From an uncultured Lachnospiraceae bacterium (lineage in GTDB: Bacteria > Bacillota > Clostridia > Lachnospirales > Lachnospiraceae): 47,714 bases of DNA. Location: assembly GCA_947624815.1 (NCBI GenBank), contig CANQME010000007.1, positions 1-47,714 of the forward strand, read 5' to 3'. The position numbers and the translations under genes are program-made. A model generated the notes under the pieces. The model ran no database searches. It saw only the letters and a program-made list of their open reading frames with translations, and was not told where the DNA came from. Below, piece by piece: positions 1 to 47,714 of this stretch (within the stretch, counting starts at the first letter, position 1; each line of letters begins with the position of its first letter).

Positions 1-98
1 TCCACATCCATCAGATGATTCAGAAAACAGTCTACCTTCAGTACATCGCCCTCCGCCAGGATACCGTCCCTGCGGATCCTCTCCTCCAGTGCTTTCAT
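1..98 (-). CDS. xpt: Xanthine phosphoribosyltransferase, N-terminal fragment cut by window edge
   Basis: Only the first 32 or so codons are visible, reading MKALEERIRRDGILAEGDVL and then KVDCFLNHLMD. This closely resembles the start of Xpt (Bacillus MEALKRKI...LKVDSFLNHQ), which converts xanthine and PRPP to XMP in purine salvage. The ATG at 96-98 (complement) follows an AAAGGAGA ribosome binding site about 7 nt upstream. It is not in the ORF track because it runs off the left edge. The catalytic PRPP loop is outside the window, so the assignment rests on the N-terminal motif alone. I looked for a purine riboswitch upstream and saw no convincing aptamer. Confidence 0.75.
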   Translation of the reverse strand, partial: MKALEERIRRDGILAEGDVLKVDCFLNHLMDV

Positions 99-143
99 AC
101 TGCCGATTCTCCTTTTATGTAAGAATTGAAACATGTTAAGAGC

Positions 144-172
144 ATTCTAACAGAATAACTCCTGTTTGAAAA
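144..172 (-). promoter_or_regulatory. Possible xpt promoter
   Basis: On the minus strand TTTTCA, a 17-nt spacer and TAGAAT precede the xpt start by about 45 nt. The -10 box is good and the -35 box weak (4 of 6). This is a visual match only. Confidence 0.35.
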
Positions 173-268
173 GCACTATTTTCGGTAAAGCCATGGTTTA
201 TTATAAATACAGTTCATACCTCCCATAATCGCGGATCGAAGAAATTTACCATTTTCGCCTCTGCATAC

Positions 269-297
269 TTGAAATATCCGGATGAATATCATAAAAT
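269..297 (+). promoter_or_regulatory. Sigma-A promoter of ilvE
   Basis: TTGAAA (269-274), 17-nt spacer, TAAAAT (292-297). The predicted start near 304 gives a leader of about 115 nt. The 391-aa ORF in the track that starts at 269 begins inside this promoter, so its first 50 codons are unlikely to be translated. No T-box signature is visible in the leader. Confidence 0.65.
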
Positions 298-418
298 AAG
301 GAAAGTTGCGGGGGCAGGCGCGGAAAATACCGCTTTGACAGCCGAAAGCAATACGCCGCCGTCGTCCGGCATATCGGAGCCCACCGGCGAAATAATCTAT
401 GCTAAGGAGTGCGAAACC

Positions 419-1444
419 ATGGAAAAGAAAGACTTAAACTGGAGTGAGATCGGATTTGCCTATCATGTAACAAATATGCGTTATGTTTCCAATTATAAAA
501 ACGGTGCCTGGGACGAAGGCGGGCTGACCGCTGACGCCAACATCGTACTCAATGAGTGCGCCGGAATCCTGCAGTACTGCCAGGAGGTCTTCGAGGGACT
601 GAAGGCATACACAACAGTCAACGGCGATATCGTCACCTTCCGCCCCGACTTAAACGCGGAGCGCATGATGGATTCCGCCAGGCGGATGGAGATGCCGCCC
701 TTCCCGAAGGAGCGTTTCCTCGACGCCATTGAGCAGGTCGTGAAGGCCAACGCGGACTGGGTACCGCCCTACGGCAGCGGCGCTTCCCTTTACATTCGTC
801 CCTATATGTTCGCCTCCTCCCCTGTTATCGGCGTGAAACCGGCTGAGGAATATCAGTTCCGTACCTTCTGCACCCCGGTCGGGCCGTACTTCAAAGGCGG
901 CGCCAAGCCCCTGACCCTGTGCGTCAGCGATTTCGACCGCGCAGCTCCTCACGGCACCGGACATATCAAGGCCGGTCTGAACTACGCCATGAGCCTGCAT
1001 GCCCATGTGGAAGCCCACAAGAGAGGCTTCGATGAGAATATGTTCCTGGATCCGGGCACAAGGACCTACGTGGAGGAAACCGGCGGAGCCAACTTCCTCT
1101 TCGTCACGAAGGACAATGAAATCGTGACCCCCAAATCCGACTCGATCCTGCCCTCCATCACGAGACGTTCCATGCTCCATGTGGCCGAGCACTATCTGGG
1201 CATGAAGGTGACCCAGCGTCAGGTTCGCTTAGACGAGATCGGCGACTTCGCGGAGTGCGGCCTCTGCGGTACCGCAGCCGTCATTTCCCCGGTGGGCAAG
1301 GTTGTGGATCACGGACGCGAGATCTGCTTCCCCAGCGGTATGGAACATATGGGACCGGTGATCCAGAAGCTCTACGATACGCTGACCGGCATCCAGCTGG
1401 GTACCGTAGACGCGCCGGAGGGATGGATTCATAAGATCTGCTGA
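419..1444 (+). CDS. ilvE: Branched-chain-amino-acid aminotransferase
   Basis: Class IV PLP aminotransferase that interconverts leucine, isoleucine and valine with their 2-oxo acids in the cytoplasm. I start the protein at MEKKDLNWSEIGF (ATG 419), which has AAGGAG 9 nt upstream, giving 341 aa, normal for the family. Family signatures are visible: YCQEVFEGLKAY near the N terminus, the PLP-lysine region GTGHIKAGLNYAMS, the YVEETGGANFLFV segment that follows, and the CGTAAVISPVG segment near the C terminus. The gene is monocistronic: it has its own promoter and is followed by the non-coding repeat block, convergent with the oxoprolinase-type operon. The longer TTG-initiated version in the ORF track lacks a ribosome binding site. 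Confidence 0.93.
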   Translation: MEKKDLNWSEIGFAYHVTNMRYVSNYKNGAWDEGGLTADANIVLNECAGILQYCQEVFEGLKAYTTVNGDIVTFRPDLNAERMMDSARRMEMPPFPKERFLDAIEQVVKANADWVPPYGSGASLYIRPYMFASSPVIGVKPAEEYQFRTFCTPVGPYFKGGAKPLTLCVSDFDRAAPHGTGHIKAGLNYAMSLHAHVEAHKRGFDENMFLDPGTRTYVEETGGANFLFVTKDNEIVTPKSDSILPSITRRSMLHVAEHYLGMKVTQRQVRLDEIGDFAECGLCGTAAVISPVGKVVDHGREICFPSGMEHMGPVIQKLYDTLTGIQLGTVDAPEGWIHKIC

Positions 1445-1473
1445 TGAACGGTGGTCGGGAAGGATAAGCGTGA

Positions 1474-1538
1474 CAGTTACACGAGACAGTTACGCGAGAC
1501 AGTTACGCGAGACAGTTACGCGAGACAGTTACGCGAGA
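1474..1538 (+). repeat. Five tandem copies of a 13-bp unit
   Basis: CAGTTACGCGAGA is repeated five times head to tail. Copy 1 (1474-1486) has A instead of G at position 8; copies 2 to 5 are identical. The last copy runs directly into the left arm of structured element 1, which begins GCGAGACA at 1533, so the array looks like replication slippage at the edge of the element. A 13-bp period is not a multiple of three and no credible gene covers it. Confidence 0.95.
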
Positions 1539-1790
1539 CAGGCAGGGGCCGGGACATATCCTGTGCGCTCATGACTCCGAAGGGAAGTCTTTCTAGATTC
1601 AAAAACGCCAGTTTGAGGGCAACGGCAAATTCGCGTGAACTCCTGATGAGTTCACGCTCAGGTTGCCGCTCCGCCCATGACTTGTGGTCATGGGCTCCGA
1701 CCCTCAAACCCGTCGTTTTTTCATTAAGAAAGACTAACCCTTCTCCGTGAAATCGCGCCCAGAATGTGTCCCGGCCCCTGCCTGTCTCGC
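1533..1790 (-). repeat. Large structured inverted-repeat element, copy 1
   Basis: A 24-bp perfect inverted repeat (GCGAGACAGGCAGGGGCCGG... at 1533-1556 against 1767-1790) encloses further nested helices. These are an outer GCGC pair, a conserved internal loop, an AGTCTTTCT/AGAAAGACT helix, a central helix ending GTTTGAGGG, and two apical hairpins. One apical hairpin is CCCATGAC with loop TTGTG (CACAA on the minus strand). The other is GCGTGAACTC with loop ctgat. Read on the minus strand the order matches copy 2. An A/U-tract flanks the central helix on each strand, so it may also terminate transcription. Neither Rfam membership nor transcription can be judged by eye. Confidence 0.85.
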
Positions 1791-1960
1791 TGGTTTTCGC
1801 GGGCGCGACAAACTGCTTATCGACTCCTTTGCGGTGCGTAAAATACTCTTGCAGAACTATTGTATCCGAATCCCTCTATCCCTTTGAGGTGGCTTATTTC
1901 TCAACCGTCTGGAAAACAACAGCGGTAATTCGCTTTTGTCTCTAGCGCCTGCGAAGCACA
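1791..1960. other. 170-bp spacer between the two structured elements
   Basis: No credible ORF is present. If the elements are RNAs in the orientations used for alignment, their 5' ends face each other across this spacer, which would then need divergent promoters. I see only weak candidates, such as TACAAT on the minus strand near 1858, with no good -35 box. Confidence 0.4.
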
Positions 1961-2200
1961 GCGGTCGGAAGTCCCACCGTATGCGCGATTTCGAGGAGGA
2001 GGGTTAGAGTGTCTTAGGCAAAAAAGTGCCGGTTTGGGGGTCTGCGGCCATGACCACAAGTCATGGACGCAGTGTCAGTCTGAGCGGGAATTTCTTCAGA
2101 AATTCCCGCGAATCTGACAGTGCCCCCAAACCGGCACTTTTTTGTCTTAGAGACTCTTCCCTCCGGAACCATGAGCGCATACGGTGGGACTTCCGACCGC
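1961..2200 (+). repeat. Large structured inverted-repeat element, copy 2
   Basis: A 26-bp perfect inverted repeat (1961-1986 against 2175-2200) encloses a second, 21-bp perfect repeat (2020-2040 against 2123-2143, AAAAAAGTGCCGGTTTGGGG...) and two apical hairpins. These are CCATGAC-CACAA-GTCATGG inside CTGCG/CGCAG (2042-2072), and GCGGGAATTTC-ttca-GAAATTCCCGC inside TGTCAG/CTGACA (2073-2119). The arrangement is a long stem with a conserved internal loop ending in a multi-branch junction. Six U residues after the central stem could terminate ilvE transcripts, and the mirror A-run could do so for pxpA. It lies between convergent genes and opposes copy 1. Confidence 0.87.
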
Positions 2201-2272
2201 GTACCCCTCGCGTATCATACCCATCGCGCCTCTGCACGCATCCATTTCCCCAGCGAATCAGCCCCCACTCGC

Positions 2273-3040
2273 CTACACGATCTCCTCCAGCGCCCGAATT
2301 TCCACACCTTCCTCCGTCAGCGCCCCGCGGATCTTCTCCACGAACGCCAGCGCCTTCGCGCCGTCCCCATGGACACAGACGGAATCCGCCCGGATCGGAA
2401 TATCCTTCCCGGTGATCGCCGTCACCTTCTGCTCCTTCACCATACGGATCACCCGCGCGATGGCCTCATCCTCATCCGTGATCATAGCCCCTTCCTTGCG
2501 GCGGTTCACCAGCGTCCCGTCCTCTTCATATGCCCGGTCCGCGAAAACCTCCTGCGCCGTGCGGAGCCCCAGATCCATGGCCGCGTGGGCCAGCTCGCCG
2601 CCCGATAAGGCCAGCACGATCAGGTTCGCGTCATACGTCTTCACCGCCTCGCAGATCGCCTTCGACAGCGTATAATCCTTAGCCGCCATATTATAGAACG
2701 CTCCATGCGGCTTCACATGCTGCATCTTCATGCCGTGAGCCCACAGGAATGCGTCCAGAGCGCCCAGCTGATACAGCGTATACGCCTTCGCCTCCTCCGG
2801 CGATACCACCATGTTCCTGCGTCCGAATCCCATCAGATCCGGAAAACCGGGATGCGCTCCCACACGGATGCCTGCGGCAGCCGCCATCGCAATGGTCTTA
2901 TCCATCACCACCGGGTCCGAGGCGTGAAAGCCGCAGGCCACATTGGCGGACGTCACCAGCGGGATGATCTTATCGTCATTTCCCAGTGTATAACGTCCGA
3001 AGCTCTCCCCCAGGTCGCTGTTTAAGTCAACACGATACAT
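2273..3040 (-). CDS. pxpA: 5-oxoprolinase subunit A (LamB/YcsF family)
   Basis: LamB/YcsF-family hydrolase. With PxpB and PxpC the family is known to open 5-oxoproline to glutamate using ATP. The start [15 protein letters not shown] is chosen (ATG 3038-3040, AAGGAG 9 nt upstream); the extra 25 N-terminal residues in the ORF track are not family-like. The protein is 255 aa against about 245 for E. coli PxpA. Conserved blocks are [43 protein letters not shown] and VKPHGAFYN, rich in the Asp/His residues typical of the fold. It is the last gene of the operon after accC, and structured element 2 lies just downstream. Confidence 0.92.
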
Positions 3041-3131
3041 ATCTCTCCACTCCTTTTCCTTCTGTCCGGCAGCCGCCGTCATCTTCCAGATACAGCCCAA
3101 ACGCCGGACACACATACCGGAATCAGCCCTC

Positions 3132-4484
3132 TTACTGCCCCTTCAGCTTCATGAAGCTCTCGATAAACCCGGTATCCGCCTTCCCCTCGATAAACGTCGG
3201 ATGGCGGATGATCTGGTACTGGAAGTCCAGATTCGTCTCCACGCCGATGACCACCATCTCATCCAGCGCCGCGCGCATCTTCAGAAGCGCCGCCTCCCGC
3301 GTAGGCGCATGGACGATGATCTTGGCGATCATGGAATCATAAAGCGACGGGATCTGATAACCACTGTAAAGTCCGGTATCCACCCGGACGCCGTTGCCGG
3401 CCGGCAGATGCACGAACTGCACCAGGCCGGGGCTGGGCATGAAATTCTTCTCCGGGATCTCCGCGTTGATGCGGCACTCGATGGCGTGCCCCGTTGGACG
3501 AATGTCGTCCTGCGTAAAGCTGAGCGGCTCTCCCATCGCTGCCCGGATCTGCTCGATGATCAGGTCCGTGCCGGTCACCATCTCCGTAACGCCGTGCTCC
3601 ACCTGGATCCGCGTATTCATTTCCATAAAATAGAACTCGCCCGCGGGACTTACGATGTATTCGATCGTGCCCGCGTTGGTATATCCCACCGTCTTTGCGG
3701 CCAGAACCGCGTATTCGTTCATCTTCCTTCGCGTCGCATCATCGATGGCCGGCGACGGCGACTCCTCGATCAGCTTCTGATGGTTGCGCTGCACGGAACA
3801 GTCGCGCTCCCCCAGCGCTACTACATTTCCGTGGGAATCCGCCATGATCTGAATCTCCACATGACGCGGATTCACGATACAGCGCTCCAGATACATGGCG
3901 TCGTCGCCGAAAGCGTTGGCCGATTCCCGCTGCGCCATGTTAAACTGAACCTCGAAATCCTCCGGTGAATTCGCCACGCGCATTCCCTTGCCGCCTCCGC
4001 CGGAAGACGCCTTGATCATGATCGGATAGCCGATACGCTCCGCTTCCTTCTTCGCCTCTTCCACATCATAGACCGCCTCCCGGGAGCCGGGCACCACCGG
4101 CACGCCTGCGTCCATCATGGTCTTGCGGGCCTCGGATTTGTTACCCATCCGGTCGATCACATCCGGATCCGGACCGATGAAAATGATGCCGTTCTCCTGG
4201 CATTTACGGGCGAAGGTGCTGTTTTCCGACAGAAAGCCGAAGCCGGGATGGATCGCGTCCGCCTGCACGTTCTCCGCGGCGGCGATGATATGATCCATGT
4301 TCAGATAGCTGTCCCTGGCCGGGCCCTCGCCGATACAGACCCGCTGGTCTGCCAGCTGCACGTGGAGGCTGCTTGCGTCCTCCTTCGAATAGATCGCCAC
4401 GCTCTGGATGCCCATGCACCGGCACGCGCGGATGATGCGGACGGCGATCTCGCCGCGGTTGGCGATCAGAACCTTATTAATCAT
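3132..4484 (-). CDS. accC: Biotin carboxylase subunit
   Basis: ATP-grasp biotin carboxylase that carboxylates the biotin on a carrier protein using bicarbonate and ATP. At 450 aa it is the usual AccC length. Visible features are [17 protein letters not shown] at the N terminus, the ATP-binding glycine loop [14 protein letters not shown] (about residue 157), [18 protein letters not shown] with the catalytic Glu/Arg/His cluster, and the C-terminal biotin carboxylase domain. GGAGGTG precedes the ATG. It sits between accB and pxpA, so I infer it serves the PxpB/PxpC enzyme. Alternatively it could be the cell's acetyl-CoA carboxylase subunit placed here. No accA or accD is in the window. Confidence 0.93.
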
Positions 4485-4501
4485 ATGCCCACCTCCGTGC
4501 G

Positions 4502-4954
4502 TCAGATCTTCTTGACGCGGAACAGAGGCTGTCCGTACTCTACCTTCTGCTCGTTGCTGACCAGAACCGCTTCGATCTCGCAGTCAAACTCGCACTGGAT
4601 CTCATTCATCAGCTTCATGGCCTCCAGAATACAGACCGTCTGTCCTTCCTTGATCCGGTCGCCCACGCGCACGTAAGCCGGGATATCCGGACCCGCCGCC
4701 GAATAGAATGTGCCCACGATCGGCGCCGTGATGAAGAGGACCTCGTCCTCCTCCGCAGGCGCTGCTGCCGGAGCAGGAGCTGCGGCACCCACCACCGGGC
4801 CGCCTGAAGGCATGGCCGGCATTCCGGCCGCCACAACCGGCGGATGATCCAGCTTGCTCATCGTGATCTTCACATCGCCCTCTTTATAGGTAAACTCCGT
4901 CAGCGCGGATTCCTCTATCATCTTCACTAACCCAGCAATCTTCTCAAGATCCAT
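4502..4954 (-). CDS. accB: Biotin carboxyl carrier protein
   Basis: A 150-aa BCCP starting MDLEKIAGLVKMIEES; the track's longer start adds 21 unlikely residues. It has an N-terminal helix-containing region, a flexible Ala/Pro linker (about residues 50-75, GGPVVGAAAPAPAAAPAEED), and a biotinyl-lipoyl domain with the lysine motif LEAMKLMNEI. It carries carboxybiotin between the carboxylase and a carboxyltransferase. It lies 17 nt upstream of accC and about 90 nt downstream of pxpC. The linker and domain layout match acetyl-CoA carboxylase AccB, so the carrier could be shared between enzymes. Confidence 0.92.
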   Translation of the reverse strand: MDLEKIAGLVKMIEESALTEFTYKEGDVKITMSKLDHPPVVAAGMPAMPSGGPVVGAAAPAPAAAPAEEDEVLFITAPIVGTFYSAAGPDIPAYVRVGDRIKEGQTVCILEAMKLMNEIQCEFDCEIEAVLVSNEQKVEYGQPLFRVKKI

Positions 4955-5043
4955 CGTCTTGTTCCCCTTTCTAATTCCTGTCGTCTGTCCCTGCCGCCCT
5001 GTCCGGTCTGCGCTCATTCCGCCGACCGTTTCGGTTCAGGCGC

Positions 5044-6063
5044 TCATTTCTGCATCTGCGACTCGAAGAGCCGTCTCAGTCTCTTGGCCGTCTGGCGGCA
5101 TTCCAGAACCTCCCTGCACGGCCTGTGGATCTTCTTGCGCATCTCGTTTAACTCCTCCAGCTCCGCCAGATACAGCCTCTGGGCCTCCTGCACGGAGATC
5201 GCCTTGAACCGGATCGAGTGATCGGTCTTCCGCTGCACCAGCTTCGGGATATCCACCGACGCCACCGTGGCGATCTTCGGATAGCCGCCGGTGGTCTGCC
5301 GGTCGGCCAGCAGGATGATCGGCTTGCCGTGAGCCGGCACCTGGATGGAGCCGAACGCGATGCCGTCGGAGATCATGTCCTTATCCTCCTTCCGGGAAAT
5401 GAACGGTCCCTCCAGCCGGCAGCCCATACGGTCGAAGTCGCTGGTTACCTTATATTCGCTGCTTAAGAACGTATCAATGCCCTGTTTGCTGAACAGGTAG
5501 TCCTGGGGTCCCATGACCACCCGAAGAGTCGCGTCCTCCTGATCGAATTCGTCCAGATCCAGCGTTCTGGACAGGAAAAACGGCAGATACCGCCTTTTAA
5601 TGCGAAAATTGATATAGTCTCCGTCCTGGAGCTTTCTTCCCTTGAAGCCGCCGATGGAGCTCTTCATGTTCGTACAGCGGCTGCCCATGACCACCGGAAC
5701 CTTTAAGTAGCTGGAAAACGCCACATACCCCCTGCTTCCGGTGCGGGCGCTGGAGAATTTCAGCACATCGCCCTTATTGATGTAAATGGCCGTATACATG
5801 GGCGTCGGTTCCCCGTTGATCGTAGGCTGGAAATCGCCGCCCGTAATGGCGATCAGCGTGTCCGCCGTGAATTCCAGCGTCGGGCCGATCAGCGTAAACT
5901 CCAGCACGGCCTCATTTTCCGGATTGTCCAGAAGGAGGTTCGCGATCTTAAAGGAACGCACATCCATAACGCCTGCCACCGGGAAGCCCTGGCTCTGGTA
6001 GCCGGTTCGCCCCAGATCCTGTACGGTGGTCATCATACCTGCCTTGATGATACGGATGCCCAT
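5044..6063 (-). CDS. pxpC: 5-oxoprolinase subunit C / biotin-dependent carboxyltransferase-like (AHS2, KipA)
   Basis: AHS2/KipA-family protein, homologous to part of the carboxyltransferase region of urea carboxylase and a subunit of bacterial 5-oxoprolinase. The family signature VQDLGRTGYQSQGFPVAGVMD is at residues 13-33. I start at MGIRIIKAGMMTTVQD (ATG 6061-6063, GAGGAGG upstream), which nearly abuts the pxpB stop and implies translational coupling. The 339-aa length exceeds the roughly 310 aa of E. coli PxpC. The extra is a basic, helical C-terminal tail (about the last 60 residues, QRLYLAELEELNEMRKK and onward). Its role is unknown. Confidence 0.9.
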   Translation of the reverse strand: MGIRIIKAGMMTTVQDLGRTGYQSQGFPVAGVMDVRSFKIANLLLDNPENEAVLEFTLIGPTLEFTADTLIAITGGDFQPTINGEPTPMYTAIYINKGDVLKFSSARTGSRGYVAFSSYLKVPVVMGSRCTNMKSSIGGFKGRKLQDGDYINFRIKRRYLPFFLSRTLDLDEFDQEDATLRVVMGPQDYLFSKQGIDTFLSSEYKVTSDFDRMGCRLEGPFISRKEDKDMISDGIAFGSIQVPAHGKPIILLADRQTTGGYPKIATVASVDIPKLVQRKTDHSIRFKAISVQEAQRLYLAELEELNEMRKKIHRPCREVLECRQTAKRLRRLFESQMQK

Positions 6064-6064
6064 G

Positions 6065-6793
6065 CTACGCCTCCTCTCTGCGGACCGGACACTCATACTC
6101 GCCCCGGTCCACCAGCTCTTTGATCCGCTTATATTCCGCCTCGTCGATGGGAACGAAACGGATGTATTCGCCGGCCTGCACCATGATCGGCGTCTCCCTT
6201 GCCGGATCGTAGGTCTTCACCGGCGTCATGCCCATCAGTTGCCATCCGCCCGGAGAATCCAGGGGATAGATACCGGTCTGGGATCCGCCGATGCCGACGC
6301 TTCCCGCCGGGATCTTCAGCCGCGGATTGGCCAGACGCGGCGTATGGATGCGCTCGTCAAGACCTCCCAGGTAACAGAAGCCGGGCAGAAATCCCAGCAT
6401 ATAGATCAGATAGTCGCTGGAGGAATGGATCTTGACGACCTCCTCCTGCGTAAGGCCCGCGTGCTCCGCGATATAAGGCAGATCCGGTCCATATTCTCCG
6501 CCGTAGAGAACCGGGATCTCGAAGATCTTCTTCATCTGGGCTCCGGCGCGGACTTCCACCTTCAGGATCCCCTCGATCCGCTTCTTCATCTGCTCATAGC
6601 GGATGACGCGGGGATCGTAATTGATCAGCAGGGAGCAGAATGCCGGGATCACGTCCACCACGCCCTCGATGTTCTGCTCGTGCATGAGCTTCACGGTGGC
6701 CGCGATCTTCTGGTTGATCTGCGGGCTGATCTCCGAACCGAATTCGACCAGCAGGGAGCTGTCTCCCGCGGTCAGGATCTTAATGTTCTGCAT
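6065..6793 (-). CDS. pxpB: 5-oxoprolinase subunit B (AHS1, KipI)
   Basis: AHS1/KipI family, partner of PxpC. The start MQNIKILTAGDSSLLVEFG is taken because it matches family N termini; the first 50 residues of the track ORF are low-complexity read-through. An AGGAG lies about 14 nt upstream, rather far. Conserved C-terminal block: FLPGFCYLGGLDERIHTPR, PAGSVGIGGSQTGIYP and SPGGWQLMGMTP. At 242 aa it is slightly longer than E. coli PxpB (218). The gap to the transporter gene upstream is 215 bp, the longest in the operon, with only weak short hairpins visible. The family name KipI comes from a Bacillus sporulation-kinase inhibitor, but the metabolic role fits this operon better. Confidence 0.9.
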   Translation of the reverse strand: MQNIKILTAGDSSLLVEFGSEISPQINQKIAATVKLMHEQNIEGVVDVIPAFCSLLINYDPRVIRYEQMKKRIEGILKVEVRAGAQMKKIFEIPVLYGGEYGPDLPYIAEHAGLTQEEVVKIHSSSDYLIYMLGFLPGFCYLGGLDERIHTPRLANPRLKIPAGSVGIGGSQTGIYPLDSPGGWQLMGMTPVKTYDPARETPIMVQAGEYIRFVPIDEAEYKRIKELVDRGEYECPVRREEA

Positions 6794-7008
6794 AAAATGT
6801 CGCTTTGCTCCTCTCCCGCCGCGCCCGTCCCAGCAGACGGTGCGGCGTTCCTGCCAGTTATTTCTTCCTCGTACCTTTCCGTCTTCCCGATCCTTAAACC
6901 GCCCGGACAATGCATCCGGCCGCGCCGCAGCATCTGCGTCCAAGATAGGAAGAAAGGCGCAACCGGATCTTGCGTAGATTGCACCTTCTTCGGAAATGAT
7001 TCGTTTTA

Positions 7009-8238
7009 TTATCCGAGCAGACTCCCCATGTTGGACATGAAGGTCGTGATTCCCAGGTAAGCGGAGATGACCACTACGATCACGCCGAGTACCAGAAGAA
7101 CTGTCGGATGCTTGTAATCGTCGCCCATGATCTTCTTGTTCTTCGCTGCGATCAGGCAGATGCCCAGGGTGATCGGCAGGATCAGGCCGTTCACCGCGCC
7201 CGCCAGGATCAGCATCGTCGCCGGCGTGGTTCCGATTGCCAGCATGATGATCGCGGATACCACGATAAATCCGATCACGACCCAGTTCTCATGCTCGGCG
7301 ATCGCCGGATGGAAGGTCTTAAGGAAGGAAACCGACGTATAGGCTGCGCCGATGATGGAGGTAACGGCCGCGCACAGGATCACCAGACCCGCGAAGCGGT
7401 AGCCGATCTCGCCGGCGCCGCGCCTGAACGCATCCGCCGCCGGGTTCGAAGCATCCAGCGCGTCTCCGCCGGCCAGCTTCACGACGACGCCCAGAACCGC
7501 CAGGAAGAGGAAGATCCGGACGATGGTTGCGATTCCGATTCCCATAACGGAGCTCTTATTGATCTCCTTCAGATTCTTCTCGCCGGTGATACCCGCGTCG
7601 ATCAGACGGTGGGCGCCGGAGAAGGTGATGTAGCCGCCTACAGTGCCGCCCAGAAGGGTGATGATCGCCGGAACCAGAGCGCCGTATCCGGTGGAAGGAA
7701 CGACCGTGTTCACAAGCGCTTCGCCAACCGGAGGCTTCACGATGATAATGATAATGAAGATGACCACGATCATGATACCGCCCAGGACCTTCGCCAGGTT
7801 ATCCATCGCCGCCTTGGCGTCCTTGATCAGGAATACCGCGATCGCGATGATGCTTGCCAGCGCGCAGCCCGCCTTGGTCGGAAGACCCAGAAGCGTATTG
7901 AAGCCCAGGCCGCCGCCGCCGACGTTGCCGATGTTGAATACCAGTCCGCCGAACGCGACCAGTATGGAAACCACATAGCCAAGTCCGGGAAGGATCTTAT
8001 TGGCCACATCCTGTCCGCGCAGGCCCGATACGCACAGCACTCTCCAGATGTTGATCTGCGCGATGGCCGCCAGAACGATGGAAGCCAGGATCACGAACCC
8101 GAAGCTGGCCTTATGGGTACCGGTGAAGCTTGCCGTCTGTGTCAGAAAGCCCGGTCCGATCGCCGATGTTGCCATGATAAATGCCGCCCCCAGCAGCGCC
8201 CCTCCGCCGCTTTTCTTCTTTGTCTTGTTGTCTGCCAT
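7009..8238 (-). CDS. NRAMP-superfamily transporter, YcsG-like
   Basis: A 409-aa polytopic membrane protein with about 11 hydrophobic segments and a Lys-rich N terminus (MADNKTKKKSGGG). The ATG at 8236-8238 follows AAAGGAGG. It resembles YcsG, the NRAMP-family protein in the Bacillus ycsF-kip cluster. The metal-ligand motifs of true Mn/Fe NRAMPs are absent: TM1 reads SAIGPGFLTQ where DPGN is expected, and TM6 reads FSGAHRL where MPH is expected. This argues against classical divalent metal transport. As first gene of the operon it probably imports the substrate, plausibly 5-oxoproline or a related lactam/amide, which is inference from context. Confidence 0.85.
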   Translation of the reverse strand: MADNKTKKKSGGGALLGAAFIMATSAIGPGFLTQTASFTGTHKASFGFVILASIVLAAIAQINIWRVLCVSGLRGQDVANKILPGLGYVVSILVAFGGLVFNIGNVGGGGLGFNTLLGLPTKAGCALASIIAIAVFLIKDAKAAMDNLAKVLGGIMIVVIFIIIIIVKPPVGEALVNTVVPSTGYGALVPAIITLLGGTVGGYITFSGAHRLIDAGITGEKNLKEINKSSVMGIGIATIVRIFLFLAVLGVVVKLAGGDALDASNPAADAFRRGAGEIGYRFAGLVILCAAVTSIIGAAYTSVSFLKTFHPAIAEHENWVVIGFIVVSAIIMLAIGTTPATMLILAGAVNGLILPITLGICLIAAKNKKIMGDDYKHPTVLLVLGVIVVVISAYLGITTFMSNMGSLLG

Positions 8239-8314
8239 GATATATCCTCCTTTTGAGTGGGTCATCCTGCCGACACATGCGCAAACCTGATTCTGCATCA
8301 CCGGAAAATGACTT

Positions 8315-8327
8315 CATCACTGTGATG
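8315..8327. promoter_or_regulatory. Palindromic candidate operator at the operon start point
   Basis: CATCACTGTGATG is a perfect 6+1+6 palindrome at about +1 to +13 of the predicted transcript, where a bound repressor would block initiation. A further GCATCAC half-site lies about 20 bp downstream in the transcript direction. No regulator gene is adjacent, so the cognate protein is unknown. Confidence 0.5.
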
Positions 8328-8333
8328 CAATGC

Positions 8334-8362
8334 ATTATAACTGACAAAATCCGGTTTGTCAA
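8334..8362 (-). promoter_or_regulatory. Consensus sigma-A promoter of the ycsG-pxpBC-accBC-pxpA operon
   Basis: On the minus strand: TTGACA (8357-8362), 17-bp spacer, TATAAT (8334-8339). Both hexamers are perfect. Such a strong core promoter next to a palindrome suggests repressor control. The leader is about 90 nt. Confidence 0.85.
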
Positions 8363-8426
8363 GCAAGAAAACAATGGTAACTATGTGGAATCCACAGGTA
8401 TTTTGTTGTATCGAGTGAAAATGACG

Positions 8427-8461
8427 ACAAAAAGCGGCCTCAATTCATTTTGGGCCGCTTT
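8427..8461 (-). terminator. Intrinsic terminator after recU
   Basis: AAAGCGGCC (8431-8439) pairs with GGCCGCTTT (8453-8461). On the minus strand the stem is followed by a run of U residues. It closes the recU-containing operon and separates it from the next promoter. Confidence 0.8.
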
Positions 8462-8572
8462 GCCGGGTTTGTAATTTTTTCTATATTTAATCATTCATCT
8501 GAGAGATTTCTCACAGAATTGACAAAAAAGCTATTTTTCATTACAGTTTTTTGTTTGTACCGAAATTTATAT

Positions 8573-9124
8573 TTATGCATTCTCCTCGGTATGAACGCGC
8601 CGGTCCAGGTCCTTCTGGAGCATTTCCAGGTAATGGACCAGCACGTCCCGTTGATGCCCGATCCGCCAGGAACGGTCGATCTCCTCATAGGTGAAGCTCT
8701 TCCGGCCGCCCTGCTGCATCCGCTGCCAGAAGCCGAAGAGCTCGTCGAACGGGATATAGTAGATTTCGTCGACGGCCGTCCAGTGAAGAATGATAAACGC
8801 CACGCCTCCCTGCTCCTCAAACTCCTGCATGAACCGGACCTGATGCTCATGGACGTTCTGCAGCGGGAACGTGCTGACCGCGCACTCCTTGGCGTCGAAG
8901 CACACCGGCAGTCCCTGCACCGCCCCGATATAATCCACCGTGCTCTTCTGGTCGAAATACGCCAGCGTGATATGGCGGGTCTCCTTGTCAATTGTGATCG
9001 GCGTGATCGGCGTCGGCACCTTCTGGATCAGCGCCAGCTTTCTCTCCCGGTACACGTCATTCGTATGGTTGATCATATCCTCCAGGGTCGACCCCCGAAG
9101 CCCTCTGGAATTCCAGGTACTCAT
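8573..9124 (-). CDS. recU: Holliday junction resolvase RecU
   Basis: RecU cleaves Holliday junctions in Gram-positive recombination and chromosome segregation. At 183 aa it starts MSTWNSRGLRGSTLEDMINHTNDVY, the classic RecU N terminus. It retains the nuclease core: KVPTPITPI, STVDYIGAVQGLPVCFDAKE (catalytic Asp, Asp and Lys) and FPLQNVHEHQVRFMQEF. The C-terminal region YYIPFDELFGFWQRM fits the family. It is the last gene of a long minus-strand series and is followed by an intrinsic terminator. The common RecU partner, a class A penicillin-binding protein, is not adjacent here. Confidence 0.94.
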   Translation of the reverse strand: MSTWNSRGLRGSTLEDMINHTNDVYRERKLALIQKVPTPITPITIDKETRHITLAYFDQKSTVDYIGAVQGLPVCFDAKECAVSTFPLQNVHEHQVRFMQEFEEQGGVAFIILHWTAVDEIYYIPFDELFGFWQRMQQGGRKSFTYEEIDRSWRIGHQRDVLVHYLEMLQKDLDRRVHTEENA

Positions 9125-9140
9125 GCGTTTCCTCCTGCGG

Positions 9141-9240
9141 CTCCTGCCGCCTTCATCCGTCCTGCTTCTCTCCCGCCGGCTTCATTCGTCCCGCTCTTCT
9201 CCTGCCGCTTCATCCGCCCTGCTTCTCTCCCGCCGGCTTC
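9141..9240. repeat. Imperfect tandem duplication across the end of the pseudouridine synthase gene
   Basis: About 43 bp (CTCCTGCCGCCTTCATCCGT...CGCCGGCTTC, from 9141) recurs at 9199-9240 with a 1-bp deletion and one substitution. One copy encodes the last residues of the upstream gene; the other is intergenic. It indicates local slippage and may have reset the C terminus. Confidence 0.8.
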
Positions 9241-10244
9241 CACGACAGCCTTCCGAATTCTTCCGGCGCCGGCGCCGTGAAGGTCTTTCCGCTCAGATAC
9301 TCCATCGGCCCGGGAAGCTGTGGGAAGACGATCTGATACGAATGCAGCAGCTGACGGCGGATCCCGTACTCCTTCCGCAGCCGTTCGTTCAGCTTCGGGT
9401 CGCCGTATTTGACGTCTCCGGCCACCGGATGGCCGATAGACGCCAGATGCGCGCGGATCTGGTGAGTCCGGCCGGTGATCAGCGCCACCCGCAGAAGCGT
9501 ATACGCGCCCGCCGCGTCTCTGCCGAAGCGGAGCGGTTCATATTCCGTCGTAATCGGCGCGCTGCCGGGAGCCGGAGCCGCGCTCACCGTCACCCGGTTC
9601 GATCTCTCATCCTTGACCAGAAAACCGGTGATCCGCCTCGCTTCCGCAACCCTCCCCTTCACCACACAGAGGTAATATTTATGAATGCTCCGGTCCCGGA
9701 AGACCTGGGACATGATCTGAAGTCCGGCCAGGGACTTCCCCGCCACGACCAGACCGCTGGTGTTGCGATCGAGCCTGTTGCATACGGAAGACCGAAAGGT
9801 CCGAAGCTCTTCCTCTGTCAGAAAGCCGCTGTTCAGCAGATAGGCGGTCACGGATTCCACAAGCGAAACATCATCATCCTTCGCCTTTTGGGACAGCACG
9901 CCCGCCGGCTTGTTGATCAGAAGGATATGACCGTCCTCATAGAGGATGTCCAGAGGTATTTCCCCTGCGGCCGAGGCGCCCTGACTGACCGGGCCGCTTC
10001 CGTTTTTATTCTTCGTGCGGACGGGAGCCGAGAACTTTTCGACCGTCTCGTCCGACAGAAACAGCTTCACCTCGTCCCCCACCGTCAGCCGCTCCGAACC
10101 GTCGCAGCGTTTCCCGTTGAGCGTGATGTTCTTCTTGCGCATCATTTTATACAGAAAGCTCTTCGGCGCAAGGCTCATATATTTCGCCAGGAGCTTGTCC
10201 AGACGCTGTCCGGCTTCCTTTTCCGAGATCACCAGGCTCTGCAT
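9210..10244 (-). CDS. RluA-family (RluC/RluD-like) 23S rRNA pseudouridine synthase
   Basis: A 344-aa protein with an N-terminal S4 RNA-binding domain (QRLDKLLAKYMSLAPKSFLY... about residues 13-60) and a pseudouridine synthase domain. The catalytic aspartate motif is SSVCNRLDRNTSGLVV, with Asn where HRLD is usual. ITGRTHQIRAHLASIGHPVAGDVKYG is the conserved second block. It isomerises uridines in 23S rRNA; the exact sites cannot be told from sequence. A charged linker (about residues 72-95) joins the domains. The last residues (PAGEKQGG) fall in a duplicated DNA segment. Confidence 0.9.
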   Translation of the reverse strand: MQSLVISEKEAGQRLDKLLAKYMSLAPKSFLYKMMRKKNITLNGKRCDGSERLTVGDEVKLFLSDETVEKFSAPVRTKNKNGSGPVSQGASAAGEIPLDILYEDGHILLINKPAGVLSQKAKDDDVSLVESVTAYLLNSGFLTEEELRTFRSSVCNRLDRNTSGLVVAGKSLAGLQIMSQVFRDRSIHKYYLCVVKGRVAEARRITGFLVKDERSNRVTVSAAPAPGSAPITTEYEPLRFGRDAAGAYTLLRVALITGRTHQIRAHLASIGHPVAGDVKYGDPKLNERLRKEYGIRRQLLHSYQIVFPQLPGPMEYLSGKTFTAPAPEEFGRLSWKPAGEKQGG

Positions 10245-10396
10245 ACGCTTCGCACCTCCCCTGCATCCGAATCCGATCCGCCGTCTGTCAGGCTCCGTCC
10301 GCAGACCGCCGCGGCCCCGTCCGGCCTCCTCTTACAGACTGCGGCGCATAGACCCGCGCACCACTGCCTCCGGTTCTCATCCCGCGGCGCCGTCTT

Positions 10397-10963
10397 CTAC
10401 ATCGACATGCTCTTGATAACACGCGCCGCATAATCCACGCTTCCGTCGTCCTCGTATTCCGCGGCCGGCTTCAGTCCTTTTAACCGGTTGAAAAACTGTC
10501 TCTCATCCGTTATGATCTTTATATTCGGATCCAGCTTCTGGCTCTTAAAGGAATCGTTCAGCGTCTTTTCCGCCTTCCTGACATCCGTCTTCTCCGCCGT
10601 ACAGTAGGCGAACACCCCCATGGGATGGACCATCACCGTGTCGAACGGCAGGATCTGCTCCTTCGTCGTCACCACCAGATCATACAGAAGAACGCCCTTC
10701 GGCGCATATTCCTCCGCTTTCCGGTGGAAGTCCTCTCCGGGCGTCCGGTAGCGCAGCGACGCCAGAAGCGGCGAAGCCACATTGGCCGTCGGCAGTACCG
10801 ACAGGATCGCCATCAGCGTCAGCACATTCTTCGCCGCCTGGCTGTCCGTGAAATTTCTGGCCAGCAGCTGAATGATAATGGCCGCCGCACCGAACAGGAC
10901 CTCGCCGAACTGTACGGCCTTCCGGTAGTTCCGATAGCCGTATTCCCCTTTCTGCTTCTTCAT
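10397..10963 (-). CDS. Uncharacterised membrane protein
   Basis: A 188-aa protein I do not recognise. A basic N terminus (MKKQKGEYGYRNYRKAV) precedes two hydrophobic segments, about residues 20-36 (FGEVLFGAAAIIIQLLA) and 47-70 (VLTLMAILSVLPTANVASPLLASL). A roughly 115-residue soluble part follows (TKEQILPFDTVMVHPMGVFAYC onward). By the positive-inside rule both ends are probably cytoplasmic. It lies 28 nt downstream of the SDR gene and is probably cotranscribed with it and the pseudouridine synthase. No catalytic motif is visible. Confidence 0.75.
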   Translation of the reverse strand: MKKQKGEYGYRNYRKAVQFGEVLFGAAAIIIQLLARNFTDSQAAKNVLTLMAILSVLPTANVASPLLASLRYRTPGEDFHRKAEEYAPKGVLLYDLVVTTKEQILPFDTVMVHPMGVFAYCTAEKTDVRKAEKTLNDSFKSQKLDPNIKIITDERQFFNRLKGLKPAAEYEDDGSVDYAARVIKSMSM

Positions 10964-10991
10964 TGGTTGTGTTCCTCCATTCCTGTTCCGC

Positions 10992-11801
10992 TCAGCCTCC
11001 GAACCTTCTCATAAGCGCAAGGATCAGACCGTGGGGAAGAAGCTTCGCCGCAGCGGCAAACAGCTTCATCGTGATCCCGTATACCGACACGGGCCGCCCC
11101 GCCATGCTGTCCTTAAGCGCTTTTGTTACCACCCGCTTCGGATCCGCCATCACCAGTCTTTTGTAGAACGGAAGCGGACGGTTTCCCAACGCGGTATCGA
11201 AGAATTCTGTCTTTACCGGCCCGGGGCATACCGCCGTCACGCAGATTCCCCGGTCCTTAAGCTCCGCTCCCAGCGCCCGGCTGTAGCTGAGCACGAATGC
11301 CTTCGAGGCCGCGTAGATCGCGAAATCCGGCTGCGGCAGAAACGCCGCCGCGGACGCAAACTGCAGGATCCGGCTGTTGGCTCCCATATAGGGAAGAACC
11401 ATTGCCGTGACGGCGCACAGCGCTTCGCAGTTGAGCCGTACCATCCCGCACTCGGTTTCCTCCGGCTGCGAGCCGACCCGTCCGGTCACGCCGAAGCCGG
11501 CTGCGTTCACCAGAAGCTTCACCTCCGGCTTCGTCTCCCGCAGAGCCGACCGGATCGTCTCCCGCCCCGCCGGATCCGTTACATCCGCGGGGAAGACGCG
11601 CACCCGCGCCGGGATACAGGCGCCGGGCCACCGGCGTTTCTGCCCGTCTTCCGATGCGGCCGGTCCTTCCAGCTCGCGAAGCCTTCTCTCTCTTCGGGCG
11701 ACGATCCAGACCTCGTCAATTCCCGGGAACCGGTCGCCGATCTGGAAGACCGCCTCGCGGCCCATCCCGGACGACGCTCCCGTCACGATCGCGATCCTCA
11801 T
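10992..11801 (-). CDS. Short-chain dehydrogenase/reductase
   Basis: A 269-aa classical SDR. The NAD(P)-binding motif TGASSGMG is at residues 7-14, LLVNAAGFGV corresponds to the NNAG motif, and the catalytic Ser/Tyr/Lys are in FASAAAF and IYAASK. The C-terminal hydrophobic stretch KLFAAAAKLLPHGLILALMRRF may be membrane-associated. An Arg-rich segment after the first beta-alpha unit (VARRERRLRELEG) suggests NADPH preference. Its ATG overlaps the stop of the upstream HAD gene by 4 bp (ATGA), so the two are translationally coupled. Substrate unknown. Confidence 0.9.
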   Translation of the reverse strand: MRIAIVTGASSGMGREAVFQIGDRFPGIDEVWIVARRERRLRELEGPAASEDGQKRRWPGACIPARVRVFPADVTDPAGRETIRSALRETKPEVKLLVNAAGFGVTGRVGSQPEETECGMVRLNCEALCAVTAMVLPYMGANSRILQFASAAAFLPQPDFAIYAASKAFVLSYSRALGAELKDRGICVTAVCPGPVKTEFFDTALGNRPLPFYKRLVMADPKRVVTKALKDSMAGRPVSVYGITMKLFAAAAKLLPHGLILALMRRFGG

Positions 11802-12475
11802 AGGCGCACCTCTCCGTTTTCGTCAAACAGCTGCCGGAAATCCTCGATGAAGAAATCCGTGATCTCAAGCATCTCGTCCCGCAGGTTCCGGGCGTCCGCA
11901 TCCGCGTCCGCCACGCCGCATACCGTCATTCCGGCCCTTTTGCCGGCCGTCGCACCCGCCGGCACGTCCTCGAAGACCAGACACTCCTCCGGTCTGACGC
12001 CCAGCGTCTCCGCCACCTTCAGATAGATGTCCGGGCTCGGCTTGCCTTCCTTCACTTCGCACGCCGTCGTCACTACCTGGAAATACGGCCTCAGATTCTG
12101 CGACGCCAACACCGCGTCCACCATATCGGTTCCGTTGCTGGTAGCGATACCGCAGCGGATGCCGCGGTCCTTAGCATACTGCAAAAGCCTCATAACGCCC
12201 GGCTTGACCGGAACCTGGCTGCGGTATTTGTCAATGGACATCTCCGTCCAGATCCCCTTGATCTCGTCCGTACTCAGCGGCAGGGCGAACCGTTTTAAAA
12301 AATAATCCGCCGTCTCTGTAAAACTCATCCCCTCGATGGCTCTCTGCAGGTCGTCCGGACATTCACAGCCGTACCGCCCCAGAAACTCGATGTCGATGGT
12401 CTTCCACATCCACATGGAATCCACCAGTGTTCCGTCGAGATCAAAAATAAACGCCTTTATCTTATCAAATGTCAT
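11798..12475 (-). CDS. HAD-superfamily hydrolase (beta-phosphoglucomutase-like)
   Basis: A 225-aa HAD subfamily IA protein with all motifs: FIFDLDGTLVDS (I, nucleophile Asp), CGIATSNGTDM (II), and KEGKPSPDIYLKVAETLGVRPEECLVFEDVPAGATAGKRAGM (III and IV). An alpha-helical cap is inserted after motif I. It is a probable small-metabolite phosphatase or phosphomutase; the substrate cannot be assigned. It overlaps the SDR start by 4 bp. A paralogue of the same class is at 42741-43397. Confidence 0.9.
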   Translation of the reverse strand: MTFDKIKAFIFDLDGTLVDSMWMWKTIDIEFLGRYGCECPDDLQRAIEGMSFTETADYFLKRFALPLSTDEIKGIWTEMSIDKYRSQVPVKPGVMRLLQYAKDRGIRCGIATSNGTDMVDAVLASQNLRPYFQVVTTACEVKEGKPSPDIYLKVAETLGVRPEECLVFEDVPAGATAGKRAGMTVCGVADADADARNLRDEMLEITDFFIEDFRQLFDENGEVRL

Positions 12476-12558
12476 TATTTTCTCCTATATTCTGTCATTT
12501 TACCCTCTCTGCCAGAACCTGCCGGCAGGCAGGGCCTTCCGTTTCATACGATCCGCTG

Positions 12559-13293
12559 TCAGAAATTCTCCCTCAGCGTTCTCAGTTCCTCGTCCGTCAG
12601 CGGCCGGTACTGTCCCGGCGCCAGACCCCCGTCCAGCGCAAGGCTCCCCATGGAAAGCCGCTTCAGATAGGTCACACGGCAGCCCAGCGCCTCGAACATC
12701 CGCTTCACCTGATGGAACTTTCCCTCATGGATCGTCAGGACATACGCGTTCGCACCCGCATATTCCGCCGCCGTAAGCTCCGCCGGGAGCGTCATCGTGC
12801 CGTCCTCCAAAAGGATCCCCTCCCGAAGCCGTAACGCCGCGTTTTCCGGAAGCTTCCCTTCCAGAACCGCCAGGTACCGCTTGTCCACATGCTTTTTCGG
12901 CGACAGCAGCCGGTGGGCCAGATCCCCGTCGTTGGTGATCAGCAGAAGGCCCTCCGTATCGATATCCAGACGGCCCACAGGGAACAGATCGCCCCGCTTC
13001 CGCTCTGTAATCAGCTCCACCACTGTCGTATGCAGCCGGTCCTCCGTAGCTGACACCACGCCCTGCGGTTTATTCAGCATATAGTATTCGAATGCCGCGT
13101 ACCGGACCGGCCTGCCGTCGACGGCCACCTGATCCGCTTCCGGGTCGATCTTCCGGTCCGTCTTCTTCTCGATGACGCCGTTGACCGTGATCCGGCCGTT
13201 TTTCGCCATATCCCGGATCCGGGCCCGCGTCCCCTCGCCCATCTCCGCAAGGAAACGGTCCAGACGCATCGTATCTCCGCTTTTTCCTGCCAT
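12559..13293 (-). CDS. RsuA/RluB-family 16S/23S rRNA pseudouridine synthase
   Basis: A 244-aa protein with an N-terminal S4 domain (MRLDRFLAEMGEGTRARIRDMAKNGRITVNG) and a RsuA-type catalytic domain. Its motif is FPVGRLDIDTEGLLLITNDGDLAHRL, with the catalytic Asp in GRLD. YMLNKPQGVVSAT and EGKFHQVKRMFEALGC are further family blocks. It modifies a single rRNA uridine, either U516-type in 16S or a 23S site. The ATG at 13291-13293 has AAAGGAG 8 nt upstream. It is one of three rRNA-modifying enzymes in this gene series. Confidence 0.9.
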   Translation of the reverse strand: MAGKSGDTMRLDRFLAEMGEGTRARIRDMAKNGRITVNGVIEKKTDRKIDPEADQVAVDGRPVRYAAFEYYMLNKPQGVVSATEDRLHTTVVELITERKRGDLFPVGRLDIDTEGLLLITNDGDLAHRLLSPKKHVDKRYLAVLEGKLPENAALRLREGILLEDGTMTLPAELTAAEYAGANAYVLTIHEGKFHQVKRMFEALGCRVTYLKRLSMGSLALDGGLAPGQYRPLTDEELRTLRENF

Positions 13294-13399
13294 CCGGCCT
13301 GCTCCTTTCCGTTACCGTCCACCGCAACCGGGCTTTCCTTCTTCCCTGGCGCTGTCTCCCCACAACCGTGCTTTTCTTCTCTCCCGGCATTAGGCCGGA

Positions 13400-14899
13400 C
13401 TACATCCACCGCCAGCCCGGGGAATACTGATTCTTCAGCGTCCGGCCGGACGCTTTCACAAATCCCAGTCCGAAGCCGTCCACGCAGAGCAGCTGCCATC
13501 CCTGCCGCTCCGCTTCATTCTCATTCAGAAATACCGTCTCTCCCTTTAAATACCGTACCAGCCTCTCATCCCCGTGCGCAAAGGAGATGCAGTCGGCAAA
13601 CGTATCCTGATTCAGCGCCATGGCCATGGCCTGGGACGGTTCAAACCTGCCCTTTCGGACGGTCCCAACGCAGAGCCCGGTCCGCAGATAGCGCAGTCCC
13701 GGCGCAGGAACGAAATCCTCCGGCAGATAATACAGCGTATCCCCGTTAAGCAGGAAGCGCTTCGCGTCCCAGTCCATCCTGCACTTATCAAGAAACGGAA
13801 CCGCTTCGGCAGCCGGGCCGCCTGCGCGGCTGCCCGCCCCCGTAAATTCCTTCGCTGTCTGTCCGGACTTTCTGTCGTCCGCCCGCCCGGCCTTCTTCGG
13901 CACGCCTCCTGACTTTCTATCGTCAGCCACGCCGGATACCGTCATTTCGGCCCGCTCTCCGGCCGCAGCGTCCGCCGTCTCCTCCGAGCGGCCGCATCCC
14001 CCCGCGTCCGCCGGCTTCTTCCGCATCAGCGCCAGGAAATGCCCTTCCCCCTCCACCTTATGGGGGAACAGCCGCAGGCAGCCTGTCAGTCCCTTTCCGC
14101 CCACGGCGCCTGGAAAGACTTCCAGCGGCGCAATTTCCATCTCTGGTACACATTTCAGAAGCCACCGCACATTCCCCTCATCCTCAAGCTCGGAAAATGT
14201 ACAGGTGGAATACATCAGATACCCGCCCGGCCGCAGAAGCGCGGCCGCCTGCCTGAGGATTTCCCGCTGAAGAGGCGCATAATACGCCGGCCCCCGCTTC
14301 TCCCAGTCCTTCACCATATCCGGATCCCGGCGGAACATCCCCTCTCCGGAGCAGGGGGCATCCACCAGGACGCTGTCGAAAAAGCCCGGATACCGCTCCG
14401 CCAGCCTCTCAGGCGTCTCGCTGCTCACGCAGAGATTGGCGACGCCGAACCGTTCCAGGTTCTTAAGCAGGGCCTTCGCCCGGGAGCTGCTGATATCGTT
14501 GGCCCACAGAAGGCCCTCGCCCCGCAGTCTGACGCCCAGCTCTGTGCTCTTGCCTCCCGGGGCCGCGCACAGATCCAGCACCCGGTCCCCCGGCTTCACC
14601 GGAAGGAACCGGGCCGGCGCCATGGCGCTGGGTTCCTGCAGATAATAGAGTCCCGCGTAATAGTACGGATCCTTTGCAAGACGCTCCCGGCCGTCGCAGT
14701 AAAAACCGTTGTCCGTCCACGGAACGGGCCGAAGCGGAACGTTCAGATGCCCGGCCGCATCCGCCGGACTCCATTTCGCAGTATTGACGCGCAGTCCAAC
14801 GCCTGGAGGAACGTCAAAGCTTTCCAGGTAGGCGCCATATTCGTCTCCCAGAAGCGCCTGCATCTGTATTTGAAATGATTCCGGCAGATTCTGTCTCAT
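13400..14899 (-). CDS. RsmB/NOP-family rRNA cytosine-C5 methyltransferase (RsmF-like), copy 1
   Basis: A 499-aa SAM-dependent m5C methyltransferase. SAM-binding motif I is VLDLCAAPGGKSTEL (about residue 108). The two catalytic cysteines are in VDAPCSGEGMFRRD and MYSTCTFSELEDEGN. A hydrophilic Gly/Ala/Lys-rich stretch (about residues 305-355, with a repeated VSGVADDRKSGG-like unit) precedes a C-terminal RNA-binding (PUA-like) region. The ATG is preceded by CAGGAGA. A paralogue with the same layout lies at 43540-45186; each has its own variable linker. Confidence 0.92.
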   Translation of the reverse strand: MRQNLPESFQIQMQALLGDEYGAYLESFDVPPGVGLRVNTAKWSPADAAGHLNVPLRPVPWTDNGFYCDGRERLAKDPYYYAGLYYLQEPSAMAPARFLPVKPGDRVLDLCAAPGGKSTELGVRLRGEGLLWANDISSSRAKALLKNLERFGVANLCVSSETPERLAERYPGFFDSVLVDAPCSGEGMFRRDPDMVKDWEKRGPAYYAPLQREILRQAAALLRPGGYLMYSTCTFSELEDEGNVRWLLKCVPEMEIAPLEVFPGAVGGKGLTGCLRLFPHKVEGEGHFLALMRKKPADAGGCGRSEETADAAAGERAEMTVSGVADDRKSGGVPKKAGRADDRKSGQTAKEFTGAGSRAGGPAAEAVPFLDKCRMDWDAKRFLLNGDTLYYLPEDFVPAPGLRYLRTGLCVGTVRKGRFEPSQAMAMALNQDTFADCISFAHGDERLVRYLKGETVFLNENEAERQGWQLLCVDGFGLGFVKASGRTLKNQYSPGWRWM

Positions 14900-14913
14900 G
14901 AAGTCTCCTGATC

Positions 14914-15726
14914 TCAGTAATAATAGGTTAACCGGTATTTTTCCAGATAACGGAGAAGCCAGTACGGATTCACGCTCAGTTCCTCATAGTGATCCGTCCG
15001 CAGATACATGCCGATATGAAGATGTATCTCGAAATTCCCGACCGTGCCGGGCACCGCGGAATAGCCCGAATCTCCCATAAATCCCAGAAGCTGCCCCGCC
15101 TGCACCACGTCGCCCTCCTGCCAGTCCCGGGCGTAGTCATAGAGATGGGCATAGTAGAGGTACAGCCCGGAAGGCGAGCGGATCCCGATCCGCCATCCGC
15201 CCAGCTCCAGCCAGCCCGCCTTCTCCACCACGCCGTCCGTCATGCTGACCACCGGATAGGAACCGCGGGGCAAACCCGTCCCCATGATGTCGCACCCCTC
15301 GTGACCTCTCTCTCCGCCGTAGGAACGCCGGTCAAGCCAGTCATTTTCGTAGTTCACCCGGGGCGTCTCAGACCGGCTGCTGTCCGGTACGGGGAAATAT
15401 TTCAGGTCCGCGATCACCGTCTCATAGGCGTTTCTCAGCTTCCGGTATTCGGCCGGGCGGCGCTTCAGCGCCATATTGACGGCCGGGGGCCGCAGATCCT
15501 CCTCCGATGCGTCCGTCAGATCGAATTCCATCCGGAGCATGGCCGCCGCGACTCCGTCCGCGTCCAGCTGATCGGCGTCTGCCGCCGCTTCCCCCAGAGC
15601 CATGGCCCGAAAGCGGTCGCTCTCCCACGTGTAGGCGTCCAGCTGGTAGAAGTCAGGATTGGAGGTCAGATAGCCGCGCATGCACACGTTGACAAGCGCC
15701 AGCAGAATCAGCAGAAAAATCCGCAT
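14914..15726 (-). CDS. M23-family (LytM-like) peptidase-domain protein, membrane-anchored
   Basis: A 270-aa protein starting MRIFLLILLALVNVCMRG, an N-terminal signal or anchor helix. GAGGGG lies 7 nt upstream, and the track's earlier ATG has no ribosome binding site. The C-terminal half is M23-like: HEGCDIMG carries the HxxxD zinc motif, and NFEIHLHIGMY the HxH motif. The domain SYPVVSMTDGVVEKAGW...YYAHLYDYARDWQEGDVV has the LytM beta-sandwich pattern. It probably cleaves or binds peptidoglycan outside the membrane. It stands back to back with ylbJ, so a sporulation role is possible but unproven. It probably heads the series ending at recU. Confidence 0.82.
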   Translation of the reverse strand: MRIFLLILLALVNVCMRGYLTSNPDFYQLDAYTWESDRFRAMALGEAAADADQLDADGVAAAMLRMEFDLTDASEEDLRPPAVNMALKRRPAEYRKLRNAYETVIADLKYFPVPDSSRSETPRVNYENDWLDRRSYGGERGHEGCDIMGTGLPRGSYPVVSMTDGVVEKAGWLELGGWRIGIRSPSGLYLYYAHLYDYARDWQEGDVVQAGQLLGFMGDSGYSAVPGTVGNFEIHLHIGMYLRTDHYEELSVNPYWLLRYLEKYRLTYYY

Positions 15727-15752
15727 ATCGGTTCCCCTCTGTCTCATACATT
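15723..15752 (+). promoter_or_regulatory. Candidate sigma-E (mother-cell) promoter of ylbJ
   Basis: GCATATC (15723-15729), 15-nt spacer, CATACATT (15745-15752). This is close to the sigma-E consensus KMATATT-N13-15-CATACANT, and the predicted start is about 20 nt before the ylbJ ATG. In Bacillus subtilis ylbJ belongs to the sigma-E regulon. The -35 lies over the first codons of the divergent M23 gene. Confidence 0.6.
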
Positions 15753-15779
15753 GCTACAAAACATTGTATTCGGGACAAA

Positions 15780-16796
15780 ATGGAACATTCCGAAGCCTTT
15801 CGCCGCGATCCCGCCGCGGCCCGTCCTCCCGTCGCCGGGGGCCTGTCCGTCCTTATCCTGATTCTGCTGCTCACCCATCCTGCAGCGGCTCTGGCAGGCG
15901 CCAGAAACGGCCTTATGCTGTGGGCCGATACCGTGCTGCCCACGCTCCTGCCGTTCATGATCTGTTCCAATGTAATCGTATCCGCCGGAGGGCTGCCGGT
16001 CCTGATGGCTCCCCTGCGTCCGTTTACGAAAATGCTTTCTCTCTCCGAGGCCGGAGGCTACGTTCTGGTGTCCGGCCTGCTCTGCGGCTTCCCCATGGGA
16101 GCCAAAACCTGCGCGGAATTTCTTGCGCAGGGAAAGATCTCCCCCGAAGAAGCCAGATATCTTCTGGCGATCAGCAACCATCCGAGCCCCATGTTCCTGC
16201 TGGGCTACCTGGCCGCCAATCTGGGCGGGATCCCGGTCGCCCCGGTCCTGGCAAGCCTCTACCTGCCTGTCTTCCTGCTGTCCGCGCTGGCACGGAGGCT
16301 CTATCTGCCCTCCCGAAGCACGCGTATGCAGGATGAAGAAGGAACGGTCCCCCATCCGGCCGGGCCGGATACCGTTCTTGACTTCGACGCCGTCATGATG
16401 CGCTCCGCTGAGGTCATGGTCCGGATCGGCGGCTATCTCATGCTGTTCTCCGTCCTGGCCGCCTTCATCCGGCAGGTTCCGTTTCTCCCGGACGCCCCCA
16501 AAGCGCTGCTTCTCGGCGCGGCGGAGATCACCACCGGGATCCGCGCCGTTTCAGAGACGATGTCCGGCTTTTCAAAAGGCTTCTGGCTGACCGCCGTCAC
16601 GGCCTTCGGCGGACTGTCCGGCGTTCTGCAGACAAAGAGCGTTCTGTCGCCTGACGGTACGCCCTCCGGACCGCCGCCCGCGAAAAATGCCGGATTGTCC
16701 ATCCGGCATTATATCCTGTGGAAGCTGCTTCACACGGTTACCGCATGTCTTCTGTATCGTTTCCTCCATAGCCTTCCTGTCCGTCTCCCTCGCTGA
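15780..16796 (+). CDS. ylbJ: Sporulation integral membrane protein YlbJ-like
   Basis: A 338-aa polytopic membrane protein (roughly 8 hydrophobic segments) of the YlbJ family, related to nucleoside-recognition (Gate) domains. YlbJ is needed for spore cortex formation in Bacillus. Diagnostic stretches are MLWADTVLPTLLPFMICSNVI and GLLCGFPMGAKTCAEFLAQGKIS followed by ARYLLAISNHPSPMFLLGYL. Bacillus YlbJ is about 408 aa, so this is a short form. The neighbourhood rsmD-coaD-ylbJ matches Bacillus, but here ylbJ is inverted. It overlaps the coiled-coil gene tail to tail by 59 bp. The ribosome binding site is weak (CGGGAC). Confidence 0.85.
   Translation: MEHSEAFRRDPAAARPPVAGGLSVLILILLLTHPAAALAGARNGLMLWADTVLPTLLPFMICSNVIVSAGGLPVLMAPLRPFTKMLSLSEAGGYVLVSGLLCGFPMGAKTCAEFLAQGKISPEEARYLLAISNHPSPMFLLGYLAANLGGIPVAPVLASLYLPVFLLSALARRLYLPSRSTRMQDEEGTVPHPAGPDTVLDFDAVMMRSAEVMVRIGGYLMLFSVLAAFIRQVPFLPDAPKALLLGAAEITTGIRAVSETMSGFSKGFWLTAVTAFGGLSGVLQTKSVLSPDGTPSGPPPAKNAGLSIRHYILWKLLHTVTACLLYRFLHSLPVRLPR
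16683..16710 (-). terminator. Terminator of the rsmD-coaD unit, inside ylbJ
   Basis: AATGCCGGAT (16686-16695) and ATCCGGCATT (16701-16710) form a 10-bp stem with a 5-nt loop. On the minus strand it is followed by TTTTTCG, about 30 nt after the coiled-coil gene stop. The same bases encode residues 302-310 of YlbJ. Confidence 0.75.
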
Positions 16797-17361
16797 GAGC
16801 GGAACTGTCCTGAGACTGTGCGGGCATATGCAGCTCGTTGCGGTTATTGGTCACCACGTCGAACGCGCTCTTCATGGAATTCATATATGCATCGAACTTG
16901 TTCTGAGCCGTCTCCACTGTGTGGGCGATGATCCCCTGGAGATTCCGAAGCGCGTCGTCCGTGTACTGGATCGCGCCCTGACGGATATTGTTGGCGTCGT
17001 TGACCGCGGCGTCCAGGATCGCCTGGGCCTGTACATTGGCGTCGTCGATGATCTGGTTGGCCGCCTGATACGCCGCCTGGGTGATCTCATGATCGTTCAC
17101 CATCTCATTGGTCTGGCTTTTGGCCTCCTGAAGCATGGCGTCCGCCTGGGTGCGGGCGTCGTTCATGATGGCTTCCTGATTGCTGATGACGCGCTGGTAC
17201 TGCTTGATCTCATCCGGTACGCGAAGGCGGAGCTCCACCAGAAGCTCCTCCAGCTCTTCCCTGTTCACAAGGATCTTATTATTCGAAAGCGGGGCCGGTT
17301 TGCACCCGTCAATATATTCCTCAATCTCCTCGATCAGCTGCTCGATTCTGCTCATGCTCAT
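16738..17361 (-). CDS. Coiled-coil protein (annotated in relatives as ATPase/DivIVA-like)
   Basis: A 207-aa protein without membrane segments. A short N-terminal region with [16 protein letters not shown] and [22 protein letters not shown] resembles DivIVA-related proteins. A long Ala/Gln/Asn-rich helix follows (about residues 60-165, with repeated [27 protein letters not shown] heptads), as in V-ATPase subunit H/E-like proteins. The acidic tail [17 protein letters not shown] is probably disordered. It overlaps the coaD stop by 4 bp (ATGA). It shows no nucleotide-binding motif, so any ATPase label would be by similarity only. A cell-division or envelope scaffold role is a guess. Confidence 0.8.
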
Positions 17362-17870
17362 GTACTCTCCCTTCTATTCGTCTGTTCCCCCGCGAATTTG
17401 GTCCGTATCTTCTCTGCAATGGACGGATGGACAAACGCGCTGATATCGCCGCCGTACATGGCGATCTCCTTCACGATACTGGAGCTTAAATATGAATATT
17501 TCAAATTCGTCGTCAAAAATATCGTATCCACCTGAGGCGCAATGACACGATTGGTCTGGGAAAGCTGCAATTCATATTCAAAATCCGTCACGGCGCGCAG
17601 TCCGCGAATGATAACGTCCGCATGGTTCGCCTTTACAAAGTCCACCAGGAGTCCGTCAAAGGACCTGATCTCCACATTGGGAAGATGTTTTGTGACATCT
17701 ATTAACATATTAACACGTTCTTTCACAGAAAACAACGGCGATTTTGAAGAATTATTCAAAACTGCCACGATCAGATGATCCATGATCGCCGATCCGCGCT
17801 CGATAATATCGAAATGTCCGTATGTAACCGGGTCAAAGCTGCCCGGATAAACGCCTACTGCCATATTCAC
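17358..17870 (-). CDS. coaD: Phosphopantetheine adenylyltransferase
   Basis: Transfers AMP from ATP to 4'-phosphopantetheine to give dephospho-CoA, the penultimate step of CoA synthesis. The 170-aa protein starts [27 protein letters not shown] (residues 16-19) is the T/HxGH nucleotidyltransferase motif. [33 protein letters not shown] and [18 protein letters not shown] are the expected family blocks. It overlaps rsmD by 4 bp upstream and the coiled-coil gene by 4 bp downstream. Confidence 0.95.
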
Positions 17871-18436
17871 CGCTCCTGTTCTGTCTGTTTTTGAAAGAAA
17901 ATGTGTTTGTTCGTCTTATAGAGCTTCTCCCTGACGGTCTCATACCCCAGAGACGCCGCGTAGGAGAAATCCGTGTCCAGAGACGCCTCGACGATGATCA
18001 GCGTATCCGGATCCGCCAGCCGGGAATCCCTGAGATACGCAAGCACCAGCCGCTCCCACCCATGGTCATAGGGCGGGTCCATGAAAATGACGCCGAACGC
18101 CGCGTTCCTTCCCTCGATGCGGCGCAGGCCGCTCAGGATATCGCACGTCAGGATGCGTCCCCGATCCTGAAGCCGGGTGGTCGTAAGGTTCTCCCGGATG
18201 CAGGCCGCCGCCCTGGGATCCTTCTCGATAAAGACGGCGTCCGCGGCTCCGCGGCTCAGCGCTTCGATCCCGATGGCGCCGCTGCCCGCGAAGCAGTCCA
18301 GAAAGCCCGTCCCGACCACATCCTGCCAGATCATATTGAACAGCGTCTCCTTGATCCGGTCAGTCGTCGGCCTCGTATCCATGCCTGCCGGCGTCTTAAG
18401 CTGCAGCCTCCTGGCCGTTCCCGCTATCACCCGCAT
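17867..18436 (-). CDS. rsmD: 16S rRNA (guanine966-N2)-methyltransferase
   Basis: RsmD methylates G966 of 16S rRNA. The start [16 protein letters not shown] is chosen because AAAGGAG lies 7 nt upstream and it matches the family; the ORF track adds 22 residues. The protein is 189 aa. Motifs are [15 protein letters not shown], the SAM loop [19 protein letters not shown], and the catalytic MDPPYD. Its overlap with coaD (ATGA) shows coupled translation, and the rsmD-coaD order is widespread in Firmicutes. Confidence 0.93.
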
Positions 18437-18544
18437 AGGGCCGCTCCTTTCCCAACATACGTTTCCTCTCCGTCCCCTGCCGCACCACCCGTCTCGTTCC
18501 AAACGCAGAACCGTATCGCGCCGCCCTGCGGCAGAGTCGTCCTA

Positions 18545-18573
18545 AGTATAATATGAAAACACTCTCCCGGCAA
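18545..18573 (-). promoter_or_regulatory. Promoter of rsmD-coaD operon
   Basis: On the minus strand TTGCCG (18568-18573), 17-nt spacer, TATACT (18545-18550), with a leader of roughly 100 nt to the rsmD ATG. Confidence 0.6.
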
Positions 18574-18650
18574 GTATTTTATCGGAACCAATCCATGTAT
18601 ACATAAAAAACTTTCTCAACCGATCCGCGGAAGGTTTTGCCGATCAGATG

Positions 18651-18695
18651 AAAAGCCGGATAAGATAACAGGTATTTCAACCTGACATCTTATCC
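18651..18695 (-). terminator. Terminator closing the glycoside operon
   Basis: GGATAAGAT (18658-18666) pairs with ATCTTATCC (18687-18695), with an inner AGGT/ACCT helix. On the minus strand it is followed by GGCTTTTC. It lies just downstream of the cupin gene stop. Confidence 0.7.
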
Positions 18696-18717
18696 AGCTC
18701 ATCCATTCTACAATCTG

Positions 18718-19668
18718 CTATTTCCCCATATAAATACCGGTCACAAAGCATTTATATTTATGGCGGAATGCGGTCATACGATCCGGATCCTCCAACCACT
18801 CGGAATGGTATTTCCGTACGGATTCCAGATCCTCCATCATTGCCATCAAGTCTGTTTCCCCGCCATAGTCATAAAGCTTCGTATCCTCCAGCACCCGGAT
18901 GGTATGCGGATGAAAATTGGGAATATGCACCAGACAGTCCGGCCCGGCCACGAACCTTTCACCCATAACTTCCACTTCAAGGCTGCCCTCCTTGATATAG
19001 TACAGCTCCCAGTTACAATGCGGGAAGGCATATTCCACTACCAGACCCTTTTTCAGACTGGCATGCCAGATCTCCTTGACGCCGTTGGTCTCCCATTTTC
19101 CAACCTTCAGCCGAATCTCATAGCCGTCGCCCTGCCAGGTAGCATAGGAAAAATCCGGCGTCCTCACTTCATGCATTTCCCGTTTGTCCACATCGATGCA
19201 GACCGGCGTTTCCCTGGTCAGATTCAGCGGATCTCCACGATAGATGCGCATAAATTCCGGATCCTCTTTATACTGCGGGAAATTCTGATTCACCGTATTT
19301 TTCTCCCAGATCCCGCCGGACATATCGATCTCCTGGAACAGTTCCCGCCAGATCGTGCCCTCCTCCAGAAAGTGAAATCCGTGAGGTGTCCAGGGCATGA
19401 TATGGATGATATCCCCGGCGTGCGCCACAAAACGTTTGCCCCGCATAAAACACTCCACGCTGCCTGCCGCGATCTCAAAGGTCTCAAAACCTTTTCTGTG
19501 CTGATGATACGGCACAGTAGCATCCTTGTGATAAATCGTATCGCTCATTTCATCCTTTTCCTTCGGGCCTCTGGGCAGGATGAAATCATTGACAACCTGC
19601 GTCCCTTCATCCCAGTGACGCAGCCAGTCCTTCGGATCATTCATGTGAATCAGATACTTTTCATACAT
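18718..19668 (-). CDS. Bicupin protein
   Basis: A 316-aa protein with two cupin-like beta-barrels. The N-terminal one carries the metal-ligand pattern PYHQHRKGFETFEIAAGS and GDIIHIMPWTPHGFHFLEEG (about residues 53-105). The C-terminal one reads WELYYIKEGSLEVEVMGERFVAGPDCLVHIPNFHPHTI (about residues 220-258) and has fewer histidines. It is the last gene of the locus and overlaps the MBL gene by 8 bp, so the two probably work together. Sugar isomerisation or lactone/dioxygenase chemistry on a released sugar or aglycone are possibilities. GAGGAAAG precedes the ATG. Confidence 0.8.
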   Translation of the reverse strand: MYEKYLIHMNDPKDWLRHWDEGTQVVNDFILPRGPKEKDEMSDTIYHKDATVPYHQHRKGFETFEIAAGSVECFMRGKRFVAHAGDIIHIMPWTPHGFHFLEEGTIWRELFQEIDMSGGIWEKNTVNQNFPQYKEDPEFMRIYRGDPLNLTRETPVCIDVDKREMHEVRTPDFSYATWQGDGYEIRLKVGKWETNGVKEIWHASLKKGLVVEYAFPHCNWELYYIKEGSLEVEVMGERFVAGPDCLVHIPNFHPHTIRVLEDTKLYDYGGETDLMAMMEDLESVRKYHSEWLEDPDRMTAFRHKYKCFVTGIYMGK

Positions 19669-20491
19669 AGTCTTTCCTCCTCAGATCTTCCGTATAAACG
19701 ATATTCCCGTATTTTCCGTCCAACCGGTCAAAATGCGGACCGATGGCCGCGGCGCGGAGCGCTTCTCTCCCCATAAAATCACAGGGCACGGCATCATCTG
19801 TCCTCTCCAGAATCCGGCCGCAGAGCTCGATATTGTCCTCTAACGCACGCTCCGGTCCTTCCGGTGCAGGACCATGCGAATAATACACCTTGTCAAAACG
19901 GTTCCGGAAGGTCTGCAGCCGCTGCAGACTCCTTCTGTATTCGCCCACGGTCGTTCCCCCAAACAGGAGTGTGTTGGCGTTGCAGGCGTCTCCGAACAGG
20001 ATTGATCGTTCTTCCACAAACAACACGCTGCAGGAACCCTTCGTATGGCCCGGAACATGAATGATCTCCAGGGATATCCCTCCCAGATCAAACACCTGAC
20101 CGTCCTCAAGGGGCAGATAACTCCTATCCGGCGCCGGAGCCGGCAGAAAATCTGCTTTCGTCAGTTCTGTCCCCGGCGGCATGCAGGAAGCCGCATAACC
20201 CATGCGCATTTCCATCCCATGCTCCGACAAAAGAGGAAGATCCGCCGGATGCAGACAGACCCTCTCAAAGGGTGAAACGCCGCCGGCATGATCCCCATGC
20301 CCGTGGGTCAGGATCACCGTCACGGGAAGCGTCGTCAGCGCCTCCACCGTTTCCTTAAGCCCTGCAAAGCCTACTCCCGTATCCACCAGCGCAGCCTGTC
20401 TTTCCCCTTGCACCAGGAAAAAATAAACGCCGGAAGGATCGGTGATCTGCGTAATATGCTCTGAAAGTTTTTCCGTCTTATATGTAAACAT
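19661..20491 (-). CDS. Metallo-beta-lactamase-fold hydrolase
   Basis: A 276-aa MBL-fold protein with the dinuclear metal motif THGHGDHAGG (H63, H65, D67, H68). Further metal ligands are in HVPGHTKGS and LFGDACNAN, with a late histidine in YYSHGPAP. The layout is that of glyoxalase II/lactonase-like members of the family. It begins 1 nt after the GH78 gene, with AGGAGG inside the GH78 3' end, and overlaps the cupin start. In a rhamnoside locus it could act on a lactone or thioester, but the substrate is not readable from the sequence. Confidence 0.88.
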   Translation of the reverse strand: MFTYKTEKLSEHITQITDPSGVYFFLVQGERQAALVDTGVGFAGLKETVEALTTLPVTVILTHGHGDHAGGVSPFERVCLHPADLPLLSEHGMEMRMGYAASCMPPGTELTKADFLPAPAPDRSYLPLEDGQVFDLGGISLEIIHVPGHTKGSCSVLFVEERSILFGDACNANTLLFGGTTVGEYRRSLQRLQTFRNRFDKVYYSHGPAPEGPERALEDNIELCGRILERTDDAVPCDFMGREALRAAAIGPHFDRLDGKYGNIVYTEDLRRKDYV

Positions 20492-20492
20492 G

Positions 20493-23327
20493 TCATTCGC
20501 CTCCTACTTCTTTGTCAGTACTTTTCGCTGCGACCGCATCCGCCGGCGCCCCGGTGCTGTCTTCCTGTACCAGACTCGAAAGTGCCTCTGCAAGCCGCTT
20601 TACATCCTGCGGTCCGAATCCCAGAAAGCCTTTACCTGACAGGGTCTTAAGACTGTCGTTCAGGAAATCCTCGTCCCCCTGCTTCAGGAAAAACAGTAAT
20701 CTGGGACAGATCCTGGCAATGATCTCCACGGCCCGCTCATCCTTCATCATCTCTCCAAACAGAGTCTTTTCCGTGTATGGACACCGCACATCCCGGTCTG
20801 GCGTCCAGGTAAACTCACGAACGCCCGCCGTCAGAAGAAACGTTCTGCCCTCAGGATCGCAGGACAGCGTCACCTGAGCCTTGCAGCCGAAAGGAACCTC
20901 CACCAACAGATGCACCTCGCCGTTCGGCCGAATCTCCCATTCCACCCGGTAGGTTCCGTAAACGGACTCGTAGCGCAGCCGCACGAATTTCAGACGGATA
21001 TTCAGAAGGGGCGCGATCTTTGCCTCCCTGAACCCCGGTTTCAGAGCCGTAAGGCCCGCCACGCAGCGATACAGGAATTCCACGACGGCGCCGTAAGCGT
21101 AATGGTTCAGGGAATTCATGCCGGTGCCGCTGATCCGCCCATCCTCCAGAACCGAGTTCCACCGTTCCCATATCGTGGTTGCTCCCAGGTTCACACAGTG
21201 CAGCCAGCCCGGATACTCCTCCTGTAAGAGAAAATGAAAGGCTTCCTCTTCCATCCCGTTTTCCGCCAGCACCCGGCATAAAAGCGGTGCGCCCACGAAG
21301 CCGCCGGTCAGCCGGTAACAGTCCTTATACAGCCGCCGGGTGAGGGCGTCCAGCAGTTTCTGTTTATCGCGCCAGATCCCCGTATGCAGCGCCACGATAT
21401 AGCCTGTCTGTGTGTCGATGCAGAGCCTGCCGCTCTCCGTAAAATATTCCTTTAAGATTGCTTCCCGGATCTTAGCATGCAGCTGACGGTAATGGGCCTC
21501 TTCTTCTTTTTTTCCCAGGGCCTTCGCGGCATCTGCCGTTCGCCTGGCCGAGGCGGCCCAGTAGCAGGAGCCGATGAAATATTCGTCCGTGCCGCCCTGC
21601 ATGCTCTGAGAAGTCCTGCCGTCCAGCGCCAGCCAGTCGCCCAGCTGATCACCGAAATCATATAGCCAGCGCCGTCCCCGGGCCTGATCCTCCCTGTCGA
21701 TCTTATCCACCCATTCCTTCATCATGGGATAATCGGCCGCAAGCGCGCAGATATCCCCGAAATGCTCATAGAGCACCATGGGCAGAATCGTGGCGATATC
21801 GCCCCATACACTGGAAAAGATCGGCCCGCCGGGACTCAGCACCGGAATTACTCCCGGCACGACGCCGTCATATTTTTTCTGCTCCATGCGCAGATCACGC
21901 AGGAATTTGCGGTAAAAGGCCGCGGTATCCATATTATAGCTGGCCGTCCCGGAAAACACCTGCGCATCTCCCGTCCATCCCAGCCGTTCGTCCCGCTGCG
22001 GACAGTCCGTCGGAAAATCAATGGAATTGGACTTCTGCCCCCACAAGGCGTTCTGAAACAGGCGGTTGACCTTCTCATGCCCTGTCTCAAGAAAGCCGGT
22101 TCGCTCCATATCAGAATGCAGAACCACGCCCGTAAAATCCTTCGGATCCACCTCGCCGCCCCAGCCGCTGACGCGGACATAACGGAATCCGAAATAGGTA
22201 AACTCCGGCTTCACCAGCTCCGTCCGGCCGTCCGCCGTATAAACGAACTGCGACCTGGCGGAACGATAATTGTCCCGGTAGAAATTGCCCTCCTGCAGAA
22301 TTTCCCCGAAATCCAGCACCACTCTTGTACCCGCTTTCCCGGAGAAGCGAAACTGCACATAGCCGGCAAAATTCTGGCCAAAATCCAGCACCTGCTCCCC
22401 TGCCGGAGTATGGATCACTTCCCTGACGGGAAGATATTCCTCTTCCTTTACCGGAAGGCTGTAGCGGGCCGCCGGCTTTCCTTCCAGCTTTATCCGCACA
22501 GGCGTTCTGAACGGATTTTCCCGTCCGGACCACAAAAGACGGTTCAGGATTTCCCCATCGTAAATGCCGCTGTCTTCCACATCGCTGCCACGATAGAGCC
22601 AGCTCTCGTCCGTACCCAACACGAACGTCGAACCGTCCTCCATGAAAAAGCGTATTTCCGCCAACAGGGCAAAACGATCTCCAAAGTTGTCGGGCCTGCT
22701 CCCAAGACCGAATTTGCCCTTGTACCAACCGTTTCCCAGCCGTACCTCCAGCTCATTTTCCGGCATGAGCAGTCCCGTGATATCGAAGGTCTGATACTGG
22801 ATCCGGGAACGATACTCGCTGTAATACGGCGTCAGAACTTCCATGCCCACCTTCCTGCCGTTGACCTGCGCCGAATACAGACCCAGGCCGGATATATAGA
22901 GTCTGGCGCACCGCACTGCTCCCGGCGTGCGGAAGGTTTTCACAAACACCGGATGAAATGTATCCTCTTCCTGCGGGGAGATCCAGGTCCCCGCCCATGG
23001 TTCTTCTCCCCTGGCCGTTTCAAAAAAGGCCGTTCCATCGCTCCATGCCTCTTCCCCGATATCGCTCCTTACGAAAACCCGCACGTAATACCGTGTAAAG
23101 GGCAGGAAAGAGAAGGGAAACGGCACGCAGGCGCTGTCCAGATCCGCACCGGATTTTTCCGCGCATATATGAGAAAAATCCGGCGTGTCGCCAATCTGTA
23201 CGCAGACCTTTTCCGCCTTTTTCCCGGCGCTGCCTTTCACGACAAAGGATACCCTGACATCCTCCATCCAGAATCCGACGGGATTTTCAATTCCATTGAT
23301 CCGGATCCGTTCAATCGTCATATACAT
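20493..23327 (-). CDS. Alpha-L-rhamnosidase, GH78
   Basis: Cleaves terminal alpha-L-rhamnose from glycosides. The 944-aa protein has N-terminal beta-sandwich domains (about 1-400), then an (alpha/alpha)6 barrel with the family hallmark DCPQRDERLGWTGDAQVFS (about 441-459) and FGDQLGDWLALDG. A C-terminal beta domain follows. No signal peptide is visible, so it acts in the cytoplasm on imported substrate. After about residue 855 there is an extra helical region (ERAVEIIARICPRLLFFLKQ and onward), not part of the usual GH78 core. The gene overlaps the esterase upstream by 17 bp; an ATG two codons later has better ribosome binding site spacing. Confidence 0.93.
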   Translation of the reverse strand: MYMTIERIRINGIENPVGFWMEDVRVSFVVKGSAGKKAEKVCVQIGDTPDFSHICAEKSGADLDSACVPFPFSFLPFTRYYVRVFVRSDIGEEAWSDGTAFFETARGEEPWAGTWISPQEEDTFHPVFVKTFRTPGAVRCARLYISGLGLYSAQVNGRKVGMEVLTPYYSEYRSRIQYQTFDITGLLMPENELEVRLGNGWYKGKFGLGSRPDNFGDRFALLAEIRFFMEDGSTFVLGTDESWLYRGSDVEDSGIYDGEILNRLLWSGRENPFRTPVRIKLEGKPAARYSLPVKEEEYLPVREVIHTPAGEQVLDFGQNFAGYVQFRFSGKAGTRVVLDFGEILQEGNFYRDNYRSARSQFVYTADGRTELVKPEFTYFGFRYVRVSGWGGEVDPKDFTGVVLHSDMERTGFLETGHEKVNRLFQNALWGQKSNSIDFPTDCPQRDERLGWTGDAQVFSGTASYNMDTAAFYRKFLRDLRMEQKKYDGVVPGVIPVLSPGGPIFSSVWGDIATILPMVLYEHFGDICALAADYPMMKEWVDKIDREDQARGRRWLYDFGDQLGDWLALDGRTSQSMQGGTDEYFIGSCYWAASARRTADAAKALGKKEEEAHYRQLHAKIREAILKEYFTESGRLCIDTQTGYIVALHTGIWRDKQKLLDALTRRLYKDCYRLTGGFVGAPLLCRVLAENGMEEEAFHFLLQEEYPGWLHCVNLGATTIWERWNSVLEDGRISGTGMNSLNHYAYGAVVEFLYRCVAGLTALKPGFREAKIAPLLNIRLKFVRLRYESVYGTYRVEWEIRPNGEVHLLVEVPFGCKAQVTLSCDPEGRTFLLTAGVREFTWTPDRDVRCPYTEKTLFGEMMKDERAVEIIARICPRLLFFLKQGDEDFLNDSLKTLSGKGFLGFGPQDVKRLAEALSSLVQEDSTGAPADAVAAKSTDKEVGGE

Positions 23328-24804
23328 GCACCCCTTCCCATACCTTCATCAGCACGCTGCGGTCCAGTCGCCTTGTTTCGGTCCGCCTGTCATAAATGCG
23401 CACCAATGAATCGTATCCCTCATAGCAGGGCCAGGCGTCACCTGCAGGCACGCCGCATTTCACAAAATCCACCCATGCGCCGTGCACGCTGCCGACCAGC
23501 TCCTCCACCATTTTCTCCGGTTCTCCCTCAAACTGGATCTTCGGAAAGCCTTCCTTGTAAAAGTTAAAATCGCAGGGCAGATCCATGGCGTGGCTGCAGA
23601 GCATCCCCGTTTTTTTCGCAAACTGCGAGATGAACTCAAACCGGTACATCCACACGGGTCCATGCTCCATCTGGGCCTGCGCCGTCCGGATAGCCGGCAC
23701 CTGGAAGGCAAGATCCGTCCCAAAATTGACGAACGCCTCGTCCACCCCGTTTATCATACCATGACTCGTACCCTCGTAGTATTCCTTTATCTGGGAAAAC
23801 GTTTCCTCCATCCCGTTATTCTTACAGAGCGTCCGGATCATCTCCCAGGAATTGGGGAAGAAAGTGCCCTCCGGGCGGACGAAGAAAGTACCCTCGTTGA
23901 GATTATTGCCGATCATCAGACGCACGCCTTTCGCACAGCCTTTCTTTATGGCTTCGATCGGGCGTTCCGGCAGCAGATCGTCCACCACCGGGGATGGAAG
24001 ATTGATGCCCGGATAACGGTACTGATGCATGGCTGAGACAAAATCATTGCCTTTTAAGACCGCAAAAGGATCGATATCCGCCAACTTGTACAGATCCTTT
24101 TCCGTCCAACCCATACCTTCCAGAAAAAGTCCGATATGCTTTCGGTTCATCTCATGTGAAAAAACGCCCTCAGGCAGACCACTGGAAGCGATCACCTGCT
24201 GAAAGGTTCCCCGCAGGGCCGGAATCGCCATCATCAGGATCACAGAGGTGCCCCCCGCCGATTCCCCGGCGATGGTCACCCGCTCCGGATCCCCGCCGAA
24301 CGACGCAATGTTTTCATGGATCCATTTCATGGCAGCGATATGGTCGGAGATTCCGCAGCTGCTTTCAAAATTCTCACATCCCGGATAGCCGGTAAAATCA
24401 TAAAAGCCCCACACATTCAGCCGGTACTGAAAGGTGACGTAGACAATCCCATTTTTCACAAAGGAATCTCCGGAAAGCAGCGGATCAGAAGCGCTTCCGG
24501 TATTATAACCGCCGCCGTGAACGTAGACCAGCACCGGCATCTTTTCCCCCTCCAGGGGGCATTTGATGTTCAGCGTCAGACAGTCCTCGCTGCCGCAGAG
24601 CTGATCTCCCATCTTCTGCACAGCGCAGGGCCCGTAAGCCTTTGCATCCAGCACGCCCTCCCAGTGCTTTACGGGAACGGCGCGCTTTAAGCGCAGTTTC
24701 CCTGCCGGCGGCTCGGCATACGGAATTCCCAGATATTCGATCCGCCCGTCCCGTTCATATCCTCTGATCAGTCCAGAAGTTGTCCTCACAATACAGGAAT
24801 CCAT
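23311..24804 (-). CDS. Type B carboxylesterase
   Basis: A 497-aa alpha/beta hydrolase of the carboxylesterase family. The oxyanion-hole region is VYVHGGGYNTGSASD (about residue 94), and the nucleophile elbow is GESAGGTS (Ser182). Family motifs EDCLTLNI and FGGDPERVTIAGES are present, and a likely catalytic His lies near CSHAMDLPCDF. No signal peptide. Between GH3 and GH78 genes it probably removes acetyl or aromatic acyl groups from imported glycosides, complementing the SGNH esterase at 38636. The ester specificity is inferred from context only. Confidence 0.9.
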   Translation of the reverse strand: MDSCIVRTTSGLIRGYERDGRIEYLGIPYAEPPAGKLRLKRAVPVKHWEGVLDAKAYGPCAVQKMGDQLCGSEDCLTLNIKCPLEGEKMPVLVYVHGGGYNTGSASDPLLSGDSFVKNGIVYVTFQYRLNVWGFYDFTGYPGCENFESSCGISDHIAAMKWIHENIASFGGDPERVTIAGESAGGTSVILMMAIPALRGTFQQVIASSGLPEGVFSHEMNRKHIGLFLEGMGWTEKDLYKLADIDPFAVLKGNDFVSAMHQYRYPGINLPSPVVDDLLPERPIEAIKKGCAKGVRLMIGNNLNEGTFFVRPEGTFFPNSWEMIRTLCKNNGMEETFSQIKEYYEGTSHGMINGVDEAFVNFGTDLAFQVPAIRTAQAQMEHGPVWMYRFEFISQFAKKTGMLCSHAMDLPCDFNFYKEGFPKIQFEGEPEKMVEELVGSVHGAWVDFVKCGVPAGDAWPCYEGYDSLVRIYDRRTETRRLDRSVLMKVWEGVHVYDD

Positions 24805-24843
24805 TTTTTCTCCTTTCGTTTCCCGGGAATTCCGGCATGTTGT

Positions 24844-27372
24844 TTACCATTGCGACCCATAGGGCACGCTGTCCTCATAGGCGTTGGTCTGGAAAATGAC
24901 GGTCAACAGACGTTCAACACAGCTGCGCAGATCATCAACAGACAATGTACCGTCCGCCAGCGCCTTTCGGATGTTTTCCTTATCGCCCTCACTGCCTGGC
25001 ATGATCAGATCATTTCCTGCGGCAATACATCCCCAGGCGCTGCTGCCGCCTCTGGGCGTGGTGGTGGTCCAGTCCGTCATGATAATGCCCGCAAAATTCC
25101 ACTCCTGCCTTGCCACGACCGTGCACAGGTCCCTGCTGTTGGCCGTGTGTATGCCGTTGATCAGATTATAGGAGGTCATGATCGCCATGGGCTGGGCGGT
25201 CTTGACGGCGATTTCAAAGCCCCGCAGGTAGATCTCCCGCAGGGTCCGTTCGGAAACAATGCTGTCGCAGCCCATCCGGTTATCCTCCTGATTGTTGCAG
25301 GCAAAATGCTTGATGGTGGTACCGACGCCGTTTCTGCTCTGTATGCCCCGGGTGATGGCCGCAGCCATACATCCGGAAACCAGCGGATCTTCGGAAAAAT
25401 ATTCAAAATTCCGCCCGCAGAGAGGATTGCGGTGAATGTTCATACCCGGCGCCAGCCACCAGCCGACCCCGAACTCTTCCATCTCATCGGCAACAGCCCT
25501 GCCCGCCTCTTCCAGAAGCGCCGTATCCCAGGTCTGGGCCAGCAGCGTTCCCACGGGTATCGCCGTCGCATACTGATAATAGGTTACAGCATTTTCCCGC
25601 TCTGTCCGTTCGGCAAAAATACCGCCCTCTACCGCACCAAAAATACCCCTGTTATCGATCTCCCCCGTTTCCTCATCCACCTCATAGGATTTCATCAGCC
25701 GCAAGCCAGCGGGGCCGTCCGCCATGGGCACGCCCGGCACGCCGTAACTCTCTTCCAGACAGCTGCCGGTCTCTCCGGCGGCCCCCGGCACCATAATGCC
25801 CGCACTGCCCAGCGCCTGTCCCTGTCCCCGGCTGATTTCCCCAACAACCATGGAGATCATCTGTTCCGCAGTGAGCCCTGCTGCCAGGCTCCGGGCATCT
25901 TTTTCTGCCTCGGACTCCTCTGACACTCTTTGTGTCTCTTTTCCCGGCGTCCAGAGGATCGGAACAAGGCCCTTCTGTTCCGCTTCCTCCTGCCAGGCCG
26001 TTTCCTGGGCCAGACGCAGTTCTTCGGGACAGGCCAGTTCTTCCGGCAGCTCCTTTGCCGGCAGAATATGGGAGACTGCATCCACGATCACATCCTCCCG
26101 CACCTCCAGCACACCGGCCAGCTCAAGAGAGGCGATGGAATTTCCTGCCCAGATCCCGTACCGGCCGGCCTGCGCCACCCAGGCGGATCTGGCCTCGTCA
26201 AAGGAAGCCAGGTTCTTTGCGGGGATCTCAATCCTCACCGATTCCCATGCTCCCGGCGAAAGCGTTCCGGTCTTGGCAAAGCCGCATAGTCTGCGGCGTT
26301 CCTTGGCCAGACCCGTCTGAGGACAGGAAACGTAAATCTGCACCACTTCCCTGCCGGGCCATGTCCCGCCCACGTTTTTCACCTTCGCCTCCACCGTCAC
26401 GCCGCCCGCTTTGTCGGGCACGATCCGATCCACCTGTGTGGAAAAATCCGTATAGGAAAGGCCGAAACCGAAAGGAAAGGCCGTTTCCTTTTCAAAGCTG
26501 TCAAAATAGCGGTATCCCACATATATGCCTTCCCGGTAAAACGCCTTTTTAAGATCACCGTTATTATGGCTGTACTCTTCGGAAAAAGGGATATCCTCAT
26601 AGCGCCGCGCCCAGGTATCGGTCAGCTTTCCACACGGTGTCACTCTTCCCGTCACCACGTCCGCCAGAGCGTGTCCTCCCTCCATGCCCGGCTGCACGAT
26701 AGACATAAGGCCCTTTAAATGCTGCAGGCCAAGGATAACATTAAGGTCTATGGCTCCGCCTGTATTCAGGATCACGACCAGATTTTCACACTGGCCATCC
26801 AGGAGCGAAAGCTCCGCCTCTTCAGCTTCCGTCAGATAATAGTCCCCCGGCTGAAGAAAACGGTCCGCATCCTCCCCGGCCGTCCGGCTGATCACATAAA
26901 AGACAACATCCGCCCCGGCCGTGTGGCTTTTTTGTATCGGACTTCCTGCGGGCATACGAAAGACATGCGTGGAATAAATCTCAAAAAACCGGGCGCCCTC
27001 CCGTCTTTTCACCTCGTCCAGGATCTCCTGCCTCCAGTCTTCTCTGGCCTTCGCATAGATCCTTCTGTATTCCTCCAGCCAGTCCCGGTTGGTCAGTTCA
27101 ATCCCGGCATCCGTAAAGCCCTGATAAACGCTGACCACTTCCCGCTCGTTGACATCGCCGGAACCGGTTCCACCCTTGACGGTGCTGACCGCACCGCCTC
27201 CGAAGACCGCCGCCTTTTTCTCCGGCCCAAGAGGCAGTACCCCCTCGTTTTTCAGGAGCACCATGCCTTCCGCCGCTGCCCGCCTGGCGAACCTGCGGTT
27301 CCTTTCCTCCCGCTCTGAGGGTGCGTTGTCCGTCGTTCCGCTGTATGTTCTGATCCGTTTTCTGCGTTCCAT
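24844..27372 (-). CDS. Glycoside hydrolase family 3 with reversed domain order
   Basis: An 842-aa GH3 enzyme, probably a beta-glucosidase or related exo-glycosidase. I start at MERRKRIRTYSGTTD (ATG 27370-27372), dropping 21 basic residues of the track ORF. The usual C-terminal alpha/beta domain comes first (AAAEGMVLLKNEGVLPLG about 30-50, GTGSGDVN), then a fibronectin-III-like domain (about 330-420). The usual N-terminal TIM barrel comes last (GVPMADGPAGLRL, GMNIHRNPLCGRNFEYFSEDP, TIKHFACNNQE). The nucleophile Asp is in GIIMTDWTTTTPRGG. The same order is known from Butyrivibrio and Ruminococcus beta-glucosidases. No signal peptide. Confidence 0.92.
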   Translation of the reverse strand: MERRKRIRTYSGTTDNAPSEREERNRRFARRAAAEGMVLLKNEGVLPLGPEKKAAVFGGGAVSTVKGGTGSGDVNEREVVSVYQGFTDAGIELTNRDWLEEYRRIYAKAREDWRQEILDEVKRREGARFFEIYSTHVFRMPAGSPIQKSHTAGADVVFYVISRTAGEDADRFLQPGDYYLTEAEEAELSLLDGQCENLVVILNTGGAIDLNVILGLQHLKGLMSIVQPGMEGGHALADVVTGRVTPCGKLTDTWARRYEDIPFSEEYSHNNGDLKKAFYREGIYVGYRYFDSFEKETAFPFGFGLSYTDFSTQVDRIVPDKAGGVTVEAKVKNVGGTWPGREVVQIYVSCPQTGLAKERRRLCGFAKTGTLSPGAWESVRIEIPAKNLASFDEARSAWVAQAGRYGIWAGNSIASLELAGVLEVREDVIVDAVSHILPAKELPEELACPEELRLAQETAWQEEAEQKGLVPILWTPGKETQRVSEESEAEKDARSLAAGLTAEQMISMVVGEISRGQGQALGSAGIMVPGAAGETGSCLEESYGVPGVPMADGPAGLRLMKSYEVDEETGEIDNRGIFGAVEGGIFAERTERENAVTYYQYATAIPVGTLLAQTWDTALLEEAGRAVADEMEEFGVGWWLAPGMNIHRNPLCGRNFEYFSEDPLVSGCMAAAITRGIQSRNGVGTTIKHFACNNQEDNRMGCDSIVSERTLREIYLRGFEIAVKTAQPMAIMTSYNLINGIHTANSRDLCTVVARQEWNFAGIIMTDWTTTTPRGGSSAWGCIAAGNDLIMPGSEGDKENIRKALADGTLSVDDLRSCVERLLTVIFQTNAYEDSVPYGSQW

Positions 27373-27457
27373 ATTTTCCGATTCCTTTCTTTTCGGTTCT
27401 TTTTCTTTTCTTTTCTTCCTGACACTTACGGGCATCCGTACCCGGGACGCCCGCCGT

Positions 27458-29086
27458 TTATGATTCTCCGCCGCCCCTCTGCCTTGCTTCCCGCCAGGCG
27501 TTAGGCGTCATACCCGTCTTGCTGCGGAAGAACCTGCCGAAATATCCCTGGCTGGCAAATCCCAGCCGGTCCGCGATCTCCTTTGCCGTCAGCTCCGAGT
27601 CTGTCAGAAGCTGTTTCGCCGCGGAAAGCTTCAGATCATTGATATACTGAAGGATGGTAACTCCTTCCCTCTTTTTGAAGATACGCAGGAGATACTCCTG
27701 GCTGAAATGTACCTGTTCAGCCAGCGTGTACAGCGACGTATCCTCTGCCAGATGCTCCACAATGTATTTTTTTACACGGTTTACCGCATCTTCAGTCTGC
27801 TTCTCCGCATTCCGGTTTTTCAGTGCAAAAATATTTTCCGCCACATGATACAGATAACCAAAAGCATCCTTCCAGCCGGCATGCTGGGAAACATTATAAA
27901 GCTTCATGGTGCCGACACGAAACGCCATCTCCTGATCCAGTCCCAGACGTTTGATCCATCCGATCAGCCGGGAACTGATGGTACAGTAGATTTCCAGTAC
28001 GAACAGATCATGCATGCTGTGGATTCCCTGCACCTCCTCCTGCAGCCTGCGCAACAGATCAAGCGCTGCCTTCTCGTCCATGCCCTCCAGATAATATTCC
28101 AGCTTCCAGACCTGCTGTAAAAGCTCCTGCTTCCTGCTCTCCGGAAGACTCTCTGACCCCGGCGTATCCATTTTCGATTCGTATAAAGTTAATTCCTCGC
28201 CGTCCAGCTGCACGGCACGGTCACGGATTCCTTTAAATCCGGATACCAATTGTCCTGCCAGAAGAGGCTCCGCACCGATCAACACAGCCACAGAAACAGA
28301 GAGGTTCATTTTCAAAGCCTTCTGGAACAGTTCTCCTGCACCTGTCAGCATCCGGATCACACTTGTCTGCTGGATCAGCTTCTTCGGCTGCAGGAGAAGA
28401 ATGATATGATACAGGTCATATTCGAAGAAAACACCCTGCATGGAATCCAGAAAATATCGTTCTACCAGCTGACAGAAATCAAGATAACGTTCCTTCTGCT
28501 CCCTGTAGCTCCACTGATACCATTGTTCATGCCGCAGCAGCACATAAAATATCGGCTTGGAAAGCTCCAGCGGAATATCAAGAAGCTCCTCAGTCTCCGG
28601 AGTCAGCTGATTCACCTCTCGGTAACCGTTAAAAACATCCCGCAGAAAGACCTCCCTTTCATACTGTACGGAAGGTTCTTTCTGGCGCATACCGCTCAGC
28701 CGTTCCAGCAGAAGGTCATTTTCCAGCTCCGCGATGGTCTCCCTGACAGCGGTCAGAATATTCTCATCTTCCTCCCCCTTCAGGACGTATTTAGCATGCT
28801 TATGCACTCTATAGATAAAGGAAAAATCCGAATAGCCGGTCAAAAAGATCACCTTGCAGTGAGGCCAGCGTTCCCGAACGATATCGAACAGTTCCAGTCC
28901 CGACATCTGTGGCATATCGATATCCATAATGGCAATATCGATCTTTCGCTCTTCCATGATCTGCTGCGCTTGTGCGGCGCAGGCGCTGGTAACCAGATCC
29001 AGTTCCAGATCCTCCTCCATGGTCAGCAGCTCGTACACATCGTCCCGGATCATTTTCTCGTCATCCACGATCAACACACTGTACAT
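27458..29086 (-). CDS. YesN-type response regulator (REC + AraC HTH)
   Basis: A 542-aa regulator. The N-terminal receiver domain has VLIVDDEKMIRDD, phosphoacceptor Asp55 in AIMDIDMPQMSG, and the conserved Thr/Lys in FLTGYSDF and YVLKGEED. The middle 300 residues are a helical linker without a recognised domain. The C-terminal AraC domain has two helix-turn-helix units (YTLAEQVHFSQEYLLRIFKKREG and AKEIADRLGFASQGYFGRFFRSKTGMTPNAWR). It pairs with the YesM-type kinase at 35270, although transport genes separate the two. It probably activates the glycoside operon. Confidence 0.92.
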   Translation of the reverse strand: MYSVLIVDDEKMIRDDVYELLTMEEDLELDLVTSACAAQAQQIMEERKIDIAIMDIDMPQMSGLELFDIVRERWPHCKVIFLTGYSDFSFIYRVHKHAKYVLKGEEDENILTAVRETIAELENDLLLERLSGMRQKEPSVQYEREVFLRDVFNGYREVNQLTPETEELLDIPLELSKPIFYVLLRHEQWYQWSYREQKERYLDFCQLVERYFLDSMQGVFFEYDLYHIILLLQPKKLIQQTSVIRMLTGAGELFQKALKMNLSVSVAVLIGAEPLLAGQLVSGFKGIRDRAVQLDGEELTLYESKMDTPGSESLPESRKQELLQQVWKLEYYLEGMDEKAALDLLRRLQEEVQGIHSMHDLFVLEIYCTISSRLIGWIKRLGLDQEMAFRVGTMKLYNVSQHAGWKDAFGYLYHVAENIFALKNRNAEKQTEDAVNRVKKYIVEHLAEDTSLYTLAEQVHFSQEYLLRIFKKREGVTILQYINDLKLSAAKQLLTDSELTAKEIADRLGFASQGYFGRFFRSKTGMTPNAWREARQRGGGES

Positions 29087-29154
29087 GCGGTTTCCCTTTC
29101 TATTCTCTTTTTGGGGCAGATCGCTTCTTTTATATCGCCATTTCTTTGCATCAG

Positions 29155-29182
29155 CGCCCCGGCCGGAATGCAGGCCGGGGCG
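29155..29182. other. Strong GC hairpin between permease and response regulator genes
   Basis: CGCCCCGGCC and GGCCGGGGCG form a 10-bp perfect stem with an 8-nt loop. On the minus strand no U-run follows, so it is more likely an mRNA stability or processing hairpin than a terminator. It would separate the highly expressed transport genes from the downstream regulator and enzyme genes. Confidence 0.6.
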
Positions 29183-29193
29183 TTATGTACGTT

Positions 29194-30078
29194 TTACTCT
29201 TTGACACTTCCCAGCGTCATGCCGGAAATGAAGTATTTCTGCAGAAGCGGATACACCATCAAAATCGGAATAATGGCGACAAAGATCTGTGCAGCAGTAA
29301 CCGTTTTCTGAGAAACGTTGGTCATTGCCCCCACGCTGTTCAAATCCAGACTGGCCACATCCACGGACTGGATCACATTGCGCAGATAAGTCTGCAGAGG
29401 ATACTTGGACGTATCACTCAGATAGATCATACCGTCAAACCAGGAATTCCAGTGGTTTACCATGGTAAACAGACCCACCGTTGCCAGAGATGGCTTGGAA
29501 ATGGGCACCACGATCCTGGCCATGATCTGGAAATGATTGGCGCCGTCGATCAGGGCCGATTCCGTCAGCGCATAGGGAAGCCCCCGGAAAAAGTTCAGCA
29601 TCAGGATCACGTTGAATGTCTGTACCGCTGTGGGCAGGATCAGCGCCCAGATGGTGTTATAGATTCCCACGGATTTCACAACGATAAACTGCGGGATCAG
29701 ACCGCCGGAGAAGATCATCGTGATCAGGAATACCCATACATAATATTTTCTTGCATGGAACCGTTCATCCGGCTGCGACATGGCGTAAGCGCTGATAATG
29801 GTCAGTCCCACGCTGATGATCGTTCCCAGCACTACCCTCAGGACAGAGATTCCGAATGCCTTAAACACTTCCGGCTTTTCCAGAATATATTTATAAGAAT
29901 CCAGTGTGAAATTCACGGGCAATACCGTAACCCAGCCTGCCTGCGCCGCCGAATTGGAGCTTAAAGACAACGCAAAGATATGAACCAGCGGGAACAGGGA
30001 TATGAACATCACCAGGGTCAGAACGATATAGTTGATGACCACGAATACTTTTCTTGCAGGAGATGATTTTACCTTCAT
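29194..30078 (-). CDS. CUT1 carbohydrate ABC transporter permease (LplC/YtcP-like)
   Basis: A 294-aa inner-membrane permease with six predicted helices. The EAA loop that contacts the ATPase reads ALIDGANHFQIMARIVVPISKP. The N terminus KVFVVINYIVLTLVMFISLFPLVHI is typical of the LplC-type second permease. It follows the first permease after 9 nt. With the 30088 permease and the 31093 lipoprotein it forms an oligosaccharide importer. No ATPase gene accompanies it, as is usual for this class, which borrows an MsmK-type ATPase. Confidence 0.92.
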   Translation of the reverse strand: MKVKSSPARKVFVVINYIVLTLVMFISLFPLVHIFALSLSSNSAAQAGWVTVLPVNFTLDSYKYILEKPEVFKAFGISVLRVVLGTIISVGLTIISAYAMSQPDERFHARKYYVWVFLITMIFSGGLIPQFIVVKSVGIYNTIWALILPTAVQTFNVILMLNFFRGLPYALTESALIDGANHFQIMARIVVPISKPSLATVGLFTMVNHWNSWFDGMIYLSDTSKYPLQTYLRNVIQSVDVASLDLNSVGAMTNVSQKTVTAAQIFVAIIPILMVYPLLQKYFISGMTLGSVKE

Positions 30079-30087
30079 AGCGCCCTC

Positions 30088-31017
30088 CTAGAAAATCTGG
30101 TAGTTGGCAAATTTCTTCGCCAGTGCAAAGGATGATGTGATCAGTACAAAGGAAATCACGGACTTGAACAGTCCCACCGCCGTTGAAACGCTATACTGCA
30201 GGTTCAGCATGCCCAGCCGGTACACGAACGTGTCGATAATGTCCGCCTTCTCGTATACGATAGGACTGTAAAGATTGAATACCTGGTCAAAGCCGGCATT
30301 CAGGATATTGCCCAGTCCCAGGACGGTTACCAGTATGATCTGAGGCAGAATACCGGGCAGGGTTATGTACAGCATCTGCTTGAAATAGCCGGCTCCGTCC
30401 ACCTTGGCCGCTTCGTACTGACTCTGGTCAATGCCGGTCAGAGCCGCCAGGAAAATTACCATATTGTAGCCGCAGCCCTTCCACACGTCGGAAACGATCA
30501 GCGTACCCCGGATCGTATCGGGATTGCCCAGGAAATAGACCGGTTCATGGCCCAGAGCCTTAAGCGCACTGTTCACAATACCGCTTGTGGGAGAAAGAAT
30601 ATCCACCAGGATTCCCCCAAGCACGACCCAGGACAGGAAATACGGCACATAGATGATGGTCTGCGTCGCCTTTTTAAATGCCCGGTTATTTACCTCGTTC
30701 AGCAGAAGAGCAAGAATCAGCGGAACGATAATCCCTGCGGCGATCTTTAGGATTGCGATGACCAATGTATTGACCAGAACCTGCCGGAAATCCTTCATCG
30801 CAAAAATATACCTGAAGTTCTCAAGTCCCACCCATTCCGAGGTAAAGAAACCTTTCATGCCGCCCGACGGCACAAAATCCTGGAAGGAAATGACGATACC
30901 TACCATCGGCAGATAGGCAAAGATGATCAGCAGGATCATCGCAGGCAGCAGCAGCACATGCAGCGGCCATTCGGTTTTCATAATAGTGCTTATACTTTTT
31001 TTCTTTTTCTTTTCCAC
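30088..31017 (-). CDS. CUT1 carbohydrate ABC transporter permease (LplB-like)
   Basis: A permease of about 309 aa. I prefer the GTG start at 31015-31017 (VEKKKKKSISTIMKTEWPLH) because GGAGGAGG lies 10 nt upstream. The ORF track's ATG 21 codons earlier would translate through that site. Six hydrophobic helices are present; the EAA loop is EAAKVDGAGYFKQMLYITLPGILP. The segment YLPMVGIVISFQDFVPSGGM in the first periplasmic loop is characteristic of LplB-type permeases. It partners the adjacent permease and the solute-binding lipoprotein. Confidence 0.9.
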   Translation of the reverse strand: MEKKKKKSISTIMKTEWPLHVLLLPAMILLIIFAYLPMVGIVISFQDFVPSGGMKGFFTSEWVGLENFRYIFAMKDFRQVLVNTLVIAILKIAAGIIVPLILALLLNEVNNRAFKKATQTIIYVPYFLSWVVLGGILVDILSPTSGIVNSALKALGHEPVYFLGNPDTIRGTLIVSDVWKGCGYNMVIFLAALTGIDQSQYEAAKVDGAGYFKQMLYITLPGILPQIILVTVLGLGNILNAGFDQVFNLYSPIVYEKADIIDTFVYRLGMLNLQYSVSTAVGLFKSVISFVLITSSFALAKKFANYQIF

Positions 31018-31092
31018 GTTAACCTTTCCTCCTCCATAGATTGCGGAAGGGAGTGAAGCCTTTTTCGCTTCACTCCCCAAAAGGCCGCCTGC

Positions 31093-32790
31093 TTATTTGC
31101 TGGTATACCATTCGTTCAGTTCTTCTGTGATCTTCTCCAGACCCAGCGCGTTCACTTCATTTACAAAGTCGTCGAAGCTGTCGGTAGTCTCGATTCCCAT
31201 GATAACTTTGGTATAATACTCCATCACCTTATCCGTTATGGTAGACATCTTCTGTCCCATAGTCGGCGTAGGACCTGTCGTAAACTCATTGACCATGAAC
31301 AGATCATCATTATAATAATGTTCAATGGTCTGGAATGCAGACATATCGTTGCCGAATGTCTTCATACTGCCGTATCCCGTTACCACATCGCCGCCTAAAT
31401 AGGTCTGAATATCGTTGTAATACGCCAGCTGCTCCGCGTTCAGCTTGGAGGAATCTCCGCTGTCCATCGCTTCCCAGATGCTCTGGGCCGCCGTCAGGTT
31501 CTTTAACGGGAACCAGGTCTTTAACATCACCCAGTGCTGCGGGAAGTTCAGGACGCCGTTGGCATCCTCTACCAGATAATCATTATACTCATCACCGGAA
31601 TAGCCGAATTTATCGACCCAGAAGCTCAGCAGCCGTACCACAGCCTCGGGATGCTCGCATTTTTTACTTACCACTACATATCCGTTGATTACAGGAGAAA
31701 TCTGAGGTCTTGCCTCTTCTCCGGTAGCGGACGGAAGCGGAATCGCGACCCAATCCGCATTAATGTCGTTCTGAACAGTAGAGTTCAACGGCCAGTTCGC
31801 ATTCCACATGAGGCCATACTGGATGCCTGCGCGCCCGGAAGCCGCCGCTTCGGATGCTTTTACTTCGTCGTTTGAGGAGAAATCCTGATCGATCAGTCCC
31901 TCCTGATACATCTTCGCAATGTAATTCAGGGCGTCCTTATTCTCTTCCATGATGGAACCGTATTTCAGGCCGCCGTTTCCGTCCTGCACCCAGATGGTGG
32001 GATACGCGCCGAACGCATCGAACAGACCGACCGCATCGCCCAGACCAGCAGACAGGAAATTATTGTGGAACACCATGCCGATGGTATCATCCTGACCGTT
32101 GCCGTCCGGATCCTGATCCCGGAAAGCGATCATCACGTTATAGAGGTCTTCCATGGTTTTCGGCATTTCCAGATTCAGCTTCTCGATCCAGTCCCTGCGG
32201 ATCCACATCATAGGAGCTGCATCAATGGAAGAATCTACTAACGGAATGGCGATGGTCTGTCCGTCATAGCTTGCAGACTCCAGAGCCGCGTCTCCCTCGC
32301 CTGTCGTCCAGGACATCAATTCTTCTGTCGCATACTTTTCAAAGATTTTGCCGATGTCCCGGTTGATCAGATCGCTCTTGGCCAGCAGGGAAAGCTGGGA
32401 ACTGTTGACTATCATAAAATCCGGGATCTCGCCGGAAGCGATCGCAACGCTTTTCTTCTGTTGGGAATCATCGGCAGTATTTGCCGCGAACCAGAGCCAG
32501 TCAATCGAGATGTTGGTCTCCTCCGTCATCCTCTGATAATACACGCTGTTCATGGCTTCTTCCTGATCCCAATCGTTCATGATAGCGGGAGAAATCTCAA
32601 AGTAAGAAGTAAGTGTCACCGGCTCATCGTATTTGAAGCGGGGATCTACCTCCTCGTCCTCTGCCGCAGCCGCCTGTCCGCTATCCGACGCTGCGCCGGA
32701 AGAGTCGCTGCCGGAGCCGGAACCGCCGCAGCCCGTCAGACTTCCCATCACCATCGCTGCTGCCAGCAAAAGTGCCAGTTTCTTTTTCAT
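31093..32790 (-). CDS. Extracellular solute-binding lipoprotein (LplA/YtcQ-type)
   Basis: A 565-aa substrate receptor of the CUT1 transporter. The lipoprotein signal MKKKLALLLAAAMVMGSLTGC ends at a lipobox (LTGC), followed by a Gly/Ser-rich spacer (GGSGSGSDSSG). The length and blocks such as IPLVDSSIDAAPMMWIRRDWIEKLNLEMPKTMEDL and DQDPDGNGQDD are typical of large LplA-like family 1 binding proteins, which bind oligosaccharides. It has its own candidate promoter and a small leader hairpin, allowing higher expression than its neighbours. Confidence 0.92.
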   Translation of the reverse strand: MKKKLALLLAAAMVMGSLTGCGGSGSGSDSSGAASDSGQAAAAEDEEVDPRFKYDEPVTLTSYFEISPAIMNDWDQEEAMNSVYYQRMTEETNISIDWLWFAANTADDSQQKKSVAIASGEIPDFMIVNSSQLSLLAKSDLINRDIGKIFEKYATEELMSWTTGEGDAALESASYDGQTIAIPLVDSSIDAAPMMWIRRDWIEKLNLEMPKTMEDLYNVMIAFRDQDPDGNGQDDTIGMVFHNNFLSAGLGDAVGLFDAFGAYPTIWVQDGNGGLKYGSIMEENKDALNYIAKMYQEGLIDQDFSSNDEVKASEAAASGRAGIQYGLMWNANWPLNSTVQNDINADWVAIPLPSATGEEARPQISPVINGYVVVSKKCEHPEAVVRLLSFWVDKFGYSGDEYNDYLVEDANGVLNFPQHWVMLKTWFPLKNLTAAQSIWEAMDSGDSSKLNAEQLAYYNDIQTYLGGDVVTGYGSMKTFGNDMSAFQTIEHYYNDDLFMVNEFTTGPTPTMGQKMSTITDKVMEYYTKVIMGIETTDSFDDFVNEVNALGLEKITEELNEWYTSK

Positions 32791-32811
32791 ATCGCATCCT
32801 CCTTTTTAATC

Positions 32812-32826
32812 CTCCGCCCCGCGGAG
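32812..32826. other. Short leader hairpin before the binding-protein gene
   Basis: CTCCGC-CCC-GCGGAG (plus strand) folds into a 6-bp stem with a 3-nt loop in the 5' leader, just upstream of the ribosome binding site region. No U-run follows on the transcript strand, so attenuation is unlikely; it may protect the mRNA 5' region. Confidence 0.4.
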
Positions 32827-32846
32827 TTGTTTTATTTGCTAAAATC

Positions 32847-32875
32847 ACTATAAAGGAGTTTTCCGGTTCCAACAA
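32847..32875 (-). promoter_or_regulatory. Candidate promoter of the binding protein/transport genes
   Basis: On the minus strand TTGTTG (32870-32875), 17-nt spacer, TATAGT (32847-32852), about 55 nt before the ATG. The -35 box is poor, as expected for an activator-dependent promoter. Confidence 0.5.
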
Positions 32876-32898
32876 TTGGACTTTCTTGATATGATGAT

Positions 32899-35250
32899 TC
32901 AAAAATTGACATGTTCCATGATTACGTTATATCCGCTTGTCAGCTCTGCCGTCCTGCCGTTTTTCTCATGGAAGATCCCCTGCATGCCTTCCGGAAGCGT
33001 GACCTCATAACGCATTTCGCTCCCCACAGGCGTATAGCGGAATTGAATCCCGCCATATTCTGTACATACGCTTCCTTCCAGATCCGGCAGATAATCCATA
33101 TGGGGACAGATTTCCACCATATCCAGTCTGCCTGATTCCCGGCGGATTCCGGCTATGACGCTGATCAGCTCATACATGGGCAGCGCGCTCCAGGCGTGAC
33201 ACTCGCTTCTGGAATCGGATGGGGTCTCCGGGCAGGTCGTACAGTGCTTGTCCAGCAGACTGATCCACCATTCCATCTGCTGCCCGGTTAAAGCATAGCA
33301 GCCGGCTTTCTCGCAGGCCCGAAACAGTTCATAGGAAGTCGAAAAACAGCATCGGAGCACGTCTTTTTCCTCAAAAGCCCTACGCATCACATTTCCTGCC
33401 TCTTCATGTGACAGCATACCGTTCAGCACCGCCCAGCTCTGGGTATGCTGGGAAAACTCCGTATAGTCCGGGCCTTCCCGGTACATTCCCCGTTTTTCAT
33501 CCCAGCACAGCTCCTGTATCCGGTCCGTTATGGCCTTCTGCCGCGTCCGATACTCCTGCGCCATCCCCGGTCTTCCGGTCAACTCGTTAATCTGCGCGCT
33601 GCAAAGAAGCGCATAGCCGTACATCAGATTGATGATGGCCGACGGCCCTTTATCTGCTGCCGCGGGACGGCCGAAGCTTCGCTTCCAGGATGCCTGCCAG
33701 TCCACGAAATCCCAATAGCCCAGATCTTCCACAAGCCCTGTTTCTCCAATATGCCGGTCATAGTATTCCAGGATCTGATCTGCGTCCGCCCGATAGCGCC
33801 TGAGAATTTCACGATCCCCGGTTCGCCTGTAATACTCCAGGATCATGAAAATATAATGCAGGGAAAACGTGGAGATGATCTGCTTCGGATTACTGGGAGC
33901 ACGCCCCTGGATCAGTCCTTCCGGCAGCATGGAATCATGGAAATCCATAAGCGCCTTCCTCGCCATCTTTGTATCCGTGCTGCATACATAGGTAAACAAA
34001 GCCTGAAGTCTGGTATCCATGGGATACTGCATCTGCTCCCAGAACGGACAGTCCATATAGCTTTCCACCATGCAGTTCTGCAGGGTACGGACGCACATTT
34101 CGTACACCGGTTCCACCCAGGAGGCGGTAGAACGCACCCAGGATGCGGGATTTAAAGGATACCCGGTCTTTCTCATCCGCGGGCGATAAATGCGCACTGT
34201 CTCGCCTGCGGCCCGGATCTCGACCTGCAGAAAACGCATGGTACGGTACCAGAACGGCTCATAAATCATGTTTTCCCCGTTCAGAACGATCCGATCTGTC
34301 TGCCCGTTTCTTCCAATCTCTCCGTTAATATAATCATCGCGCCGAATATCTTCGTTCTCTTTCGTGAATTTTTCAAAATACGTAAAGGCAACCAGGGCAT
34401 CTTTCCCGCCCTCGATCCGATACCGCGGGAAAGCATTATACAGCGTTTCCCCATCAAATAACAGTTTTCGACACTCTCCCGGATCCACCGTGATAAAGTC
34501 CTCATCCCCCATCACCGGCGTCCCAAGTTCCTTGTGAAGGACTTCTTCCCGTTCATATGCCAACGGAATAGGACGTTCCTCCATCACAAAGTTTTTAAGA
34601 ATGCCGAACATCATCTCAAATCCGGCCTTCACCGGCTCCAGCGGCTCGCCCGGCCGCCAGGCGCTGTCGTCAAACGCCGCCCGCTTCCATCCGGGGGCCG
34701 TAATCCGATAGTCGATCTGCTCCGTAATGGCTCCCATATTGCCGTTTACCACAGGTTCCTTCCGCAGATAATAAGTATTGTCAAGCCATATCTTCCAGGG
34801 CGCCTTTCCGGTCGTCACATCCGCGAGAACCTGGCCGTCAGCATCCGTGATCTCACCCTCCATCGCCAGCCGGTGTCCCGCCGGAAGTGTATCCACGCTG
34901 TGGATTGGCATTCTGACATCATTTGGGCCTCCAGAGGTATACATACTGTCGCATAAAAGCACCTGCACTGCCAACACGTTTTTCCCCGGCCGCAGGTACT
35001 CTCCCAGTTCCACCGTTTCATAATACTGCCGGTAGCGGTCGCTTCTGCAGGGGCCGGAAAGTACCGGTTCGCCGTTGACCCAGAGCCGGTAGCGGGAGTT
35101 GGCGGAGATATCCGCTTTAAGCTTTGCCTCCCTGTCAAGCAGCACAGTCAGACGGTACCAGACGAACCGGCCGTTCATGTCTCCCTGATAAATCTTTTTC
35201 TCCTCAATCTCTTCCCTGGGTATCCCCAGCCACATAGCATCCTTCCACAT
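32899..35250 (-). CDS. GH78-like (alpha-L-rhamnosidase-related) protein
   Basis: A 783-aa protein with N-terminal beta-sandwich regions (WYRLTVLLDREAKLKADISANSRYRLWVNGEPV, the lectin-like substrate-covering domain). A six-hairpin barrel follows, with YMDCPFWEQMQYPMDTRLQAL at the position of the GH78 DCPQRDERLGW block. A C-terminal beta domain ends it. No signal peptide. The divergent block (WEQMQYPMDTR in place of QRDERLGWTGD) occurs in a GH78-related subgroup, so the specificity may differ from the classical enzyme at 20493. It follows the kinase gene by 19 nt and was presumably cotranscribed with it. Confidence 0.88.
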   Translation of the reverse strand: MWKDAMWLGIPREEIEEKKIYQGDMNGRFVWYRLTVLLDREAKLKADISANSRYRLWVNGEPVLSGPCRSDRYRQYYETVELGEYLRPGKNVLAVQVLLCDSMYTSGGPNDVRMPIHSVDTLPAGHRLAMEGEITDADGQVLADVTTGKAPWKIWLDNTYYLRKEPVVNGNMGAITEQIDYRITAPGWKRAAFDDSAWRPGEPLEPVKAGFEMMFGILKNFVMEERPIPLAYEREEVLHKELGTPVMGDEDFITVDPGECRKLLFDGETLYNAFPRYRIEGGKDALVAFTYFEKFTKENEDIRRDDYINGEIGRNGQTDRIVLNGENMIYEPFWYRTMRFLQVEIRAAGETVRIYRPRMRKTGYPLNPASWVRSTASWVEPVYEMCVRTLQNCMVESYMDCPFWEQMQYPMDTRLQALFTYVCSTDTKMARKALMDFHDSMLPEGLIQGRAPSNPKQIISTFSLHYIFMILEYYRRTGDREILRRYRADADQILEYYDRHIGETGLVEDLGYWDFVDWQASWKRSFGRPAAADKGPSAIINLMYGYALLCSAQINELTGRPGMAQEYRTRQKAITDRIQELCWDEKRGMYREGPDYTEFSQHTQSWAVLNGMLSHEEAGNVMRRAFEEKDVLRCCFSTSYELFRACEKAGCYALTGQQMEWWISLLDKHCTTCPETPSDSRSECHAWSALPMYELISVIAGIRRESGRLDMVEICPHMDYLPDLEGSVCTEYGGIQFRYTPVGSEMRYEVTLPEGMQGIFHEKNGRTAELTSGYNVIMEHVNF

Positions 35251-35269
35251 AGCTTTCTCTCCTTCTGAT

Positions 35270-37009
35270 TTAAAGACATACTGACAGATTCATTTTCATA
35301 ACAACTCTCAGACCACCCCACTGGCCGCATTCTACAGAAAGCCCGCTGTCATCTCCGAAAGCCAGATGAAGCCTCCTGTCAATATTAGGCAGGGCGTGAC
35401 CGGCCGCGCTCCCCTGATAATCCCGAATGGCCTCGCGCATTCGTACCAGGTTTGCCTCATTGCCGCCTTCGCCGTTATCTTCTATGCAGATGAACAGAAA
35501 TCCTTCCTTTTTTTCAAATATAACCGTTATGCGGCCATCCTGCAGAAGATTTTTAACACCATAGTTATACGCATTTTCAACGATTGGCTGAAGGATCAGC
35601 TTTGGAACGCGAAATTCGGCCGTTTCTTCCGGAATCTCTCCCAGATATACTGTAATTTTATCCCCAAACCGCATCTGCTGGATGTCGATATAATTGCGCA
35701 TATGCTCCACTTCCTTTTCCAGCGGAATATTCTGCTCTACCTCTTTATTCAGAAATCGATAATATTTCGCCAGAGACGTGGAAAACCGGTTAATCTGCTC
35801 ATAGGACTCATTCTTCGCCATAATACGGATCAGATAAAAGCTGTTGTAAAGAAAATGGGGATTGATCTGCGACTGAAGCTGCATCAGCTCCGCATTCTGC
35901 AATAGCCGGCCCTGCTCCTTTACATTCTCTATGAGCTGACTGATGCGCTCTGCCATCCGGTTAAATGCGGAATAAATATACCGGAATTCATCCTGTCGCT
36001 GATGAGAGATCCGTACCGTCAGATCGCCGTTCTGAACCTTTTCAAAAGCCTGAACGATCTGCTGCAGCGGCTTATTCACTGTCAGATCTGTCTGACGAAG
36101 TACCAGAAGGAACATGGCTCCGAACAGGATCAGAATGCAGCCCATAAGAAGCACCGCTCTTACCATAGGTCTTCCCATCCATCCTCCATTCCGGTATGTT
36201 ACGAGAATAACGCCATATTCCGGCAGTTGTTCCGATAGAAACAGATACCGTTGCCCCTTAAATCTCCCTCTTCCCTGATAGCTTCTCGTTTCCCCGGCTT
36301 CTTCCCATCCATGCTGCCAGATTTCCGCAAGACCGCCTTCTGTGTCTTCCTGAAACAACAGCTGCAGTCCTGTTCCTGTCTGAAGCATACAGAAAGCGCC
36401 AGACCTTTGCTCCTCCTTAAAGGGCTCCAGCAATTCTTCCAGATATTCCCGCGAAAGCGTAACGCGCACTCCAAAATCCGGTTGATAATCTTCCTCCGTC
36501 GAACGCGTCAGGGGATACCATAGTTCCATATGCATCTGTCCTCCAGCCCAGAGCAGACTGCGTGCAGTATCTCCTTCTGTGCGAATTCCGGGTATACACT
36601 CTGTCCGAACCAGATCGTCCTGCGCGCTGAGCGCCAGTTTCTGACGGGGGAACAGAAGAGAAATATCTTCAATAATACGGTTCATCGACCGAAAACTTTT
36701 AATATTCCGCAAAAGTTCAAGAATCTGCACCGAGCGTTCGTACTCGTTAGGAAAGTCATTCTGACGGATCGCCGTCATCCTGCTGTCGCTGACCAGACTC
36801 CGTTCTAGCTCCGCTACGATTCCCAGCTGCTCGCTTAGATTATCAGCGCTTCGTTTCACAGCCGCACGCGCATTCTCATTCTCTTCCTGCCGCTGATTCA
36901 CAGCGTATGTGGCAAAGATGAGGATGATGCACCCATATATGACAACAATAAGTGCAATAAACAGCAGATACGGCTTTCGAAACACACTGACAATGTCCTG
37001 TCGCTCCAT
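35270..37009 (-). CDS. YesM-type sensor histidine kinase
   Basis: A 579-aa membrane kinase. TM1 is about residues 13-36, with an extracellular sensor region about 37-280 and TM2 about 283-305. A HAMP domain (about 307-358) precedes the His_kinase block QLQSQINPHFLYNSFYLI, with the phosphorylated His at about 386. The HATPase domain has the N box KLILQPIVENAYNYGV and the G box CIEDNGEGG. The large extracellular domain probably senses a sugar or the loaded binding protein. AGAAGGAG precedes the ATG. Its partner is the YesN-type regulator at 27458. Confidence 0.93.
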   Translation of the reverse strand: MERQDIVSVFRKPYLLFIALIVVIYGCIILIFATYAVNQRQEENENARAAVKRSADNLSEQLGIVAELERSLVSDSRMTAIRQNDFPNEYERSVQILELLRNIKSFRSMNRIIEDISLLFPRQKLALSAQDDLVRTECIPGIRTEGDTARSLLWAGGQMHMELWYPLTRSTEEDYQPDFGVRVTLSREYLEELLEPFKEEQRSGAFCMLQTGTGLQLLFQEDTEGGLAEIWQHGWEEAGETRSYQGRGRFKGQRYLFLSEQLPEYGVILVTYRNGGWMGRPMVRAVLLMGCILILFGAMFLLVLRQTDLTVNKPLQQIVQAFEKVQNGDLTVRISHQRQDEFRYIYSAFNRMAERISQLIENVKEQGRLLQNAELMQLQSQINPHFLYNSFYLIRIMAKNESYEQINRFSTSLAKYYRFLNKEVEQNIPLEKEVEHMRNYIDIQQMRFGDKITVYLGEIPEETAEFRVPKLILQPIVENAYNYGVKNLLQDGRITVIFEKKEGFLFICIEDNGEGGNEANLVRMREAIRDYQGSAAGHALPNIDRRLHLAFGDDSGLSVECGQWGGLRVVMKMNLSVCL

Positions 37010-37068
37010 CTTCCACTCCTTCTTCTAATGCAATATCTCTCGTGATTCGCCGTTCGACAGTTTTTAAT

Positions 37069-37100
37069 ATCATAGCAAATATATATATCCAACTATAGGC
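37069..37100 (-). promoter_or_regulatory. Possible extended -10 promoter of the kinase gene
   Basis: On the minus strand TGCTATGAT (TGn plus -10 TATGAT at 37069-37074) lies in a very AT-rich stretch about 60 nt before the ATG. The -35 box is poor. Confidence 0.35.
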
Positions 37101-37151
37101 TTATTTTTACTTTTTTGTTATTTTCTTTACCGTATTACTCATCATGCTGTC

Positions 37152-37184
37152 AAAAAAAGCATCTGCTCCGTCCAGAACAGATGC
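37152..37184 (-). terminator. Terminator after the AraC regulator
   Basis: GCATCTG (37159-37165) pairs with CAGATGC (37178-37184). On the minus strand a run of seven U residues follows. It isolates the AraC gene from the kinase gene. Confidence 0.85.
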
Positions 37185-37213
37185 CTCTGCTATTATTTCG
37201 TTCCGTCTCCCCG

Positions 37214-38440
37214 TCAAAAGGTGCATTTCTCTCCGGTATCAGCTGCTATAAATTCTTTCGGCCTGTACCGGCTGCGATACCTTCCGGGGGACATTCCCTT
37301 ATATCTTTTGAACATTTTTCCGAAATAGCTCTGTGAAGAAAATCCTGCATAATCACCAATTGCCGATATCGTCAGATCCGAATACAGGAGCAGGTTAGAA
37401 GCGCGTTCCACGCGTTCCATCACGATATATTCCTGCATTTCGATCCCCATTTCCACAGAAAATACACGGGACAGATAACTGGGATTCAATCCGAGAGAAT
37501 CCGCTATATCCTTCAGCCGTATTTTTTCACGGTAATGCTTTCCGATGTAATCCCGGCACAGTTCCACATAGCTTGAATCGGGCTTCCGTTCCCGCAGCCG
37601 GCGTACCTGCTCCGTGAGTTCCCGAATGGCCAGATTCCGGCAGTCCAACAATTCTCCCGCATTCCGGCAGGTATCGCATTTCTGTGTGAAAAAATCGCTG
37701 ATCCGGTAGGCTTCCGCCGGGGAAATGCCTCCCTCGATCGCCGCCCGTGTACACAGCGCAATAGATACCGTTGCCAGTTTCTGCCATTGAAGTATTTCTT
37801 TTTTAGACATCAGTCCGGCGCTGCTGTCAATCACCATGCTCAGCTGCACAGCGTCTTCCGTGCGTCCTTCCTTTACTGCATTCAGAATCCGACGTTCCTC
37901 TTCATACGAGTGATGCGGCATAAAGTCGTTGGAGACCCGGAACCGGTTCTGCTCCTCCTCCAGAAGTCTCTCCATCCGCACGTCCAGACCATTGCTCTTG
38001 ATCAGGACCTCATCTTCGTATTCCTGCTCGGTCAGGATGCCTGCCGTCAGCTCGGTCAGCTCCAGGATCTTTGAGAGATGCAGCACCGGCAGCGGATTCT
38101 CCGTTCCCTTCTTCATACCGTAATCACGGTAAAAGGAATGCAGCTCCACCCTGGATTTATACTTCAGCGCCATAGGCCCCAGAAAAAACCATGCATCCTG
38201 TTCCTGCCCCAATTGCTGACGGACACAGGAAAACACGACATCGTGAGAATCCAGAAAAAGAAGCGGCACCTCCTGCTTTCGGGCAGCCTGAATCAGAAAC
38301 TCCCTGAATTCCGCATTCTCCCTCACCGGATTATAATTCACATATTCCCTGTAATCCCAAAACCGTCCGCATGCAATGCACAGCAGATCCACTCCCGCAA
38401 AACAGCTCAGCCGATCCAGAAAAAAATCAAAATTCTTCAT
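37214..38440 (-). CDS. AraC-family transcriptional regulator
   Basis: A 408-aa one-component regulator. The start MKNFDFFLDRLSCFAG has GGAG 7 nt upstream. The C-terminal AraC domain has RLKDIADSLGLNPSYLSRVFSVEMGI and TISAIGDYAGFSSQSYFGKMFKRYKGMSPGRYR. The N-terminal 300 residues resemble sensor parts of AraC regulators near sugar genes (LLCIACGRFWDYREYV; FLDSHDVVFSCVRQQLG), possibly binding a ligand. It is divergent from the SGNH esterase gene and is closed by its own terminator. It may control the esterase, the locus, or both. Confidence 0.9.
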   Translation of the reverse strand: MKNFDFFLDRLSCFAGVDLLCIACGRFWDYREYVNYNPVRENAEFREFLIQAARKQEVPLLFLDSHDVVFSCVRQQLGQEQDAWFFLGPMALKYKSRVELHSFYRDYGMKKGTENPLPVLHLSKILELTELTAGILTEQEYEDEVLIKSNGLDVRMERLLEEEQNRFRVSNDFMPHHSYEEERRILNAVKEGRTEDAVQLSMVIDSSAGLMSKKEILQWQKLATVSIALCTRAAIEGGISPAEAYRISDFFTQKCDTCRNAGELLDCRNLAIRELTEQVRRLRERKPDSSYVELCRDYIGKHYREKIRLKDIADSLGLNPSYLSRVFSVEMGIEMQEYIVMERVERASNLLLYSDLTISAIGDYAGFSSQSYFGKMFKRYKGMSPGRYRSRYRPKEFIAADTGEKCTF

Positions 38441-38474
38441 TCTATTTCTCCACATCTCGAAGTCTATAAAAATG

Positions 38475-38484
38475 ATTATAACAT
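38475..38484 (-). promoter_or_regulatory. Extended -10 promoter of the AraC gene
   Basis: On the minus strand TATGTTATAAT gives TGn plus a perfect TATAAT (38475-38480), about 35 nt before the ATG. The -35 box (ATGAAA region) is weak. Confidence 0.55.
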
Positions 38485-38548
38485 ACCTTTTCTTCTATTT
38501 CATCGATTAATTACAGGGATGCGGATGGTTATATTCGTAAAACACAGC

Positions 38549-38577
38549 TTGAAATCCTACATTGGACTATCTATAAT
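38549..38577 (+). promoter_or_regulatory. Promoter of the SGNH hydrolase gene
   Basis: TTGAAA (38549-38554), 17-nt spacer, TATAAT (38572-38577). The leader is about 52 nt. It is divergent from the AraC promoter with about 70 bp between them, where an AraC-type regulator could bind. Confidence 0.7.
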
Positions 38578-38635
38578 AGAATCCGCAGCCAGGATATTTC
38601 GCTGCAATATATGTTTCCGGGAGGGAAAGAAAGAT

Positions 38636-39361
38636 ATGAAGATACTGGAAAAACTGAATGCCAAGCAGCAGAATATGTACGGTCAGAAGCCTGTAACGAT
38701 AGCGTTTCTGGGAGACAGCGTTACGCAGGGATGCTATGAACTTTATTATAAAGAGAACCATGTCCTGGAAACGATCTTTGATTACGGCAGCGCTTACAGC
38801 ACGAGATTAAAAGAAATTCTGAATCTGCTCTATCCCAATGTACAGGTAAACATCATCAACAGCGGAATCAGCGGCGGAAACGCCGCGGACGGTCTGAGAC
38901 GGCTTGAAAGAGATATTCTGTCTTATTCTCCGGATCTGGTCGTCCTGTCCTTTGGTCTGAACGATTGCATGAGCGGACTGGGAGCGCTTGATGAGTATGT
39001 TAAAAATATCGGTCAGATCGTTTCCCGTCTGAATGCTGCCGGTTCAGAGGTTATCTTTTTAACGCAGAATTATATGAATACAAAGGTGAGCTGCCATCTC
39101 AAAGACGAGTCCTTAATCGCTCTCGCCAAAACATCCGCCAGGATACAGAACAGCGGTGTTCTGAAAGAATTCCTTTCTCGCGGCGCACAGGCCGCCCAGA
39201 AGAATGGAGCCGTGATCTGCGATCTGTATTCAGTCTGGGAGAAGCTGGATAAAGGCGGGGTTGACGTCACAGAACTTCTTGCCAATCGGATCAATCATCC
39301 CATACGGCTGTTCCATTCTTATATGGCGCTTAAGCTGGTTGAAACCTTTTTTGAAGTCTAA
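38636..39361 (+). CDS. SGNH/GDSL hydrolase (carbohydrate esterase-like)
   Basis: A 241-aa protein starting MKILEKLNAKQQNMYG, with GGAGGG upstream; the 427-aa ORF in the track runs backwards through the promoter. Block I is VTIAFLGDSVTQGCYE (Ser in GDS), block II includes NSGISGGNAADGLRRL (Gly), block III is VVLSFGLNDCMSG (GxND), and the catalytic His region is NHPIRLFHSYMA. No signal peptide. It is probably a cytoplasmic sugar-ester deacetylase acting with the glycoside locus. Hairpins follow the stop. Confidence 0.88.
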   Translation: MKILEKLNAKQQNMYGQKPVTIAFLGDSVTQGCYELYYKENHVLETIFDYGSAYSTRLKEILNLLYPNVQVNIINSGISGGNAADGLRRLERDILSYSPDLVVLSFGLNDCMSGLGALDEYVKNIGQIVSRLNAAGSEVIFLTQNYMNTKVSCHLKDESLIALAKTSARIQNSGVLKEFLSRGAQAAQKNGAVICDLYSVWEKLDKGGVDVTELLANRINHPIRLFHSYMALKLVETFFEV

Positions 39362-39388
39362 GCTGGCGGCCGCGCACTGCAATCGAGC

Positions 39389-39429
39389 AGGGCGGATTTT
39401 CTCCGCCCTCTTACACCACACGGTGTAAG
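39389..39429. terminator. Two adjacent hairpins after the SGNH gene
   Basis: AGGGCGGA-ttttc-TCCGCCCT (39389-39409) is followed directly by CTTACACC-acac-GGTGTAAG (39410-39429). Neither has a good U-run, but the first lies 28 nt after the stop. Both are symmetric and could act for either strand. Confidence 0.5.
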
Positions 39430-39460
39430 CCTCGGGAGTCGCTTTGGGATTCGTCGGCAA

Positions 39461-40111
39461 CTACGGTCCTTGTGAACTTTCACCACAGACTGACAGCCTG
39501 TCAGCCATGCAGACGAAGGCCCCCGGTGCGACCGTACCGGGGGCTCTATGTAGACTTGTGAAATTCAAATATGACTTTCCATCGTCCCAATCCTTCGGCA
39601 GCACAAGAATCCCATCTTCATCACGACGGCCGATAAAGTCGCTCTCCTTGAACTGCTTTGTTGCCGGCTCTATATCGCCAAGGTTCGAAAAGTAATCTTT
39701 GATAGAAGTCAATGGAATTTCTACATTGGCACATCCACGATGGTACACCTGATCCCATGGGGTTCCGACTGCATGGGTCATTTTGCGCAGGTAGCTTGCT
39801 GTGTATCCCCCATATTTTCTGGCTACGCCATACAGAATTTCTTCGGCTTCGGGAGTAATCTGGTCGACAATGTCGGGATTATATTCTTTTATGGACCTGT
39901 CTCCAAGCCTTTTGTACGAATAATATACAGACGGAACAACAGGGCCATGATCCCACGCTTCTATCCTGTCGTCGAAAAGCGGCTTTCCATACTTGGCAAG
40001 GTAGTGTCCTTGGGCCATGTAAAGCAGCTTGTTTATCTTCATGTTCGTCAGATCATCGAAAGCATCGCTCATGATATAGACCATATAGTTGGCGACTGTC
40101 CTTGCGTCCAT
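39461..40111 (-). CDS. SocA/Panacea-domain (DUF4065) protein
   Basis: A 216-aa protein. The start MDARTVANYMVYIMSD is used (AAGGAG 9 nt upstream). The N-terminal 150 residues match the DUF4065/SocA-like (Panacea) antitoxin domain: TNMKINKLLYMAQGHYLAKYGKPLFDDRIEAWDHGPVVPSVYYSYK is diagnostic. The family includes antitoxins and phage-associated adaptors. No toxin gene lies next to it; the flanking genes are an SGNH esterase and a spore protein. The last 30 or so residues (after NFTSLHR) run through a GC palindrome (39519-39544) and look like acquired read-through, not domain sequence. Confidence 0.82.
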   Translation of the reverse strand: MDARTVANYMVYIMSDAFDDLTNMKINKLLYMAQGHYLAKYGKPLFDDRIEAWDHGPVVPSVYYSYKRLGDRSIKEYNPDIVDQITPEAEEILYGVARKYGGYTASYLRKMTHAVGTPWDQVYHRGCANVEIPLTSIKDYFSNLGDIEPATKQFKESDFIGRRDEDGILVLPKDWDDGKSYLNFTSLHRAPGTVAPGAFVCMADRLSVCGESSQGP

Positions 40112-40255
40112 ATGAAGCAACTCCTTTCCATGAGATTGTCATTTGCATTACTATTAAAATTATACTTTATATTACGGATAGGTGCAATACAAATGTCATT
40201 TCAAGTCAGGTATGAAATTAAGAATATATTGTACAGGAAAATACAGATTTTGCTA

Positions 40256-40284
40256 GTGTATTATTTTTTCGTGAACACATAATA
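40256..40284 (+). promoter_or_regulatory. Candidate sigma-G forespore promoter of the SASP gene
   Basis: GTGTA (40256-40260), 17-nt spacer, CATAATA (40278-40284). The -10 matches the sigma-G consensus CATWHTA exactly and the -35 matches GHATR at 4 of 5. SASP genes are classic sigma-G targets. Confidence 0.6.
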
Positions 40285-40333
40285 GGATTGTAACACAAAA
40301 ACACATCGTTAGATGAGAAGGAGGCGTTTAATC

Positions 40334-40540
40334 ATGTCAAGCAATTCTTCTAACACGACTAATGTACCGGAAGCCAAGGAGGCTATGGACAGGTTCAAAA
40401 TGGAAGTGGCCAGCGAGATCGGCGTGCCGTTAACCAACGGTTACAACGGAAACCTGACTTCCGCACAGAACGGTTCTGTGGGCGGCTATATGGTCAAAAA
40501 GATGATCGAGGCGCAGGAGAAGCAGATGGCCGGCAAGTAA
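40334..40540 (+). CDS. Alpha/beta-type small acid-soluble spore protein
   Basis: A 68-aa SASP that coats spore DNA and is degraded at germination. It starts MSSNSSNTTNVPEAKEAMDR (AAGGAGG 9 nt before the ATG). FKMEVASEIGVPL contains the germination-protease cleavage region, and the DNA-binding block NLTSAQNGSVGGYMVKKMIEAQEKQM follows the family consensus. The family is usually about 60-75 aa. The gene is monocistronic, with a predicted sigma-G promoter and a following terminator. It shows directly that the organism is a spore-former. Confidence 0.95.
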   Translation: MSSNSSNTTNVPEAKEAMDRFKMEVASEIGVPLTNGYNGNLTSAQNGSVGGYMVKKMIEAQEKQMAGK

Positions 40541-40578
40541 TCCGGCGGTCAAATGAAAATATGCCGTAACAGGCGCGA

Positions 40579-40631
40579 AGAAACCGTTACTCTATCGATC
40601 AGACGATCGTGGGAGCAACGGTTTCTTTGTT
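40579..40631. terminator. Bidirectional terminator between SASP and recG genes
   Basis: AGAAACCGTT (40579-40588) pairs with AACGGTTTCT (40617-40626), followed by TTGTT, with an inner CGATC/GATCG helix. It is suitable for the plus-strand SASP gene and possibly for minus-strand recG. Confidence 0.75.
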
Positions 40632-40652
40632 GCCGGCGGCACGCTTTCCGTG

Positions 40653-42707
40653 TTACAGAGCCAGCTTGTCGTAGCTGGCCGCCAGGTATTCCTCAAGCCG
40701 CTTCTTAAGCCCTGTATGCTCCTCCGACTGCAGCTGCGGATCGGCGGCAAGCATCGCGTCCGCCTCCTCGGAGACAGTCTTCAGAATGTCGGCGTCAGTA
40801 AAGATATCCGCCAGCTTAAATTCCATGTCGCCGCTCTGTCGAAGGCCGAAGAGATCGCCGGGGCCGCGCAGCTTCAGATCCTCGGAGGCGATGTAGAAGC
40901 CGTCGTTGGAACGGTTCAGGATGTCGAGCCGCTTCTGCGTCCCCTCCTGGTCGCCGCCGTTGACCATGATGCAGTAGGACTGGTACCGGCCGCGGCCGAC
41001 ACGCCCGCGCAGCTGATGGAGCTGGGCCAGGCCGAAACGCTCGGCGTTCTCGATCATCATGACCGTGGCGTTGGGCACATTGACGCCCACCTCGACGACG
41101 GTGGTGGAGACCAGAACCTGGATCTCTCCCGCCAGGAACCGCTCCATGATCTGATTCTTCTCCCTGCCCTTCATCTTGCCGTGAAGGTAATCGACGGCGA
41201 CGCCGGGCAGGGCCTCCCGCAGCTTCTTCGTGTAATCCAGCACATTTTCCGCGTCGATCATCTCGCTCTCTTCCACCATCGGACAGATTACGTAAGCCTG
41301 ACGGCCGGCTGCGACCTGCTTTGCGATAAAGGCGTACGCCTTCGGCCGGTATTCGGTCCCGACAACGCAGTTCTTGATCGGAAGCCGGTTGGCCGGCATC
41401 TCGTCGATCACGGAAATATCCAGATCACCGTAGAGGATGATCGCCAGCGTCCTTGGGATCGGCGTGGCGCTCATGACCAGGACGTGGGGCTCGCGCCCCT
41501 TTCCGCCCAGCATCTCCCGCTGTCCGACGCCGAAGCGGTGCTGCTCGTCGGTGATGACCAGCGCCAGATTGTCATAGACCACCTTGTCCTGGATCAGCGC
41601 GTGGGTTCCGATGATAATGTCCGCCTCGTGGTTCTTCACCTGTTCCTGCGCAATTCGCTTCTCTTTGGCGGTCATGGAGCCGGTAAGCAGGACCGCCGTC
41701 TTGTCGATGCCGTACTCGCCAAACAGCTGGGTAATGCTTTCGTAATGCTGCTTCGCCAGCACCTCGGTCGGCGCCATCAGAGCGCCCTGGAAGCCGTTGT
41801 AAGCCACGTGCAAAAGCGCCAGCACGGCGATGATTGTCTTGCCGGAGCCCACGTCGCCCTGGATCAGCCTGTTCATCACCTGTCCGCCGGACAGATCGCG
41901 TTCGATCTCTTCCATCACCCTCTGTTGGGCTCCGGTCAGCCGGTACGGCAGCCGCTCCATAAGCGCTCTGACCTCCGGCGCCAGCCTGATGACCCAGCCG
42001 CTCTGCCGGTCCGCCCGCTTCTCCTTCAGTCCGCGCACCGCCAGGATGAAAAGCAGGAATTCGTCGAACACCAGCCGTCTTCTGGCGAAGATCAGATCCT
42101 GACGGTCCTTCGGAAAATGGATATGCTCGATGGCGAAATTATACTCGGCCAGCTCGTATTTCCGGCGAAGCTCCGCCGGCATATAGTCCCGTTCCAGCTG
42201 CCTGCAGTCCAGCGCCTGGGCCACGGCCCTGGAGATGGCCTTATTGCCCAGTCCCTTCGTCTGGCTGTAGACCGGCTGCATCGTCGTCATAACCTGCTCG
42301 TACGCGTCGCGGCTGTAGATCTCCGGCTGTTCCATGGTCAGCCGGTTGTTCTTCTTCACGACCCTACCGTAGAAGATATGGAAGGTTCCCGCCTGGAGCG
42401 TCGTGCGAAGATACGGCATATTGTACCAGGTCAGCTGCAGGCTCCCGGTGCCGTCCTTTAGGGACACCGTCACGATCTGCATATGGGCGAAACGGCGCAC
42501 GGACGCGTCCTTCGCCAGGATTCCGGCCACCGCGAATACCTGTTCCGGCACCAGATTGCCGACCGGCACCGGCGGCTCGTAGGCATGGTAGGCCCGCGGA
42601 TAGTAATGCAGCAGGTCGTCCACGGTGCAAACGCCCAGCTTCTCGAACAGCTTTCCCGATTTGTCTCCGATTCCCTTCAAGGTCCGGACGGAATCCTGGT
42701 TCTTCAT
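40653..42707 (-). CDS. recG: ATP-dependent DNA helicase RecG
   Basis: RecG remodels stalled forks and Holliday junctions. The 684-aa protein has the N-terminal wedge/OB domain (LKGIGDKSGKLFEKLGVCTVDDLLHYYPRAYH, then VRRFAHMQIVTVSLKDGTGSLQLTWYN). The SF2 helicase motifs follow: QRVMEEIERDLSGGQVMNRLIQGDVGSGKT (Walker A), ITDEQHRFGVGQR (DExH), MSATPIPRTLA, and VSTTVVEVGVNVPNATVMMIENAERFGLAQLHQLRGRVGRG. The C-terminal block SNDGFYIASEDLKLRGPGDLFGLRQSGDMEFK is RecG-specific. A HAD phosphatase gene lies 33 nt upstream and is probably cotranscribed. Confidence 0.97.
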   Translation of the reverse strand: MKNQDSVRTLKGIGDKSGKLFEKLGVCTVDDLLHYYPRAYHAYEPPVPVGNLVPEQVFAVAGILAKDASVRRFAHMQIVTVSLKDGTGSLQLTWYNMPYLRTTLQAGTFHIFYGRVVKKNNRLTMEQPEIYSRDAYEQVMTTMQPVYSQTKGLGNKAISRAVAQALDCRQLERDYMPAELRRKYELAEYNFAIEHIHFPKDRQDLIFARRRLVFDEFLLFILAVRGLKEKRADRQSGWVIRLAPEVRALMERLPYRLTGAQQRVMEEIERDLSGGQVMNRLIQGDVGSGKTIIAVLALLHVAYNGFQGALMAPTEVLAKQHYESITQLFGEYGIDKTAVLLTGSMTAKEKRIAQEQVKNHEADIIIGTHALIQDKVVYDNLALVITDEQHRFGVGQREMLGGKGREPHVLVMSATPIPRTLAIILYGDLDISVIDEMPANRLPIKNCVVGTEYRPKAYAFIAKQVAAGRQAYVICPMVEESEMIDAENVLDYTKKLREALPGVAVDYLHGKMKGREKNQIMERFLAGEIQVLVSTTVVEVGVNVPNATVMMIENAERFGLAQLHQLRGRVGRGRYQSYCIMVNGGDQEGTQKRLDILNRSNDGFYIASEDLKLRGPGDLFGLRQSGDMEFKLADIFTDADILKTVSEEADAMLAADPQLQSEEHTGLKKRLEEYLAASYDKLAL

Positions 42708-42740
42708 CGCAGCTTTCCCATCCTTTTCGTGCTCATTTCA

Positions 42741-43397
42741 TTACCCGCGAAGCGCAAGGAGCTCGTCCGCCAGCTTCTCTGCCGGTTCGAAGGAGGCGAC
42801 CGCCCTGTCCGCCTGGCTCACATCCTGCTTCACTGCGCTTCCGGTATATCCCATCACGTAGGCCCCGGACCTCTTGCCGGACTGGATCCCGTTCACCGAA
42901 TCCTCGATCACGACGCACTCCTCCGGCCTGGCGTTCAGATACTGCATGGCCAGCAGATAGCCCTGCGGATCTGGCTTCGCCTTCTCATACATATCGCCGC
43001 AAAGGATCACGTCGAACAGATCCGTCATCCCCATCCGGTTCAGCGCCGTCACGATCAGCTTCGTATAGGTGGATGAGACGATGGCCGTCCTGACGCCCCG
43101 CCTCCGAAGCTCGACGATCAGCTCCTTTACGCCAGGCGACGGGATCAGCTCGCCGTTTTCGTAGGTATTGCCGATCTCGGCCCGCTTCTGCGCCAGCTGT
43201 TCGTGGGTCACCGGCTGCTGCGCCCTGGACAGAAGCACCTTCTCATACTGGGGCACCACGGTCCCGATCAGCCTGCTGATATCCTCGTCCGTCAGCTCGA
43301 TCCCGAAGCAATGGAACGCCTTCCGGTAGTAATCGAAATTGCTGATCTCCGTATCGGCGATCACGCCGTCGAAGTCAAATAATACACATGTAATCAT
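42741..43397 (-). CDS. HAD-superfamily phosphatase (beta-PGM-like)
   Basis: A 218-aa HAD IA hydrolase: CVLFDFDGVIADTEISNFDYY (motif I), AIVSSTYTKLIV (II), KAKPDPQGYLLAMQYLNARPEECVVIEDSVNGIQSGKRSGAYVMGY (III/IV). The helical cap covers about residues 17-85. It is a probable phosphosugar phosphatase or mutase; the substrate is unknown. It lies just upstream of recG. It is a different paralogue from 11798-12475, sharing the GKRxG segment near the C terminus. Confidence 0.9.
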   Translation of the reverse strand: MITCVLFDFDGVIADTEISNFDYYRKAFHCFGIELTDEDISRLIGTVVPQYEKVLLSRAQQPVTHEQLAQKRAEIGNTYENGELIPSPGVKELIVELRRRGVRTAIVSSTYTKLIVTALNRMGMTDLFDVILCGDMYEKAKPDPQGYLLAMQYLNARPEECVVIEDSVNGIQSGKRSGAYVMGYTGSAVKQDVSQADRAVASFEPAEKLADELLALRG

Positions 43398-43458
43398 GGG
43401 TCATTCGCCCGCCTTTTCCGTTCGTTTTCTGTTGCCAGCCGGCTTCGCAGCTCCAAAA

Positions 43459-43544
43459 CCTGTTGAAATCTCCGGTTCTGATCCCGCCGTCCTACCGCGC
43501 CGAACCCTGTCGGAGTCTTCGGTTCTGATTCCGCCGGCATCACC
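43459..43544. repeat. Imperfect tandem duplication before the HAD gene
   Basis: About 39 bp beginning CCTGTTGAAATCTCCGGTTC (43459) recurs from 43506 as CCTGTCGGAGTCTTCGGTTC, with an offset of 47 bp. It ends at the RsmF-like stop codon. A partial third copy (CCTGCCGGAGTC) lies inside that gene. It resembles the duplication near 9141-9240. Confidence 0.65.
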
Positions 43545-45186
43545 GTTTTAAATCCTGCCGGAGTCCTTTCGGATAATGATTTTTAATAATGGAACCCACG
43601 CGCTTTCCCCAGCCGACGGAAAACCCGTCCGTTGTTATCAGCGTCCATCCGTTCTGCGGATCGTCCGCCTGAGACGCATCTTTCCTCGGCACATCTGGCG
43701 CAGACTTCCCGGTCGATTTGTCGCATGACGAAAGATTATCTGTCTGATATTCTTCCTCCTGCACCGCCGAAACCGTCTCTCCCCGCAGATAAGCCAGGAT
43801 CTCTCTGCCGCTGCCGGACAGGTCGCAGCGCCGGATCACGCTCCGCGCGGACGAATACAGCGCCAGCGCATGGGACGGCTCGAACCGGCCCTTTCTGACG
43901 GTACCCAGATGCAGGCCGGGCCGCAAGATCTTAAGCCCGTCCAGGCGTCCGATCTCTTCCGGAAGCAGATACAGCTGCTCCCCATAGAGAACCATCCGCC
44001 TGCGCAGTTCTTCTTCCGATCCCGCCAAAGGCGCTTCCCGATACGTATCGTTCACAAACTGCCGCCAGGCGTCCGGGATTTCTTTCCCGACGCCGCCGGA
44101 CCGCCTGGAAGACGCAGCCCTGTTTTTCCCTTCTGCACGATCCGTTTCCGGGCAGGCGCTCCGCCGGTCGGCCGCCCCGGACTGCACGGTCTGCTCTTTC
44201 CTGAGAACCGCAGCAAAATGGCCTTCTCCGTCTGCCTTATGGGGCCAGATCCGGACGGTATCGCCAATCGCGTCGCTTCCTCCTCTGATCCAATCGGGAC
44301 GCCCCGGCGAGAAACCCGCATGCGCCGCCGTCTTTTCCACCGTATACTCACCGTGCCGGTCGAGAAATGCCTGAACGGTTCCCTCGTCCTCCTCCGGGGC
44401 AAAGGTACAGGTGGAATAAACCAGCCTGCCGCCCGGCCGCAGCATCCGCGCCGCCTGCTCAAGGATCTCCGCCTGCCGCCGGGCGCAAAGCCCATTGCTG
44501 TCCGGAGTCCACTCGCGTCTTGCCGTCTCATCCTTGCGGAACATTCCCTCGCCGGAGCAGGGCGCGTCCACCAGGATCCGGTCAAAATACTCCGGGAAAC
44601 GCCCGGCAAGCCGCTCCGGCTCCTCGTTCGTCACCACCACATTCCCGACACCGAACCGCTCCACATTCTGGGAAAGGATCCTCGCACGCGCCGGATGGAT
44701 CTCGTTGCTGACCAGAAGGCCCTTATTCCCCATCCGCCCGGCGATCTGCGTCGTCTTGCCGCCCGGAGCCGCGCAAAGGTCCAGGATCCGCTCGCCCGGC
44801 TGCGGATCCAGAAGCTCCGCCACCGCCATGGCGCTGGGCTCCTGGATATAGTAAAGCCCCGCCTCATGGTAGGGATGGCGGCCCGGCCGTGTTCCGCCGT
44901 CGTAATAATATCCGTCCCGCGCCCATGCTACGTCCCGAAGCCCGAACAGCTCCGTCAGACGGCGGATATCCTCCTCTGACGCAGGCTTAAGCGGATTCAG
45001 CCGTAATCCGTAGGCTCTCGGCTTCTGAAAGCTTTCGGCAAACGCCTCGTATTCATCTCCCAGAAGGTCCTGCATCCGCGCGAGGAAAGCGGCGGGAAGC
45101 GCCGTCTGCTGCGCTTCCCGCGGTTCTCCGTTCAAACTCTCTGTATTCTCTTCTGTCCGATCCACTTGCAAACTCTTTTTCTTCAC
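43540..45186 (-). CDS. RsmB/NOP-family rRNA cytosine-C5 methyltransferase (RsmF-like), copy 2
   Basis: A 548-aa paralogue of the 13400 gene. SAM motif ILDLCAAPGGKTTQI; catalytic cysteines in VDAPCSGEGMFRKDE and VYSTCTFAPEEDEGT. The C-terminal RNA-binding region reads LKILRPGLHLGTVRKGRFEPSHALAL. A hydrophilic linker (about residues 330-380, QSGAADRRSACPETDRAEGKNR and onward) precedes it, and a second charged insert is near the C terminus. The start is GTG (45184-45186) with GGAGAG about 12 nt upstream; the next internal ATG has no ribosome binding site. It probably modifies a different rRNA or tRNA cytosine from copy 1. Confidence 0.9.
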   Translation of the reverse strand: MKKKSLQVDRTEENTESLNGEPREAQQTALPAAFLARMQDLLGDEYEAFAESFQKPRAYGLRLNPLKPASEEDIRRLTELFGLRDVAWARDGYYYDGGTRPGRHPYHEAGLYYIQEPSAMAVAELLDPQPGERILDLCAAPGGKTTQIAGRMGNKGLLVSNEIHPARARILSQNVERFGVGNVVVTNEEPERLAGRFPEYFDRILVDAPCSGEGMFRKDETARREWTPDSNGLCARRQAEILEQAARMLRPGGRLVYSTCTFAPEEDEGTVQAFLDRHGEYTVEKTAAHAGFSPGRPDWIRGGSDAIGDTVRIWPHKADGEGHFAAVLRKEQTVQSGAADRRSACPETDRAEGKNRAASSRRSGGVGKEIPDAWRQFVNDTYREAPLAGSEEELRRRMVLYGEQLYLLPEEIGRLDGLKILRPGLHLGTVRKGRFEPSHALALYSSARSVIRRCDLSGSGREILAYLRGETVSAVQEEEYQTDNLSSCDKSTGKSAPDVPRKDASQADDPQNGWTLITTDGFSVGWGKRVGSIIKNHYPKGLRQDLKR

Positions 45187-45221
45187 GATGTACAGGCTCT
45201 CCTGTTCTGTCCGCCGCGGTG

Positions 45222-46886
45222 TTATCTGCCGAACAGGGTTCCCAGAATACCGCGGCCGATGCTGGCTCCCAGATTGCCGCCCAGGCGCTTTCCAAAGCTT
45301 CCGCCGATGGACTTGCCCAGTTCATTGCCCACCTCGCGGCCGATGGTTCCCGCCGCGGTTCTGGCGACGCTGGACACCGCCCGCTTACGGGCTTTGTCCA
45401 CCGCTTCCTTCTCCTTCGCCTCTTCCTTCGCCTTCCGTTCCGCCTCTTTCGCTTCCTCGCGGGCCTGACGCTCCGCTTCCCTGGCCGCGGCCTTCGCCTG
45501 ACGCTCGGCCTCCTTCTCCGCTTCCTTCGCCGCCAGCGCTTCCTCCTTCTGCTTCGCCTCCTGCGCCGCCTTCTCCTCAGCGGCCTGCGCGTCCTGCTTC
45601 ATCTTCCTCTGGAAGAATTCGTAGGCCGAATCCCGGTCCACGGACACGCCGTATTTGGAATAAAGCGTACAGTTCTGGATCTCCGCCTGCCGGTCGCCGT
45701 CCGAAATGGGCCCCATCTGACTCTGGGGCGGCAGGATCTTCGCCTTCTGCACGACGGACGGCGAACCGTCCTCCTGCAGAAACGACACCAGCGCCTCGCC
45801 GGTTCCCAGCTGCGTCAGGACCTCCTTCGTATCAAAATCCGGATTGATCCGGAAGGAATCCGCTGCCGCCTTCACGGCCTTCTGATCCGCCGGCGTATAG
45901 GCGTGCAGCGCATGCTGGATCTTATTGCCCAGCTGCCCCAGAACGCCGTCCGGAATGTCCTTCGGGCTCTGGGTGATAAAATAGATGCCGACGCCCTTCG
46001 AGCGGATCAGCTTCACCACCTGCTCGATCTTCTGCAGCAGCGCCTTCGGCGCATCGTTGAACAGCAGATGGGCCTCGTCAAAGAAGAACACCATCTTTGG
46101 CCTCTCGCAGTCGCCGGCCTCCGGCATGATCTCGAACAGCTCCGACAACATCCAGAGCATGAACGTGGAATACATCATCGGATTGTTGATCAGACTCTCG
46201 CTGTGGAGAATATTGATCATGCCCTTCCCGGAGAAATCCGTCCTAAACCAGTCGTGGATATCCAGCGCCGTTTCCCCGAAGAACTGATCGCCGCCCTGCT
46301 CCTCCAGCGCCACCAATCCCCTGAGGATGCTGTTGATGCTCTGCTTCGGCAGATTGCCGTACCGGGCGCCGTATTCCTTGTTGTTCTCCCCCACATAATT
46401 CAGCATGGCGCGCAGATCCTTGATATCCAGCAGAAGCAGCCCCTCCTCGTCCGCGATCCGAAACACGATGGACATGATCTCCGTCTGCGCGTCCGTCAGG
46501 TCCATAAGTCTTGCCAGAAGCGTGGGCCCCATCTCGCTGACCGTGGTCCGAAGCGGCAGTCCCTTCTCTCCGAAGATATCCCAGAAGCAGACCGGATAGG
46601 CGCGGTAGGCAAATCCCGTCTCCGCCAGTCCGAACTTCGCGATCCGTTTCTGCATGTCCTCGCTGTCCGCACCCGGACGGCAGGTCCCGGCCAGATCGCC
46701 CTTCACATCCGCCAGAAATACCGGCACCCCCGCGTCGCTGAACGACTCTGCCAGTACCTTCAGCGTGATCGTCTTGCCGGTACCGGTCGCTCCGGCGATA
46801 AGGCCGTGTCGGTTGGCCATCTTCGGCAGAATACATTCCCTGCCTCCGTCGCTCTTCCCGATCCATATCGTTCCGTCGTAAAACAT
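45222..46886 (-). CDS. HerA-like ATPase (DUF853/YjgR family)
   Basis: A 554-aa protein starting MFYDGTIWIGKSDGGRE (GGGGAGG before the ATG). Walker A is GATGTGKTITLKVLAESF (about residue 32) and Walker B is MVFFFDEAHLLFNDAPKAL. FITQSPKDIPDGVLGQLGNKIQHALHAY is the sensor/arginine region typical of DUF853 helicase HerA-like proteins. About residues 430-500 form a charged Ala/Glu/Lys coiled coil (EAKEAERKAKEEAKEKEAV). The C terminus is a glycine-zipper-like segment (SIGGSFGKRLGGNLGASIGRGILG). The function of this family is unsettled; DNA or membrane-linked translocation is plausible. Confidence 0.9.
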   Translation of the reverse strand: MFYDGTIWIGKSDGGRECILPKMANRHGLIAGATGTGKTITLKVLAESFSDAGVPVFLADVKGDLAGTCRPGADSEDMQKRIAKFGLAETGFAYRAYPVCFWDIFGEKGLPLRTTVSEMGPTLLARLMDLTDAQTEIMSIVFRIADEEGLLLLDIKDLRAMLNYVGENNKEYGARYGNLPKQSINSILRGLVALEEQGGDQFFGETALDIHDWFRTDFSGKGMINILHSESLINNPMMYSTFMLWMLSELFEIMPEAGDCERPKMVFFFDEAHLLFNDAPKALLQKIEQVVKLIRSKGVGIYFITQSPKDIPDGVLGQLGNKIQHALHAYTPADQKAVKAAADSFRINPDFDTKEVLTQLGTGEALVSFLQEDGSPSVVQKAKILPPQSQMGPISDGDRQAEIQNCTLYSKYGVSVDRDSAYEFFQRKMKQDAQAAEEKAAQEAKQKEEALAAKEAEKEAERQAKAAAREAERQAREEAKEAERKAKEEAKEKEAVDKARKRAVSSVARTAAGTIGREVGNELGKSIGGSFGKRLGGNLGASIGRGILGTLFGR

Positions 46887-46991
46887 ATCCGTACCTCCCC
46901 GTCGTTCATTTGCCGTTTCTGCCCGGTCCCCGCCCGGCGCAGATGTCATCTTCTATCACGATTATACCAGAAAGCCGGAAAGTATCAAGTC

Positions 46992-47021
46992 AAAAAAAGC
47001 GGGAGGAATCTCTCCTCCCGC
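46992..47021 (-). terminator. Strong terminator of the DUF6465-like gene
   Basis: GCGGGAGGA (46999-47007) pairs with TCCTCCCGC (47013-47021). On the minus strand a run of seven U residues follows. Confidence 0.9.
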
Positions 47022-47048
47022 AATTCGTTTCTTCCCCCACGAACATCC

Positions 47049-47501
47049 TTACAGCTCGATCTTCATATCGTCGCCGCCGACGCCGTTGACCACATAGTAG
47101 GCAGCGCCCTCTTCCGGCTTCACATAGAGCTCGATAGTCTTGATCTCAACGCCCTCGTTCGCCTCGGCAAACGCCTGCTTCGCAGCCTCGAGGATATCCT
47201 TCGCAGCTACCTGATTGCCGGCGAACTGGATATATACGTTCGCGTCCGTCGCAGCCTTCGCCGCGGTCTTCTTTGCCGCCGGAGCCTTCGCAGCCTTCGG
47301 CGCAGTCGCCTTCTTCGCAGCCGGAGCCTTCTCGGCCTTCGGCGCAGCCGCCTTCTTCGCCGCGGTCTTCTTCGGGGCCGCTTCTGCCGCCGCCTTCTTC
47401 GGAGCCGCTTCCGTCTCCGCCTTCTTGGCCCTCGGCTTTCTCGTCTTCTTGGCCGGCTCCTCGGCAACCGGTGTCTCTAATACTTTCTCTACATCTGACA
47501 T
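47049..47501 (-). CDS. Lys/Ala/Pro-rich protein with C-terminal DUF6465-like domain
   Basis: A 150-aa protein starting MSDVEKVLETPVAEEPAKK (AGGAGG 8 nt upstream; the ORF track start is 15 codons too early). Residues about 17-85 are a repetitive, strongly basic histone H1-like tail (AAPKKAAAEAAPKKTAAKKAAAPK and similar). A compact acidic C-terminal domain follows (DANVYIQFAGNQVAAKDILEAAKQAF...IKTIELYVKPEEGAAYYVVNG), typical of DUF6465. The basic tail suggests nucleic-acid or envelope-polymer binding; function unknown. It has a near-consensus promoter and a strong terminator, so it is probably well expressed and monocistronic. Confidence 0.85.
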   Translation of the reverse strand: MSDVEKVLETPVAEEPAKKTRKPRAKKAETEAAPKKAAAEAAPKKTAAKKAAAPKAEKAPAAKKATAPKAAKAPAAKKTAAKAATDANVYIQFAGNQVAAKDILEAAKQAFAEANEGVEIKTIELYVKPEEGAAYYVVNGVGGDDMKIEL

Positions 47502-47583
47502 AATCATTTCCTCCTGAAAATTACTGCCTGATTCATTCACATTCATCCAGCTGAAATATCATTTTGCAAAATAAATTGTCTGT

Positions 47584-47612
47584 AGTATATCTCCATTTTT
47601 CTGATTTGTCAA
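47584..47612 (-). promoter_or_regulatory. Near-consensus promoter of the DUF6465-like gene
   Basis: On the minus strand TTGACA (47607-47612), 17-nt spacer, TATACT (47584-47589). The leader is about 80 nt. Confidence 0.8.
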
Positions 47613-47652
47613 CGGAGCGGGGTAAAAAACGTTGCATTATATAAGCCAAATA

Positions 47653-47690
47653 TGATAATGTCCTAGTATACCGCAAATGAAAATGTCCCA
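47653..47690. repeat. Short direct repeats at the right edge
   Basis: TGATAATGTCCTA (47653-47665) and TGAAAATGTCCCA (47678-47690) repeat with a 25-bp offset in an AT-rich stretch unlike the GC-rich genes. Such repeats can mark transposase-binding ends or a regulator site. The element, if any, continues outside the window. Confidence 0.4.
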
Positions 47691-47714
47691 AGTTGGATAT
47701 CTATTGTGGTAAAA

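Follow-up and report, generated by a model that had tools for sequence, protein, structure and literature searches.

A pxp operon with its own biotin carboxylase and carrier protein in a Lachnospiraceae bacterium, a probable biotin-dependent lactam carboxylase-hydrolase

Our analysis of a 47,714-nucleotide stretch of DNA from an uncultured Lachnospiraceae bacterium (the window) identified a six-gene operon that probably encodes a split lactam carboxylase-hydrolase dependent on biotin and bicarbonate, most likely a 5-oxoprolinase. In the proposed pathway, the transporter would import the lactam, the biotin carboxylase (BC) AccC would carboxylate the biotin of the carrier protein (BCCP) AccB with ATP and bicarbonate, and PxpB-PxpC would serve as a carboxyltransferase (CT) moving the carboxyl group onto the lactam amide, in the manner of urea carboxylase acting on urea. 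PxpA would then hydrolyse the activated ring, and the N-carboxy product would shed CO2 to yield glutamate. A preliminary description of this DNA had proposed that such a system could carboxylate a lactam or amide before hydrolysis. The dedication of accB and accC (accBC) to the operon and the role of PxpB/PxpC as a carboxyltransferase are now supported; the carboxyl transfer to the lactam, the identity of the substrate, and the order of the steps are inferred.

The operon lies on the minus strand behind a predicted promoter at 8334..8362 (TTGACA-17-TATAAT, a 12/12 match to the sigma-70 consensus), approximately 90 nt ahead of the first start codon at 8238. It begins with a transporter of the Nramp superfamily, of the YcsG/PxpT/MumT type (7009..8238; Pfam Nramp, E 7e-25), followed by pxpB, encoding carboxyltransferase subdomains C/D (AHS1/KipI; 6065..6793; CT_C_D, 1.3e-77), and pxpC, encoding carboxyltransferase subdomains A/B (AHS2/KipA; 5044..6063; CT_A_B, 2.4e-90). 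Next are accB, encoding the BCCP (4502..4954; Biotin_lipoyl, 1.5e-18), accC, encoding the BC (3132..4484; Biotin_carb_N/CPSase_L_D2/Biotin_carb_C, down to 3e-75), and pxpA, encoding the ring-opening LamB/YcsF subunit (2273..3040; LamB_YcsF, 2.4e-103), so that pxpA, pxpB, and pxpC are together in one operon. A ribosome-binding-like sequence precedes each of the starts at 8238, 6793, 6063, 4954, 4484, and 3040. These Pfam assignments confirm the earlier view that accC, pxpB, pxpC, and accB are separately encoded alongside a LamB/YcsF hydrolase and a transporter. The promoter (8362-8334) coincides with the right edge of the region delimited in the preliminary description, and an Rfam scan of the whole window gave no match.

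AccC is 49% identical to E. coli AccC, with all of the E. coli BC active-site residues that were checked conserved, and AccB carries the biotinylation motif EAMKLMN in alignment with E. coli AccB. The genome also encodes a biotin ligase, and together with the catalytic BC residues and the biotinyl-lysine motif this provides the elements expected of a biotin-dependent carboxylase. PxpB scores well above the cut-off of its model TIGR00370 (226.7 vs. 145.6 bits), while PxpC clears the broader family model TIGR00724 alone and falls below the cut-off of the NCBI PxpC equivalog NF045499 (242 vs. 500 bits). A structure model of PxpC built from 50 sequences reached a pLDDT of 91 and was used in place of a poor one built from five (pLDDT 42). 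The predicted fold, of the urea-carboxylase carboxyltransferase type, aligns with that of E. coli YbgK (Z 41.0) and, over 308 residues, with the CT of K. lactis urea amidolyase (Z 37.6). Relatives of PxpA in the PDB are PH0986, TTHB195, YbgL, and PA4511. The transporter is not of the canonical Nramp divalent-metal type, as a motif test found both the DPGN and MPH metal-site motifs absent; its score against the MntH subfamily model is 33, with a cut-off of 430.

The preliminary description had raised the alternative that accB and accC serve acetyl-CoA carboxylase (ACC) and fatty-acid synthesis and are in the pxp operon by coincidence, a reading we consider highly improbable. AccB and AccC do pass the cut-offs of the NCBI ACC equivalogs TIGR00531 (146 bits, cut-off 115) and TIGR00514 (648 bits, cut-off 626.5), indicating that sequence models cannot distinguish pxp-linked use from ACC use, and the available text of a study of S. 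aureus takes the same accBC as fatty-acid genes (PMC11315280). However, accC is the sole BC found in the window's own genome (a single Biotin_carb_C match), and a search of this draft assembly (87.8% complete, which bounds such absence calls, as in the other drafts) for AccA, AccD, and FabD found none, leaving no ACC for its accBC to serve. Four nearly complete congeners (G008, 98%; G012, 97%; G015, 98%; and G020, 99%) also possess the pxp-linked accC as their only BC, with no ACC-type AccA/AccD and no FabD found; G020 retains BirA, and its one biotinyl-domain match is the AccB of the pxp operon. The source gut bacterium appears to have lost fatty-acid synthesis.

Genomes that do possess an ACC have two BCs, one adjoining accA/D within the ACC operon and one in the pxp operon, a pattern found in six relatives and twelve further genomes (e.g., Blautia, Robinsoniella, Streptococcus, Globicatella, and Leptotrichia). 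In the accC tree, the pxp-linked copies of this clade form a monophyletic group (98% SH-aLRT) distinct from the ACC copies of the same genus (99%), and the PxpC tree contains a clade that corresponds to the pxp-linked group. A second accB/accC near accA/accD, the discriminating feature named in the preliminary description, is thus present as a phylogenetically separate copy in the ACC-bearing relatives, whereas the source genome has one BC and no ACC. Mere co-location of fatty-acid genes is largely excluded by the absence of ACC, the second BC, and the separate clades, and it also fits poorly with conservation of the module across several phyla, plasmids included. For genomes devoid of FabD and ACC, we regard the fatty-acid reading of accBC as essentially refuted, and the dedication of accBC to the pxp operon as well supported. 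The missing ACC and the separate second copy support a dedicated biotin system with PxpB/PxpC as its carboxyltransferase, and the presence of a BC and its BCCP inside a lactam operon in an organism that appears to have lost fatty-acid synthesis suggests that biotin-carried CO2 drives ring opening.

Other partners for AccBC were also considered. A methylmalonyl-CoA-decarboxylase-like CT occurs in several relatives and is a theoretical alternative; it mostly comes with a BCCP of its own, and it is also found in genomes without any BC. A two-subunit pyruvate carboxylase would need a second biotinyl domain to carry it, and G020 has none.

Other genomes share this architecture, and the arrangement is not a product of chance. 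Within a set of 61 relatives, a stand-alone BC away from any Carboxyl_trans gene was found in 15 of 17 genomes with PxpC and in 0 of 44 without it (Fisher p ~2e-12, computed over related genomes that are not independent), and 77 of the 80 nearest loci preserve the operon order. The other three loci comprise two at contig ends and one split operon, in Leptotrichia, in which accC and pxpA are still together. With its genes arranged differently, the BC, BCCP, PxpA, PxpB, and PxpC module recurs in Lactiplantibacillus, Limosilactobacillus, Rubrobacter, Natronorubrum (haloarchaea), and Thioclava, in two distantly related members of the phylum, and in A. baumannii as a BC-BCCP fusion and a PxpB-PxpC fusion. 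A D-glutamate cyclase is present in two of the accBC-linked operons, and growth of C. glutamicum on 5-oxoproline requires the YcsG-like transporter PxpT (PMC13274462); together these point to 5-oxoproline as the substrate.

Since most PxpABC operons are without accBC (two of approximately 70 loci in a sample of the phylum are linked), ring opening by this family is not obviously dependent on a dedicated BC. PxpABC could then be biotin-free here, as is assumed elsewhere, with AccBC carboxylating a different substrate or tuning the pathway. We judge this unlikely, as no other carboxyltransferase partner was found in the source genome and the module recurs in separate lineages with differing gene orders. 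Linked and plain PxpB or PxpC were compared for residues marking biotin linkage, and no convergent signature emerged, which favors a biotin-free PxpABC and counts against a biotin-dependent lactam carboxylase-hydrolase. The same result also agrees with a broader idea that we hold to be unlikely: that PxpABC enzymes are generally biotin-dependent, their ATP being that of a BC, with linked operons supplying their own BC and BCCP and plain ones borrowing those of the housekeeping carboxylase. A hint of such borrowing is an M. smegmatis structure in which PxpB/PxpC homologues are bound to a carboxylase complex; against the broader idea, a draft genome (G047, 77% complete) with a plain pxpABC gave no BC match. 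In a 12-sequence alignment, a C-terminal tail of PxpC seemed confined to the accBC-linked proteins, but it was rejected as a mark of linkage, being equally long in plain PxpC; the same alignment contained no stretch sufficiently conserved for scanning.

It appears quite improbable that the operon encodes a split urea carboxylase, with urea carboxylated by AccBC together with PxpBC and the product passed on to PxpA or a different enzyme. The domain set of urea carboxylase is that of the operon, the predicted PxpC fold agrees with its CT, and A. baumannii deleted for mumC, by our reading the BC-BCCP of a homologous operon, can no longer use urea as its only source of nitrogen (PMC5050338). In the same study, however, deletion of mumH, here taken as the PxpBC-type CT, did not abolish urea use, which is hard to reconcile with a MumC-MumH urea carboxylase. 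The operon also lacks an allophanate hydrolase, its PxpA belongs to the lactam-opening LamB/YcsF family, and the D-glutamate cyclase neighbors favor 5-oxoproline.

If correct, the biotin-dependent lactam carboxylase-hydrolase would place beside urea carboxylase a biotin enzyme acting on a lactam nitrogen, and would change the view of how the widespread prokaryotic 5-oxoprolinase spends ATP. In the ACC-less Lachnospiraceae, nature has provided a knock-out separating the pxp-linked BC from fatty-acid synthesis. The proposal is also a warning, since accB/accC in such operons are routinely given fatty-acid labels, as in S. aureus and Lactiplantibacillus, or are read as urea carboxylase, as in A. 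baumannii; it offers one testable explanation for these published operons.

Compared with the PxpABC 5-oxoprolinase of B. subtilis, E. coli, and C. glutamicum, the operon has PxpA, PxpB, PxpC, and a YcsG/PxpT-type transporter in common, but the E. coli locus is, like most of the phylum sample, without accBC, the PxpC found here falls short of the equivalog model, and in PxpABC the ATP is assumed to go into phosphorylating 5-oxoproline directly, through PxpBC (PMC13274462), an assumption that speaks against a biotin-dependent step. With urea carboxylase/urea amidolyase (TIGR02712; PDB 3va7, 5i8i; domain sets were compared to the Pantoea enzyme), it shares BC, both CT A/B and C/D, BCCP, and the PxpC/CT fold. 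Unlike that single chain, it consists of four separate chains, each far under the TIGR02712 cut-off of 1304 bits, and it has a LamB/YcsF protein in place of allophanate hydrolase, the substrate presumably being a lactam. PDB 9yx5, by its title and chain list, is an M. smegmatis long-chain acyl-CoA carboxylase (AccA3) complex with a shared BC-BCCP and with the PxpC/PxpB homologues MSMEG_0435-0436 bound, which, like the PxpC fold, speaks for the biotin-dependent reading of the operon; a literature search found no accompanying paper. Neighboring forms of the operon are already known. The A. baumannii mumTLUHC locus (PMC5050338) is homologous, with Nramp, PxpA, a PxpB-PxpC fusion, and a BC-BCCP fusion, and differs in these fusions and in an extra D-glutamate cyclase; its BC-BCCP has been read in terms of urea. 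In S. aureus, an operon containing pxpB-pxpC-accB-accC-pxpA is described as comprising six genes and combines 5-oxoprolinase genes with accB and accC as here; the available text of that study assigns accBC to fatty-acid synthesis and does not propose a biotin-dependent 5-oxoprolinase (PMC11315280).

The operon at 2273-8362 comprises six consecutive minus-strand genes, all with strong Pfam matches: an Nramp-superfamily transporter (7009-8238, start codon at 8238; Nramp), pxpB (start codon at 6793; CT_C_D), pxpC (6063; CT_A_B), accB (4954; biotinyl domain), the biotin carboxylase gene accC (4484) and pxpA (3040; LamB_YcsF). The biotin carboxylase (BC), carboxyltransferase and biotin carboxyl carrier protein (BCCP) parts are thus encoded separately, as the preliminary description had stated. 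A purine-rich sequence lies upstream of all six start codons, and a candidate promoter with a perfect TTGACA-17-TATAAT consensus is found at 8362-8334 on the minus strand. AccC retains K116, K159, E201, H209, Q233, H236, K238, E276, E288, N290, R292, Q294, E296 and R338 (E. coli numbering), and AccB possesses an EAMKLMN motif. Metagenome assemblies of Lachnospiraceae that bear the label "Lapin" contain near-identical loci.

An alternative raised in the preliminary description, that accBC serve fatty-acid synthesis and are merely co-located, was to be checked by looking for a second BC near accA/accD. Such a copy is absent from the genome that contains the window (G000; 3.54 Mb in 207 contigs, 87.8% complete), where the operon's accC is the sole BC and no Carboxyl_trans, AccA or FabD was found, but it is present in six relatives with acetyl-CoA carboxylase (ACC). 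In these (G003, G007, G022, G023, G025, G030), one BC adjoins AccD/AccA-type genes and the other lies in the pxp operon. Twelve further genomes reached by a scan of genome contigs, including Blautia caecimuris, Robinsoniella peoriensis, Streptococcus porci, S. moroccensis, Globicatella and Leptotrichia hongkongensis, each carry AccA and at least two BCs. Among 44 BCs placed in a tree, the pxp-linked copies from this clade group together (support 98), separately from the ACC copies belonging to the same genus (99). The accBC pair is very likely dedicated to the pxp operon. G030 also contains a plain pxpABC operon alongside the accBC-linked one (L053 and L043), which suggests that the two are not redundant.

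Absence of ACC genes in G000 alone could be explained by incompleteness, but the same pattern is seen in four congeners that are 97-99% complete (G008, G012, G015, G020), each having a single BC, within the pxp operon, and no ACC-type AccA/AccD or FabD found. Weak AccA matches in these four (34-41 bits) fell on Carboxyl_trans proteins of the decarboxylase type. G020 has no biotinyl-domain match other than the pxp AccB, and it carries a BirA ligase. Seven genomes of this genus (G000, these four, G004 and G021) lack AccA, AccD and FabD and therefore appear unable to make fatty acids, with FabD, the one fab gene searched for, serving as proxy for the whole pathway; other congeners have an acc-fab operon.

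The predicted PxpC model (pLDDT 91.3) superimposes on E. coli YbgK (Z 41.0, rmsd 1.4, 300 residues) and on the carboxyltransferase part of K. lactis urea amidolyase (Z 37.6, rmsd 2.1, 308 residues). Urea carboxylase uses this same fold to move CO2 from carboxybiotin onto an amide nitrogen. By analogy, AccC would charge AccB, PxpB-PxpC would carboxylate the lactam and PxpA would open the activated ring; a carboxylation mechanism with PxpBC as the carboxyltransferase is probable. The literature assumes that PxpBC phosphorylates 5-oxoproline directly (PMC13274462), which may hold for plain operons. In B. subtilis and C. glutamicum, PxpABC acts on 5-oxoproline and yields glutamate; growth of C. 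glutamicum on this compound requires a YcsG-like transporter, PxpT (PMC13274462). Mn import has also been reported for B. subtilis YcsG, but the window's transporter (7009-8238) lacks the DPGN and MPH metal motifs, making a metal role less likely. Two accBC-linked operons include a D-glutamate cyclase, whose product is 5-oxo-D-proline. We favor 5-oxoproline, slightly less firmly than the mechanism, as the main substrate.

Among the 80 best PxpC loci (71-98% identical), 77 show the window's gene order, accB and accC included; two of the others stop at a contig edge and the third is a split operon of Leptotrichia hongkongensis, with Nramp-pxpB-pxpC-accB at one site and accC-pxpA about 40 kb away (L136 and L233). 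PxpC occurred in 74 of 249 genomes drawn evenly across the phylum, and of about 70 loci read, only L192 and L202 besides the window's own were accBC-linked, with a differing gene order; the rest were plain pxpABC with or without Nramp. On a quick PxpC tree, the accBC label has to switch at least four times, and well-supported branches force two of these switches, so gain or loss of the linkage happened repeatedly. These five components also occur together, in varying orders, on plasmids of Lactiplantibacillus plantarum and Limosilactobacillus fermentum and in Rubrobacter, Thioclava and the archaeon Natronorubrum. Lactobacilli plasmids carry a complete pxpBC-accBC-pxpA-transporter module (L071:2428-8702, with transposase genes nearby, and L237:1972-7474). 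Rubrobacter, Natronorubrum and Thioclava show a second, divergent architecture, with a PxpB-like protein of ~290-306 aa (L073:4097-5017, L076:4102-5001 and L078:3139-4014, respectively) and a BCCP of only ~77-80 aa.

Neighboring genes homologous to both urea-carboxylase carboxyltransferase halves, of then unknown function, were noted in a biotin carboxylase survey from 2011, and a Lactiplantibacillus pentosus study treated the additional accBC as a second copy of ACC (PMC12427679). In S. aureus, this form of the operon has been described (PMC11315280). The open-access literature searched, which excluded most subscription papers and preprints, yielded no proposal of a biotin-dependent 5-oxoprolinase. 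As a lead only, an old two-component 5-oxoprolinase from P. putida (subunits of 64 and 51 kDa, second component 82 kDa) resembles in size the Acinetobacter BC-BCCP and PxpBC fusions (62 and 57 kDa) and three PxpA (27 kDa each). PxpB/PxpC homologs physically associate with a biotin carboxylase system, judging from the title of PDB 9yx5 ("Structure of the long chain acyl-CoA carboxylase complex from Mycobacterium smegmatis with MSMEG_0435-MSMEG_0436 bound") and its chain list, which includes allophanate hydrolase subunits 1 and 2 and the AccA3 BC-BCCP subunit.

By our reading, the operon form is also already on record in Acinetobacter baumannii, as the mum operon. L236:3402-10908, chromosomal though deposited as a plasmid, encodes LysR, Nramp, PxpA, D-glutamate cyclase, a PxpB-PxpC fusion (535 aa) and a BC-BCCP fusion (573 aa), agreeing in gene number, order and kinds with the published mumR-mumTLUHC (PMC5050338), an identity based on gene order and not on locus tag. 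If the two are the same, the "urea carboxylase" MumC would, from its domains, be BC plus BCCP without a carboxyltransferase, and the "allophanate hydrolase" MumH a carboxyltransferase (the PxpB-PxpC fusion) without an amidase domain, and both published names look wrong. Deletion of mumC abolished urea use whereas deletion of mumH did not (PMC5050338), and these phenotypes would, if L236 is the mum operon, need a different reading.
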